Virus record (IMG/VR): IMGVR_UViG_3300043823_000105
Location: 1-35,200 of that record
Direction: 5' to 3' (one strand)
Origin: a virus
Length of the DNA: 35,200 bases
Shown here: one piece after another, positions 1-35,200 of the stretch
Layout of the letters: each line of letters starts with the position of its first letter
How positions within the stretch are numbered: the first letter of the stretch is position 1
Made by a program: the position numbers and the translations under genes
The notes under the pieces: generated by a model
What the model was told of the DNA's origin: nothing
What the model saw: only the letters and a program-made list of their open reading frames with translations
The model's database searches: none

Positions 1-127
1 TCTACTGCAAGCGCTTTAAGAGAGCTAGGGAAATTGGAAGCAAGGCTTGAAAAAGCCCCAGAACCACCTAAGCCTGCTGTGAGAAAGAGTAATGCACCGC
101 CACCTATCAATCCAATTCGAGGTGGTT
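1..127. repeat. Terminal direct repeat (left copy)
   Basis: These 127 bases are identical to 35074-35200. The reading frame of the scaffolding gene is continuous when the two copies are superimposed. A repeat of 127 bases equals a commonly used assembler k-mer length. The simplest reading is a circular contig with the overlap left in, not a biological terminal repeat. The real unit length is then 35,073 bp. Confidence 0.95.
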
Positions 128-219
128 CTAATGTTGATGTACCGATAACCACCGAAGGTGAGTTTACTGGGACAATTCAGCAATGGAAAGAACTGCGGAA
201 AGCTGGAAAGATTAGGTGA
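1..219 (+). CDS. Scaffolding protein, C-terminal part (continues from the right end)
   Basis: This is the in-frame continuation of the gene that starts at 34414. Position 1 corresponds to 35074, a first codon position. Joined, the protein is about 292 residues. This part is proline/lysine-rich (EKAPEPPKPAVRK) and ends with a basic tail (QQWKELRKAGKIR). Basic C-termini that bind coat protein are known in P22-type scaffolding proteins, so the assembly role is an inference from composition and position immediately before the capsid gene. The stop is TGA at 217-219. The capsid gene starts 31 nt downstream. Confidence 0.85.
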   Translation, partial: STASALRELGKLEARLEKAPEPPKPAVRKSNAPPPINPIRGGSNVDVPITTEGEFTGTIQQWKELRKAGKIR

Positions 220-250
220 TTTTTAAATTTAATGAAGAAAGTAATACATT

Positions 251-1447
251 ATGGCTAATAATTTATTGACGATCTCAAAAATCACCAACGAAGCTTTGAT
301 GGTTTTAGAGAACGAGTTGACATTTACGTCGGAGGTCGACCGCAATTATGACGACCAATTCGCTGTAGTTGGTGGAAAGATTGGTAACACCGTGAACGTC
401 CGTAGACCTGGACGCTTTATTGGTACAACTGGACCAGCGTTGAACGTAGAAGATTTTAACGAAACATCAGTTCCCGTTACTCTCTCTACTCAATTCCATG
501 TGGACACACAATTCACAACTCAAGACTTGGCATTGTCACTCGATATGTTTAGTGACCGTGTGCTCAAGCCTGCCGTTGCTGCAATTGCCAATAAGATTGA
601 CCGTGATGGTCTGCAAATGGCTGCCCTGCAAACTGCCAACATCGTTGGTACTGCTGGAACACCTCCAACAGGATTGATCACCTACTTAACCGCTGGTGCT
701 TATCTTGATGCTGAAGGCGCACCTAGAGATGGTCGCAGAGCTTGTATCGTTGAACCCTTTACATCTGCCACAATCGTTGACAGCTTAAAAGGTCTGTTCA
801 TGCCTCAAGAAGCCATCGCAGAGCAATACCGTAAAGGTTTGATGGGTCGTGATTCTGCTGGTACAAACTGGAAATTAGACCAGAACGTGGTAAGCCAAAC
901 TTTTGGCTCCTACTCTGGTAACACATTGTCAACATCTACAACTGGACAAGTTGGATATTTGACAAGTGGTTGGGCACAATACTCCACAATCCAATTGACT
1001 GCATCTGCTGCTTCTACATTGAACGCTGGTGACGTTATCCAGATTGCTGGTCTGTACGCAACCAACCCACAAAACCGCCAAGCCTATGGTTCAGGCAAGC
1101 TCCGTAATTTCGTAGTTCAGTCAACCACAACTGTTGGTACATCTGCTACAAACATTACTGTTAGCCCTGCTATTATTGTCGGTGGTCAGTTCCAAAACAC
1201 AATCGTGATTGGTTCTACTTCTACAACCGCTACAGTTACTCCTTTCTGTAACACAGGTACTTTGTCACCACAAAATATGCTTTTCCATAGGAATGCATTT
1301 ACATTGGCAGTGGCTGACCTTGAGTTGCCAGAGGGTGTTCACTTTGCAGGTCGTGCAAGCGACAAGGAAGTGGGTCTTTCAATGCGTGTTGTTCGTCAAT
1401 ATACCATTAACGTTGCAAACGATGAAAAGTTTGCATTGGTGGCCTAA
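251..1447 (+). CDS. Major capsid protein, P22 coat-like (5' exon as an open frame)
   Basis: The open frame gives 398 residues beginning MANNLLTISKITNEAL. It has the features of the P22-type coat family: an N-terminal helix, DxFAVxGxKIGxTVNVRRPGRF, the PAVAAIANKID helix, and the late ASDKEVGLSMRVVRQYTI strand. It forms the icosahedral shell and would be assembled by the scaffold encoded just upstream. The frame stops at TAA 1445-1447 with an atypical tail (FALVA). The conserved coat C-terminus (PTRLDVLYGW...ACRI) is missing here and appears 235 nt further on, at 1686-1754, after a group I intron core. The functional protein is therefore probably 251-1431 joined to 1682-1757, about 418 residues. 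A GAAGAAAG Shine-Dalgarno lies upstream of the ATG. Capsid identity is very likely; the exact exon end is uncertain. Confidence 0.93.
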   Translation: MANNLLTISKITNEALMVLENELTFTSEVDRNYDDQFAVVGGKIGNTVNVRRPGRFIGTTGPALNVEDFNETSVPVTLSTQFHVDTQFTTQDLALSLDMFSDRVLKPAVAAIANKIDRDGLQMAALQTANIVGTAGTPPTGLITYLTAGAYLDAEGAPRDGRRACIVEPFTSATIVDSLKGLFMPQEAIAEQYRKGLMGRDSAGTNWKLDQNVVSQTFGSYSGNTLSTSTTGQVGYLTSGWAQYSTIQLTASAASTLNAGDVIQIAGLYATNPQNRQAYGSGKLRNFVVQSTTTVGTSATNITVSPAIIVGGQFQNTIVIGSTSTTATVTPFCNTGTLSPQNMLFHRNAFTLAVADLELPEGVHFAGRASDKEVGLSMRVVRQYTINVANDEKFALVA

Positions 1448-1681
1448 TACTGGAAGGTATTACGGAAAATCTTCTCTGATTGACTTGAAACTCCAGAAGT
1501 GGACAACAAGGGGCAAGCGAAAGCAGCCTGAACGACTAAGTGAGAGGACATCCCAAGGGATGATGCGATAGTCTGAACAGTGGTATAACAAAGGAAGCCA
1601 CTGAGGAAAGTCCGAAGAGACATTCCCGCCCGAAAGGGTCAGTAAGCGAAAGCTGAAAGTAACAGAGTGCAATAATGACAG
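1432..1681 (+). ncRNA. Group I self-splicing intron in the capsid gene (boundaries provisional)
   Basis: The catalytic core can be read by eye. P3 is UCUUCUC 1470-1476 with GAGAGGA 1542-1548. P7 is GACUA 1534-1538 with UAGUC 1569-1573, inside R- and S-like motifs CUGAACGACUAAG and GAUGCGAUAGUC. P8 is hairpin 1550-1561 (AUCCC/GGGAU). P9 is CAGUGG 1578-1583 with CCACUG 1598-1603. GAAA-tetraloop hairpins lie near 1630-1640 and 1648-1656. The last base G1681 fits the terminal guanosine, and CA before it can pair with UG 1574-1575 (P9.0). There is no internal ORF. The 5' site is ambiguous. U1431 restores the capsid frame (KF-IPTRLDVLYGW). The best P1 hairpin (UAAUACU 1445-1451 with GGUAUUA 1456-1462, U-G at 1451/1456) would place it at 1451. 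Confidence 0.85.
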
Positions 1682-1757
1682 CATACCGACACGACTTGAT
1701 GTACTTTATGGTTGGGCACCGCTCTATCCTGAACTTGCTTGCCGTATCGCAGCTTAA
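1682..1757 (+). CDS. Major capsid protein, 3' exon
   Basis: In the frame ending at TAA 1755-1757 this encodes IPTRLDVLYGW followed by APLYPELACRIAA. That is the characteristic C-terminus of P22-type coat proteins (xRLDVLYGWxxLYPELACRI). No start codon or ribosome site belongs to it, and it follows directly on the group I intron. Joining C1682 to U1431 keeps the phase (TT|C, Phe). It lies 18 nt before the next gene. If splicing occurs elsewhere, this would be a relic exon. Confidence 0.82.
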
Positions 1758-1775
1758 TTTTGAAAGGAATTAAAA

Positions 1776-2222
1776 ATGAGTAATCCAGGACCAGCAACCA
1801 CAGTATCGGCACACCCAAGTAACGTCACGACAAACCAGGCTTTGCGTCTGATTGCCGTGGCCAAGGGTGTGAACTTAAATGCAGTAGGTTTTACCCCTGC
1901 TCCAGTAGTTAACTCTACAGCTTATATGCCAAAAGAACTGATTGTGACCAACGTGAATAACAGCGGCTCACCAGTTACTTTGTCAACATCAGCTGCTTTG
2001 GGTATTACTACTACAAACGTAGGTTCACCTTCATCTTTGTTTGGTGCTTTGACAACTGCTCAAATCTCTGCTCTTTCAGCAGCGACTTTGGGCACTGCTT
2101 ATGTTGATGTTTCATCAACCAGCACAGCATACAACAACCAAACTTTGTATGTTGACGTAACCACAGCATCTGGCGCTACTGGCACAGGTGACGTTTATGT
2201 CTATGGCTACGATTTCAGCTAA
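1776..2222 (+). CDS. Putative capsid accessory/decoration protein
   Basis: 148 residues, rich in Thr, Ser, Ala and Val with few charges, alternating as beta strands. A GXDVYVYGYDFS-like C-terminus is visible. The start follows a GAAAGGAATT ribosome site. I do not recognise a catalytic family. It lies between the capsid gene and a strong intrinsic terminator (2242-2275), so it shares the high-expression cassette that begins at the promoter near 34334. That position and composition suggest a capsid cement or decoration protein. The role is an inference. Confidence 0.7.
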   Translation: MSNPGPATTVSAHPSNVTTNQALRLIAVAKGVNLNAVGFTPAPVVNSTAYMPKELIVTNVNNSGSPVTLSTSAALGITTTNVGSPSSLFGALTTAQISALSAATLGTAYVDVSSTSTAYNNQTLYVDVTTASGATGTGDVYVYGYDFS

Positions 2223-2241
2223 TCGTTGCTAAAACAAGGGG

Positions 2242-2275
2242 AAAGCTGCCCTCAAAAGGGGTGGCTTTTTCTTTA
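2242..2275 (+). terminator. Intrinsic terminator after the capsid cassette
   Basis: Stem AAAGCTGCCCT (2242-2252) pairs with GGGGTGGCTTT (2258-2268) through a five-base loop, with G-T wobbles. It is followed directly by a T-rich run (TTCTTTATTTAT). It closes the scaffold-capsid-accessory transcription unit and separates it from the tail-fibre genes. Confidence 0.8.
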
Positions 2276-2312
2276 TTTATCGTTACAATTAATCAAGTTT
2301 TAAGGGAAAATC

Positions 2313-2639
2313 ATGGCTCTACAGACCACTATTCTCAGAGGAAACATCCTCAATTCTTTCCTTGTATTTCCATCACTAACACCATCAGCAGTTAGCGGAA
2401 CTCAAGCCACCCAAACTTTTACCATTGCAGGATTGCAAGTTAACGACTTTGTTAACGTGACTTTCAATGGTGCTCAAACAACGGGTGTGGGTATTGCAAA
2501 CGTGTGGGTTTCTGCTGCAAATACTCTTTCTATTCAATTCACCAATGGCACAGGTTCATCTGCTACACCAGCAGCAGGAACTTACATTCTTGGTGTAGAT
2601 CGGTTAGAAGGTCAAATCCTCCCAACTACTGCGGTGTAA
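2313..2639 (+). CDS. Putative virion beta protein, unknown function
   Basis: 108 residues with a beta-sandwich-like composition (TFTIAGLQVNDFVNVTFNG, then NTLSIQFTNGTG). The AAGGGAAAATC spacer places a ribosome site before the ATG. It is the first gene after the terminator and heads a run of three small Thr/Ser/Ala-rich proteins before the giant fibre. It is likely a head or fibre accessory. I do not recognise the family. A TACAAT at 2284-2289 could be a -10 box, but no convincing -35 accompanies it. Confidence 0.65.
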   Translation: MALQTTILRGNILNSFLVFPSLTPSAVSGTQATQTFTIAGLQVNDFVNVTFNGAQTTGVGIANVWVSAANTLSIQFTNGTGSSATPAAGTYILGVDRLEGQILPTTAV

Positions 2640-2641
2640 TT

Positions 2642-2995
2642 ATGGCAAATACCAGTGTATACAGACCGATAGGCCCAACCTATGCGGTCGCAGTAACAAC
2701 GACAGCCAGTAGTTCTCTGAGCATTACCCCAGTGGGTAACGACCAGATCAACTATTGCGCTTTTCTTAATACTGGCTCTACACCGATTGCTATTTCCATC
2801 GCTCCTTTGAATCCTACTAGCATTACTGCACCCGCAGCCGTGTTGCCGACAGCAGGAAATACAAGTTCATCCTTTGTGCTTGGCATCTCCATGTCTCAAC
2901 CGACTGTTATTTCAGTACCGGCTGGAGGGTTTAACCTGAGTGCGGTGGGGACGGCTAATACGTTGTACGTCATGCCCGTGGCAGATCAATCATGA
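2642..2995 (+). CDS. Putative virion protein, unknown function
   Basis: 117 residues from the ATG at 2642 (MANTSVYRPIGPTYAV). This start is preferred because it follows the previous stop by two bases. It is uncharged and rich in Thr/Ser/Pro/Ile, with repeated short beta-like segments and a C-terminal TLYVMPVADQS. Its last four bases (ATGA) overlap the start of the next gene, indicating translational coupling. It is probably a structural protein near the fibre. No family recognised. Confidence 0.65.
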   Translation: MANTSVYRPIGPTYAVAVTTTASSSLSITPVGNDQINYCAFLNTGSTPIAISIAPLNPTSITAPAAVLPTAGNTSSSFVLGISMSQPTVISVPAGGFNLSAVGTANTLYVMPVADQS

Positions 2996-3351
2996 CCAAT
3001 CAAGTAGCATTTACAAACACACCAAACACGGTGGCTTTAGGTACGTTTGCAGCTCAACCGATTATTGCAAGCGGATTTGGTACAGCGCCTAAGATAACTG
3101 GCGCAACACCAAATTGCTTTGCGGTGACGGTTGGAAGCGGTGGAGCAGCCTCTGGGACGCTCACACTGCCTCAAGCGCCTAATGGCTGGATGTGCACTGC
3201 TAACGATGTCACAGGCGGTACTACTTTGTTTTTGCAACAAACTGCTAGTACGTCAACATCGGTAACGGTGACAAGTTTTTCAATTACGACAGGAGCTGCT
3301 GCGAATATGTCAGCAGGCGATGTCATTTTATTAACTTGCACACCTTACTAA
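2992..3351 (+). CDS. Putative virion protein, unknown function
   Basis: 119 residues, coupled to the previous gene by ATGA overlap. It is Gly/Thr/Ala-rich with GSGGAASGTLTLPQAPNGWMCTA, a motif resembling short receptor-facing beta proteins found next to phage fibres, and ends DVILLTCTPY. It precedes the giant fibre gene by one base. A fibre-associated role is an inference from context. Confidence 0.65.
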   Translation: MTNQVAFTNTPNTVALGTFAAQPIIASGFGTAPKITGATPNCFAVTVGSGGAASGTLTLPQAPNGWMCTANDVTGGTTLFLQQTASTSTSVTVTSFSITTGAAANMSAGDVILLTCTPY

Positions 3352-3352
3352 T

Positions 3353-6300
3353 ATGTCCAATCCTGCCCTGACTTCTGACCAAAATATCCTGCCTGTTCAG
3401 GCATATTTCAATTTAGATGGTAGTTTTAATACTTTTATAGGGCAAGGTAAACCCTTTTACGCAACCACAAACCCTATTCAATCGGGTTTAACGATCACAA
3501 ATTCAACTTTAGACAGCTCACCAATCGGCTTGGTTAGCCCGTCTACTGGGGTTTTTACTAATATTCAGACCACAACAGGGTCTATTTCCACAACTCCTGT
3601 CAATCCGACAGATATTGTGAATAAATCTTATGTGGATGCCTACATTCAAGGCTTGGGCTTTAAAGCGCCTGCTCAGGTCGCCACAACTGCCAATATAACG
3701 CTGTCTGGACTTCAGACAATTGACGGATATACAACACTTGTGGGCGACAGGGTACTGGTTAAAAACCAAACCGCTCAGGCTAATAACGGAATTTATATAG
3801 CGTCAACAGGCGCATGGGCTAGGTCTAGCGATGCAAATACCTATGCTGAACTGGTCGCAGCGTTTTTATTTGTAGAAAACGGCTCAACTCAAGCAGGTTC
3901 TGCTTGGGTGTCCACAATCCCTGAAAACGGCACACTTGGAACAACTCCAATTACATTTAGCCAGTTTAGCAATTCAGCGCTTTATACCGCAGGAACAGGT
4001 CTTTCATTATCCTCCTACGTTTTTAGCATTGCCAATACAGCGGTGACGGCAGGGTCTTATGGTTCTGCGTCTAGTGTGGGGACTTTCACGGTCAATGCTC
4101 AGGGGCAGTTAACCGCTGCGAGTTCTACCCCGATTAGCATTGCTCCAAGTCAGATTAACGCAACAATTCCCAACTCAGGGTTGACAAATTCCACAATTTC
4201 AGGGGTGCCTCTGGGTGGGAACTTGTACAACTTGACGGCTGGAACAAATATCACGTTTAGTTCAGGCACGACTTACAACGGATCATCTGCGATAACGATC
4301 AATGCGTCCAGTACGATGGTTTATCCTGGCGCAGGGATTCCCAATTCAACGGGTAGTGCTTGGGGTACAAGTTACTCCACAACAGGCTCAGGAACGGTTA
4401 TAGCGCTTGCTACATCTCCCACTTTAGTGACTCCGATACTTGGCTCACCTCAGTCTGGCAATTTCACAAGTGGCACGTTTACTTGGCCAACATTTAACCA
4501 AAATACGACAGGAAACGCTGCGACTGCGACCAGTCTGTCAGGCGGGTCTGCGTATGCCTTGCCCTATCAGGTGAGTTCAGGCAATACTGCCTATTTGTCA
4601 GCGGGTACGTCTGGAAGTCTATTAATGACTTTGGGAACGGTGACTGCTCCCACTTGGGTTGCACCATCGTCATTAACGGTTGGTACTGCGACAAATATCG
4701 CAGGAGGCTCGGCTGGTGCTTTGGCTTACCAAACAGGGTCAGGCGCAACGAGCTTTGTAAACCTTGGGACATCTGGGTATGTGTTGACGGCAGGAGCAAG
4801 CGCACCTCAGTACACAGCTCAGTCTAGTTTGAGTGTGGGTACGGCTACTAATCTGGCTGGTGGCGCTGCGAGTAATCTGGTCTACCAAAGCGGATCAGGA
4901 GCAACTGCGTTCTTGGCAAATGGAACAAGTGGACAATTCTTAATGTCTAACGGCTCAAGTGCGCCAAGTTGGGTGACTGCAAGTGCATCTATTTCAATAT
5001 CAGATGACACGACAACCAATGCGACAAGATACCCTTTGTTTGCCAATGCAACAAGCGGTACAGCGTCCACAGAATACACCAGTTCCACAAAACTTCAGTA
5101 CAACCCAAGTACAGGAACATTGACATCAACTGTATTTAGTGGTTCTGGAGCGAGTTTAACGAGTATTCCTAATTCTGCGTTGACTAACTCTAGTATCACG
5201 GTTGGAACGACTGCAATTAGCCTTGGGTCATCATCAACGACTTTAGCAGGATTGACTAGCGTTACGTCTACGAGTTTTGTAGGCGCTTTAACAGGAAATG
5301 CCTCAACTGCGACAAGTGCGACAAGTGCAACGAACGCAACCAATGTTGGCATTACGGATAACACATCCACAAACTCAACTTATTATCCGACTTTTGTAGC
5401 AAATACAAGCGGCAATAATGCTGTAAATACAAGCTCTACAAAACTTCAATACAACCCGTCTACTGGTACGTTAACATCACCTTTTAGTGTTGCAACGGGT
5501 ACGATAACAGGTTCACTTAGCGCAGGAGCGTATTCTTACGGCACGTTAAGCTATTCAGATGTTAATATTTTTGCGTCTTACACATCTAGCGTCAATAATT
5601 ACAACCAGATCATCTTACAAAACACCAACTCTGGTACTGCCGCATCAACTGACTTTGTTGTAAGCAATAACAACGGCACTGCAAGCACTTATTACGGTGA
5701 CTTTGGCATGAACAGCTCAGGTTGGACGGGAACCGCAGGCACGAACAGTTTTAATGCGCCAAATATGGTGTATTTAACATCGACTAGCGGAGACCTGTTA
5801 ATTGGTACAACAACATCTAATCTGATTAGATTTGCTACTAACGGTGGTGCTGATGGGCTTCAAGTCACAACCGCAGGGAATGTGAACGTAGTCAATTCAT
5901 TAAACTCAATTAACACATTTGGGTTTAAGAATCGCATTATTAATGGCGCGATGATGATTGACCAAAGGAATAGTGGGGCTAGTATCACGCCTACCAATAC
6001 ACAATATTCGGTTGATCGTTGGAAATGTCTTCTTTCACAAGCGTCAAAATATACAGTTCAGCAAAACGCTGGTTCTGTTACTCCACCGACAGGGTTTATT
6101 AATTATCTTGGCGCAACATCTTCGTCTGCATATTCTGTTGGATCAAGTGATTATTTTGTACTGTATCAAATTATTGAAGGATACAACATTGCAGACCTTG
6201 CATGGGGAACTGCAAATGCTAAAGCAGTTAATTTATCATTTTGGGTTTATTCTTCGTTAACAGGAACCTTTGGTGGTTCAATTGTTTGTAGTGGCGCAAG

Positions 6301-6964
6301 CAATTATTCGTATCCTTTTGCGTATACTGTTTCTTCAGCTAATACTTGGACGCAGGTTTCTGTAGCTGTACCCGCTTGTACTTTTAATACTCCGTACACA
6401 AACAGTAGTGGCGGAATGCAGGTTGTTTTTAATTTAGGTGCTGGTTCTACATATAGCGGAACTGCTAATACATGGCAGTCTGGTTACATTCTTGCACCAA
6501 CAGGAGCAGTATCTGTTGTAGGCACAAGCGGAGCAACTTTCTACATAACAGGTGTACAACTAGAAAAAGGAACAACAGCTACTAGCTTTGACTATAGACC
6601 TTATGGTACTGAGTTGGCTTTGTGTGAACGATATTTCACAACAAACTATGATTACGGAGCGACTATTGGTGGCGGTGGATATCCAGCCTCTTTAGCGGGT
6701 ATGCCTGGAGGTTCCTCATATTTGGGTTACTCAATTCAATACTCTGTAAAAATGAGAACAGCACCTTCTGTAACTATGTATTCTGCTTTGGGTAATGGTT
6801 CTGGAAAAGTGACGGTGTATAACAATACAACCAGCACTACAGTAGACACATCAACATATACGACACAAGCATCTCAATCAAATCTATTTGTTCAGATTAA
6901 CAATCCATCTGGGGTTTCAGCAAGTGCTTTAACTTGGTTCTACACAGCTTCTGCGGAGTTATAA
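3353..6964 (+). CDS. Giant tail fibre / receptor-binding protein
   Basis: 1203 residues. The N-terminal 60-190 region carries the fibre-type segment ATTANITLSGLQTIDG...GDRVLVKNQTA..NGIY. The middle is a long Ser/Thr/Gly/Ala-rich repetitive shaft. It includes two copies of a unit ending TSSTKLQYNPSTGTLTS (nt about 5077-5127 and 5428-5478) and several GGxA..LxYQxGSGAT units. The C-terminal about 350 residues begin GFKNRIINGAMMIDQRNSG (nt about 5920), a conserved start of phage fibre tip domains, followed by VDRW and a carbohydrate-binding-like beta domain. It should recognise the host surface. Its length suggests a long trimeric fibre. Confidence 0.88.
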   Translation: MSNPALTSDQNILPVQAYFNLDGSFNTFIGQGKPFYATTNPIQSGLTITNSTLDSSPIGLVSPSTGVFTNIQTTTGSISTTPVNPTDIVNKSYVDAYIQGLGFKAPAQVATTANITLSGLQTIDGYTTLVGDRVLVKNQTAQANNGIYIASTGAWARSSDANTYAELVAAFLFVENGSTQAGSAWVSTIPENGTLGTTPITFSQFSNSALYTAGTGLSLSSYVFSIANTAVTAGSYGSASSVGTFTVNAQGQLTAASSTPISIAPSQINATIPNSGLTNSTISGVPLGGNLYNLTAGTNITFSSGTTYNGSSAITINASSTMVYPGAGIPNSTGSAWGTSYSTTGSGTVIALATSPTLVTPILGSPQSGNFTSGTFTWPTFNQNTTGNAATATSLSGGSAYALPYQVSSGNTAYLSAGTSGSLLMTLGTVTAPTWVAPSSLTVGTATNIAGGSAGALAYQTGSGATSFVNLGTSGYVLTAGASAPQYTAQSSLSVGTATNLAGGAASNLVYQSGSGATAFLANGTSGQFLMSNGSSAPSWVTASASISISDDTTTNATRYPLFANATSGTASTEYTSSTKLQYNPSTGTLTSTVFSGSGASLTSIPNSALTNSSITVGTTAISLGSSSTTLAGLTSVTSTSFVGALTGNASTATSATSATNATNVGITDNTSTNSTYYPTFVANTSGNNAVNTSSTKLQYNPSTGTLTSPFSVATGTITGSLSAGAYSYGTLSYSDVNIFASYTSSVNNYNQIILQNTNSGTAASTDFVVSNNNGTASTYYGDFGMNSSGWTGTAGTNSFNAPNMVYLTSTSGDLLIGTTTSNLIRFATNGGADGLQVTTAGNVNVVNSLNSINTFGFKNRIINGAMMIDQRNSGASITPTNTQYSVDRWKCLLSQASKYTVQQNAGSVTPPTGFINYLGATSSSAYSVGSSDYFVLYQIIEGYNIADLAWGTANAKAVNLSFWVYSSLTGTFGGSIVCSGASNYSYPFAYTVSSANTWTQVSVAVPACTFNTPYTNSSGGMQVVFNLGAGSTYSGTANTWQSGYILAPTGAVSVVGTSGATFYITGVQLEKGTTATSFDYRPYGTELALCERYFTTNYDYGATIGGGGYPASLAGMPGGSSYLGYSIQYSVKMRTAPSVTMYSALGNGSGKVTVYNNTTSTTVDTSTYTTQASQSNLFVQINNPSGVSASALTWFYTASAEL

Positions 6965-7174
6965 ATGTATAAACTAATGTCCCCTGTTTTTGGCCAAACA
7001 AATACAACTATGGTTACAAACGCAAATACCAATCTTTGTATACCATTTGTTTTAGGAAACACAGATTATCAAAAATTTAAAGTCGACATTGTCAACGGTA
7101 CTCAACTACAAGACGCTAACGGTAACGTAATGACATCAGACCAAATTACTGCTTTTATAGCGACATTACCTTAA
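6965..7174 (+). CDS. Small fibre-associated protein
   Basis: 69 residues starting directly after the fibre stop (TAA ATG). The sequence contains a short NTDYQKFKVDIVNGTQLQDANG segment and TSDQITAFIATLP. Such small proteins commonly follow fibres and may be assembly factors. No catalytic motif is visible. Function inferred only from position. Confidence 0.65.
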   Translation: MYKLMSPVFGQTNTTMVTNANTNLCIPFVLGNTDYQKFKVDIVNGTQLQDANGNVMTSDQITAFIATLP

Positions 7175-7182
7175 GGATAATC

Positions 7183-7500
7183 ATGGACTTTAAATGGCAA
7201 ATATTAGACCTAAGCGCAGAGAACGACCTAATCACTCATGCCAAATATCATTTATCCCTGTCTGACGGTAAAAACACAGTAGAAACCGAGGGCCATTGGT
7301 ATTTTAAAGACCCTGTGATGTCAACTCCACTTGCTGAAGTGACCGAGGAAATGGTCGCCCAGTGGATAGAAAATGACTCTATGAAAGACGGGGCAAATGT
7401 TATAAAATCACGGCTAGAAGAACAATTGGCACTTTTAGAAAAGTCGAACTCTATTGTCCCTCCCTGGAAACCTCAAGTTTTCACTCCAAATTTAGGGTAG
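7183..7500 (+). CDS. Putative fibre-assembly-type protein
   Basis: 105 residues (MDFKWQILDLSAENDLITHAKYHLSL...GHWYFKDP). It is compact, soluble and acidic, with a C-terminal VPPWKPQVFTPNLG. Proteins of this shape are widespread next to tail fibres in phages and are usually unannotated. An AAGGATAATC ribosome site precedes the ATG. Function not established. Confidence 0.65.
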   Translation: MDFKWQILDLSAENDLITHAKYHLSLSDGKNTVETEGHWYFKDPVMSTPLAEVTEEMVAQWIENDSMKDGANVIKSRLEEQLALLEKSNSIVPPWKPQVFTPNLG

Positions 7501-7506
7501 TACGTT

Positions 7507-8478
7507 ATGACAATGGCAATTGATATTATCTCTAGGGCGCTAAAAGACATTGGAGCTTTGGAAGCAGGAGAGACTCCAACACCAGAAGCAGCCACAGACG
7601 CATTTGATATGCTTCAGGATATGCTAGACCAATGGTCTAACGAAGATATGATGGTCTTTTACAAGAACGAGATTATCTTCCCAGTTGTCCAAAACCAAAC
7701 CCAGTACACCATCGGCCCAGGCGGTCAAATCGGATCAGTATTCACAGGCTCGATTACTGGAAACATCCTCACAGTCACTCAGCTTACCTCTGGCGGTATA
7801 TCAATCGGTCAAACCTTGTCTGGCACAGGCATCGTCACAGGCACTAAGATTCAGCAAATGCTCACAGGAGCAGGCGGAAACGTCAACGAAGCAGGCACTT
7901 ACTTACTGAATATTTCACAAACAGTATCGTCTACGACAATCAACAGTTACTATCAGCGCCCTCTAGGACTGAGAAGTGCGTTTGTTAGGGTAAACACCAC
8001 TTCTAACGGTCAAGCGATTACAGGCGGTGGACTTGATTACCCTGTTTCAGTCTTAAATCTTGAGCAATACGAAATGATTGGCTTAAAGACGCTGAACGGT
8101 CCTTGGCCAAAAGCAGTCTACTACGAGCCAACTGAAACACTTGGAAATATCTATCTCTGGCCAAACCCAAGTCAAGGTGAAATGCACATTTTTGTAGACC
8201 AGATATTCCAACAATTCGTATCTATTAATGACGTAATCAACTTGCCCCAAGGTTACTCAATGGCTCTCAGATGGTGTCTAGCAGAGCGTCTCATGCCCAT
8301 GTACGGCAAAGCATCGGCAACGCAAATCGCAATGATTCAGAAGTTCGCAGCGCAGTCTAAATCAACCGTCAAGCGCACAAATATGAACCCTGCGATTGTC
8401 AGCACTTATGCGGATTCGCTATTGGTTGGAAGGCAGAAAGATGCTGGGTGGATACTTTCGGGGGGTTTCTTCAGGTGA
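7507..8478 (+). CDS. Head-to-tail accessory protein, P22 gp4-like, with inserted beta module
   Basis: 323 residues. The N-terminus ([37 protein letters not shown]) and C-terminus ([23 protein letters not shown]...[10 protein letters not shown]) match the P22 gp4-type tail accessory factor, which binds under the portal. Residues about 79-146 (nt 7741-7944) are an extra beta module: [15 protein letters not shown]...GQTLSGTGI...[17 protein letters not shown]. It resembles two modules in the gp10-like protein at 9103. It makes this protein roughly twice as long as P22 gp4. It precedes a free-standing HNH gene. Confidence 0.82.
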
Positions 8479-8494
8479 CTTTTTCCGCTATAAT
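8466..8494 (+). promoter_or_regulatory. Possible promoter for the free-standing HNH gene
   Basis: A perfect TATAAT lies at 8489-8494, 26 nt before the HNH start and 11 nt after the preceding stop. With a 17-nt spacer the -35 would be TTTCTT (8466-8471), a weak match. The AAAGGAG ribosome site follows at 8509-8515. Selfish endonuclease genes often carry their own expression signals. Confidence 0.4.
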
Positions 8495-8520
8495 ATGGTT
8501 GTACTTTAAAGGAGTAAACC

Positions 8521-9099
8521 ATGTACACAAAAGAAGAAGCTCAACAGAGAAAACGTGACAGAGATAACGCAGCGTATGCAAGAAAAGTTGGAAGGCCAGT
8601 TGGCAACACGGGAAGACCAGCAAACACACCAGATGTGTTGTGGTCTAAGGTAGATAAAAAAGGTGAAGACGAATGTTGGAATTGGTTAGGTTATAAAAAT
8701 AATGAGGGATATGGTAGAACTTGGATAAATGATCGAGGTTACTACGCACACAGAGTTATTTTTAATTTAGCCTTTCCAGGTGTGATTGAGTTGAACGCTC
8801 CCAAGTCAACGGATGATGTTGGATTTTTATTGCACACTTGCGATAATCCATCATGTTGTAATCCAAAGCATTTGTGGGTGGGTAATCATGCTGACAACAT
8901 GGCAGATAAAGTTGCTAAAGGAAGATCACCAGACTTTAGTGGCGATAAAGGACCAAGGGCTAAATTGTCAATGAGTCAGGCAAGAGAGGCTAGAGAATTA
9001 AGAAAGAACGGTATGAGCACAAGAGATTTAGCTAAAAAATTTGGATTAAGCCTGCCAAGCATGAAAACATTGATTAGAGGCGACTCTTACAAGGAATAA
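8521..9099 (+). CDS. Free-standing HNH homing-type endonuclease
   Basis: 192 residues. The N-terminus is basic with GRPVGNTGRPA (AT-hook-like, residues 24-34). Residues 50-135 are an HNH_3-type core: ECWNWLGYKNNEGYG, AHRVIF, LLHTCDNPSCCNPKHLWVG, HADNMADKVAKGR. Residues 148-188 form a helix-turn-helix (STRDLAKKFGLSLPSMKTLI). It would cut DNA at a specific site and copy itself into neighbours. It sits between two tail accessory genes with no structural role, as homing endonucleases do, behind a strong AAAGGAG ribosome site. It could also move the ORF-less capsid intron in trans, which is speculative. Confidence 0.88.
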   Translation: MYTKEEAQQRKRDRDNAAYARKVGRPVGNTGRPANTPDVLWSKVDKKGEDECWNWLGYKNNEGYGRTWINDRGYYAHRVIFNLAFPGVIELNAPKSTDDVGFLLHTCDNPSCCNPKHLWVGNHADNMADKVAKGRSPDFSGDKGPRAKLSMSQAREARELRKNGMSTRDLAKKFGLSLPSMKTLIRGDSYKE

Positions 9100-9102
9100 A
9101 TA

Positions 9103-11244
9103 ATGCCTGAATTTGGTTTTGTAGGCCCTAGTTATGCAGCTCCATCGATCTATCAAGACGACCAGGAGTGCATAAATTGGCGGCCTGAAGTTGACCCATT
9201 AAAATCCCCAGGCTCTAGGGGTGTGGTAGCGCTTTACCCTACTCCTGGTCTTACTTCAGTCGTTGCCCTGCAAAACCAAGCTCCTGTCCGTGGCATGAGA
9301 ACCTTGTCTGGCAGTACCCAGATGGTTGTTGTCTGCGGTGCTTATGTCTATTCTCTGACTTCTAATTTAGTCCCGACTATTGTGGGTCAGCTTGGAACGA
9401 CGACAGGACAAGTCGGTATCACTGATAACGGGACTTACGTTTATATCACTGACGGCACAAATCGATATTGCTGGAGAATCGGTAATCCGTCCAATGCAGT
9501 GTTTACTGCGACTATATCTGGCACGACTTTAACGGTCACGGCTATGACCAACGGGGTGATTACCACAGGTCAATCGTTGTTTGGTTTGTTAGTTACTCCA
9601 GGAACGGTTATAACGGGCTATGGCACGGGTTCTGGAGGTGTGGGTACTTACACCCTCAATATCAGCCAAACGATCACCAATGCCGAAACAATGAATTGCG
9701 CCCCTGTAGGGTCTACGTTTACGGGCACTATTTCAGGCACGACTCTAAGCGTCACGGCAGTGGCATCGGGTACGATTTACCCTGGTCAAACCGTCCAAGG
9801 CTCTGGGGTTACTTCTAACACAGTTATTACTGCCTACGGAAATAGTATTGTCTTAAGTTATTCTATAACGGCAGGCGGTACGGGATATGCAGTCAACGAC
9901 ACGGTTACTGTAGTCGGTGGGGTTTACGGCTCTACTCCTCAAGTTTATACGGTGTCTTCCGTGTCTTCAGGTGCGGTTACAGGGCTAACTGTTTACTCTC
10001 AAGGGTCTTACACTACTCAGCCGATTAATCCAGTGTCTACAACGACCTCTGGGTCTGGGTCTGGTTTGACTTTGACGCTTACGTTTGGGTCTGGCTCTGG
10101 AAATACGGGTAGTTACACGGTCAGCCCAAGCCAAACCGAGTCAACGTCTGAAACAATGTATGGGCTTAATTTCTCCACTCTGCCTTCTACAGACGGTCCT
10201 TTCCAAGGGGCTGATATTGTGGACATTGTGGATAACTATTTCGTTTATAACCATCCTGGCACACAGCAATGGGCAGCAAGTAATATCCTGAGCCCAATCA
10301 CTCCTGCGTTGTCTTACGGGAATAAAGACGGTGCTCCTGATAACCTCGTTTCCTTAATCGTTGATCACCGAGAAGTGTATTTGATGGGTGAGGAATCTTC
10401 CGAGGTTTGGGTAGACGCAGGGACGTTTCCTTTCCCTTTCCAACGGATTCCAGGCACTTCTACCCAACACGGGATTGTGGCCAAATTTTCGGTCGCTAGA
10501 CTTGGGAACTCGTTTGCCTACCTCAGCCGAAATATCAGGGGTCAATCTCAGGTCATGTTGATGGAAGGATATATCCCAAAGAGAATATCCAACCATGCTG
10601 TTGAGAATACGCTTGTCAACCAATATGTTGAGGATGCGGTTGCCTTTACTTATCAATTAGAAGGTCACGAAGTCTATGTGATTTCGTTCCCGACTATTGA
10701 TATTACCTGGGCATACGATATCACAACAGATATGTGGCACAAATGGCTTTGGTGTGACAACACGAATACTTACCATCGGTGCAGGGCTAACTGCGCTGCG
10801 GTGTTTCAGAACATGGTTTTGGTCGGAGACTGGCAAAACGGGCAGATTTACGAATTAGATCCGACTAATTTTACGGATAATGGCCAAAAAGTGAGGAGGC
10901 TTAGACGAGCACCTCACTTGGTGACCGACCTTCAGAGACAATATTTTGACGAGCTCCAGATTCAATTTCAACCAGGTGTCGGTCTGACAGGGATCACGTT
11001 TCCGATTAATTCTGAGGTTGTCGGTGCAAATCCACAGGCGATGCTCAGATGGTCTAATGACGGTGGTTCTACATGGTCTAGGGAATATTGGGTCAGTATC
11101 GGTCAGATCGGTAAGTACAAGAATCGTGCGATTTGGAGACGACTTGGCTGGTCAAGAGACAGAGTATTTGAACTTGTCGTCACCGACCCTGTTAATGCGG
11201 TTATCGTCTCTAGTAATCTGAAAGCCTCGGAGGGTGAAAATTGA
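9103..11244 (+). CDS. Packaged-DNA stabilisation / tail protein, P22 gp10-like
   Basis: 713 residues starting MPEFGFVGPSYAAPSI..DDQECINWRPE, the typical N-terminus of the P22 gp10 family that plugs the tail. Beta-propeller-like segments follow (GSTQMVVVCG, GVYLMGEESSEVW, SFAYLSRNIRGQ). Residues 134-197 (nt 9502-9693) are a module FTATISGTTLTVTAM..GTYTLNISQTITNAETM. A second copy begins at residue 206 and ends near 352, with a different beta module nested inside. The bulk continues to an acidic-basic C-terminus. Family call from the ends and the gene order gp4-gp10. The inserted modules are extra. Confidence 0.85.
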   Translation: MPEFGFVGPSYAAPSIYQDDQECINWRPEVDPLKSPGSRGVVALYPTPGLTSVVALQNQAPVRGMRTLSGSTQMVVVCGAYVYSLTSNLVPTIVGQLGTTTGQVGITDNGTYVYITDGTNRYCWRIGNPSNAVFTATISGTTLTVTAMTNGVITTGQSLFGLLVTPGTVITGYGTGSGGVGTYTLNISQTITNAETMNCAPVGSTFTGTISGTTLSVTAVASGTIYPGQTVQGSGVTSNTVITAYGNSIVLSYSITAGGTGYAVNDTVTVVGGVYGSTPQVYTVSSVSSGAVTGLTVYSQGSYTTQPINPVSTTTSGSGSGLTLTLTFGSGSGNTGSYTVSPSQTESTSETMYGLNFSTLPSTDGPFQGADIVDIVDNYFVYNHPGTQQWAASNILSPITPALSYGNKDGAPDNLVSLIVDHREVYLMGEESSEVWVDAGTFPFPFQRIPGTSTQHGIVAKFSVARLGNSFAYLSRNIRGQSQVMLMEGYIPKRISNHAVENTLVNQYVEDAVAFTYQLEGHEVYVISFPTIDITWAYDITTDMWHKWLWCDNTNTYHRCRANCAAVFQNMVLVGDWQNGQIYELDPTNFTDNGQKVRRLRRAPHLVTDLQRQYFDELQIQFQPGVGLTGITFPINSEVVGANPQAMLRWSNDGGSTWSREYWVSIGQIGKYKNRAIWRRLGWSRDRVFELVVTDPVNAVIVSSNLKASEGEN

Positions 11245-11453
11245 ACTCATCTCCTATTCCCCAAGCTGCGGTACTTGACCCGTCCACCAATCGACTTAGT
11301 CGTCCTTGGATGCAGTATTTCCTGAACTTTTTGAACTTTAAGAGCGCTCCAACGGCTACGGCTGGAGGGGCGACATTGCCTGCCAAGCCTGCTGGGTTTA
11401 TGATTGTCACAGTCCAAGGTCAGCAATTCAAAGTCCCTTACTACAATAATTAA
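11241..11453 (+). CDS. Small virion-associated protein, TTG start
   Basis: 70 residues (start, then NSSPIPQAAVLDPSTNRLSRPWMQYF). The start is TTG 11241-11243, overlapping the previous TGA stop as TTGA, with GGAGGG seven bases upstream. The overlap and ribosome site support this non-ATG start. The N-terminal half resembles short phage proteins with an RPWLQFF-like motif located in tail clusters. No function known. Confidence 0.7.
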   Translation: MNSSPIPQAAVLDPSTNRLSRPWMQYFLNFLNFKSAPTATAGGATLPAKPAGFMIVTVQGQQFKVPYYNN

Positions 11454-11454
11454 T

Positions 11455-11805
11455 ATGAATCATTCTGAAATTTTCAAACAGTTAAAAGGGGTTTTTGATA
11501 TTGATTTGGGTACTGTCCATCATTTTTCTGATGGCCTTTATGCTAAAGAAATGAAAATTCCTAAAGGCTATATTGCAGGAAGTCACGAACATTCATATAG
11601 CCATTTAAGTATTTTGGCAAAAGGCTCGGTTATTGTTAGGACGGATTTTGAGGAAAAATCTTATAGCGCACCTGCTTGTATAGAGATAAAATCAGGATTG
11701 CATCATTCAATACAGGCGCTTGAGGATTCTGTTTGGTTTTGTATTCATGCCACTGACGAAAAAGATGCATCTAAAGTGGATGAAGTTTTAATTAAAAGGG
11801 GTTAA
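11455..11805 (+). CDS. Cupin-like protein
   Basis: 116 residues from ATG 11455. It shows a single cupin-type beta barrel: GYIAGSHEHSYSHLSILAKGSVIV (motif 1, possible metal ligands in HEHSYSH) and PACIEIKSGLHHSIQALED (motif 2, HH). Cupins bind small ligands or metals. In a virion-gene cluster the role is unknown. It could be structural or a moron. The neighbours are tail and ejection genes in the same direction. Confidence 0.7.
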   Translation: MNHSEIFKQLKGVFDIDLGTVHHFSDGLYAKEMKIPKGYIAGSHEHSYSHLSILAKGSVIVRTDFEEKSYSAPACIEIKSGLHHSIQALEDSVWFCIHATDEKDASKVDEVLIKRG

Positions 11806-11807
11806 TC

Positions 11808-12602
11808 ATGCCAATAGGATGGGCAATCGGTGGTAGCGCTTTAGCTGGTTTAATAGGTGCAGGCATGACGGCTAATGCCGCCAACAATGCAGCTAATTTG
11901 CAAGCGCAAGCAGCGGCTAACGCACAAGCGCAACAACAAGCCAACTTTAACACGATTAATGCCGAGCAAGCTCCTCAACGGGCGGCAGGGTATAACGCAC
12001 TCAACCAGATTGGCGCTCTTGGTTCTGGCACTTACAACATTTATGATGCCAACGGTAATATTACGGGCACAGGAACGGGTAATAATTATCTAACTAGACA
12101 ATTTGGCGATCAAGACCTTAACTCTAATCTAGCCCCTAATTACGCTTTCCAGTTAGCCCAAGGTCAAGGAGCGACTAACGCAGCCAACAACGTGGCTGGT
12201 GGTGGCGGTAACGCAGCGCAAGGGTTAGAGCAGTTTACGCAGAATTATGCTGCCAACGCTTATCAAAACGCATTTAATAACTTTCAGACTCAACGGTCTA
12301 ACATTTACAACACCTTGGCAAGTATTGCAGGAATCGGTCAAACAGGTCAAAGCCAAGTCAATCAAGCAGGAACCAATACAGCCACAGCACTTGGTCAACT
12401 TGGTGTGGGCGCTGCCAGTGCTTTGGGTCAAGGTCAGATTGGATCAGCTCAGGCATACGGTGGAGCTCTTAACAACATCGGAAATAACGTCATGCTTTAT
12501 TCTTTGTTAAACCAAAATAATAGCGTACCAAATGGCTATAACCCAAATGCTTCAATTGGCCCAGGTAATCAACAAGGCGGTGTGCCTGGTGTTACAGGAT
12601 AA
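11808..12602 (+). CDS. Putative DNA ejection protein 1 (P22 gp7-like position)
   Basis: 264 residues. The N-terminus (GWAIGGSALAGLIGAGMTANAANNAANLQAQAA) gives a glycine-rich membrane-compatible helix followed by an Ala/Gln/Asn-rich helical region. The rest is low-complexity Gly/Asn/Gln. Phage ejection proteins leave the virion with the DNA and form a conduit through the periplasm, and often start this way. It is first of three consecutive genes in the P22 gp7-gp20-gp16 position. Role inferred from composition and order. Confidence 0.72.
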   Translation: MPIGWAIGGSALAGLIGAGMTANAANNAANLQAQAAANAQAQQQANFNTINAEQAPQRAAGYNALNQIGALGSGTYNIYDANGNITGTGTGNNYLTRQFGDQDLNSNLAPNYAFQLAQGQGATNAANNVAGGGGNAAQGLEQFTQNYAANAYQNAFNNFQTQRSNIYNTLASIAGIGQTGQSQVNQAGTNTATALGQLGVGAASALGQGQIGSAQAYGGALNNIGNNVMLYSLLNQNNSVPNGYNPNASIGPGNQQGGVPGVTG

Positions 12603-12610
12603 GGATTAAT

Positions 12611-13912
12611 ATGGCAGGCTTTAACTTTGCACCGATAACTGTACAACCTCAGCAACAAACATCATTGGCTGACATGATGAATATTGCTAGGGGAGCGCAA
12701 GCCTATCAGCAGGCTCAACAATTGAATCCTTTGGCATTGCAACAAGCTGAACAGGCTCTTGAATTGTCAAGAGTTACAACTGAAAAAGCAAAACGTACAT
12801 TAGAGCCAGAGGTTTCTGCTAAAGAATCTGAAGCTAAAAGATTAAAGTTAGAAGCTGAAAAAACTGGTGTAGATTTAAATAATCATTATGCCAATGTCGC
12901 TAGAGGTGTTTACGGTGGTTTATTAACTGATCCAGATTTCCAAAATGGCAATTCATCTAAGATGGTGGAAAAGTTAAACAAAGCTCAAGGATTTTTGCAA
13001 GAGCTTGGAATACCTACCCACAATTCAAAGATGCACGATCAATTGGTTGATGCTGCCAAATCTAATCCTAAAGAGGCTTATCAATTAATTAAAAACGGTG
13101 TTCAGCAAGGTGGTACTACTACTGAACAATTTGGACAACTTAATGCTCCAGCTCAATATTTTAATACTGGTCAAACTCATGTTCCAATATGGCAATCACC
13201 TTATCAAGGCGGTGGCCCTGGTAATTTGCCAGCATTTGATGTTGAATTACCACCAACAACACCTACTATCAGCCCTACTGGACAACCTGGATATCTTGGT
13301 TCAATTCATAAAAAAGGATTTGTTCCTAGTGCTTTACCTCCAAATGCAGGAGTTGGCACACAAGACATTAATTCTGTTTTTTCTGATGCACAAGGCGCTC
13401 AAAACAGAATTGGCATATTGCAAAATATTAAAGACTTGGCTGCCAAATCATTTACTGGTGTGGGTGGCGCAAGAAAAGAATATATTACTGGTTTGGCTAA
13501 TGCTATTGGTATAGATGCGTATGAGCTTGAAAAAGCCAACACAGATATATTGGCTAAAAACTCAGCGTTGTTGTCTTTGGCTGGTGGAAATACAGACTTG
13601 GCTAGACAATTAGCTGAGGGTGCAAATCCTAATAAGAAAATGAATCTTGAGGCAATTAAGGAAGCATCAAATCAATTAATTGCCCAAGAACGGTTAAAAC
13701 AGAAAAAAGCAGAGTTTTTATTACCTTATGCCAATGATCCTTTGACATTACAAGCCAAATCTTTAGAATTCGCTAAGGTCGCTGATCCAAGATTGTTGCA
13801 AGAAATGAGTCCAGAGCAAGTTAAATCTCTAAAAAAATCAATGACACCTGATGAGCGTAAAGAATTTGCTGAAAAATTATCATTGGCTAGACAACTAGGA
13901 TTGATTAAATAA
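12611..13912 (+). CDS. Putative DNA ejection protein 2
   Basis: 433 residues, starting MAGFNFAPITVQPQQQTSLADMMNIARGAQAYQQAQQ. It is dominated by Gln/Ala/Glu/Lys helices with coiled-coil character (residues 30-95 and 330-425). A proline-rich middle (LPPTTPTISPTGQPG, about 215) separates the two. No enzyme motif is visible. Its stop overlaps the next start (TAATG). The central position among three ejection-type proteins supports an internal virion role. Confidence 0.72.
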   Translation: MAGFNFAPITVQPQQQTSLADMMNIARGAQAYQQAQQLNPLALQQAEQALELSRVTTEKAKRTLEPEVSAKESEAKRLKLEAEKTGVDLNNHYANVARGVYGGLLTDPDFQNGNSSKMVEKLNKAQGFLQELGIPTHNSKMHDQLVDAAKSNPKEAYQLIKNGVQQGGTTTEQFGQLNAPAQYFNTGQTHVPIWQSPYQGGGPGNLPAFDVELPPTTPTISPTGQPGYLGSIHKKGFVPSALPPNAGVGTQDINSVFSDAQGAQNRIGILQNIKDLAAKSFTGVGGARKEYITGLANAIGIDAYELEKANTDILAKNSALLSLAGGNTDLARQLAEGANPNKKMNLEAIKEASNQLIAQERLKQKKAEFLLPYANDPLTLQAKSLEFAKVADPRLLQEMSPEQVKSLKKSMTPDERKEFAEKLSLARQLGLIK

Positions 13913-16026
13913 TGGCCACATTAGCTGAATTATGGGACAGTGACGAATCAGGCTTAAAGTCTGATTTAAGTGATCGTCTTGAGCAAGCTAAAGATGCTTA
14001 TAAAAAGCAATATGGCAAAGAATTGCCAGTAACAAGTGGTTTTCGCACTTACGAACAACAGGCTGCATTAGCATCAAAGCCTAATAAATATCCTGTGGCA
14101 AGACCTGGCACAAGCGCACATGAAACAGGGGACGCAGTAGATATTGATTCAAGCGTTCCAAATGATTTTCTTAAACAATTTGGCTTGCATAGGCCTTATG
14201 CAAATGATGCGGTTCATGTCCAGGTTATGCCAAGCGCTAAAGGAACACAATCCTTAGCAAGTCTTTGGGATAAGGTTGATGTTGATGAAAATGAACCTCC
14301 CAAAGCAGAAAAATCAGTTTTACAACAGGCTTTAAATGAAAGACAAAAAGCCCATGATGTATTAACTGGTCTTGGCGAAGCAGGATTGGCAACAATATCA
14401 GGTGCGGTGATGCCTTTGGTTGCTGGAGTCAAGGGTATTGCCCAAAGTATTCCGCAAGCAATACAAACTGGACAAGCTCCTGCTCCAATTGCAGAAAAGA
14501 TTGCTTCTCAATTTTTAGCGCAACACCCAGGTTATCAGCCAACAACTCCTCAAGGTAGAGAATATATTGAGAGTTTGCAAAAAGCATTTGAATCCTCTAA
14601 ATTGCCTCCAGTAATGCCAGAAATTATTGGTCAAGGAACAACTAAACCTGCTGCAACTGAAATCAATGAGGCTTTTAACGCAGCTAAACAACTTAAAAAA
14701 GAAGCCTCAACTTTGCCTGTTGCAAAAGAAATGGCAGGAGTTGGGGCCGCCCAAGTTGATGCTGCTCGTATGCGTCAGCAAAGAGGTAATGAATTATTAA
14801 TTCCTATGGGGGACGATTTGACTAAAAGTCAAATTACAAGAAACCCATCAGATGTTACTTTTGAAAGAGAAATAGCTAAAAGCCCTGAATTTGGAGGCCC
14901 TCTTCAAGAAAAATACGCATTGCAAAATAAAAAATTACAACAAAATTTGCAGGCTGAAGTTGATCAAACTGGCGCTGAAATGGTTGGTATGGATGCCCCT
15001 CAATTTGGGAAAAACATTTCTGATTCTATTCAAAAGTATCGTGATGCACGATATAAAGAAGTGTCTGATGCTTATAAATTAGCGCAAGATGCTGGCGAAA
15101 CAGCTCAACCTGTTTCTTATAAATCTATTTTAGATTTGATTTCAAAAGAAACTGAAGGTAGACCTACCAAAAAAGCTCAAAATCCTCTTTATTCTATTGT
15201 TGAAGAAGAATTAAAAGCGAATGATCCTAATGAAACAGGAATGATTCCAATTAATTCAATGGAAGACATACGCAAATTAATTAATGAAGAAGCTGATCCA
15301 TCTAAAAAAGGAACTATTCGTTTAGCAAAACAATTAAAAAGTGAAATTGACAAATCTACAGAAAATGCAGGAGGTGATCTTTATAAAGAAGCCAGATCAA
15401 AAAATCGTGCATTTGAAGCAGAATTTGAAGATCAAGGTATTATTAAAGATATAAATCGTTTAAAAAAAGGCACATCAGATCGAGTTGTTCCTTTAGAGTC
15501 TTTGGCTGACAAACTTGTATTTCAAGGAACTGGCGCTGATGTACAAGCTGTATTTAAAACTTTAGAAAATATGGGAGAAGAAGGCCAACAAATTGCTAAA
15601 GAATTAAGAGGATATGCTGCTGAAAAAATTAGACAAGAAGCTACAAAAGGTGTTGGACGAGATATTGAAGGTAAACCTTATGTGTCTACAGCAGCTCTTG
15701 ATAAGATAATTAAAGCGCTTGATAAAAGTGGTAAGTTAGATTTTTTGTTTGGTCCTAAACAAGCTGAAAGATTTCGTACTTTAAATGAATTTACAAAAGA
15801 TTTGCAAACAGTTCCACAAGGTACTGTGAATACATCTGGAACAACTGCCACATTATTATCAGCTTTAGCTGAAATGGGTGCATCAACTGCATTAACAGGA
15901 ATTCCTGCACCTATTGCAACTATTGCAACTTATGGATACAAACACCATAAAACATCACAAAAATTGAAAAAAGTGCAAGAATACGCAAATCCTACAACAA
16001 AACTTTCTGATATAGGCAAGCAATGA
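13912..16026 (+). CDS. DNA ejection protein 3 fused to an M15-type peptidase
   Basis: 704 residues. Residues 15-105 are a D-Ala-D-Ala-peptidase (VanY, M15B) domain: SGFRTYEQQ, then SAHETGDAVD with ligands H70 and D77, then VHVQV with H102. This is the usual SxHxxGxAxD plus HxQ zinc signature, so the active site looks intact. Residues 120-700 are long Lys/Glu/Gln-rich helices like ejection proteins, with a hydrophobic stretch TGLGEAGLATISGAVMPLVAG near 150. The peptidase may open peptidoglycan during DNA entry. It ends in ATGA overlap with the next gene. Confidence 0.8.
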   Translation: MATLAELWDSDESGLKSDLSDRLEQAKDAYKKQYGKELPVTSGFRTYEQQAALASKPNKYPVARPGTSAHETGDAVDIDSSVPNDFLKQFGLHRPYANDAVHVQVMPSAKGTQSLASLWDKVDVDENEPPKAEKSVLQQALNERQKAHDVLTGLGEAGLATISGAVMPLVAGVKGIAQSIPQAIQTGQAPAPIAEKIASQFLAQHPGYQPTTPQGREYIESLQKAFESSKLPPVMPEIIGQGTTKPAATEINEAFNAAKQLKKEASTLPVAKEMAGVGAAQVDAARMRQQRGNELLIPMGDDLTKSQITRNPSDVTFEREIAKSPEFGGPLQEKYALQNKKLQQNLQAEVDQTGAEMVGMDAPQFGKNISDSIQKYRDARYKEVSDAYKLAQDAGETAQPVSYKSILDLISKETEGRPTKKAQNPLYSIVEEELKANDPNETGMIPINSMEDIRKLINEEADPSKKGTIRLAKQLKSEIDKSTENAGGDLYKEARSKNRAFEAEFEDQGIIKDINRLKKGTSDRVVPLESLADKLVFQGTGADVQAVFKTLENMGEEGQQIAKELRGYAAEKIRQEATKGVGRDIEGKPYVSTAALDKIIKALDKSGKLDFLFGPKQAERFRTLNEFTKDLQTVPQGTVNTSGTTATLLSALAEMGASTALTGIPAPIATIATYGYKHHKTSQKLKKVQEYANPTTKLSDIGKQ

Positions 16027-16769
16027 GCGTCAATCTATCCCCAATCGGTAACGGATTTCAATTCTTTACCACCACAGGTCTACCGTTAAACGGTGGATTC
16101 ATTTACACCTATCAGGCAGGCTCTAGCACTCCACTAGCAACCTACTCAGATAACGGTGGTGTTTATCCCAATACCAATCCTATCGTGCTAGGCACAGACG
16201 GTAGGCCACAAACAGAGATTTGGCTAACCTACGGCTATAACTATAAGTTTGTGTTAACTGATTCATCTAATAATACCATTCAGACTTATGACAATCTCTA
16301 CGGAATTGTCGGTGTTCAGGCAACTAGCGGTACAACGATTCCAAGCGGATTGATTGCTATTTGGTCAGGAGCTACTGGGTCTATTCCAAGCGGTTGGCAA
16401 TTGTGCGACGGTACAAATGGCACACCAGATCTGAGAAACTCATTTGTGCTTGGAGCTGGTAACTCTTACACGGTGGGTCAAAAGGGTGGTTCAACAGATG
16501 CAATTGTTGTGGCTCATACACATACTGCGACATCTACGTCTACGGTTACAGACCCAGGACACGCTCATTCATTTACTGCTTTTGTGCCTGGTAGTAATTT
16601 GTTTTTGCAAAATACAGGCCAAGTATCTAATAATACATCTAGCACAACTGCAACAGCATCTACAGGTATTACAGTTGCGACTACCACAACTAACCAAACA
16701 ACGGGTGTAAGCGGTTCTGGCGCTAATATGCCACCCTATTATGCATTGGCCTATATCTACAAACTCTAA
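16023..16769 (+). CDS. Collar-type tail fibre
   Basis: 248 residues. The N-terminus (SPIGNGFQFFTTTGLPLNGGFIYTYQAGSSTPLATY..NPIVLGTDGRP) resembles head-binding regions of podovirus tailspikes. Residues about 110-160 carry the tail-collar signature IPSGWQLCDGTNGTPDLRNSFVLGAG. The C-terminus ends MPPYYALAYIYKL, typical of collar fibres. Ser/Thr-rich repeats and HTHTATS / GHAHSF lie between and may bind metal. A second fibre, beside the giant one at 3353, suggests two adsorption structures. Confidence 0.82.
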   Translation: MSVNLSPIGNGFQFFTTTGLPLNGGFIYTYQAGSSTPLATYSDNGGVYPNTNPIVLGTDGRPQTEIWLTYGYNYKFVLTDSSNNTIQTYDNLYGIVGVQATSGTTIPSGLIAIWSGATGSIPSGWQLCDGTNGTPDLRNSFVLGAGNSYTVGQKGGSTDAIVVAHTHTATSTSTVTDPGHAHSFTAFVPGSNLFLQNTGQVSNNTSSTTATASTGITVATTTTNQTTGVSGSGANMPPYYALAYIYKL

Positions 16770-16771
16770 TC

Positions 16772-17002
16772 ATGAACGATCAAATTGACCTCGTAAAGTA
16801 TGGTGTCCTCTGGCAGAAAGTCGAAGATTACGAACGTAGATTTGACGAGATGGGCCGTAAGATGGACAAGATGGAAGAACAACTAGAGAAGCTCTGCGAA
16901 CTAGCAGACAGGGGCCGTGGAGGTTTCTGGGTGGGCATGATGGTTGTTTCTGCCTTGTCTAGTGCGGTTGGGTTCTTTGCCAATCACTTCACGATAAAAT
17001 AA
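16772..17002 (+). CDS. Coiled-coil membrane protein, possible lysis helper
   Basis: 76 residues: an N-terminal charged coiled coil (VEDYERRFDEMGRKMDKMEEQLEKL, 17-41), then one membrane helix (GFWVGMMVVSALSSAVGFFAN, about 51-71). It is the first of a run of membrane proteins before Rz and endolysin. Small coiled-coil plus transmembrane proteins in this place are often annotated as lysis or holin-associated. The exact role cannot be read from the sequence. Confidence 0.7.
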   Translation: MNDQIDLVKYGVLWQKVEDYERRFDEMGRKMDKMEEQLEKLCELADRGRGGFWVGMMVVSALSSAVGFFANHFTIK

Positions 17003-17478
17003 TGGACCCGTTCACCCTCGCAATGATGGCATTGGGGGCGGTGAAGTCAGGTGTTGCGTTATATAAAGAGGCTAAGAGTGTTGGCAAGGAAGCAGTCGGG
17101 GTTATCACAGAGATTTCCCAAGGGCTTGGATCGTTCTTTGAGCATCAAGAAAAAGCAATAGAGGAAGCCAAAAAGTTAGAGAAAAATCCTCCCAAGGGTA
17201 AGAGTCTGCAAGCAATCGCACTTGATAATGTTCTGAGGAGAAAAAAACTCCAACAGGCTGAGTACGATTTAAGACAGGCTCTTATTTACGAATCTCCACC
17301 AGAGCTAGGGGCTTTGTGGGAGGACTTTCAGGTTGAGAGAGCCAAACTTCAAGCAGACAAAGATAAGTTTGACAAGGCTCAAAAAAAAAGGATTTGCTCG
17401 AAGCCAGAGAAAGAGCAGAACGAACTGAGGCTTGGAATGTCAGAATTGCAGTTTGTATTGCAGTCTTGGTGGTATTGA
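17002..17478 (+). CDS. Late helical protein, zero-frame product (158 aa)
   Basis: Residues 1-128 are a long Lys/Glu/Ala-rich helix protein with an N-terminal hydrophobic patch (DPFTLAMMALGAVKSG). At 17381-17389 is an A9 run read CAA AAA AAA AGG. After it the zero frame gives a short unrelated tail (RICSKPEKEQ...) to 17478. In the -1 frame it continues KDLLEARERAERTEAW into a transmembrane helix. The fused product would be about 214 residues. The zero-frame ending looks like the shadow. See the next entry for the frameshift. Confidence 0.75.
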   Translation: MDPFTLAMMALGAVKSGVALYKEAKSVGKEAVGVITEISQGLGSFFEHQEKAIEEAKKLEKNPPKGKSLQAIALDNVLRRKKLQQAEYDLRQALIYESPPELGALWEDFQVERAKLQADKDKFDKAQKKRICSKPEKEQNELRLGMSELQFVLQSWWY

Positions 17479-17645
17479 TCTCGGTAATCTCTGTGATGTA
17501 TTACATTAATCAGGACTATCAAAGAAGTTTAATGGGCGATAAAAGTCACATTGAGTTTAAAAAGAAATTCCATGAGAACAGCAAAGAAATTGAGTGTTTT
17601 AGAATCTTTCAAGAAACTGGCTATCTTCCTCACTATTGTGATTAG
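17388..17645 (+). CDS. -1 frame extension with transmembrane helix (frameshift product)
   Basis: Read in the -1 frame from 17388 (AAG GAT TTG CTC GAA). The sequence is KDLLEARERAERTEAWNVRI, followed by a clear membrane helix AVCIAVLVVLISVISVMYYI (about 20 residues) and a short cytoplasmic or periplasmic tail ending LPHYCD. No convincing start codon or ribosome site precedes it. The protein sense is continuous with the upstream helix. The slippery stretch A AAA AAA in phase X XXY YYZ would support -1 ribosomal slippage, or transcript slippage on A9. A single-base assembly error at the homopolymer is the alternative. Confidence 0.65.
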   Translation, partial: KDLLEARERAERTEAWNVRIAVCIAVLVVLISVISVMYYINQDYQRSLMGDKSHIEFKKKFHENSKEIECFRIFQETGYLPHYCD

Positions 17646-17790
17646 CGGATGTTTCGATGATAGGTATCGATATTTTTGTCAAAATCCTGAGAACTGGTCC
17701 AATGAAAAATGCAAACCTCCCCTCTGTGTCGCAACGCAAACCTGTCCTGAATACTTTTCTCGGCCTGCTATCAAAACCAAAGACAACTGA
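17572..17790 (+). CDS. Small lipoprotein
   Basis: 72 residues from ATG 17572. Signal peptide KKLAIFLTIVISG is followed by lipobox cysteine C27. The mature part is Cys-rich (YRYFCQNPENWSNEKCKPPLCVATQTCPEYF), a pattern common in short phage lipoproteins next to lysis genes. It is outer-membrane anchored by inference. It overlaps the frames on both sides. A spanin-like or exclusion role is possible but unproven. The Rz1-type partner is separately present at 18317. Confidence 0.72.
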   Translation: MRTAKKLSVLESFKKLAIFLTIVISGCFDDRYRYFCQNPENWSNEKCKPPLCVATQTCPEYFSRPAIKTKDN

Positions 17791-18121
17791 ACAAGTCCAT
17801 GCTGAGACTCAGCGGTTTGTCGTTAAAGGTCTAACCATTGGACTTATTGGGGTTTTGCTCTTATTCGCTTATTCTGTGGTGTTTACTGAGCAACCTTTAT
17901 TCAACGAAGCACCAACCGACAAGGCTATCTTTGCCGTTTTAACTTTATTGGCGGGTCAGTCTTTGCAGATTTTGGCTAATTTTCTATCTAAATCTGCACC
18001 GCCTATAACTACAAAATGCCCTCCTTTGCCTACAATCAAGCAAGAGGAAAAACTGATTCAGGCTATCACACCTCAGAAGTCTTTTTTCTTTGGCAATCCT
18101 AATGAGAGGGAAGCAAAATGA
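17702..18121 (+). CDS. Two-helix membrane protein, candidate holin
   Basis: 139 residues from ATG 17702. Two hydrophobic segments are visible: VVKGLTIGLIGVLLLFAYSV (about 42-61) and AIFAVLTLLAGQSLQILANF (about 76-95). The C-terminus is charged. It overlaps the lipoprotein gene in another frame and ends in ATGA overlap with Rz. The two-span topology and position fit a holin. I cannot identify a holin family, so this is inferred from topology. Confidence 0.6.
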   Translation: MKNANLPSVSQRKPVLNTFLGLLSKPKTTEQVHAETQRFVVKGLTIGLIGVLLLFAYSVVFTEQPLFNEAPTDKAIFAVLTLLAGQSLQILANFLSKSAPPITTKCPPLPTIKQEEKLIQAITPQKSFFFGNPNEREAK

Positions 18122-18588
18122 ATATATTGATTGGAATATTACTCGGAATATTGGCATTAGGGGGTGTTTATGAATATGGTCATCATGAGGGATATGCTGA
18201 ACGAGACGCTGAGACGGCTATTCAGATTGCCAAAATCAACGCAGATAACCAACAAAAAACAAACAGCTTGGTTCAACAGGTAGCGGATAAGGACGCTGAA
18301 CTTCAAAAGGAGAAGGATGATGCTAAAAAACAAATTGCTAAACGTGATGCTGACATTGCTACTGGCAAGTTGCGCCTCTACGTCAAAACCGTTGGCAACA
18401 CAACCTGTCCAGATGCCCCCACTTCCAGCGGATCTGACACCGCAACAGCCCAACTTGACCCAAAAACTGCTCAATCTCTTGTCGCCATCACAGACGAAGG
18501 GGACACAGCCATCCGCAAGCTCAACGCTTGCATCGCAACCTACCAAACAGTAAGGAACATGATCAATGGAAGTGCAGACCCTCGCTGA
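18118..18588 (+). CDS. Rz: i-spanin, Rz-like
   Basis: 156 residues: an N-terminal membrane anchor (NILIGILLGILALGGVYEYG), then a long periplasmic coiled coil (AERDAETAIQIAKINADNQQ to about 85) and a globular C-terminus with two cysteines (NTTCPDAP, LNACIATY). It is the inner-membrane half of the spanin that fuses inner and outer membranes at lysis. The start is coupled by ATGA. A separate Rz1-type gene is nested in the +1 frame. Confidence 0.88.
   Translation: MNILIGILLGILALGGVYEYGHHEGYAERDAETAIQIAKINADNQQKTNSLVQQVADKDAELQKEKDDAKKQIAKRDADIATGKLRLYVKTVGNTTCPDAPTSSGSDTATAQLDPKTAQSLVAITDEGDTAIRKLNACIATYQTVRNMINGSADPR
18317..18553 (+). CDS. Rz1: o-spanin, Rz1-like, nested in Rz
   Basis: 78 residues wholly inside the Rz gene in the +1 frame. 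The signal peptide MMLKNKLLNVMLTLLLAS is followed by lipobox C19, with a mature chain of 60 residues rich in proline, glutamine and threonine (QPVQMPPLPADLTPQQP). AAAAGGAGAAGG precedes the ATG. This is the classic nested Rz1 layout, and the protein would sit in the outer membrane and bind Rz. Confidence 0.88.
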   Translation: MMLKNKLLNVMLTLLLASCASTSKPLATQPVQMPPLPADLTPQQPNLTQKLLNLLSPSQTKGTQPSASSTLASQPTKQ

Positions 18589-19174
18589 AGCAGCCAAACT
18601 AGACTTGGGTCATGCTCAGGCTATTATTGAAGCCGTTAATATGGCTATCCAAAAGGCTGATTTATCCACAAATGAAAGGGTCGCAGCGTTTATTGCCCAG
18701 TGTGGACATGAATCTGATTCTTTCAGGTTCATGGAGGAAAACCTCAACTACAAAGCTGAATCTCTTTGCAGAACTTGGCCAAGACATTTTGACGAACAAA
18801 CTGCTGAAGAATACGCACACCAACCCAAACGGATTGCTTGTCGAGCTTATGCCAATCGCATGGGCAACGGTGATGAGGAGTCTGAGGACGGCTGGACATA
18901 CCGAGGCAGGGGTTGGCTACAGGTCACAGGTAAAAACGGCTATGAGGAGCTATCAGACGCTACTCAGATCGATTTTTTAAGCAATCCTGATGCTGTGGCT
19001 ACCCCAGAGGGTTCAGCGCTTTCAGCAGCCGTATTTTGGGAAAGTCACGACCTTAATCGATATGTAGACAACAATGATTTTGTAGGCTTGACCAAAGCCA
19101 TTAATGGTGGCACTATTGGACTAGAAGATCGAATGGCAAGATTTCAACACGCAATGACTATACTGGAAGCATAA
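18566..19174 (+). CDS. Endolysin, glycoside hydrolase family 19-like
   Basis: 202 residues. The catalytic region has AFIAQCGHESDSF with the GH19 general acid E49, then TYRGRGWLQVTGKNGYEEL and the substrate-groove segment SALSAAVFWESHDLNRYVD. INGGTIGLEDR lies near the C-terminus. It cuts peptidoglycan glycan strands. No signal peptide or SAR helix is visible, so it needs a holin. It starts inside the end of Rz and ends TAATG with the next gene. Confidence 0.9.
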   Translation: MEVQTLAEAAKLDLGHAQAIIEAVNMAIQKADLSTNERVAAFIAQCGHESDSFRFMEENLNYKAESLCRTWPRHFDEQTAEEYAHQPKRIACRAYANRMGNGDEESEDGWTYRGRGWLQVTGKNGYEELSDATQIDFLSNPDAVATPEGSALSAAVFWESHDLNRYVDNNDFVGLTKAINGGTIGLEDRMARFQHAMTILEA

Positions 19175-19341
19175 TGGCAACAAACTATAAAATCTCAGGC
19201 AAAGAATATAAATCTCCCAAATCACACTATGTCGTGGTTAGAGAACATGAAAAGAAGACCGAGAACGAACTTCACAGGCTAGAAGATAAACTCAAAAAAC
19301 ATGAGAATCTGCCTATGGAAAAAGCGCATCCTAAATCTTAA
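19174..19341 (+). CDS. Small lysine-rich protein
   Basis: 55 residues (MATNYKISGKEYKSPKSHYVVVREHEKKTENELHRLEDKLKKHE...). It is charged and helical, with no recognised domain. It starts in TAATG overlap with the endolysin stop, so it is translated with the lysis genes. Its TAA stop at 19339-19341 shares the palindrome TTAA with the stop of the opposing minus-strand operon. Confidence 0.65.
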   Translation: MATNYKISGKEYKSPKSHYVVVREHEKKTENELHRLEDKLKKHENLPMEKAHPKS

Positions 19342-19697
19342 TTGGTAGCGGATTTTTTCCAATACTCGTATGTATCGGGCAGGGGAATGTCTTTAGGCCA
19401 TAGGTCGTGATAGATCATTTCCCAGACTGTCGTTAGATGAGCTGTATCCCAAAGTCGTGTTCTTTCGTCTTTGGATAACTTATGCCCTTGGTCTATTTCC
19501 ATGTGGCAAGAATGACACAGTGCAGCGATATACACGTCTGACGCCTTAATCCCTCTGCCTTTGCCGTGTTTGGCCTGGTTGCTATGCGCTGCGACTACAG
19601 TACCGTCCTCAATTCCGCAAATCTGACAAGGCAAAAGCCTCACCGACTCCAGTAGCTTTTTCGAGCGGATGTATGTTGTCTTTGCAATTGTGACCAT
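19338..19697 (-). CDS. YbcO-like HNH nuclease (DUF1364 type)
   Basis: 119 residues: TTYIRSKKLLESVRLLPCQICGIEDGTVVAAHSNQAKHGKGRGIKASDVYIAALCHSCHMEIDQG. Zinc-type CQIC and CHSC pairs plus AAHSN and the conserved KASD..IAALCHSCH block fit the YbcO nuclease family found beside NinB/NinG in lambdoid phages. It is the last gene of the minus-strand operon. A role in recombination or branched-DNA processing is inferred from neighbours. Confidence 0.82.
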   Translation of the reverse strand: MVTIAKTTYIRSKKLLESVRLLPCQICGIEDGTVVAAHSNQAKHGKGRGIKASDVYIAALCHSCHMEIDQGHKLSKDERTRLWDTAHLTTVWEMIYHDLWPKDIPLPDTYEYWKKSATN

Positions 19698-19815
19698 CTG
19701 GCTTTATATCCCATGTCGTAGTGCACCGAGTACACCGATAAATCTTGGTAAATAACTGCTTAATCTCGCCTCTAGCGTGATTCCTGCCCTCGTAGCATCT
19801 AATTTTTTCGATCAT
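19609..19815 (-). CDS. Small zinc-ribbon-like protein
   Basis: 68 residues (MIEKIRCYEGRNHARGEIKQLFTKIYRCTRCTTTWDIKPDGHNCKDN...). CTRC and HNC may bind zinc. The C-terminal 30 residues overlap the YbcO-like gene in another frame, so the real end is uncertain. The start overlaps the end of the upstream 59-residue gene by 17 nt. Unknown function. Confidence 0.6.
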   Translation of the reverse strand: MIEKIRCYEGRNHARGEIKQLFTKIYRCTRCTTTWDIKPDGHNCKDNIHPLEKATGVGEAFALSDLRN

Positions 19816-19978
19816 TTTTGCCTGCCTTATATCCCTGTTCCCAAGTCTTGTAATTACTTTCTACAAAAGGCTTGTCCTCTTTTAAGAAGTCAATTGCCTC
19901 TTGAATTTCTTTCCATTTATGGTGGCTAGACTTGTCTAAAAACCTTTGTAGTCTGTCGATTGCGATTTCTTTATTCAT
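19799..19978 (-). CDS. Small helical protein
   Basis: 59 residues (MNKEIAIDRLQRFLDKSSHHKWKEIQEAIDFLKEDKPFVESNYKTWEQGYKAGKNDRKN). Amphipathic and charged. It fills a 160-nt gap between two other early genes. AAGGAAT precedes the start. No family recognised. Confidence 0.6.
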   Translation of the reverse strand: MNKEIAIDRLQRFLDKSSHHKWKEIQEAIDFLKEDKPFVESNYKTWEQGYKAGKNDRKN

Positions 19979-19981
19979 TGT

Positions 19982-20368
19982 TTATTCCTTTATTCCGTTT
20001 TTCTCTTTAAGTTTGGCTTCAACGTCTTTAGCCATAGCCCACAAACCAGTTCCCATGTTTGTATTGATACAAAACCCTCGCTCTTCATCCGTCAACCCTA
20101 TCCATTCACGGGGTTGTGGTGATGTGTAGAGTGGCGTGTCAACTGGCAGTGCGTCAATAACATCTTCATGAAAGCTAAGGTCACTGGTCCCATGATTTCC
20201 GTAAGTAACCCACGCTACAGGCGTTTGCTTTTGTATGTTTGCTATTAATTGACGTAAGAAATAGAGTGCGTTTTCTGCTTTATCATTGGCTATTTGCTGT
20301 TCTTCGTAATCAGTCACAGTCATTTGTGCTTCTATTGCTTCTATTGCTTGTTTTAATACTTCAATCAT
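19982..20368 (-). CDS. Conserved phage protein, paralogue of the 26710 gene
   Basis: 128 residues. It opens MIEVLKQAIEAIEAQ and has PVAWVTYGN and DTPLYTSPQPREWIGLTDEERGFC. The same N-terminus and PVAWV...PLYTxPQPR block occur in the plus-strand product at 26710-27066. The QEPVAW...PLYTxPQ motif is common in unassigned early phage proteins. The start overlaps the end of NinB by 8 nt. Function unknown. Confidence 0.72.
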   Translation of the reverse strand: MIEVLKQAIEAIEAQMTVTDYEEQQIANDKAENALYFLRQLIANIQKQTPVAWVTYGNHGTSDLSFHEDVIDALPVDTPLYTSPQPREWIGLTDEERGFCINTNMGTGLWAMAKDVEAKLKEKNGIKE

Positions 20369-20780
20369 TATTCACATCCTTTATTTCTATACCTTTATCT
20401 GTTGCCCATGCGGTTAACCATTCAATAAACTCTGACCCTTGCTCTTTCGTAAATTTGCGGGTTTGAAGCCCTAATTGCACAATCCTTTGTCCATCTAAGG
20501 ACGTAGTCAATTTAGAGCCTCCTAGACCTGTTTCCGTGGCAAATTGGTCTACTAATAGCCGTTTAAAGTCCTCAGCATCCCAATGTGCTCCCATATGCTT
20601 TGCCTGTTTAGCAATTTCAGCAATGATGGCATGGTATTTTTTATTCTGGTCGTCAGAGCGTTTAGCGTCCTCTATTGTCAAACAAAGCTCTTTGCCACTA
20701 GCTAAAGCCTCTTTCATCTTAGGCCAAAGGGTTTTAATGAGCATTGTTCCTTGCTCTATGTTGACCAGTTTGTATTGCAT
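20361..20780 (-). CDS. ninB: NinB-type recombination protein
   Basis: 139 residues from the ATG at 20780, which shares its A with the preceding TGA stop (TGATG coupling). The sequence LCLTIEDAKRSDDQNKKYHAIIAEIAKQ...WDAEDFKRLLVDQF, then a C-terminal MRxxEFxEWL-like helix (KEQGSEFIEWLTAWATDKGI), matches NinB (lambda Orf family). That family loads recombinase or annealing protein on ssDNA. It would act with Erf and the YqaJ exonuclease of the opposite operon. Confidence 0.87.
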   Translation of the reverse strand: MQYKLVNIEQGTMLIKTLWPKMKEALASGKELCLTIEDAKRSDDQNKKYHAIIAEIAKQAKHMGAHWDAEDFKRLLVDQFATETGLGGSKLTTSLDGQRIVQLGLQTRKFTKEQGSEFIEWLTAWATDKGIEIKDVNND

Positions 20781-21061
20781 CAATCCACCATTAGTTTTAA
20801 CATTCTGAGCGCTGACTCCACCGAATCCACCAGGCAAAAAGGTCCACCTTTCCAGTTCTCAGCAAAGTGCTTCTGATTTTCGTTAAATCCTTTTTTGCCG
20901 TACTGGTTCTTTTTATTCTTGCACTCCATAAGCAGCGTTTTACCGTGATACCCAACCAATAAATCACAGGGTTCATTCAAGTAGTAAACAGTCGCACCGA
21001 CAGCCCTGAGAGCCTCTACAATCTCTTTCTCATTCTCATCCCGTCTAGCTGCGTACCGCAT
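20780..21061 (-). CDS. PD-(D/E)XK phage nuclease (VRR/resolvase-like)
   Basis: 93 residues from ATG 21061 (MRYAARRDENEKEIVEALRAVGATVYYL), preferred because the family begins in this way and GGGA lies eight bases upstream. A longer frame back to a TTG at 21103 exists. The core CDLLVGYHGKTLLMECKNKK contains D...E-x-K catalytic residues, followed by GFNENQKHFAENWKGGPFCLVDSVESAL. This class trims branched or damaged DNA. It is coupled to NinB. Confidence 0.82.
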   Translation of the reverse strand: MRYAARRDENEKEIVEALRAVGATVYYLNEPCDLLVGYHGKTLLMECKNKKNQYGKKGFNENQKHFAENWKGGPFCLVDSVESALRMLKLMVD

Positions 21062-21209
21062 AAAGCATCCCATCTGCTTGGTGTTTAAAATCTGCATAGT
21101 CAAAAAGATACATCCATTGGAGTAGTTCGTTTTTACAATCGTAGGCTAGATATAAATAAAAATATTCTAGTTGTCTAAGGTCGTAGTAGTTAATTTCTCG
21201 TTGCGTCAT
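21045..21209 (-). CDS. Small protein coupled by ATGA
   Basis: 54 residues (MTQREINYYDLRQLEYFYLYLAYDCKNELLQWMYLFDYADFKHQ...). The start overlaps the previous stop as ATGA. The Tyr/Leu-rich composition is unlike a random frame. The last 17 codons overlap the nuclease. Unknown function. Confidence 0.5.
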   Translation of the reverse strand: MTQREINYYDLRQLEYFYLYLAYDCKNELLQWMYLFDYADFKHQADGMLYAVRS

Positions 21210-21439
21210 TCTTGTCCCCTTGCTCTGATTGCTTCATCACACATTTCTAATACTCTTTCTGTAGAACAACCGTATTCAGAATTAAAACCTTCTCCACTTT
21301 CATTCCATCCTGCTAAAAATCCAGCTTTAAATGCTTTTTTTGCTACCAGTCTGGCAAAATCCTCAAGCGGTTCAAAAATTATTTGTGGGTCAAGAAACCC
21401 TGCTTTTTTCGCCATCTCTAAGATTTCATCTTTAGTCAT
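21206..21439 (-). CDS. Small early protein
   Basis: 77 residues (MTKDEILEMAKKAGFLDPQIIFEPLEDFARLVAKKAFKAGFLAGWNES). Helical. The opening MTKDEILEMAKKAGF and the LEDFARLVAK segment recur in unassigned phage early proteins. It is linked upstream and downstream by ATGA overlaps. Function unknown. Confidence 0.68.
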   Translation of the reverse strand: MTKDEILEMAKKAGFLDPQIIFEPLEDFARLVAKKAFKAGFLAGWNESGEGFNSEYGCSTERVLEMCDEAIRARGQE

Positions 21440-21612
21440 TGCTCCAGCTCCTTAATTTTCTCTGCCACATCCTTGCCTAAATTTTTAAATATTGGCTCGG
21501 TATTCATTTTCTCTTTAACCACACCTCGGATGTAATCCCTCCATCCAGGGTTTAGGGCTAGTTTTGCGTAAAAATCCACAATGGATCGATACTCAGCGTC
21601 CCAGTCAAACAT
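21436..21612 (-). CDS. Small early protein
   Basis: 58 residues (MFDWDAEYRSIVDFYAKLALNPGWRDYIRGVVKEKMNTEP...KIKELEQ). Acidic N-terminus and helical C-terminus. Overlapping junctions on both sides (ATGA to the next gene, 8 nt with the previous) show it belongs to the operon. Family not recognised. Confidence 0.62.
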   Translation of the reverse strand: MFDWDAEYRSIVDFYAKLALNPGWRDYIRGVVKEKMNTEPIFKNLGKDVAEKIKELEQ

Positions 21613-21805
21613 CGTTGTCCTCGACTATCCATTTACGCATCTCGTTTGATCTACGGTATCCCAGAGCCTTATACAGGGTAGGAGCGGTGTTTTTAACCTC
21701 TGCGAATACCTTGGGTAGTCTATTGTGTACAGGATACTTAGAACGCATTAGTTTGGTTTTTACGGGCCAGGGTGGTACTGGTTGCCAGATTGTTTTAATT
21801 TCCAT
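21605..21805 (-). CDS. Small basic early protein
   Basis: 66 residues (MEIKTIWQPVPPWPVKTKLMRSKYPVHNRLPKVFAEVKNTAPTLYKALGYRRSNEMRKW). Proline-rich, then basic. It starts within the last codons of the methyltransferase frame. Possible DNA- or protein-binding role, not demonstrable. Confidence 0.6.
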   Translation of the reverse strand: MEIKTIWQPVPPWPVKTKLMRSKYPVHNRLPKVFAEVKNTAPTLYKALGYRRSNEMRKWIVEDNDV

Positions 21806-23024
21806 TTAAGATTCTCCATGCGGTTGCTGCACATAATGGGACTTGTCCATTTCCAATGGCTTTAAGTCTGTCCATTCCTGCTATTTTTGTGCCACTAACT
21901 CTGGGAATGATCTGCGCTTCATCCATGCCAATTTGTTCCCACATTCCCGACTGCAAGTTTTCTCTCTTGCTCTCTTGTATGTGAACTGAATCCCGCAATA
22001 AAGACAAATCCTCTCCTTGGTGTGATCTTTCCATCTTTCGTTGGCGTGCAATGTCCCATGACATATCTGACAAAGAATCGCTATGTTGGATTTCTGATTG
22101 TTGAATGGGTTGTGATCCAAGTGGTGTCTGTGAAGGGTCTGAGTTCCACCACATCGTTCGCATTTGTCCAAAATTTTGTATAGCCGTTGCGCTTTCCTGT
22201 GTCCAGCGTTCAAATTCTTTTTTGTTAAATCCATTTATTTCACTCCATTTGATAGGCCAATTCATAAGCCATTCTACCCAATCCGGATTGAGTTTTCCAG
22301 AATTAGGATGAGCAACCATAGACAAATTTAATTGTTTCCCTTTTTCTGCTCTACGTTGAATTGCAGGGTTACTCATGTTACCCCTATCCCTACAATCCGA
22401 TGCTTGAGGTGTTGGAAACATCCTGTCCCGAACCGCTTGGTTGATGGAATATTGAGCTGAATGACCCGATTTGCGCTTGGGTGTCCAATTCTCCTGAGTT
22501 CCCCGCATTCCACAGTTTGCATCTGGTGTAGGCCATGTTTGTTCCGACAATCCAGATCCTGTCCCTCTGATGGTTTGCTCCAACGTCTGCCGCTCCCAAC
22601 ACTCCCCATTTCGCATCAAACCCCATTGAGGCCAAGTCTCCGAGAACTCGTCCAAGCCCCCTAGAAGTGAGCATTGGTGAGTTCTCCACAAAGACGTATC
22701 TGGGTCGTACTTCACGAATGATCCGTGCCATTTCTCCCCACATTCCTGAGCGTTCTCCATCAATTCCTGCTCCTTTTCCTGCAGCACTAATGTCCTGACA
22801 TGGAAAGCCACCACTGATGACATCAACAACTCCTCGCCAGGGATGTCCGTCAAAGGTTTGTACGTCATCCCAAATCGGGAAAGGCGGGAGAAGACCGTCA
22901 TTTTGTCGGGCGCACAGTACGCTTGCTGGGTAGGGTTCCCACTCAACTGCACAGACTGTTCTCCATCCAAGGAGTTTGCCTCCAAGTATTCCTCCACCAG
23001 CGCCTGCGAAAAGAGCCAACTCAT
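21795..23024 (-). CDS. C5-methyltransferase second frame: recognition region and motif X (beta-subunit-like)
   Basis: 409 residues, starting four bases after the alpha frame and overlapping it for about 630 nt. Residues 105-170 (KYDPDTSLWRTHQCSLLGG, DEFSETWPQWGLMRNGECWE, TWPTPDA) and LNPDWVEWLMNWPIKWSEI resemble a conserved phage family that accompanies Dcm-like enzymes. The end GMDRLKAIGNGQVP + LCAATAW is C5-methyltransferase motif X, absent from the alpha frame. Known precedents are M.EcoHK31I and M.AquI, where motifs are split between overlapping genes. Residues about 264-382 also overlap an HNH gene in another frame. The N-terminal 100 residues may be partly a shadow. Confidence 0.7.
   Translation of the reverse strand: MSWLFSQALVEEYLEANSLDGEQSVQLSGNPTQQAYCAPDKMTVFSRLSRFGMTYKPLTDIPGEELLMSSVVAFHVRTLVLQEKEQELMENAQECGEKWHGSFVKYDPDTSLWRTHQCSLLGGLDEFSETWPQWGLMRNGECWERQTLEQTIRGTGSGLSEQTWPTPDANCGMRGTQENWTPKRKSGHSAQYSINQAVRDRMFPTPQASDCRDRGNMSNPAIQRRAEKGKQLNLSMVAHPNSGKLNPDWVEWLMNWPIKWSEINGFNKKEFERWTQESATAIQNFGQMRTMWWNSDPSQTPLGSQPIQQSEIQHSDSLSDMSWDIARQRKMERSHQGEDLSLLRDSVHIQESKRENLQSGMWEQIGMDEAQIIPRVSGTKIAGMDRLKAIGNGQVPLCAATAWRILNGN
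21881..22234 (-). CDS. HNH endonuclease nested inside the methyltransferase gene
   Basis: 117 residues: CERC at 25-28, HRHHLDHNPFNNQKSNIAILCQICHGTLH (35-63, full HNH core) and a second zinc pair CLYC/CSREC (77-98). A GGAG ribosome site lies nine bases before the ATG. It lies wholly within the 409-residue frame at 21795-23024, in a different frame. The flanking host sequences are WPIKWSEI before and motif X after. This is the layout of a homing endonuclease inserted in a conserved gene. Too little room is left for a ribozyme core. Confidence 0.86.
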   Translation of the reverse strand: MDLTKKNLNAGHRKAQRLYKILDKCERCGGTQTLHRHHLDHNPFNNQKSNIAILCQICHGTLHANERWKDHTKERICLYCGIQFTYKRAREKTCSRECGNKLAWMKRRSFPELVAQK

Positions 23025-23028
23025 TCAT
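22390..23028 (-). CDS. C5-cytosine DNA methyltransferase, catalytic frame (alpha-subunit-like)
   Basis: 212 residues. Motif I is FAGAGG (7-12). Motif IV is GGFPCQD with nucleophile C77. Motif VI is VENSP (114-118). Motif VIII is QRDRIWIV (154-161). SAM binding and catalysis are covered, but the frame stops before the recognition domain and motifs IX-X. Those lie in the overlapping -strand frame to 21795. It methylates cytosine in phage DNA, protecting it from host restriction. The start is in ATGA overlap with the upstream gene. Either it works as a split enzyme or it is a truncated, frameshifted gene. Confidence 0.88.
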   Translation of the reverse strand: MNELALFAGAGGGILGGKLLGWRTVCAVEWEPYPASVLCARQNDGLLPPFPIWDDVQTFDGHPWRGVVDVISGGFPCQDISAAGKGAGIDGERSGMWGEMARIIREVRPRYVFVENSPMLTSRGLGRVLGDLASMGFDAKWGVLGAADVGANHQRDRIWIVGTNMAYTRCKLWNAGNSGELDTQAQIGSFSSIFHQPSGSGQDVSNTSSIGL

Positions 23029-23387
23029 ACTCTCCCCACATTTTTAAGTCTTTCCTTGACCCATTCAGGCATAGGAACAGCGTTATTTTTTTCTTGATCC
23101 AACTTGACGAGATACGGGTCTCTAACTTGAACCATCGTAGATGTCTCTGGTATTTCAGCACCATCCCATCTTTGTTGATTAAGATATACAAGTGGAGCAG
23201 GTATAAAAGCTCCATTATTTGATCTCCATTGATCTGTGGTTTTCATCCATTCAACGTGCTTTATGATTTGATCGGAGCAATGTTCGCATAAAAATTTGTC
23301 CCATTTTTTTCGACATTCTGACTTTGCTCCTTTTCTGGGAGATTTTGGCCAAGCGTCCCAAAATTTTTCAAATCCTGATTCAAACAT
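23025..23387 (-). CDS. Replication-protein-like gene
   Basis: 120 residues. FEKFWDAWPKSPRKGAKSECRKKWDKF and WRSNNGAFIPAPLVYLNQQRWDG are the conserved C-terminal blocks of phage replication (O/DnaT-like) proteins. The N-terminal DNA-binding half of such proteins is absent. It is the only candidate replication gene in the genome. It is coupled to the methyltransferase by ATGA overlap. Role by similarity of motifs, not proven. Confidence 0.7.
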   Translation of the reverse strand: MFESGFEKFWDAWPKSPRKGAKSECRKKWDKFLCEHCSDQIIKHVEWMKTTDQWRSNNGAFIPAPLVYLNQQRWDGAEIPETSTMVQVRDPYLVKLDQEKNNAVPMPEWVKERLKNVGRV

Positions 23388-23500
23388 GAATTACTCCTAT
23401 CAATGATTTCATAACGACCACACGCATTGCACGTCCAGGCCTCTCTATTTTTCGTTAGCTCATGTTGTCTAACAAACCCGCCACAACTACATAATCTCAT
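23261..23500 (-). CDS. Zinc-ribbon protein
   Basis: 79 residues. MRLCSCGGFVRQHELTKNREAWTCNACGRYEIID has a four-cysteine ribbon (CSC...CNAC), a pattern frequent in small phage proteins. The last 42 residues overlap the replication-like gene in another frame, so only the N-terminal half is well supported. Function unknown, likely nucleic-acid or protein contact. Confidence 0.62.
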   Translation of the reverse strand: MRLCSCGGFVRQHELTKNREAWTCNACGRYEIIDRSNSCLNQDLKNFGTLGQNLPEKEQSQNVEKNGTNFYANIAPIKS

Positions 23501-23690
23501 CTTGAAACCCAGTCCAGCACTCTTTTTGCTCTTTTAAAATTTCGTCTGCTTTAGAAAACAACAATTTTGTCTGTTCTGGACTCAAAAGAAACATACTGTC
23601 TCTCCCGCATTCCATACATTCTTGCTTAATTACTAAATAACCAACTTCAGAAACATAAAACTCTGTAGGAATTGAATGGTTTAATTTCAT
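23487..23690 (-). CDS. Small protein with Cys pair
   Basis: 67 residues from ATG 23690 (MKLNHSIPTEFYVSEVGYLVIKQECMECGRDSMFLLSPEQ...). CMEC may bind zinc. A longer frame begins at 23726 but lacks a ribosome site, so the inner Met is preferred. It overlaps the next gene by 14 nt. Unknown function. Confidence 0.62.
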   Translation of the reverse strand: MKLNHSIPTEFYVSEVGYLVIKQECMECGRDSMFLLSPEQTKLLFSKADEILKEQKECWTGFQDEIM

Positions 23691-23692
23691 AT

Positions 23693-24106
23693 TTAAATAC
23701 CTGCTTTTTGGTGAATGTTTGAGCAAAGCACAGCCTTACCGTGTTCAAAAACAAAGTTCGCTCTGTGCTGATAACTGCTTTTCGGAGCCATGTCATCGCA
23801 ACGCACTATCCCAGACTCTTTCAACCACCTGGCTCTAGGAATTCGCCCACCATCCTTGCTTTGGTTCGCTCGTGTTACAAGGTATCTCAAATCAAACCAC
23901 CGACGTACCGCATTTGATTGTCCAAAAGCAAAAACCCCGCAAGATTCTCTGTGGTCTTGGCTCTTGGCGAGAGCAACAACAAGACGATTGATAACGCAAA
24001 TCAAAAGACTCGTCTGCTGTACGACAAGACCACACAGTACCCTGCGGGGTTCATTATTTGCGTTTTCATCGCCTAGATGCCACTCTAGACGGTTTGGATT
24101 ATACAT
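23693..24106 (-). CDS. Icd/Ash-like protein overlapping a structured RNA
   Basis: 137 residues from ATG 24106, which shares its A with the cro stop (TGATG). The first half (PRRVLCGLVVQ...GVFAFGQSNAVRRWFDLRYLVT) reads through a C4-like folded RNA. The second half (APKSSYQHRANFVFEHGKAVLCSNIHQKAG) looks protein-coding. Many phage ORFs annotated as Ash or Icd-like cell-division inhibitors overlap C4 RNA in this manner, from memory. Whether the protein is made, or the RNA is the main product, cannot be settled by eye. Confidence 0.55.
   Translation of the reverse strand: MYNPNRLEWHLGDENANNEPRRVLCGLVVQQTSLLICVINRLVVALAKSQDHRESCGVFAFGQSNAVRRWFDLRYLVTRANQSKDGGRIPRARWLKESGIVRCDDMAPKSSYQHRANFVFEHGKAVLCSNIHQKAGI
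23933..24051 (-). ncRNA. C4-antisense-RNA-like structured RNA
   Basis: Outer stem AACCCCGCA / TGCGGGGTT pairs 24051-24043 with 23941-23933 (9 bp). The second stem GTGGTCTTG-type pairs 24037-24025 with 23959-23949 (11 bp with a two-base bulge). Two inner hairpins are TCGTCT / AGACGA-type (24010-24015 and 23982-23987) and GCTCT / AGAGC (23960-23974). On the minus strand the closing GCGGGG runs into TTTTTGCTTTT, a terminator-like end. Closing stem, inner hairpins and the location after cro recall C4 RNA of phages P1/P7. A covariance search is needed. Confidence 0.6.
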
Positions 24107-24273
24107 CAAAATCTCGGCTTTTCATCAAACCATTCGGGTTTTAGCACTTTTAATTGCCAAACCCTACCCTGTGGGACATACTTCCACTTATGCACACTCT
24201 GCCTTTTCACCCCTAGAATCTTTGCTAGATTAGAAGCAGAGCCTGCCAATTTGATTGCTATTTCTTTGTCCAT
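24106..24273 (-). CDS. Cro-like repressor (P22 Cro type)
   Basis: 55 residues from ATG 24273 (MDKEIAIKLAGSASNLAKILGVKRQSVHKWKYVPQGRVWQLKVL). A helix-turn-helix spans SNLAKILGVKRQSVHKWK, and YVPQGRVWQLKVL matches the P22 Cro-type sheet region. It would bind operators in the divergent promoter region next to it and control both early operons. No Shine-Dalgarno precedes the ATG. The -10 box ends six bases upstream, suggesting a leaderless mRNA. No separate CI-type repressor was found. Confidence 0.85.
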   Translation of the reverse strand: MDKEIAIKLAGSASNLAKILGVKRQSVHKWKYVPQGRVWQLKVLKPEWFDEKPRF

Positions 24274-24279
24274 GTTGTA

Positions 24280-24308
24280 ATTGTAAGACAGAACTGACAA
24301 AAAAGCAA
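24280..24308 (-). promoter_or_regulatory. Leftward promoter for the cro operon
   Basis: On the minus strand -35 TTGCTT (24308-24303), 17-nt spacer, -10 TACAAT (24285-24280). Transcription should start at or within a base or two of the cro ATG at 24273, giving a leaderless mRNA like lambda PRM cI. Confidence 0.65.
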
Positions 24309-24337
24309 CAAATAAAAATATTTTTATATTTTTGTTG
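24306..24337. promoter_or_regulatory. Symmetric operator between divergent promoters
   Basis: Inverted arms CAACAAA (24306-24312) and TTTGTTG (24331-24337) flank an AT-only core containing the perfect palindrome AAAAATATTTTT (24314-24325). The arms overlap both -35 regions. The dyad centre, 24321.5, is also the exact centre between the two CTTACAAT octamers of the promoters. A Cro binding site is the likely role. Confidence 0.55.
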
Positions 24338-24363
24338 AAAAAGGGTAAGAATAGGCTTACAAT
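24335..24363 (+). promoter_or_regulatory. Rightward early promoter
   Basis: -35 TTGAAA (24335-24340), 17-nt spacer, -10 TACAAT (24358-24363). It would start transcription near 24370, about 40 nt before the first gene at 24410, whose AAGGAG ribosome site lies at 24399-24404. It is the mirror image of the cro promoter. Confidence 0.7.
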
Positions 24364-24409
24364 ACATCCATCCCGTAGCAAAACGCAAGCGGTCTTTTAA
24401 GGAGTCTTT

Positions 24410-24592
24410 ATGACTTTTTCTGTTAACCAAATCGTCCGTGGCAAAAACGCTGGTGTTTTTGTTATTCTTTCTTTTTGCATTGGCTCTGATGGTGAGCGTT
24501 GGGCAATGCTCAAAGAGGTTAACCCTTTGACAGGGAAAACCTATTCTGGTGGTTTATCGTTGCCTGAGTCTTGCTTACGCAACTACCATTAA
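24410..24592 (+). CDS. First gene of rightward operon, small conserved phage protein
   Basis: 60 residues (MTFSVNQIVRGKNAGVFVILSF...WAMLKEVNPLTGKTYSGGLSLPESCLR). A short SH3-like beta protein (FxVxQIVRGKxAGxFVILxF...LKEVNP) found as unassigned small proteins in many phages. The strong AAGGAG site and the promoter just upstream indicate early, abundant expression. Function unknown. Confidence 0.75.
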   Translation: MTFSVNQIVRGKNAGVFVILSFCIGSDGERWAMLKEVNPLTGKTYSGGLSLPESCLRNYH

Positions 24593-24596
24593 AAAC

Positions 24597-24614
24597 ATAG
24601 GGCGAAAGCCCTAT
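24597..24614 (+). other. GAAA-tetraloop hairpin after the first early gene
   Basis: ATAGGGC-GAAA-GCCCTAT, a perfect 7-bp stem with a GNRA loop, five bases after the stop at 24592. No T-run follows, so it is not a normal intrinsic terminator. It may stabilise or process the early mRNA. Confidence 0.6.
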
Positions 24615-24651
24615 ACATTAAGATACATCAAGACAAATTAAGGAAAACATT

Positions 24652-24816
24652 ATGAGATATTTTGAACATCCCGATTACGATCCCTGTGTGGATTACGACC
24701 CAGACGAGCTCTCACCTCAATATATTGGTCGATTAATTCAATTTCACGATTGCCGTGACCCAGACCATCCTGGATGTAAGTCATGCGAACCAGAGAGGTT
24801 TCAAAATGACAATTAA
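24652..24816 (+). CDS. Small acidic Cys/His protein
   Basis: 54 residues (MRYFEHPDYDPCVDYDPDELSPQYIGRLIQFHDCRDPDHPGCKSCEPERFQNDN). The C-terminal HDC...HPGC..C pattern may bind zinc. The start follows ATTAAGGAAAACATT, a leader repeated before other genes of this operon. It overlaps the next start. Unknown function. Confidence 0.62.
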   Translation: MRYFEHPDYDPCVDYDPDELSPQYIGRLIQFHDCRDPDHPGCKSCEPERFQNDN

Positions 24817-24997
24817 ATTCTATTACAACGGCAATATCACTACTCGCAAATTCCCTCGCACATTAGCTGAGGCATTTCCAGAATCACAAAACAACACATT
24901 TGAGGACGGTATGGACAAAGAAGATAAATTGGTCGTAGTCGCTTGCGTAATCGCAGCTGCAATTCTTTTTGTAATGGTTTTTGGGGGTGTGTTATGA
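24806..24997 (+). CDS. Small membrane protein
   Basis: 63 residues from ATG 24806 (MTIKFYYNGNITTRKFPRTLAEAFPES). One C-terminal membrane helix LVVVACVIAAAILFVMVFGGVL. The final ATGA overlaps the Erf start, so both are coupled. An early membrane protein of this size may be an exclusion or regulatory factor, but nothing specific is seen. Confidence 0.65.
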   Translation: MTIKFYYNGNITTRKFPRTLAEAFPESQNNTFEDGMDKEDKLVVVACVIAAAILFVMVFGGVL

Positions 24998-25557
24998 AAT
25001 TAGTATCAACAGCATTTGTTAAAGCTCAACAACAGTTCGGGCCTGCGCTTAAAACGTCTACTAACCCACACTTTAAATCTCGGTACGCTGATTTGTCTGC
25101 CTGTGTTGAGGCGGTCATTGATGCGCTAAACGCAAACGGCATTGCTCTCATGCAGAAAATGCACCCAAGTGAGGGCGGTGTAGCGATTGAGACTATTTTT
25201 GTACACGAGTCTGGTGAATCAATGGCTAACGGTATTTTGCACGTTCCTGCATCCAGACAAGACCCACAGGGGTACGGAAGTGCGCTGACATACGCAAGAC
25301 GCTATTCGCTAATGACCGCCTGCGGTATTGCTCCAGAGGATGACGATGGCAACATGGCATCTAAGAGGGAAGTTAAGTCTTTTGCAAACGAATCCGAGAT
25401 GAGGGACTGGTTGGATGTGATTAGCCAATCAACCGAGCTTGATCAACTGCAAAAGAACTACGTCAAAGCGATTGCAGCGTCAAACGGTGACAAGGATTGG
25501 CAATTAAAAATTATTGCCGTAAAAGATCAAATGAAGAAAAAATTAGGAGCTAAATAA
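24994..25557 (+). CDS. erf: Erf-family ssDNA annealing protein
   Basis: 187 residues. PHFKSRYADLSACVEAVIDALNANGIALMQ and QDPQGYGSALTYARRYSLMTACGIAPEDDDGN are the conserved blocks of the ERF superfamily (P22 Erf). It anneals complementary ssDNA, allowing RecA-independent recombination and concatemer or circle formation. A short C-terminal helical region follows (residues 125-187). It is paired with the YqaJ exonuclease directly downstream (TAATG overlap). Confidence 0.92.
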   Translation: MKLVSTAFVKAQQQFGPALKTSTNPHFKSRYADLSACVEAVIDALNANGIALMQKMHPSEGGVAIETIFVHESGESMANGILHVPASRQDPQGYGSALTYARRYSLMTACGIAPEDDDGNMASKREVKSFANESEMRDWLDVISQSTELDQLQKNYVKAIAASNGDKDWQLKIIAVKDQMKKKLGAK

Positions 25558-26162
25558 TGGATCAAGGAACAGATGAATGGTTTGCAGTTAGAGCTGGAAA
25601 AGTTACTGCGTCAAGGGTTGCCGATGTCATCGCTACGACCAAGACTGGTTATAGCGCAAGCAGAGCTAACTACGAGGCGCAACTGATTTGTGAGATTTTG
25701 ACGGGCAAGCCTGCGGAGTCTTACACCAACGCAGCGATGCAATGGGGAACTGAAACAGAGCCACTTGCCAGAGCGCAATACGAGCTCAAAACGGGTGAAA
25801 TGGTGGATCAGATCGGATTTGTCGTTCATCCTGAGATTGAGCAAGCAGGCGCAAGTCCAGACGGATTGGTGGGCGCAGAGGGGCTTATTGAGATTAAATG
25901 CCCAAATACAGCCACTCATTTGGACACATTACTCAGCCAAGAAGTACCGAGTAAATATGTAACCCAAATGACTTGGCAGATGCTCTGCACAGGCAGAAAG
26001 TGGTGTGATTTTGTCAGCTACGATCCCAGACTGCCCGACAATCTCCAACTCTTTATTAAACGGGTCAATCTGGATGAGGAGTTCGGACGAAAGTTAGAAA
26101 CAGAAGTTAAGAAATTTTTGATAGAAGTAAATAGTAAAGTAGAAAAATTGAGGAACATATGA
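25557..26162 (+). CDS. YqaJ-type (lambda Exo-like) 5'-3' exonuclease
   Basis: 201 residues. The N-terminal DEWFAVRAGKVTASRVADV is the YqaJ opening. QAGASPDGLVG carries D102, and LIEIKCP carries E112 and K114 of the PD-(D/E)XK centre. QMTWQMLCTGRKWCDFVSYDP matches the family's C-terminal block. It resects dsDNA ends and hands ssDNA to Erf. The pair makes a complete Red-like system. It is joined to the next gene by ATGA overlap. Confidence 0.92.
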   Translation: MDQGTDEWFAVRAGKVTASRVADVIATTKTGYSASRANYEAQLICEILTGKPAESYTNAAMQWGTETEPLARAQYELKTGEMVDQIGFVVHPEIEQAGASPDGLVGAEGLIEIKCPNTATHLDTLLSQEVPSKYVTQMTWQMLCTGRKWCDFVSYDPRLPDNLQLFIKRVNLDEEFGRKLETEVKKFLIEVNSKVEKLRNI

Positions 26163-26383
26163 GCAAGTTATTACAAGAAGTTACAACAATTGTTGGCAAA
26201 TACACAGACGCAAATGGTCAGGAAAAGAACCGTTATCAGAGGATTGGGTCAATTATTGAGACTAAGAAAGGTCCAATGCTAAAGATTGACAATATCCCTG
26301 TGTGCGATCCACCCTGGGGAGGCTGGGCATATTTAAATACGCCAAAAGAAAAATCAGAAAAAGATGACGACATCGGGTTTTAA
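26159..26383 (+). CDS. Small ssDNA-binding-like or single-domain beta protein
   Basis: 74 residues: VGKYTDANGQEKNRYQRIGSIIETKKGPMLKIDNIPV...GWAYLNTPKE...DDDIGF. A compact beta core with an acidic C-terminal tail is reminiscent of phage SSB-like small proteins near recombinases. The acidic tip DDDIGF resembles SSB tails. Function inferred only from shape and neighbours. ATGA-coupled to the exonuclease. Confidence 0.65.
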   Translation: MSKLLQEVTTIVGKYTDANGQEKNRYQRIGSIIETKKGPMLKIDNIPVCDPPWGGWAYLNTPKEKSEKDDDIGF

Positions 26384-26401
26384 GACAAATTAAGGAACAT
26401 T

Positions 26402-26713
26402 ATGAATAACTTTTTTGACGAATTAAGACAAATTGTGAACCGTGGACTTTATAGGAAAACCGATCCAGAAACGTCTAAAGAGGCGGGGGCTAGTGTAGAC
26501 ATTACTAAGTTAGAACAGATCGTCCTAGACGTGATTAAGAGCTTTCCTGATGGGTGTATATCGCAGGATGTGGAACTGGCTTTGCCTCATATCAGGACAA
26601 GCTCAGTCACTCCCAGATTTAACACTTTGCTGAAAAAGGGATTGATTGTGGCAACTGGCGAGAAAAGACCAGGATTTAGCGGTAGAAACCAACGAGTGGT
26701 GAGGGCGGTATGA
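26402..26713 (+). CDS. Winged-helix-like early protein
   Basis: 103 residues. YRKTDPETSKEAGASV, then LEQIVLDVIKSFPDGCISQDVELALPHIRTSSVTPRFNTLLKKGLIVATGEKRPGFSGRNQRV. This has the layout of a MarR-like winged helix used in many phage early proteins. A DNA-binding role is likely; the target is unknown. The leader AAGACAAATTAAGGAACATT repeats the one upstream of 24652. The stop overlaps the next start (ATGA). Confidence 0.72.
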   Translation: MNNFFDELRQIVNRGLYRKTDPETSKEAGASVDITKLEQIVLDVIKSFPDGCISQDVELALPHIRTSSVTPRFNTLLKKGLIVATGEKRPGFSGRNQRVVRAV

Positions 26714-27066
26714 TTGAAGTATTAAAACAAGCACTTGATGCGTTTGAGACAGCCGCAGAGGGTGGCGGTATTAATTTTTACGCTTACGCCCAAGACTTAC
26801 GTCAAGCAATAGCAGAACTAGAAAAACAAGAGCCTGTGGCTTGGGTGGACGCACAACAACCCTGGGATTTGTATAAAAACAAACCTCAAGTTGATGCTAT
26901 TCCACTCTACACATTACCACAACCCCGTAAACCTTTAACCTTGGAACATTTAAGACTGTACTGGAAACACGCAAAAGTATTTGATGAACTTCATGTCGAT
27001 GTGGGTTTTCCAGATTACGTTTTATTGGTCAGAGATACAGAATCACAACATGGAATTGGAGAATAA
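26710..27066 (+). CDS. Conserved phage protein, paralogue of the 19982 gene
   Basis: 118 residues: MIEVLKQALDAFETAAEGG, EKQEPVAWVDAQQPWD, IPLYTLPQPRKPLTLEHLRLYWK. It shares the MIEVLKQA..A.E start and PVAWV...PLYTxPQPR block with the minus-strand gene at 19982. This looks like a duplication across the two early operons or independent acquisition. Function unknown. Confidence 0.7.
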   Translation: MIEVLKQALDAFETAAEGGGINFYAYAQDLRQAIAELEKQEPVAWVDAQQPWDLYKNKPQVDAIPLYTLPQPRKPLTLEHLRLYWKHAKVFDELHVDVGFPDYVLLVRDTESQHGIGE

Positions 27067-27372
27067 ATGAAACACAAACACTATGATGTCATCGTGGCTT
27101 GGGCAGAAGGTCAAAAAATCCAGTCAAGAAATGCTTTTGGGCATTGGAAAGACTGGGAAAATGCCATGCCACCAACTTGGTCTGAAAATATGGAATGGAG
27201 AATCAAACCAGATACCAAAGAAGATTTTGCGGTTAGCGCAAGAGTTGTTTTTGACGAATTTAGCTTAAGTGAATACGTTAAATTTTCTAAAATAGGTGCT
27301 CACAACGTGGAATTTCTGTTTGACGGGGAAACCAAGGAACTAAAAGCACTCAGGAGGGTAAAAGATGTTTGA
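27067..27372 (+). CDS. Conserved small phage protein
   Basis: 101 residues (MKHKHYDVIVAWAEGQKIQSRNAFGHWKDWENAMPPTWSENMEWRIKP). The KHYDVIVAWAEGxxIQ...WRIKP core occurs in many unassigned phage early genes. The start follows the previous TAA directly. No function known. Confidence 0.7.
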   Translation: MKHKHYDVIVAWAEGQKIQSRNAFGHWKDWENAMPPTWSENMEWRIKPDTKEDFAVSARVVFDEFSLSEYVKFSKIGAHNVEFLFDGETKELKALRRVKDV

Positions 27373-27472
27373 GGCATTTTTATTCACAGGAATTGGCCTT
27401 TTAGGCGCTTCCGTGTTCATAATGGTGGTATGGTCATTTATACTATACTCAACACTTGACAAAGATAAGTGA
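27365..27472 (+). CDS. Tiny membrane protein
   Basis: 35 residues (MFEAFLFTGIGLLGASVFIMVVWSFILYSTLDKDK), one transmembrane helix. It overlaps the previous gene by 8 nt. The coding is simple, but the membrane pattern supports it. Function unknown. Confidence 0.5.
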   Translation: MFEAFLFTGIGLLGASVFIMVVWSFILYSTLDKDK

Positions 27473-27483
27473 TTTGCGATAAT
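27456..27483 (+). promoter_or_regulatory. sigma70-type promoter before the 27517 gene
   Basis: -35 TTGACA (27456-27461, consensus), 16-nt spacer, -10 GATAAT (27478-27483). It overlaps the end of the tiny membrane gene. The downstream gene starts about 34 nt later with an AAGGAAA ribosome site. Confidence 0.65.
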
Positions 27484-27516
27484 TAAATCTCCAATTTACC
27501 TTGCAAGGAAATCAAA

Positions 27517-27855
27517 ATGGGATACTACGGAATGGAAAAAGAGCCCAAAGGGGCAAAATCATCTGACAGAACAGGTGAAAAGAAGGGTTCAGAGTCTGGA
27601 CCAAACAGCCTAAAAGGCACAAAAGGCATGACAGGCGAGAAAATGCCTAAAGGCGCAAACTCATCTGATACGTCTGGTGAGATCAAGCGTCCTTTGGTGG
27701 GCGGTGTTGCTATGGGCAAGGCTGACTCACTTGGCGCAAGAGACGGCTCACACATGGGTAAGAATGACGGTCGTACTGGTGAATTCAACACAGGTTCTAG
27801 AGAATCTGAGTGCTATTCACACGAAAGAGTACCGCACGTTCAGGATTCTATGTAA
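27517..27855 (+). CDS. Low-complexity Gly/Ser/Lys protein with internal repeats
   Basis: 112 residues. EPKGAKSSDRTGEKK and MPKGANSSDTSGEIK are repeats, followed by MGKADSLGARDGSHMGKNDGRTGEFNTG. It is predicted disordered, with no membrane segment or known domain. A promoter at 27456-27483 precedes it and a hairpin (27859-27891) follows. An unstructured accessory or DNA-contacting protein is possible. Weakly supported as protein. Confidence 0.5.
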   Translation: MGYYGMEKEPKGAKSSDRTGEKKGSESGPNSLKGTKGMTGEKMPKGANSSDTSGEIKRPLVGGVAMGKADSLGARDGSHMGKNDGRTGEFNTGSRESECYSHERVPHVQDSM

Positions 27856-27858
27856 GGC

Positions 27859-27891
27859 GCAGAGAACCTGTGGGAGCGCACAGGCCTCTGC
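27859..27891 (+). other. Strong two-part RNA hairpin
   Basis: GCAGAG (27859-27864) pairs with CTCTGC (27886-27891), and CCTGTG (27867-27872) with CACAGG (27879-27884). The loop is GGAGCG. It begins three bases after the stop at 27855. No T-run follows, so it is not an intrinsic terminator. It may be a processing or stability element. Confidence 0.6.
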
Positions 27892-27924
27892 TAATCAACC
27901 TCAAATAATAAGGATTTGAAATTG

Positions 27925-28200
27925 ATGTCTAATAATTGTACTACCTGTCATTATTTTTTGATAGGCATGAACGACCGAATGGGTGTTTGTCGTAGATACC
28001 CAAATTACCAAAACCGACACACAAACGAGTGGTGCGGTGAGCACATGGGCAGAGTCCACAAAGATTTGCCCGATACGATAGAGAATTTGGTTAAAGAAGC
28101 TGAAATCAAGGAAAAGTTTGACCAGATTCCTGTGGTGGACATTCCCGAGGTTAAACGCAAGCCAGGCAGACCCAAACTCAGCGGGAGACAAATCCCATGA
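27925..28200 (+). CDS. Zinc-finger-like small protein
   Basis: 91 residues from ATG 27925 (MSNNCTTCHYFLIGMNDRMGVCRRYP...WCGEHMGRVHK). Cys pairs (CTTC, then C..., WCGEH) suggest a zinc site. A basic tail KRKPGRPKLSGRQ follows, resembling an AT-hook. A TTG nine bases upstream could start it too. The last four bases overlap the next start. A role in DNA or transcript contact is speculative. Confidence 0.65.
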   Translation: MSNNCTTCHYFLIGMNDRMGVCRRYPNYQNRHTNEWCGEHMGRVHKDLPDTIENLVKEAEIKEKFDQIPVVDIPEVKRKPGRPKLSGRQIP

Positions 28201-28472
28201 AGCCAATTAAAGACAAGATCATTGTCAGACCAATTCCTAGAATACAGTCCGAGCTTTACATTCAGACCGCAGAGGCGGATACTTGCGGTTATGTGGTCGC
28301 AGTCGGTGACGAAGCTGCCGATGAGGGCTTAAATGTCGGAGATAAGGTTTATTTTGGCACTTTGGCGCAAGATTACAAAGACGAATACCTGAAATATCAC
28401 GATTTTAAGGATGGTGACCAGAAATATCTGGTAATGAGCTGGAAGGATGTCTGCTTTGTTCAAGAAGCCTGA
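28197..28472 (+). CDS. GroES-like co-chaperonin
   Basis: 91 residues: MKPIKDKIIVRPIPRIQSE, TCGYVVAVGDEAADEGLNVGDKVYFGT, LVMSWKDVCFVQEA. These are the conserved strands of the Cpn10 fold, with the mobile-loop region shortened near IQSELYIQTAEAD. It would cap host GroEL to fold phage proteins such as the capsid protein. No GroEL gene is present, so it must use the host's. ATGA-coupled to the preceding gene. Confidence 0.82.
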   Translation: MKPIKDKIIVRPIPRIQSELYIQTAEADTCGYVVAVGDEAADEGLNVGDKVYFGTLAQDYKDEYLKYHDFKDGDQKYLVMSWKDVCFVQEA

Positions 28473-28476
28473 AGAT

Positions 28477-28593
28477 ATGCAAGAAATAACCAAATATATT
28501 CTGATTTTGGTTGTCATTCTTTGCTTATTGGATAAAGAATGGGCAGAAGCAATGGCTTTTTCAATGTTTTGGATGAGTTTTTTTAAGGATTAA
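28477..28593 (+). CDS. Tiny membrane protein
   Basis: 38 residues (MQEITKYILILVVILCLLDKEWAEAMAFSMFWMSFFKD), a single hydrophobic helix. No ribosome site better than GCCTGAAGAT precedes it. Supported only by its size, position and membrane pattern. Confidence 0.45.
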   Translation: MQEITKYILILVVILCLLDKEWAEAMAFSMFWMSFFKD

Positions 28594-28596
28594 TAT

Positions 28597-28740
28597 ATGC
28601 CGTTAGTTAAAAGTACAAGCAAAAAAGCGTTTGAAAAGAACATCAAAGCCGAGGTAAAAGCAGGAAAACCTGTGAAGCAGGCGGTGGCAATTGCGTATTC
28701 TGAGAAACGAGAAGCCGCCAAAAAAGAGAAAAAGAAATGA
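28597..28740 (+). CDS. Small basic protein (DUF6496-like)
   Basis: 47 residues (MPLVKSTSKKAFEKNIKAEVKAGKPVKQAVAIAYSEKREAAKKEKKK). The pattern KAEvkaGKPVKQAVAIAYSxKR is typical of short basic phage proteins of this group. Likely nucleic-acid binding. Starts three bases after the previous stop. Confidence 0.65.
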   Translation: MPLVKSTSKKAFEKNIKAEVKAGKPVKQAVAIAYSEKREAAKKEKKK

Positions 28741-28746
28741 GTACAC

Positions 28747-28911
28747 TTGCTGTACATCTTTACATTGCTATGGGTGTGGATGAGCATTTATTCATGCACT
28801 GGCAAAAAGGTAGAAACAGGTCTTTTACGAAAAAAGGACCTGGCAGAAAGCATAGACAGGGTTGATAACTTAAATAATCCTGTTGTAAACTTAAACCACC
28901 AAGACGCATGA
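28747..28911 (+). CDS. Possible small lipoprotein (frame ambiguous)
   Basis: From TTG 28747, about 54 residues: LLYIFTLLWVWMSIYSC looks like a signal with a lipobox-like cysteine, then KKVETGLLRKKDLAESIDRVDNLNNPVVNLNHQDA. It ends in ATGA overlap with a short ORF at 28908. A competing frame at 28737 (ATG overlapping the previous stop, 42 residues, MSTLAVHLYIAMGVDE) has a better start but less protein-like sequence. Confidence 0.42.
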   Translation: MLYIFTLLWVWMSIYSCTGKKVETGLLRKKDLAESIDRVDNLNNPVVNLNHQDA

Positions 28912-29012
28912 GGATTGAATCGCCTTACCCTGTACCAGTAAAGTGGTGCCGTCACAAGCAGGGGCAGTCCTCAGCCGTGTTGGTAAAAGAAGAACCCGTC
29001 ACAAGTCCGTGA
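28908..29012 (+). CDS. Short ORF of uncertain coding value
   Basis: 34 residues (MRIESPYPVPVKWCRHKQGQSSAVLVKEEPVTSP), linked by ATGA to the previous frame. It leads into the hairpin-rich segment described next. No domain recognised. Confidence 0.35.
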   Translation: MRIESPYPVPVKWCRHKQGQSSAVLVKEEPVTSP

Positions 29013-29270
29013 GCCGTCGGAGCCAGATCGGGGATAAACGGCCTACCAACATCAAGATGTATGAGGATTGCCCAAGCAACGCAACTGAGCCTCGGATACC
29101 AGATCAGACGGTGCTGCAAGTCTGTTGGTCGCAAAGCCGAACCAGTCCTCATTCATGTTGGTGGTACTACTGGTTAGCGCAGTAGAGATGATGTTCCATC
29201 GTCGAATGGAGAGGAATGGGTAGAAAAACACTGCTTTATGTGAGCCACCAACAACCTAAACGGAGCAAAA
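29013..29270 (+). ncRNA. Hairpin-rich segment without a convincing gene (candidate structured RNA)
   Basis: No convincing gene fills this stretch. It contains many complementary arms: GCCGT/ACGGC near 29013-29042; CCAACAT 29046-29052 with ATGTTGG 29155-29161; ATGAGGA 29061-29067 with TCCTCAT 29146-29152; CAGAC 29105-29109 with GTCTG 29120-29124; CTACTG 29167-29172 with CAGTAG 29180-29185; GATGATG 29187-29193 with CATCGTC 29197-29203. It sits just before the late operon, where a regulatory or antitermination RNA would be placed. Identity unknown. Confidence 0.4.
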
Positions 29271-29441
29271 ATGTTTAATTTTCAACACGAAGTACAAGAC
29301 GTAAACCTAATTATCACGGCTTTAGAGCATAAAGCTCGGGATATTCAGTTACTGATCCAGAAACTCACCAAATCAGCCAACGAGCAAGTTGCAGCGCAAC
29401 AACCGCAACCAGACGCTCCTGCTGAAACACCCGCACAATAA
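29271..29441 (+). CDS. Small helical protein before the methyltransferase
   Basis: 56 residues (MFNFQHEVQDVNLIITALEHKARDIQLLIQKLTKSANEQVAAQQPQPDAPAETPAQ): an amphipathic coiled coil, then a Gln/Pro/Ala tail. The stop overlaps the next start as TAATG. The small coiled coil may oligomerise. Unknown function. Confidence 0.68.
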   Translation: MFNFQHEVQDVNLIITALEHKARDIQLLIQKLTKSANEQVAAQQPQPDAPAETPAQ

Positions 29442-30601
29442 TGCAAATTGTTGAAAAAGATATTAAGGATTTAATTCCTTATATAAACAACAGTCGCACC
29501 CATTCTGACGAGCAAGTAGCGCAGATCGCTGCAAGCATTAAGGAATTTGGTTGGACTAACCCTGTATTGATCGCTGAAGATAACAGCATCATTGCAGGGC
29601 ATGGAAGGCTGATGGCGGCCAGAAAATTAGGATTTGATACTGTTCCAACTATTGAGCTACAAAACCTCACAGAAGCCCAGAAAAAGGCTTATGTAATAGC
29701 AGATAACCGACTGGCATTAAATGCGGGTTGGGATATGGAAATGCTTAAGGTTGAGCTACAAAACTTGCAGGAATTGGATTTTGATCTAGATTTACTGGGA
29801 TTTGACCCAAAAGAGTTGGATGCAATATTAGAGCCAGAGCAAATTGAAGGGTTAACGGATGAGGATGCCGTTCCTGAGATACCTGAAGAGCCTAGAACTA
29901 AAGTTGGGGATATTTACCAATTAGGCAATCACCGTTTGATGTGTGGCGATTCTTCTAGCCAGGACAATATAGATTTACTGTTAAATGGTGAAAGACCAGA
30001 TTTAATATTTACAGACCCTCCTTATAACATTGATTATCAAGGTGTAAGCGATAAAAGAGACAAGATTAAAAATGACAAAATGGAAGATTCCCAATTTGTT
30101 GATTTTTTAATACAAACGCTTTACGGCTGTGAAACCATGTATGTTTGCTGTTCTTGGCACTATGCTCATCTTTTTAGAGAAGCGATGGAGAAAATAGGTA
30201 GAAAACCTAAAGCCATGATTGTTTGGAATAAAGTAAATCCAGCGCAACATTTAGACAAGTATTTTAAGCAACATGAAATAATTTTTTATTACGGTGATTA
30301 TGGTGGTCATAAAACGGTTAGAGGTGACGTTTGGACTATTAAAAGACAAAAAAATACTGTTCATCCAACCATGAAGCCAGTGGAGTTGATTGAAATAGCT
30401 TTAGAAGATACCAAAGGCAAAAAGATTGTTTTTGATATGTTTGGCGGTTCTGGTAGCACTATGATTGCTTGTGAAAAGCAAGGTAGGCACGCCAGATTGA
30501 TGGAGTTGGAGCCAAAATACTGCGATGTCATAGTAAAGCGTTGGGAAGATTTCACGGGAAAAAAAGCCGTTTTATTGACAGAATTAACCGAAATTGCTTA
30601 A
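29441..30601 (+). CDS. DNA methyltransferase with N-terminal ParB-like domain
   Basis: 386 residues. Residues 1-95 form a ParB/Srx-like domain (NNSRTHSDEQVAQIAASIKEFGWTNPVLI...IIAGHGRLMAARKLG). Residues 150-380 are an amino-methyltransferase with motif IV DPPY (192-195) before motif I FDMFGGSGST (331-340), the beta-class order. It modifies adenine or cytosine amino groups. Such ParB-Mtase fusions are common beside phage terminase genes and may protect or mark DNA for packaging. Coupled to the preceding ORF. Confidence 0.88.
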   Translation: MQIVEKDIKDLIPYINNSRTHSDEQVAQIAASIKEFGWTNPVLIAEDNSIIAGHGRLMAARKLGFDTVPTIELQNLTEAQKKAYVIADNRLALNAGWDMEMLKVELQNLQELDFDLDLLGFDPKELDAILEPEQIEGLTDEDAVPEIPEEPRTKVGDIYQLGNHRLMCGDSSSQDNIDLLLNGERPDLIFTDPPYNIDYQGVSDKRDKIKNDKMEDSQFVDFLIQTLYGCETMYVCCSWHYAHLFREAMEKIGRKPKAMIVWNKVNPAQHLDKYFKQHEIIFYYGDYGGHKTVRGDVWTIKRQKNTVHPTMKPVELIEIALEDTKGKKIVFDMFGGSGSTMIACEKQGRHARLMELEPKYCDVIVKRWEDFTGKKAVLLTELTEIA

Positions 30602-30616
30602 ATTCCCCTTAATAAA

Positions 30617-30955
30617 ATGAATAGAGAACACGAACCTACTACAGAAACAAGAAAACTGGTTGAATCTAGTAGTGGATTAGGTTTGCCTCATGAATCTATT
30701 GCTGCGTTGGTAGGAATAGACGATAAGACTCTTAGAAAATATTACAGGGAAGAATTGGACATCGGTAAGGCAAAGGCGCATGGGCAGATTGCTAAAACGC
30801 TATATCAAAAGGCATTAGCAGGAGATACGACCAGTTTAATTTGGTGGACAAAGAGCCAAATGCGTTGGTCTGAAACTGTCAAACAAGAGGTAACGGGAAC
30901 TGATGGCGCACCTTTGCCTGGAATTCAGGTTACATTTGTAAAGCCGAATGAATGA
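30617..30955 (+). CDS. Terminase small subunit
   Basis: 112 residues. An N-terminal helix-turn-helix (LPHESIAALVGIDDKTLRKYYREEL) is followed by a helix with AHGQIAKTLYQKALAGDTTSLIWWTKSQMRWSETVKQEVTG, the conserved layout of phage small terminases. It binds the packaging site and regulates the large subunit, whose gene overlaps by 8 nt. Confidence 0.82.
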   Translation: MNREHEPTTETRKLVESSSGLGLPHESIAALVGIDDKTLRKYYREELDIGKAKAHGQIAKTLYQKALAGDTTSLIWWTKSQMRWSETVKQEVTGTDGAPLPGIQVTFVKPNE

Positions 30956-32228
30956 CATCAACACAGCGATAAAAAAGGCAGAATTTCCTGTCAAGCTCCA
31001 GTGTCTCTTTCAGCCAAGTCGGTTTAAATGCATCTACGGAGGCAGGGGGTCTGCGAAATCTTGGTCTGTGGCTAGGGCGCTATTAATACTTGGCGCTAAA
31101 CAAGTCCACCGAATCCTCTGCGCTAGGGAATTCCAGAACTCAATCAGTCAATCCGTCCACAAACTACTTAGCGACCAAATCGTAGATTTAGGGCTTACAG
31201 GGTTCTATGAGATCACTCAAACAGCGATTCGAGGTGCAAATGGGACAGAATTTGCGTTTGTAGGCCTGAAAAATAACCCTCACAACATCAAATCTTACGA
31301 AGGTTGCACGATTGTCTGGGTGGAGGAAGCCCAAGCGGTAACGGCTAGGTCTTGGGAAATTCTTATTCCAACCATCCGAGCTAAAGACTCCGAAATCTGG
31401 ATCACAATGAATCCAGAGCTAGAGTCGGACGCAACTTACCAAAGATTTATTCACAATCCACCTGAGAACTGCATCACCCAAAAGGTCAACTGGTCGGACA
31501 ATCCTTGGTTTCCAGAAGTCTTGGACATGGAGCGCAGAACCTTACAAGCCAGAGACCCTGAAGCCTATAACACGGTTTGGGAAGGACTTTGCAGGCAAAC
31601 GGTTGACGGTGCGGTGTTCGCTAGGGAAATGCAAAGCGCAGAGCTGGAAGGTCGAATTACTAAGGTTAGATACGACCCGACTAAGCCCGTTCATGCGGTA
31701 TTTGACCTTGGTTGGGCAGACTCTACGTCCATTTGGTTTGTGCAGTTTATAGCTCAGGAAATTAGGCTGATTCGTTACGTTGAAGACAATCAGCAGACAA
31801 TTAGTCATTATCTTGGGCTTATGCAGACGTTTGGATATGTCTACGACACCCTTTGGTTGCCACACGATGCTCAAAACAAAACACTCGCAGCGCAGGGCAG
31901 AAGTATTGAGGAAATCGTCAGAAACTCAGGCTTTAAGACTAAAATTATCCCTAGAACACCGATAGTGGACTCAATCAATGCAGCTCGGACAATCTTCAGA
32001 AACTGTTATTTTGACAGAGATAATTGTTATGACGGATTGCAGTGTTTGAGGCATTATCGGTACGAAGTTGACCCTGAAACCAAAGCGTTTAGTAAAAACC
32101 CACTTCATGACCAGTATTCGCACGGGGCTGACGCTTTCAGAATGATTGCATTAGGTGTACAAGAAACTAGACCAAGACGTCCGAAACAGGTAAACTATGC
32201 ACCACCACAATCATGGATGGCACTTTAA
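30948..32228 (+). CDS. Terminase large subunit
   Basis: 426 residues. Walker A GGRGSAKS (31-38) and Walker B TIVWVEEA (121-128) form the ATPase. The nuclease has FDLGWAD (D253), LPHDA (D307) and SHGADAFR (D395). It drives DNA into the procapsid and cuts at the headful. It belongs to the Terminase_3/PBSX-like group by motifs. Located between small terminase and portal, the usual order. Confidence 0.93.
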   Translation: MNDINTAIKKAEFPVKLQCLFQPSRFKCIYGGRGSAKSWSVARALLILGAKQVHRILCAREFQNSISQSVHKLLSDQIVDLGLTGFYEITQTAIRGANGTEFAFVGLKNNPHNIKSYEGCTIVWVEEAQAVTARSWEILIPTIRAKDSEIWITMNPELESDATYQRFIHNPPENCITQKVNWSDNPWFPEVLDMERRTLQARDPEAYNTVWEGLCRQTVDGAVFAREMQSAELEGRITKVRYDPTKPVHAVFDLGWADSTSIWFVQFIAQEIRLIRYVEDNQQTISHYLGLMQTFGYVYDTLWLPHDAQNKTLAAQGRSIEEIVRNSGFKTKIIPRTPIVDSINAARTIFRNCYFDRDNCYDGLQCLRHYRYEVDPETKAFSKNPLHDQYSHGADAFRMIALGVQETRPRRPKQVNYAPPQSWMAL

Positions 32229-34331
32229 ATGGCACTTGATCCAATAGAAACCGATTACGACCCCATCATTGATGAGGCAAAGCAATTCCTTAAGTTTGCC
32301 AATGATGCCGATTCTAATAATCGTCAAGAGGCTTTAGAGGACCTTAAATTTGCATCTGGTGGTGACCAATGGCCTGTTGATCTACAAAACTCTAGAAACC
32401 TAGAATCTAGACCTGTTCTGACCATCAATAAGTTGGATGGATATTGCCGTCAGATAACCAACCAACAACGTCAGCAAAGACCCAGAATCCGTGTTCATGC
32501 GACCAATACGGTTGAGGACGCAGCAGACGCTAAAGTCATTCAGGGCATGGTTAGGCACATCGAGGTCAATTCCAACGCTGATAATGCCTATGACAACGCA
32601 TACAACTACGCAGTCAGGATGGGTTGGGGCTATATCCGTGTGGATCATAGATACGTCAGGGAAGATTCGTTTGACCAAGAAATCTACATTGACCCTGTGG
32701 ATAACCCGTTTACAGTCTATTTAGACCCTAATTCCATCGCTGTAGACGGTTCAGATCAAGAGAGATGCCTGATTACCTCAATGATGCCAAAAACGGTGTT
32801 TAAGGAGATGTATCCAGACGCTCAGGACACATCTTTTACAAACCGAGGCACAGGGGACACCCAGTCTGAATGGATCACCAGAGAAGATATTCGGGTTGCC
32901 GAGTATTTTTACACCGTCCGAGAGAAAGCCAAACTTTATTTGTTAAGTGATGGGTCTGCCAGGTTTGCTGAAGGCAGAGATTTCTTTGATCGAGTCGCTA
33001 GAGCAGGATTAGAGATTCTTGACGAGCGTAATTCGGTCAAAAAAACGATTAAATGGAAAAAACTCACTGCCATTGAAGTGCTTGAGGAGCGAGACTGGGC
33101 TGGATATTACATTCCAATTGTCCCTGTCTACGGTCGTCATGTGGTTATCGGGGATAAACGTAAGAAGTTCGGCATGGTTCGTCATGCTAAAGACGCTCAG
33201 AGAATGTATAACTTCTGGGTGACTTCACTCACCGAGTCTGTAGCGCTTGCTCCCAAGGCCAAATGGATCATGGCAGAGGGTCAGGATGAGGGTCACGAGC
33301 TTGATTGGGCGGCTGCGAACATCAAGTCAATGGCGACTCTGCGTTATAAACAGACCGATATTGACGGTAATCCTGCGCCACCACCTCAAAGACTTCAGCC
33401 AGAACCTCCTCCTGCGGGTGTGATGGCGGCAGCGCAAGAGATTAACAATGATATGGCTACGATCATCGGTATTTATGATCCTAGTCAACAATTGCCTGGC
33501 AATATGTCTGGTAAGGCGCTTAATGGTCAGCAAATGCAAGTTGACCTTACCAATTTTGACTTGTACGACAACCTTACCAAGTCGATCGCTCATGTTGGCA
33601 AGATCATCCTAGACCTAATCCCCAAGATTTACGATGCCCAGCGCACCATGAGAATTATCGGGGATGACGGCAAACCCGATATTCTCACGATCAACGAGAT
33701 TAGCGCAGTAGGACGGGTGCTTAATGACGTGACTGTTGGGCAATACGATGTGGTGATGGAAACAGGTCCAGGCTACAACTCCAAGCGCCAAGAGGCGGTA
33801 GATGCGATGATGCCTCTTTTGGCCAAACCTGAGCTCTTTAACGTAGCTGGCGATCTTGTCTTTAGAAATATGGACTTTCCAGGCGCTGAGGTGATTGCAG
33901 ATCGACTCGCAGCGATGAACCCGCTCAGTCAGATTGACGAGCACTCAGACATCCCACCACAAGCCCAGTTGATGATTAAACAGGCTCAAGCCCAAGCTCA
34001 ACAAGCCCAACAACAAATGCAGGCAATGCAGTTGGCGATGAAGCAAAGACAGGACATCGAGCAAGTCAAACAACAGGCCGAGACACAACGTGAACTCATG
34101 CGCCAGACAACGAAAGCCCACAACACCGAAGCTATGCTTGAGGCAAGGGTGCATGATGTGAACACCAAGGCCATCACAAGCCAGAACAAGAGCGAAATTG
34201 AGGCTATTTCTGATTTACTGCTCCACCACATGGACACAGCCAGACTTGAGCGTGAGATTCAGGCTAGAAACCAAGAGCAGTATTCAGCGATAAACGCAGC
34301 GGACAGGTCTATATTGCCAAATCGGCAATAA
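32229..34331 (+). CDS. Portal protein, P22 gp1-like
   Basis: 700 residues, close to P22 portal length (725). The N-terminus carries EALEDLKFASGGDQWPVDLQNSR and RPVLTINKLDGYCRQITNQQRQQRPRI; DQERCLITSMMPK and DNLTKSIAHVGKIILDLIPKIYD follow, and a Gln/Ala coiled coil (AQAQQAQQQMQAMQ) near 590-620 matches the P22 portal family barrel. It forms the dodecameric channel through which DNA enters and leaves. It directly follows the terminase. Confidence 0.92.
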   Translation: MALDPIETDYDPIIDEAKQFLKFANDADSNNRQEALEDLKFASGGDQWPVDLQNSRNLESRPVLTINKLDGYCRQITNQQRQQRPRIRVHATNTVEDAADAKVIQGMVRHIEVNSNADNAYDNAYNYAVRMGWGYIRVDHRYVREDSFDQEIYIDPVDNPFTVYLDPNSIAVDGSDQERCLITSMMPKTVFKEMYPDAQDTSFTNRGTGDTQSEWITREDIRVAEYFYTVREKAKLYLLSDGSARFAEGRDFFDRVARAGLEILDERNSVKKTIKWKKLTAIEVLEERDWAGYYIPIVPVYGRHVVIGDKRKKFGMVRHAKDAQRMYNFWVTSLTESVALAPKAKWIMAEGQDEGHELDWAAANIKSMATLRYKQTDIDGNPAPPPQRLQPEPPPAGVMAAAQEINNDMATIIGIYDPSQQLPGNMSGKALNGQQMQVDLTNFDLYDNLTKSIAHVGKIILDLIPKIYDAQRTMRIIGDDGKPDILTINEISAVGRVLNDVTVGQYDVVMETGPGYNSKRQEAVDAMMPLLAKPELFNVAGDLVFRNMDFPGAEVIADRLAAMNPLSQIDEHSDIPPQAQLMIKQAQAQAQQAQQQMQAMQLAMKQRQDIEQVKQQAETQRELMRQTTKAHNTEAMLEARVHDVNTKAITSQNKSEIEAISDLLLHHMDTARLEREIQARNQEQYSAINAADRSILPNRQ

Positions 34332-34333
34332 AA

Positions 34334-34362
34334 TTGACAGAGATATGATTTCGGGCTATATT
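34334..34362 (+). promoter_or_regulatory. Strong promoter for the scaffold-capsid cassette
   Basis: -35 TTGACA (34334-34339, consensus), 17-nt spacer, -10 TATATT (34357-34362). It starts at the end of the portal gene and would give a leader of about 45 nt before the scaffold ATG at 34414. The -10 sits inside a GGGC/GCCC dyad (34353-34366). Confidence 0.75.
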
Positions 34363-34372
34363 GCCCAAAACC

Positions 34373-34396
34373 TTACCCGTGAGGTATACGGGGTAA
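34373..34396 (+). other. 5' leader hairpin of the scaffold mRNA
   Basis: TTACCCGT (34373-34380) pairs with ACGGGGTAA (34388-34396) with one bulged G. It lies near the 5' end of the predicted transcript from the 34334 promoter and before the ribosome site (TTAGGGAAATCCT). It may stabilise the mRNA. Confidence 0.6.
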
Positions 34397-34413
34397 ATTC
34401 TTAGGGAAATCCT

Positions 34414-35200
34414 ATGTCAAGTGAGAGAGAAGCAAGTAACGTAGTTACAAGCGAGAATCTGGGTGAGTTCATGGCGAACAAGCTCGGTTTAGCTACTGAA
34501 CCCGAAGTCGTTGAGGAAACTCCGATTGTTGAGGAACAGCAGAGTGAACCAGAGCAACCCAAACCAGTAGAGGAGGGTGAGAAAAAGCCCAATCCGAAAC
34601 TTGAAAGACGTTTTTCTGAGTTAACGAAGCAACGTGAATTGGCTCGTCAGGAAGCTGAACGAGAGCGTCAAAGAGCTAGTGAATTAGAAGCACGTTTATC
34701 GGCTCTTGAGACTAAGAATCAGCCTGTGAAGGTCGAGGACAAGAATAGAGAGCCACAGCCGAGCGATTTTACCGATGCGTTTGAATATGCAAAAGCATTG
34801 GCAGAATACTCGACTGCTAAAGCGCTTGAGAACAGGGATAGAGCAGAAGCTGAACGCAAAGCTAACGAAGAACGCCAGAAAGTTATGACCTCTTGGCAGA
34901 CTAAGTTAGAAGCAGCGAAAAGTGAACTGCCTGATTATGAGGAAATGATTGCATCTAGCGATGTGGTTGTATCCGACCAAATCAGGGACGCTATTTTAGA
35001 GAGCGATGTCGGACCACAGATTCTTTACCATCTGGCTGAGAATCCCGAAATTGCCCAAAAGATTAGCGGATTATCTACTGCAAGCGCTTTAAGAGAGCTA
35101 GGGAAATTGGAAGCAAGGCTTGAAAAAGCCCCAGAACCACCTAAGCCTGCTGTGAGAAAGAGTAATGCACCGCCACCTATCAATCCAATTCGAGGTGGTT
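34414..35200 (+). CDS. Scaffolding protein, N-terminal part (continues at 1-219)
   Basis: Open to the contig end and continuing in frame at position 1. Total about 292 residues. The N-terminus is acidic (EPEVVEETPIVEEQQSEPEQP), then basic coiled coil (ERRFSELTKQRELARQEAERERQRASELEARL). An AlaGlu-rich helix follows around DFTDAFEYAKALAEYSTAKAL, with ILYHLAENPEIAQKI further on. The helical, charged composition, with a basic end, fits a P22-type scaffolding protein. It lies between portal and capsid genes, the usual place. Confidence 0.87.
   Translation, partial: MSSEREASNVVTSENLGEFMANKLGLATEPEVVEETPIVEEQQSEPEQPKPVEEGEKKPNPKLERRFSELTKQRELARQEAERERQRASELEARLSALETKNQPVKVEDKNREPQPSDFTDAFEYAKALAEYSTAKALENRDRAEAERKANEERQKVMTSWQTKLEAAKSELPDYEEMIASSDVVVSDQIRDAILESDVGPQILYHLAENPEIAQKISGLSTASALRELGKLEARLEKAPEPPKPAVRKSNAPPPINPIRGG
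35074..35200. repeat. Terminal direct repeat (right copy)
   Basis: Identical to 1-127. The contig is a circular assembly or circularly permuted genome whose overlap was not trimmed. Confidence 0.95.

What the first reader, a model, noticed from the sequence alone, without database searches (positions are those of the whole stretch)
1432..1681. Group I intron interrupts the major capsid gene near its 3' end
The capsid frame stops at 1447 with an odd tail, yet the conserved coat C-terminus (IPTRLDVLYGW...ACRI) reappears at 1683-1754. Between them lie P3, P7, P8 and P9 of a group I core plus two GAAA hairpins. Self-splicing introns in the coat gene of a P22-like phage are uncommon. Without splicing the coat would lack about 24 conserved residues, so splicing could limit capsid output. 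The intron is ORF-less and compact.
Basis: partly seen in the sequence, partly recalled or inferred. Interest (0 to 1): 0.88.

Follow-up and report, generated by a model that had tools for sequence, protein, structure and literature searches.

The report
Group I intron in phage coat gene
The coat-protein gene of this virus of bacteria is split by a compact RNA that should cut itself out of the message, and it belongs to a large, overlooked family of such introns that has invaded at least 11 different points of this gene and sits mostly in virus shell genes.

Summary
The finding is real, but its borders were misplaced. A 262-nt ORF-less group I intron splits the P22-like coat gene at window 1408-1669, not 1432-1681. 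Removing it gives a 414-residue coat ending TINNDSIPTRLDVLYGW...CRIAA, as in intron-less relatives. Unspliced message gives 387 native residues plus an 11-residue odd tail. The splice-site U.G pair, guide helices P1 and P10, terminal G and a P3-P9 core are all present. In 59 relatives, 95.8% of pair cells hold and 35 of 49 pairs change on both sides. Rfam RF00028 misses the intron, but T4 td, T4 nrdB and the RT-PCR-proven LittleE capsid intron also fall below its cut-off.

Capsid-gene introns were already known. What looks unreported in the papers I could search is the pattern: at least 11 sites in this one gene, up to three per gene, in 14 of 65 complete coat genes chosen without regard to introns. 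A gene-blind scan found 138 family introns on 122 contigs, about 86-88% in major capsid genes of several families. The guide region is site-specific, 3' halves are swapped between sites, and introns spread independently of host exons. Splicing itself was not observed; that it limits capsid output is untested.

The parts
251..1407 (+). exon 1 of the P22-like major coat gene (385 codons + 2 nt)
   Evidence: PF11651 E 1.5e-29, phrog_283 E 1e-65; continuous in intron-less relatives
1408..1669 (+). group I intron, 262 nt, no homing endonuclease ORF
   Evidence: blind splice-site search; CM R1 203 bits, E 4e-47 over 1466-1669
1670..1757 (+). exon 2 of the coat gene, 28 codons plus the end of the split codon, and stop
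   Evidence: NNDSIPTRLDVLYGWAPLYPELACRIAA matches intron-less relatives
1404..1442 (+). P1: exon CCAU 1404-1407 (extended by 1408-1410) with IGS 1436-1442 (UUGGUGG); U1407.G1439 at the 5' splice site; extension hairpin 1415-1420/1429-1434
   Evidence: direct from sequence; script P1 finder; extension stem keeps pairing through C-G to U-A change in L027 and L065
1443..1465 (+). P2 hairpin (1443-1450/1457-1465, one bulge)
   Evidence: MFE and centroid fold
1470..1476 (+). P3 5' strand, pairs with 1542-1548
   Evidence: 6 of 7 pairs with changes on both sides, 97.6% paired in 59 introns
1542..1548 (+). P3 3' strand
   Evidence: as above
1484..1510 (+). P4 (1484-1487/1507-1510) and P5 (1492-1495/1500-1503)
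   Evidence: P4 100% paired but nearly invariant; P5 covaries
1511..1529 (+). P6 (1511-1514/1526-1529) and P6a (1517-1518/1523-1524)
   Evidence: 5 of 6 pairs with changes on both sides, 100% paired
1534..1573 (+). P7 (1534-1538/1569-1573), the strand pair that crosses P3
   Evidence: GACUA/UAGUC in all 59 sequences; invariant, so no covariation signal
1549..1562 (+). P8 hairpin
   Evidence: outer 5 pairs all show changes on both sides
1579..1638 (+). P9 (1579-1583/1598-1602), P9.1 (1605-1612/1619-1626), P9.2 (1629-1631/1636-1638)
   Evidence: 95-100% of cells paired, strong covariation in P9 and P9.1
1669..1669 (+). omega-G, last intron base
   Evidence: G at the 3' splice site at all 11 coat-gene sites; the search required a G
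1670..1673 (+). P10: exon-2 CAAU pairs with IGS AUUG 1435-1438
   Evidence: script P10 count = 4

Best explanation
Window 1408-1669 is a group I self-splicing intron in a P22-like coat gene. Inferred steps: the late transcript folds into the P3-P9 ribozyme; the exon end CCAU is held by the internal guide sequence (P1, U.G); a guanosine bound in P7 attacks after U1407; the freed exon attacks after G1669 with P10 aligning exon 2; the ligated mRNA encodes the 414-residue coat. Shown here by sequence: the fold (covariation), the P1/P10/U/omega-G anatomy, exact restoration of the conserved reading frame, and intron-less alleles. Also shown: the intron belongs to a family that spreads horizontally as site-specific lineages, with a shared core and swapped 3' halves. 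How an intron with no ORF moves is inferred: a homing endonuclease in trans, or guide-directed reverse splicing. The 15-nt shift between site 386 and site 391, with the same CCAU target, favours the latter for that step.
For: Spliced coat matches intron-less relatives across the junction. Covariation: 35 of 49 pairs with changes on both sides, 95.8% paired, score 0.536 vs 0.156 shuffled. The same anatomy recurs at 11 coat-gene sites, each restoring frame. R1 finds no intron in 73 uninterrupted coat loci. The P1-P2 region is 100% and the P3-P7 core 92% identical to L072, while the coat exons of the two are only about 60-75% identical over most of their length, so the intron moved horizontally. 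Exon identity rises only within about 28 nt of the site. A similar capsid intron is spliced in mycobacteriophage LittleE by RT-PCR (PMC3706429).
Against: No RNA evidence. Rfam RF00028 gives no hit even at E<=5, although known phage group I introns also score under its cut-off. The window carries an A where its relatives have G just after P4, effect unknown. P7 is invariant, so its pairing is not independently tested. The model relates only weakly to the T4 nrdB intron (7.5 bits, E 0.84). The blind splice-site search presupposed a U before and a G at the end of the intron.
Confidence: 0.93

Rival explanations
1. The insertion is a dead intron remnant; the phage uses the 398-residue truncated coat or is itself defective.
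For: No splicing data; one base differs from the family consensus just after P4; the unspliced ORF is open to 1447.
Against: All core pairs intact and 203 bits to the family model; the lost C-terminus lies in the most conserved part of the gene (7-codon conservation 0.99-1.00 at sites 383-391); exon 2 is intact and in frame; the 11-residue tail is intron sequence that forms the P1 extension hairpin and keeps pairing through compensatory change.
Confidence: 0.05
2. The intron is a regulatory switch: incomplete splicing makes both a 414- and a 398-residue coat, tuning capsid output.
For: Unspliced message would encode 387 native residues plus a short tail, and similar tails (ANDxxFALVA) occur at site 386 in L027, L065 and L072.
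Against: Most relatives have no intron at this site and dispense with it; the tail's conservation is explained by the RNA hairpin; introns at other sites of the same gene give unrelated tails.
Confidence: 0.08
3. The insertion is another kind of element (group II intron, intein, bypassed gap or assembly artefact).
For: Rfam gives no group I hit.
Against: No group II hit in the same Rfam scans; the in-frame stop at 1445-1447 rules out an intein; the group I core covaries in 59 relatives; a related intron occurs at the same site in about eight other contigs.
Confidence: 0.02

Closest known systems
Mycobacteriophage LittleE major capsid intron (PMC3706429)
   Same: Intron, most likely group I according to its authors, in a phage major capsid gene; exon ends in U, intron ends in G; spliced by RT-PCR
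   Different: Carries an endonuclease ORF, infects mycobacteria, not recognised by model R1, one site in one gene
BAKA/Optimus tail-gene intron (PMC3706429)
   Same: About 265 nt, ORF-less, in a virion gene, splicing confirmed
   Different: Tail gene; no relationship tested here
Lactococcal phage Tuc2009 capsid intron (cited in PMC3706429)
   Same: Intron in a capsid gene
   Different: Known only through citation; sequence not compared
T4 td and nrdB introns
   Same: Phage group I introns; nrdB aligns weakly in the P7-P9 part (7.5 bits)
   Different: Carry endonuclease ORFs; in nucleotide-metabolism genes; only marginal similarity
Jug phage group I introns (PMC12363816)
   Same: Short group I introns (mean about 206 nt), many per genome, more than one per gene, partly confirmed in metatranscriptomes
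   Different: Huge gut phages; terL, nrdD and polymerase genes stressed; sequence relationship not tested
Nitratidesulfovibrio phage SRB7757 (PV062637, locus L206)
   Same: Family member at 113 bits
   Different: Host gene not determined; record has no annotation

Membership tests
Group I intron | Core helices P3-P9 with P3/P7 crossing | tested here: met
   P3, P5, P6, P8, P9 and P9.1 covary; P4 nearly invariant and P7 invariant but paired in all 59
Group I intron | 5' exon ends in U, paired with G of an internal guide (P1) | tested here: met
   Window U1407.G1439; P1 of 3-8 pairs at 11 sites. The search required a T, so the U is presupposed, but the restored frame is not
Group I intron | Last intron base is G | tested here: met
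   G1669; same at 11 sites, with the same reservation
Group I intron | P10 between guide and 3' exon | tested here: met
   4 pairs in the window; weak (1 pair) at some other sites, e.g. 52, 86, 391
Group I intron | Removal restores the host reading frame; intron-less alleles exist | tested here: met
Group I intron | Match to Rfam RF00028 (a database criterion, not a structural one) | tested here: not met
   No hit at gathering or E<=5; controls T4 td 40.3, T4 nrdB 35.7 and LittleE 30.7 bits are also under the 50-bit cut-off, so this is a limit of the model rather than a defining feature
Group I intron | Self-splicing in vitro or splicing in vivo | not testable with these tools
   No RNA data held
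Known group I subgroup (IA-IE) | Match to a subgroup covariance model (GISSD) | not testable with these tools
   Subgroup models not available here
Endonuclease-mobile group I intron | Homing endonuclease ORF inside the intron | tested here: not met
   No endonuclease-like ORF in the ORF list of 1408-1669; some family members do carry one (L199, L160)

The most novel reading that the evidence does not exclude
The intron is one member of a capsid-specialised group I subfamily, invisible to Rfam, that repeatedly enters new sites of the same coat gene by guide-directed reverse splicing (5 of 11 sites share CCGU and 2 share CCAU before the cut) and evolves by swapping 3' halves between sites. Phage shell genes would then be a main habitat of ORF-less group I introns.
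Probability: 0.3. Interest if true: 0.8.

Novelty: new member of a known kind. Interest (0 to 1): 0.57.

Why it matters
Phage group I introns are described as preferring nucleotide-synthesis and DNA-metabolism genes (PMC12350094). Here a gene-blind scan puts about 86-88% of a large family into major capsid genes, and one coat gene has at least 11 occupied sites with intron-less alleles beside them. That makes the questions of how ORF-less introns move, and why highly expressed shell genes tolerate them, directly testable. In practice, coat genes of these phages are being annotated as truncated or split: MW202674.1 lists the coat as two 'P22 coat protein' genes with a hypothetical protein between.

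Tried and rejected
Rfam at gathering and E-value thresholds gave only chance hits, including a tmRNA fragment overlapping the intron start; rejected as a refutation after the T4/LittleE control. The first T4 fetch missed td. A first automatic site mapping gave false sites for introns with short 5' parts or close neighbours and was redone with wider limits. A search for a spliced junction at site 109 found nothing. Paper searches for sample 3300024541 found nothing. HNH genes in the window (8521-9099, 21881-22234) were considered as trans-acting mobilisers; nothing links them to the coat intron.

Full report
WHAT IS THERE. The window is a complete phage record: its first and last 127 bases are identical. 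The coat ORF 251-1447 is a P22-like coat protein (PF11651 E 1.5e-29, phrog_283 E 1e-65), with a P22-like portal (E 1.7e-170) and a terminase on the same strand. The frame ends in ...QYTIN-VANDEKFALVA-stop. Eighty relatives were fetched from IMG/VR. Most run uninterrupted through this point as ...RQYTINNDSIPTRLDVLYGWAPLYPELACRIAA. Aligning them to the window fixes the borders: exon 1 ends ACC AT at 1407, exon 2 starts C AAT AAT GAC AGC ATA CCG at 1670, and the spliced product is 414 aa. A blind search over all U-ending 5' sites and G-ending 3' sites gave the same answer.

GROUP I ANATOMY. P1 is CCAU/GUGG with U1407.G1439 at the cut, extended by UAA/UUG and by a hairpin whose stem keeps pairing through a C-G to U-A change in L027 and L065. 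The guide continues into P10 (AUUG with exon-2 CAAU). P2 is predicted at 1443-1465. From P3 to the 3' end, 59 related introns were aligned. With P3, P4, P5, P6, P7, P8, P9, P9.1 and P9.2 written as a pseudoknotted structure, 95.8% of cells pair. 35 of 49 pairs change on both sides in at least one sequence, and 604 cells carry double changes against 173 expected in shuffles. The covariation score is 0.536, against 0.156 for shuffles and at most 0.107 for slid versions. P7 is invariant, so it adds no covariation. A covariance model without the pseudoknot (R1) scores the window at 203 bits (the window is a training sequence) and finds nothing at E<=1 in 73 intron-less coat loci.

RFAM DOES NOT SEE IT. 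No RF00028 match at gathering score or at E<=5, nor in nine related loci at gathering score. As a control, T4 td (40.3 bits), T4 nrdB (35.7) and the LittleE capsid intron (30.7) are also under the 50-bit gathering score, although each is found at E<=0.001. The negative result is therefore a limit of that model for phage introns, and this family is still further from it. R1 aligns to the T4 nrdB intron only marginally (7.5 bits, E 0.84) and to a Nitratidesulfovibrio phage intron strongly (113 bits).

THE SAME GENE IS INVADED AT 11 SITES. In the P22-like coat gene the insertion points, as window codon/phase, are 39/2, 40/2, 48/2, 52/0, 86/0, 109/2, 205/2, 354/2, 383/0, 386/2 (the window) and 391/2; each insertion has U before, G at the end, a P1 of at least 3 pairs, and an in-frame spliced coat. 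The search demanded U and G, so the independent evidence is the restored frame plus P1. Contigs L081 and L093 each carry three introns in one coat gene. MW202674.1, an annotated genome, has one at codon 86 and its coat is recorded as two separate genes.

HOW COMMON. To sample without regard to introns, 80 loci were fetched by the upstream gene, 34414 onward (scaffold by position). Of those with a complete coat gene, 51 are uninterrupted and 14 have one or two introns: 14 of 65. None of those 14 uses the window's site.

WHICH GENES. In the gene-blind pattern scan, 138 introns lie on 122 contigs. 57 introns are in this coat gene and 1 in a distant P22-like coat. 28 are in N4-gp56 major capsid genes (TIGR04387) plus 4 tentative; 28 in podovirus-type major head genes (phrog_9953/NF033394, 6 of them weak matches); 3 in phrog_267 and 1 in phrog_1328 head genes; 5 in tape-measure, 4 in portal, 2 in terminase, 2 in ribonucleotide reductase genes; and 3 are unassigned. 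That is 118-122 of 138 in major capsid genes. Some N4-type loci have five or more R1 matches in a row (L115, L194), the weakest near E 3e-4.

HOW THEY SPREAD. Among 51 distinct coat introns the P1-P2 region is 82% identical within a site and 21% between sites. The core is 86% and 73%, the 3' part 76% and 63%. The guide end thus belongs to the site, while the ribozyme and 3' part are shared and recombine. The window intron is 100% identical in P1-P2 and 92% in the core to L072, but only 65% in the 3' part, whose best match (79%) is from site 109. Coat exons of the window and the other site-386 carriers are no more alike than intron-less pairs (about 75% nt) except within about 28 nt of the insertion, where identity rises to 0.93/0.83 against 0.82/0.68. 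This indicates horizontal movement. The exception to site-specific guides is site 391: its P1-P2 is 85% identical to the site-386 lineage, it uses the same CCAU, and it lies 15 nt downstream. The 5' exon ends in CCGU at five of 11 sites and CCAU at two; by a simple binomial on T positions P is about 1e-8, but the sites are not fully independent. The sites are also in more conserved codons than random (P about 0.01). These facts fit guide-directed reverse splicing or endonuclease targeting of conserved sequence; they do not decide between them.

PRECEDENT. [quoted passage not shown] A 2025 study states that phage group I introns prefer nucleotide and DNA metabolism genes (PMC12350094). I found no open-access paper describing multi-site intron invasion of capsid genes; subscription papers and preprint servers could not be searched.

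WHAT IS NOT SHOWN. No RNA was seen. One contig, L286 (sample 3300024541), carries the exact empty junction with flanks otherwise seen only in intron-bearing alleles. I recall that sample series as metatranscriptomes but could not verify it, so it is a lead and not evidence of splicing. Regulation of capsid output is speculation.

Noticed in passing
window 1-127 and 35074-35200: The first and last 127 bases are identical, so the window is a complete circular or terminally redundant phage record.
   Followed up: yes
L286 (IMGVR_UViG_3300024541_000208): Only IMG/VR contig with the exact intron-free junction CAATATACCATCAATAATGACAGCAT; flanks match intron-bearing alleles, not other intron-less ones. 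Possibly a spliced transcript if the sample is a metatranscriptome; it also has a frameshift at a C-run.
   Followed up: partly
L115 5488-7305; L120 5406-7064; L194 488-2487; L193; L162; L185: N4-gp56-type major capsid loci with three to seven consecutive R1 matches, i.e. capsid genes apparently cut into many short exons.
   Followed up: partly
L107, L120, L154, L194: Introns whose P6 loop seems to hold a small ORF starting at about ...CAAGGGGCAAAATTATG; the P4/P6 strand could double as a ribosome-binding site. One ORF is DUF551 (E 5e-5), the others unassigned.
   Followed up: partly
L199 7260-8261; L160 2874-5076: Family members with endonuclease ORFs: an endonuclease-like ORF (LAGLIDADG_1 in Pfam, E 8e-4; labelled HNH in PHROGs, E 5e-30) and a GIY-YIG (E 1.8e-11), showing that some lineages have their own mobility enzyme.
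   Followed up: partly
window 21795-23028, - strand: Two long overlapping ORFs in different frames: a Dcm-like cytosine methylase N-terminus (22390-23028) and a 409-aa ORF (21795-23024), with an HNH-like ORF (21881-22234) also overlapping.
   Followed up: no
window 8521-9099: Free-standing HNH / His-Me endonuclease with a helix-turn-helix between structural genes; sub-threshold Pfam matches.
   Followed up: partly
L201 (CAIKYO010000443.1): A Burkholderiales metagenome-assembled genome holds a contig with this coat gene and a site-109 intron, hinting at the host group.
   Followed up: no

Follow-up and report, generated by a model that had tools for sequence, protein, structure and literature searches.

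A predicted phage cytosine-C5 methyltransferase in two overlapping frames, with an HNH insert that would move motif X from one subunit to the other

The window analysed here, which is the 35,200-base virus record IMGVR_UViG_3300043823_000105 taken over its whole length, very probably encodes a cytosine-C5 methyltransferase made as two polypeptides, alpha and beta, from overlapping frames, with an HNH insert that moves motif X into beta. The frames, the sites of selection, the insert with its length, and the loss of the alpha frame after the hand-over of motif X can be read from the DNA of the window and its relatives. We infer expression of alpha, beta and the HNH protein, as well as assembly, methylation and homing.

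Alpha and beta would be translated from neighbouring starts, that of beta lying 4 nt downstream. Alpha would supply the AdoMet and catalytic core (motifs I-VIII), and beta would supply target recognition, the equivalent of motif IX and, in the window, also motif X; both would assemble into one C5-methyltransferase fold. Motif X would come from alpha in most relatives and from beta in the window, whose motifs IX and X are set apart by an element of 373 nt (3n+1) that carries an HNH gene in the third frame. Beta would be threaded through the alternate frame of the HNH gene as a linker, so that no splicing would be needed. Translation of the HNH protein probably begins at a start of its own, and the protein may help the element to spread into uninterrupted copies.

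Layout of the locus

All genes of the locus, and the features within them, lie on the minus strand. Alpha (22390-23028, 212 aa) is the catalytic polypeptide of a C5-methyltransferase. It has the core that characterizes these enzymes, made of motifs I-VIII and a PC catalytic cysteine (Cys77 in the motif GGFPCQ, codon 22798-22800), and in the window it stops after motif VIII. Matches of alpha include PF00145 (Pfam, 3.2e-32), phrog_363 (PHROGs, 3e-59) and M.HhaI (phmmer, 1e-13), and its closest solved relatives are M.HhaI and M.HaeIII.

Beta (21795-23024, 409 aa) is read in the +1 frame and matches phrog_1008, 'DNA methyltransferase' (PHROGs, 2.9e-31); no Pfam family was matched by beta. It holds PTP repeats, the block NPDWVEWLMNWP and motif X (GMDRLKAIGNGQVP). 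Alignment delimits a TRD-like variable region with WPTP/FPTP repeats (22299-22541), over which beta alone is selected in relatives, and a motif-IX-like block, GKLNPDWVEWLMNWPIKWS (22242-22298). Motif X, GMDRLKAIGNGQVPLCAATAW (21816-21878), is read in the frame of beta in the window, and in that of alpha in relatives that have no HNH. It is clear by alignment, and the TRD and motif IX of beta were placed by position and by means of the single-frame relatives described below.

Both starts are contained in ATGAATG (23022-23028), which comprises the alpha start, the stop TGA of the upstream gene and the beta start. The upstream gene (23025-23387) is replication-protein-like (phrog_9474, 2.4e-12), and its TGA lies between the starts of alpha and beta. 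The initial annotation had described a C5-methyltransferase in two overlapping frames with the same limits, with the catalytic motifs in the alpha frame, motif X in the beta frame, ATGs four bases apart and about 630 nt dual-coding. The ORFs, the profile matches and the motifs found here agree with that description, and the stretch common to both frames measures 635 nt.

A third layer had gone unmentioned. An HNH endonuclease ORF (21881-22234, 117 aa) is nested in beta in the third frame, and matches phrog_1271 (PHROGs, 9.9e-10) and, under the Pfam cut-off, the Pfam HNH family (0.0017). It makes up nearly all of an insert of 373 nt between two Trp codons (21875-22247, exact ends uncertain). 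An Rfam search of window positions 21000-23700 gave no match up to E 1.

The structure model of alpha from a relative (L009; mean pLDDT 61) has the catalytic fold, a disordered segment at 168-234 and a C-terminal helix with motif X. Its alignment with M.HhaI spans residues 1-251 (Z 16.0, rmsd 3.4, 185 residues), and the disordered linker stands at the place expected for the TRD. The model of window beta was poor (mean pLDDT 53.5), with order in residues 95-145 and 170-300 and pLDDT below 50 over most of residues 305-395, the part that overlaps the HNH gene. A Foldseek comparison of this model with the PDB gave no match with E <= 0.001; among viral models five weak matches passed the same limit, and two of these bear the name methyltransferase or DNA methylase. 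As the beta model is poor and without such a match in the PDB, alignment and position are the basis of the TRD reading.

The same phage carries a second methylase, in which a ParB-like N-terminal part is fused to a DNA methyltransferase (29441-30601, plus strand; phrog_620 and phrog_498).

Selection on the two frames

Viral contigs were scanned with beta, and 80 of at least 599 related stretches were kept. Beta was +1 to alpha in all 80. The homologous stretch was taken as the counterpart of window beta from residue 1 to at least residue 255. Over this stretch, 91 of 92 relatives had an open beta frame; the exception, L008, has a stop at beta codon 33, and five loci in which the stretch is uncovered (L081, L083, L085, L086 and L096) were left out of the count. 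In 62 of 78 loci the possible alpha start nearest to the beta ATG lay 4 nt upstream of it; in 4 loci it was 13 nt upstream, and in the other 12 it was 5 nt downstream. In 55 of these 78 loci the beta ATG touches or overlaps the TGA of an upstream frame with a length of 60 codons or more, an arrangement that would suit re-initiation in either frame.

Homologues with one uninterrupted frame through all motifs had been named beforehand as the sign of a frameshift mutation or an assembly error in an ordinary single-frame methyltransferase. Such homologues do exist, and are what can be said for an error. They are found only far away: gp23 of Mycobacterium phage prophiT46-2 and gp70 of ShiLan hold motifs I-VIII, PTP repeats, EWMMGWP and motif X within one ORF. 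Their motif order is the reason why the C-terminal half of beta was assigned to the TRD and motif IX, and they support this assignment rather than pointing to an error in the window. The near relatives, on independent contigs, are all split (the 80 kept of at least 599). Furthermore, a single block has motif IX in one frame and motif X in another, both of them constrained, so that no indel can restore a single frame. We consider an error extremely unlikely.

Stops in the beta frame were compared with a null in which the alpha protein was fixed and its codons were redrawn. Across 79 non-redundant loci (21,058 codons), one beta-frame stop was seen against 417 expected from synonymous recoding of alpha. 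When 81 loci were divided by region, seen and expected beta stops were 1 and 41 in codons 2-64, 0 and 102 in codons 65-110, and 0 and 122 in codons 111-163. In the other frame, the respective figures were 371 and 207, 214 and 187, and 173 and 202.

Codon-substitution constraint in both frames, a check suggested in the initial annotation, was computed as the ratio of replacement to silent rate with the effect of the other frame held constant, 1 being neutral. The comparison involved 400 pairs from 81 loci without HNH; the pairs are related and were used without a tree, hence the ratios carry no p-values. Ratios are rough when taken singly, as few sites are silent in both frames, and the contrast between frames weakens at greater divergence, with sites saturating; with this proviso, the alpha ratio was 0.01-0.07 over codons 2-163 of the relatives, and beta ratios were 0.30 and 0.25 in codons 111-163 (control frame, 0.94 and 0.73), 0.39 and 0.56 in codons 65-110 (control frame, 0.66 and 0.98), and 0.96 and 0.25, a mixed signal, in codons 2-64. 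Between motifs VIII and IX the ratio was 0.04 for beta and 0.84 for alpha, and over the block that codes IX and X (IX/X block) it was 0.05 for beta and 0.07 for alpha. As judged from these ratios, the selected frame shifts along the gene: it is alpha over motifs I-VIII and only beta from VIII to IX, and in the IX/X block the two frames are selected together.

A different explanation of the open beta frame is that only alpha matters, the openness and similarity of beta being by-products of the alpha protein and its codon use. Beta similarity over codons 111-163 was examined in 27 loci against recoded alphas, with two single-chain enzymes (L120 and L121) as controls. Among 14 loci with alpha at least 56% identical, beta identity was 24-62%, against about 20-35% from recoded alpha alone, and all 14 had an excess (z 1.5 to 5.7). 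Eight of the 13 more distant loci (L081, L108, L109, L110, L111, L113, L115 and L118) had a clear excess (z 2.7 to 4.5); the excess was weak or absent in the other five, including the controls L120 (z 1.2) and L121 (z 0.9). The control frame was likewise in excess in many close pairs, hence shared ancestry contributes to the excess found for beta.

The recoded identities of about 20-35%, together with a match of the beta profile to the +1 frame of the ordinary C5 enzyme L121 (2e-7), are in line with the view that only alpha matters. Against it stand the avoidance of stops, far beyond the null, and the stretch between motifs VIII and IX, where beta is strongly selected and alpha is neutral. We give this view very little credence, and favor a beta that is itself a coding sequence.

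The recoding test led us to discard beta similarity over the catalytic half as evidence, as it is largely a shadow of the conservation of alpha. The initial annotation had held that both readings look conserved. For beta, this is borne out by the substitution classes (0.25-0.30 against 0.73-0.94 in codons 111-163), and its identity over the catalytic half, much of which is a by-product of alpha, calls for care.

In relatives without HNH, the block for motif IX of beta leads directly into motif X, which is read in the frame of alpha, and one stretch of DNA serves both motifs. Nucleotide conservation of the IX/X block in the three phases was 0.96, 0.92 and 0.87 (69 loci). Between motifs VIII and X, alpha had no stop in 7,810 codons of 84 loci without insert, and none against 268 expected when the beta protein was held fixed (69 loci). 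The alpha frame is open there although otherwise unselected; alpha thus keeps a linker to reach motif X, in the same DNA that is the recognition region of beta.

These observations are also relevant to programmed ribosomal frameshifting from alpha into beta, by which one joined polypeptide would be made and the beta start would remain unused. In loci with HNH a single +1 shift is readable, and would yield a chain complete with I-VIII, TRD, IX and X. In relatives without HNH, however, IX and X share their bases, and one chain cannot hold both. Moreover, ahead of any site at which a shift would be of use, the beta frame is already open and under constraint, and the beta ATG lies at most 13 nt from a possible alpha start in 78 of 78 loci. 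A joined chain is thus improbable in our opinion, and two separately started polypeptides are preferred.

The HNH insert and the position of motif X

The length of the insert was measured from the Trp codon of motif IX to the Trp codon beside motif X, which are one codon in relatives without HNH. It was exactly 373 nt in nine loci and 175 nt in L054; L090 is without the right-hand landmark and has no insert length. Both lengths are 3n+1, and therefore motif X shifts from the alpha frame, where the usual relatives have it, to the beta frame of the window. In L054, a deletion removed most of HNH, and beta and motif X are still in frame.

Between motif VIII and HNH, alpha had 33 stops in 1,104 codons of the 10 loci with HNH (the window included), with at least one in each locus, against none in the 84 loci without insert. 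This is as expected if alpha need not reach motif X any more.

The stretch covered by HNH was analyzed in 10 loci, with L090 instead of L054. The ratio for the HNH frame was 0.06 (43 pairs), and the beta ratios were 1.06 and 1.54, as for neutral residues. Beta had one stop in the 10 loci, against about 68 expected. Along with the low pLDDT, the ratios and the stop count mark 21879-22241 as a linker by which beta passes through the HNH gene in a frame different from that of HNH. Beta was open in 9 of 10 loci with a whole HNH. In the remaining case, L089, the HNH ORF (2501-2854) is intact and a TGA in place of a beta Trp codon cuts motif X off from both alpha and beta.

The shortened alpha of loci with HNH and the beta stop of L089 might be taken as signs that a formerly working split enzyme has been decaying since the HNH insertion. 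Alpha is lost only past motif VIII, however, and motifs I-VIII, TRD, IX and X are intact in frame. In addition, the deletion in L054 kept beta in frame, and so did all but one of the loci with a whole HNH. Decay seems to us an improbable explanation, compared with an enzyme that stays complete by having motif X in beta.

Relatives of the HNH ORF were found in at least 13 cases in viral contigs, all 13 directly before motif X of this methyltransferase gene; six of them are contigs already present in the beta scan, and two seem to be near-copies of one another. In an alpha tree of 83 rows, the nine HNH rows need seven changes, at least three of which are forced by supported branches, and a single clade of HNH loci was rejected with an AU p of 0.029. 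Repeated insertion and recombination of the 3' part could both cause such scatter. Three traits of a hidden insert are found: an HNH ORF out of the host frame, a host frame that is open, and a scattered distribution that suggests mobility.

A further reading, towards which we incline by a small margin, is that a homing element can live without intron or intein by making use of overlapping genes: a 3n+1 HNH cassette would hand motif X from one subunit to the other, the enzyme would stay complete, and the losing frame would be free to decay. The cassette would have settled in DNA that codes IX in one frame and X in another, and the IX/X block would be a good homing target given its conservation in all three phases. 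The enzyme would be complete after insertion because the receiving subunit reads through HNH in a frame kept free of stops, and one strand would yield three proteins in three frames. The insert is a natural experiment in which 3n+1 bases move a catalytic motif between subunits, and the selection on each frame shifts in the way that a two-subunit model predicts.

The window also harbors an Erf-like annealing protein gene that adjoins a RecE-like exonuclease gene (24943-26162, plus strand), a recombination pair that could be an aid to homing. A separate, second HNH endonuclease ORF is found at 19338-19697 on the minus strand (phrog_131, 1.3e-27).

Known systems, distant relatives and annotation

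In known C5 enzymes, motif X packs on the catalytic domain. The beta polypeptide of M.EcoHK31I is encoded within the alpha gene, in an alternate frame. The genes of M.AquI are adjacent and do not overlap, unlike the frames of the window with their common 635 nt. The window is like M.AquI in that alpha has motifs I-VIII and beta has a distal variable region or TRD, IX and X.

According to PMC3404938, the small polypeptide of M.EcoHK31I has motif IX alone, with motif X and a predicted TRD in alpha, and the small subunit of M.AquI carries the distal variable region, IX and X. As far as descriptions allow comparison, the window family is like M.EcoHK31I in its two polypeptides, its overlapping frames and the presence of IX in beta. 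The predicted TRD is in alpha in M.EcoHK31I, whereas here alpha is neutral at the place where a TRD would lie, and it is beta that has a selected TRD-like region. The M.EcoHK31I division, with I-VIII and X in alpha and only IX in beta, is not that of the window, but motif X is in alpha in those relatives that have no HNH. Since the usual relatives are M.EcoHK31I-like and the window is M.AquI-like, the insert would turn one kind of split into the other. The likeness to M.EcoHK31I proposed in the initial annotation therefore holds for the two frames; the presence of X in beta is the M.AquI division, owing to the HNH insert.

Hidden out-of-frame HNH inserts, with no intron or intein, are described in actinophage methylases under the name ShiLan domain (PMC11855218). 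As in the window, an HNH ORF lies in another frame of a phage methylase, the host frame is without stops and the distribution is scattered, according to the same text (PMC11855218). The ShiLan HNH is a weak relative of the window HNH (26% over 76 aa; BLAST 7e-5; profile 9e-7, against five ORFs). ShiLan differs in having the insert in another methylase (gp65) and at another site, the host being described as one ORF in that text (PMC11855218); in the window the host gene has two frames, and the insert changes the subunit that carries motif X. Another parallel is found in Paenibacillus phage Diva, where DIVA_49 and DIVA_50, a methyltransferase with a 'g49 internal gene', have the same frame relation as alpha and beta. 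Unlike in the window, beta of Diva starts internally, was deposited as a hypothetical protein and has no HNH annotated.

The split over two frames is already in print for M.EcoHK31I, as is the hidden out-of-frame HNH insert for ShiLan, and the HNH layer is not new in kind. The new elements are the extent and the under-annotation of the split, the IX/X block common to two frames and the hand-over of motif X. In the literature covered on overlapping-frame phage methyltransferases, with few subscription papers among it, we found no account of the split as a family rule, of a two-frame IX/X block or of a motif moved by an insert.

The split extends to distant annotated loci, 18 of which were examined. 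They include mycobacteriophages; Streptomyces, Lacticaseibacillus, Bacteroides and cyanobacterial phages; and Leptospira, Paenibacillus and Bacteroides plasmids. The beta profile matched in the +1 frame in all 18, and the C-terminal half of beta was found in 17 (L113 is without it); in 11 the profile match begins only at position 55 or later. Motif X was found in alpha in 15 loci and in beta in one, and was not found in two. The locus with X in beta is that of Streptomyces phage Samy (L086; xb profile 7e-4), which is possibly an independent hand-over of motif X.

Gp70 of ShiLan (L125, 5344-6501) has the TRD, IX and X in the frame of alpha. In its +1 frame, the stretch of motifs VI-VIII nevertheless codes a block that resembles beta (DPDTSSWK ... 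FSETWP ... GMTRSG, profile 5e-17). Judged from these frames, gp70 is a mixed state between split and single-frame.

Listed coordinates were compared with profile matches in 20 fetched split records, made up of the 18 distant loci, L122 and L123. Alpha only was annotated in 16 of 20, and beta only in two (L115 and L123). Both were annotated as overlapping genes in one record (L122), and both with beta trimmed against the overlap in another (L086). The survey of relatives suggests that division over two overlapping frames, an oddity that is seldom described, is the rule in a large family of phage methyltransferases. If a gene of this kind is cloned as annotated, half an enzyme would be expressed.

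Relatives that resemble the form of enteric phages at the DNA level are present in at least 4 of 5,426 E. coli genomes. In one prophage, that of E. coli PCP07014 (L124), alpha is annotated with an internal stop, and the beta profile match is broken in two there as well.

Follow-up and report, generated by a model that had tools for sequence, protein, structure and literature searches.

The locus examined here lies within a 35,200-nt stretch of viral DNA (IMG/VR virus record IMGVR_UViG_3300043823_000105, hereafter the window), where three overlapping genes on the minus strand share the DNA of a phage C5-methyltransferase. The first, alpha (A frame, 22390..23028, 212 aa), contains C5-methyltransferase motifs I–VIII, matches Pfam DNA_methylase (3e-32) and phrog_363 (3e-59), and is followed by several A-frame stops beyond position 22390. 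The second, beta (B frame, 21795..23024, 409 aa), is an overprinted partner of alpha that starts 4 nt after it, crosses the third gene and ends with methyltransferase motif X; it matches phrog_1008 (3e-31), a separate PHROGs family named ‘DNA methyltransferase’ that matches all 34 of 34 aligned beta proteins. The third, an HNH endonuclease gene (H frame, equal to B+1, 21881..22234), is nested in beta in the remaining frame as a complete ORF of 117 aa with an ATG start and a TAG stop. Its likely ribosome binding site is a GGAG (22243..22246, minus strand) located 8 nt upstream of the ATG and within the beta codons for W-S, and in all 11 close relatives examined TGGAG is conserved upstream of this ATG. 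An initial annotation, made from the letters of the DNA, had described a complete HNH gene with its own GGAG in a third frame, together with a beta frame open across it, and both descriptions hold, as beta contains no stop across the HNH gene or anywhere in 23024..21795. The virus record, of 35.2 kb, has one copy.

The nested protein displays an HNH core (paired His, Asn, final His and Cys zinc ligands) together with C-terminal zinc-binding Cys, and residues C25-C28, H37-H38, N50 and C55-C58-H59 are invariant in 12 aligned relatives. It matches the HNH family phrog_1271 (1e-9), and its Pfam HNH score of 18.9 bits lies below the 21.4 cut-off. Its AlphaFold2 model is usable (mean pLDDT 73.9), and a fold search with this model returned weak matches to HNH nucleases (among them endonuclease VII and 4h9d), none with E < 0.001. 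The gene is presumably translated, and its product would cut DNA and promote homing. With an E cut-off of 1e-3, cultured phages yielded 6 records of relatives of the nested HNH; one, from Staphylococcus phage CUB-EPI_14, lies inside a methyltransferase. A second HNH-like gene in the window (19338-19697, minus strand; phrog_131, weak DUF968/YbcO) is unrelated and lies outside any long ORF.

Related loci were gathered by HNH or beta similarity into a set of 280 (L001-L280 without L095, plus the window) and scanned with two HNH profiles, T1 representing the type found in the window and T2 a type with zinc fingers in front. Three-frame readings of HNH-free relatives place the entire methyltransferase, including motif X (DRLKAIGNGQVP), in the A frame, with B open over the A-frame gene and ending in ..LNPxWVEWLMGWPLGWTDLKPLEMDKS..GES and a stop. 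In these relatives B is open in 48 of 48 cases versus 0.075 expected from synonymous shuffles of A, a beta start codon is found at +4 in all 48, and the third frame is open in none of them. Thus, beta is an overprinted ORF that predates the insertion. The initial annotation had the HNH gene inserted inside the methyltransferase as read in beta; the insertion stands, but beta is not the ancestral methyltransferase frame, since motif X belongs to alpha in HNH-free relatives. The overprinted frame runs along the whole alpha gene, and tblastn finds beta in 101 phage and 8 plasmid records.

A block of beta (LNPDWVEWLMNWPIKW, 22245..22292, minus strand) that is near-invariant in 34 aligned beta proteins is probably motif IX, an assignment that we presume from the resemblance of LNPxWVEWLMGWPxxW to the motif IX consensus. 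Pfam, PDB and profile searches gave no support for a motif IX in beta, and the predicted structure of beta is poor (pLDDT 49.6). Separately, poly-G tracts (roughly 9 to 17 G) are found within the dual-frame methyltransferase gene, following the alpha DISAAG in L008, L015, L017 and L037, and past motif VIII in L033, L057, L066 and L077. Slippage on such tracts would swap A and B in the downstream part of the gene, an arrangement suggestive of phase variation.

Comparison with HNH-free homologues, proposed in the initial annotation as a way of locating the insertion points, revealed a net insertion of 373 nt (21881..22253, minus strand), the exact ends being the simplest placement and not proven. 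The HNH gene starts 19 nt into the insert, whose last codon is the HNH stop. All 63 of 63 HNH-free sites have 35 nt between the beta block and motif X, and the element type of the window has 408 nt; among the carriers in the rows listed (25 of 35) this distance is 408, 411 or 489 nt, and 210 nt in L093. The excess over HNH-free sites in these rows is 373, 376 or 454 nt, always 1 mod 3, and a separate register test found 22 of 22 long spacings in register with B and 29 of 29 short spacings out of it. Since the insert is 1 mod 3, motif X (GMDRLKAIGNGQVPLCAATAWRILNGN, 21798..21878, minus strand) moves from the alpha frame, where it lies in HNH-free relatives, to the beta frame, where it lies in the window. 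Neither the length of the insert modulo 3 nor this switch of motif X appeared in the initial annotation.

Both flanks retain the earlier arrangement. Behind the insert, the DNA of the motif X region is 93% identical over 72 nt to that of HNH-free L039, and the 5' part of the window locus is 89% identical to the same locus over 495 nt. An A-frame remnant (GRMAYELAYQME followed by a stop, 22240..22278, minus strand), recognized by three-frame reading beside HNH-free loci, corresponds to the segment preceding motif X in HNH-free alpha, and an H-frame remnant behind the insert (QEWTDLKPLEMDKSHYVQQPHGES followed by a stop, 21806..21880, minus strand) corresponds to the old beta C-terminus, the same tail that closes beta in HNH-free loci. 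HNH-free relatives containing the same beta residues at this place, considered in the initial annotation as the observation that would speak against an insertion, were not found in a tblastn search with beta residues 275-370, which returned only loci with an HNH gene or its remnant, the exceptions being an other-strand match in L043 (E 0.8) and a weak match in L183, which has an HNH segment. One of the loci found, L093, retains part of the insert-encoded beta residues, most of its HNH gene having been lost by a deletion that kept beta open into motif X. At the 3' junction of L083 and L085 the HNH stop is missing, and the HNH ORF continues into the old beta tail (WTDLKPLE..). By protein reading the upstream and downstream flanks resemble two copies of one segment, and for some loci this resemblance extends to DNA, as in L047 (identity 0.60, 0 of 200 sequence windows as high). 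A target-site duplication is not claimed for the locus under study, where the flanks show a DNA identity of 0.31, a value reached by 51 of 200 sequence windows.

A census of distinct loci, which share ancestry and are not to be counted as independent events, displays the same relation between the HNH gene and the frame of motif X. In the 62 HNH-free loci, the ORF of alpha itself contains motif X in 53 cases, and the other nine comprise seven with long poly-G tracts that shift the frame, L093 with its decayed HNH, and L060 with a stop in the same frame. The 45 HNH-bearing loci include 34 in which motif X lies in A+1, the beta frame (all 16 of the T1 loci and 18 of the 29 T2 loci), 10 in which it shares an ORF with alpha (all of them T2, nine in frame and L008 with a poly-G shift), and one in which it lies in A+2. 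One group, which is ShiLan-like, thus has the HNH-plus-motif-X unit joined to alpha, and the other has the same unit joined to beta. In 44 of these 45 loci the ORF carrying motif X spans the HNH gene in phase 2; the exception is L003, in which a stop occurs in beta within the HNH gene and beta is broken, unless this is a sequencing error.

The initial annotation had estimated the chance of beta remaining open over the HNH gene at about (61/64)^118. Openness is indeed improbable, but this figure is too generous when compared with simulations that take the nuclease into account: with the HNH protein held fixed, beta was open in 4 of 20,000 sequences when the gene's own codons were shuffled (mean 5.6 stops), and in 0 of 20,000 when codons were drawn from phage usage (mean 10.0 stops). 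Across 174 distinct HNH segments, phase 2 (host in H+2, the beta-like relation) is open in 67 versus 2.0 expected from within-gene shuffles, and phase 1 in 9 versus 10.6 expected; the HNH queries were themselves nested, so that the nested share is no estimate for the population, although the same-gene shuffle comparison is unaffected. In 56 nested (open) HNH segments of at least 240 nt, none of 1890 codons preceding AA, AG or GA ends in T, as opposed to 1075 of 4212 (25.5%) elsewhere in these genes; the zero follows from openness itself, and the contrast with codons elsewhere is the informative part. The corresponding rates in 54 non-open HNH segments are 432 of 1305 (33.1%) and 805 of 2368 (34.0%). 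Since the T rate stays normal elsewhere in nested HNH genes, stops are avoided in beta by local codon choice. NNT and NNC are always synonymous, so every phase-2 stop is silently removable, and a synonymous recoding that clears phase 2 exists for 75 of 75 HNH segments of at least 80 aa, as compared to only 32 of 75 for phase 1.

The initial annotation had further suggested that selection keeps the host gene readable through its parasite. Openness and stop avoidance support this idea, but the constraint on beta residues for which a test had been proposed failed to appear, as ten close relatives revealed none inside the HNH part beyond the absence of stops. Mean amino-acid identity in this part is 0.77 for the HNH frame, 0.50 for beta and 0.51 for the unused frame, and rates at the three HNH codon positions are 0.18, 0.14 and 0.41, the third being fastest; too few flanking orthologous single-frame genes were shared for these rates to have a rate control. 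Because beta residues here are no more conserved than those of the unused frame, the HNH-derived stretch of beta is best seen as a linker needing only freedom from stops.

The insertion is also associated with changes in alpha. With rows lacking the beta block dropped, none of 39 HNH-free loci has an A-frame stop after codon 165, as opposed to 9 of 13 loci with a T1 gene and 10 of 14 with T2; alpha ends at very different codons, 188 to 365, in T1 carriers, and in the window six A-frame stops precede the insert. Alpha beyond motif VIII is thus no longer maintained after the frame switch, and often decays. In L093, where 198 nt of the HNH gene are deleted, beta is still in frame with motif X. 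Together with the decay of alpha, this fits a two-chain enzyme in which alpha would supply motifs I–VIII and beta motifs IX and X, by analogy with M.AquI.

The sequence of events may be envisaged as follows. A mobile element of homing type, belonging to the ‘hidden, out-of-frame HNH’ class, would have entered a two-polypeptide phage C5-methyltransferase gene exactly at the overlap of beta's motif IX and alpha's motif X, and its 373 nt (1 mod 3) would have placed motif X downstream of beta and in frame with it, with the HNH gene in the third frame between them. Beta would have been kept open by codons of the element that avoid T before AA, AG or GA. Three products would result, namely alpha (I–VIII), beta (IX, an HNH-derived linker and X) and a nuclease initiated at its own GGAG and ATG. 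Alpha and beta presumably assemble in trans as in M.AquI, so that the methyltransferase and its activity would survive the insertion, and the old C-terminal half of alpha would then be free to decay. This explanation as a whole, a homing-type HNH in a dual-frame methyltransferase with motif X moved to beta in an AquI-like split enzyme, is in our judgment probably correct.

A programmed +1 ribosomal frameshift joining alpha and beta in one full-length chain, with beta through the HNH gene as its second half, is an unlikely alternative account of the same frames. A and B are indeed parallel along the entire gene, and a shift between motif VIII and 22390 would therefore yield motifs I–VIII followed by IX and X, and poly-G tracts in four HNH-free relatives swap both frames at that very place. 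No shared slippery site was seen at the end of alpha, however, where the T1 proteins terminate at widely scattered codons, and beta has a separate start at +4 in every one of the 48 HNH-free genes.

Somewhat less probable again is that the insertion killed the methyltransferase, and that beta is open owing to recent insertion, biased codon use or chance. The alpha of the window has lost most of its variable region as well as motif X, and beta residues within the insert are unconserved; given the loss of most of the variable region, the methyltransferase of the window itself may be weak or dead. Against a general loss of function stand the degree of openness, far beyond that of shuffled genes in sequences down to about 38% beta identity, the presence of a different HNH type at the same site and in the same frame relation, and the beta of L093, still joined to motif X after loss of the HNH gene.

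The distribution of the HNH gene suggests mobility. On a 90-row tree built from the alpha N-terminus by a short search, the state of the HNH gene requires 19 changes, although many branches are poorly supported and, for T1, no more than 2 changes are demanded by branches with strong support. The alpha nearest to that of the window, at 97%, belongs to HNH-free L039. HNH proteins are found among restriction enzymes, and the two genes of a restriction-modification pair lie next to each other, so that the HNH protein could be viewed as the restriction partner of the methyltransferase within a compact overlapping restriction-modification unit. This we consider very improbable, as 62 of 107 distinct methyltransferase loci in the sample have no HNH at all, two unlike HNH types (T1 and T2) share the same site, and similar phase-2 HNHs occur in DNA polymerase III, terminase inteins and N4/N6-methyltransferases. 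The ORFs nested in these other hosts are full-length, and some include further DNA-binding parts. The hosts are DNA polymerase III alpha (L206), terminase ORFs that contain an intein or Hint domain (L217, L226, L105) and in which one would look for an in-frame endonuclease domain instead, N4/N6-methyltransferases or ORFs that match the PHROG of these enzymes (L220, L231, L248, L210), and the methyltransferase of the Staphylococcus phage mentioned above (L001). The host frame of these other nested HNHs is open in 0 to 116 of 2000 shuffles each, L220 (116) being the weakest case. Phase 1 overlap of an HNH with a long ORF was seen in a few loci (L116, L190, L192, L207, L237), and in Mycobacterium phage Jung (gp55-gp56, L282) a similar HNH is free-standing just upstream of the methyltransferase gene, with a 4-nt overlap.

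Least credible is a cryptic intron or intein that splices itself out at the RNA or protein level, with readability incidental. Excision of exactly 373 nt could in principle bring back both earlier frames at the junction, and the former beta tail is still present behind the insert. However, a search of 21500-23300 against Rfam gave no match at E up to 1, and beta has no Pfam match at E up to 10 (hence no intein Hint/splicing domain). Splicing could not repair the alpha of the window, with its six stops before the insert; motif X is connected to a start codon in no frame other than beta through the HNH gene; and splicing would not demand an open beta in 44 of 45 loci.

A probable homing-type element without splicing, with the host gene kept readable by codon choice, is the reading retained, and its implications extend beyond the present locus. 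A nuclease gene having neither intron nor intein could lodge in a coding gene, phase 2 being the one frame phase in which the host can always be kept readable without any change to the nuclease. Because silent recoding opens the host frame, phase-2 HNHs could sit in essential genes and in the endonuclease slot of inteins. That phase-2 nested HNHs form a general splicing-free mobile class, including members in such positions, and have repeatedly converted methyltransferases of the EcoHK31I type to the AquI type, is offered more tentatively, and we place it slightly below an even chance. The most surprising part, if true, is that a selfish element re-divides one enzyme between two overlapping genes, which would constitute a directly testable route for domain exchange between such genes. 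The same process would explain long disordered inserts in phage methyltransferases, and annotators are warned of nuclease genes hidden within them.

The class to which this locus belongs was first described in 2025, and the window locus is a distinct and well-supported variant of it. The ShiLan domain, as described by Arsenault, Gosselin & Gogarten (PMC11855218), is an out-of-frame HNH inside a phage methylase with an open host frame, patchy distribution and no signs of an intron or intein, all of which it shares with the window, where the HNH ORF likewise occupies a different frame of an open host ORF. Common to both are also an HNH start close to the beginning of the insert (about 18 nt inside it in ShiLan), an HNH stop at its end, and, as listed there, resemblance of the insert start to the 3' flank. 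However, the ShiLan insert (606 nt, 0 mod 3) is in frame with a single-frame methylase according to the same text, whereas the window insert is out of frame with its host methylase, and motif X changes frame. The HNH is of a different type, and no ribosome binding site was reported for it (PMC11855218), in contrast to the GGAG of the window. Our own reading of the ShiLan frames places the host in H+1, the opposite phase to the H+2 of the window. Another out-of-frame HNH, in the Applejack gp54/gp55 methylase, has been announced only, and the available part of the announcement gives no frame or evolutionary analysis (PMC12613952). A search of the open-access literature found no switch of motif X between overlapping frames, no role of codon choice in one phase and no HNHs nested inside inteins, although a bioRxiv preprint on actinobacteriophage inteins may treat some of these points.

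Two known but unexplained layouts of split methyltransferases would be linked by a single insertion event. The two genes of M.EcoHK31I overlap in different frames, and to our knowledge there is no HNH in M.AquI. The available description of M.EcoHK31I assigns motifs I–VIII and X to the larger chain and motif IX alone to the smaller chain (PMC3404938), a layout matching the one proposed for the HNH-free relatives, the likeness being one of motif layout alone. Unlike the window, M.EcoHK31I has no HNH and its motif X stays in alpha. For M.AquI the same source gives motifs I–VIII in the larger chain and IX-X in the smaller (PMC3404938), matching the layout proposed after the insertion, while the beta of the window, unlike its M.AquI counterpart, overlaps alpha fully and carries an HNH-derived linker.
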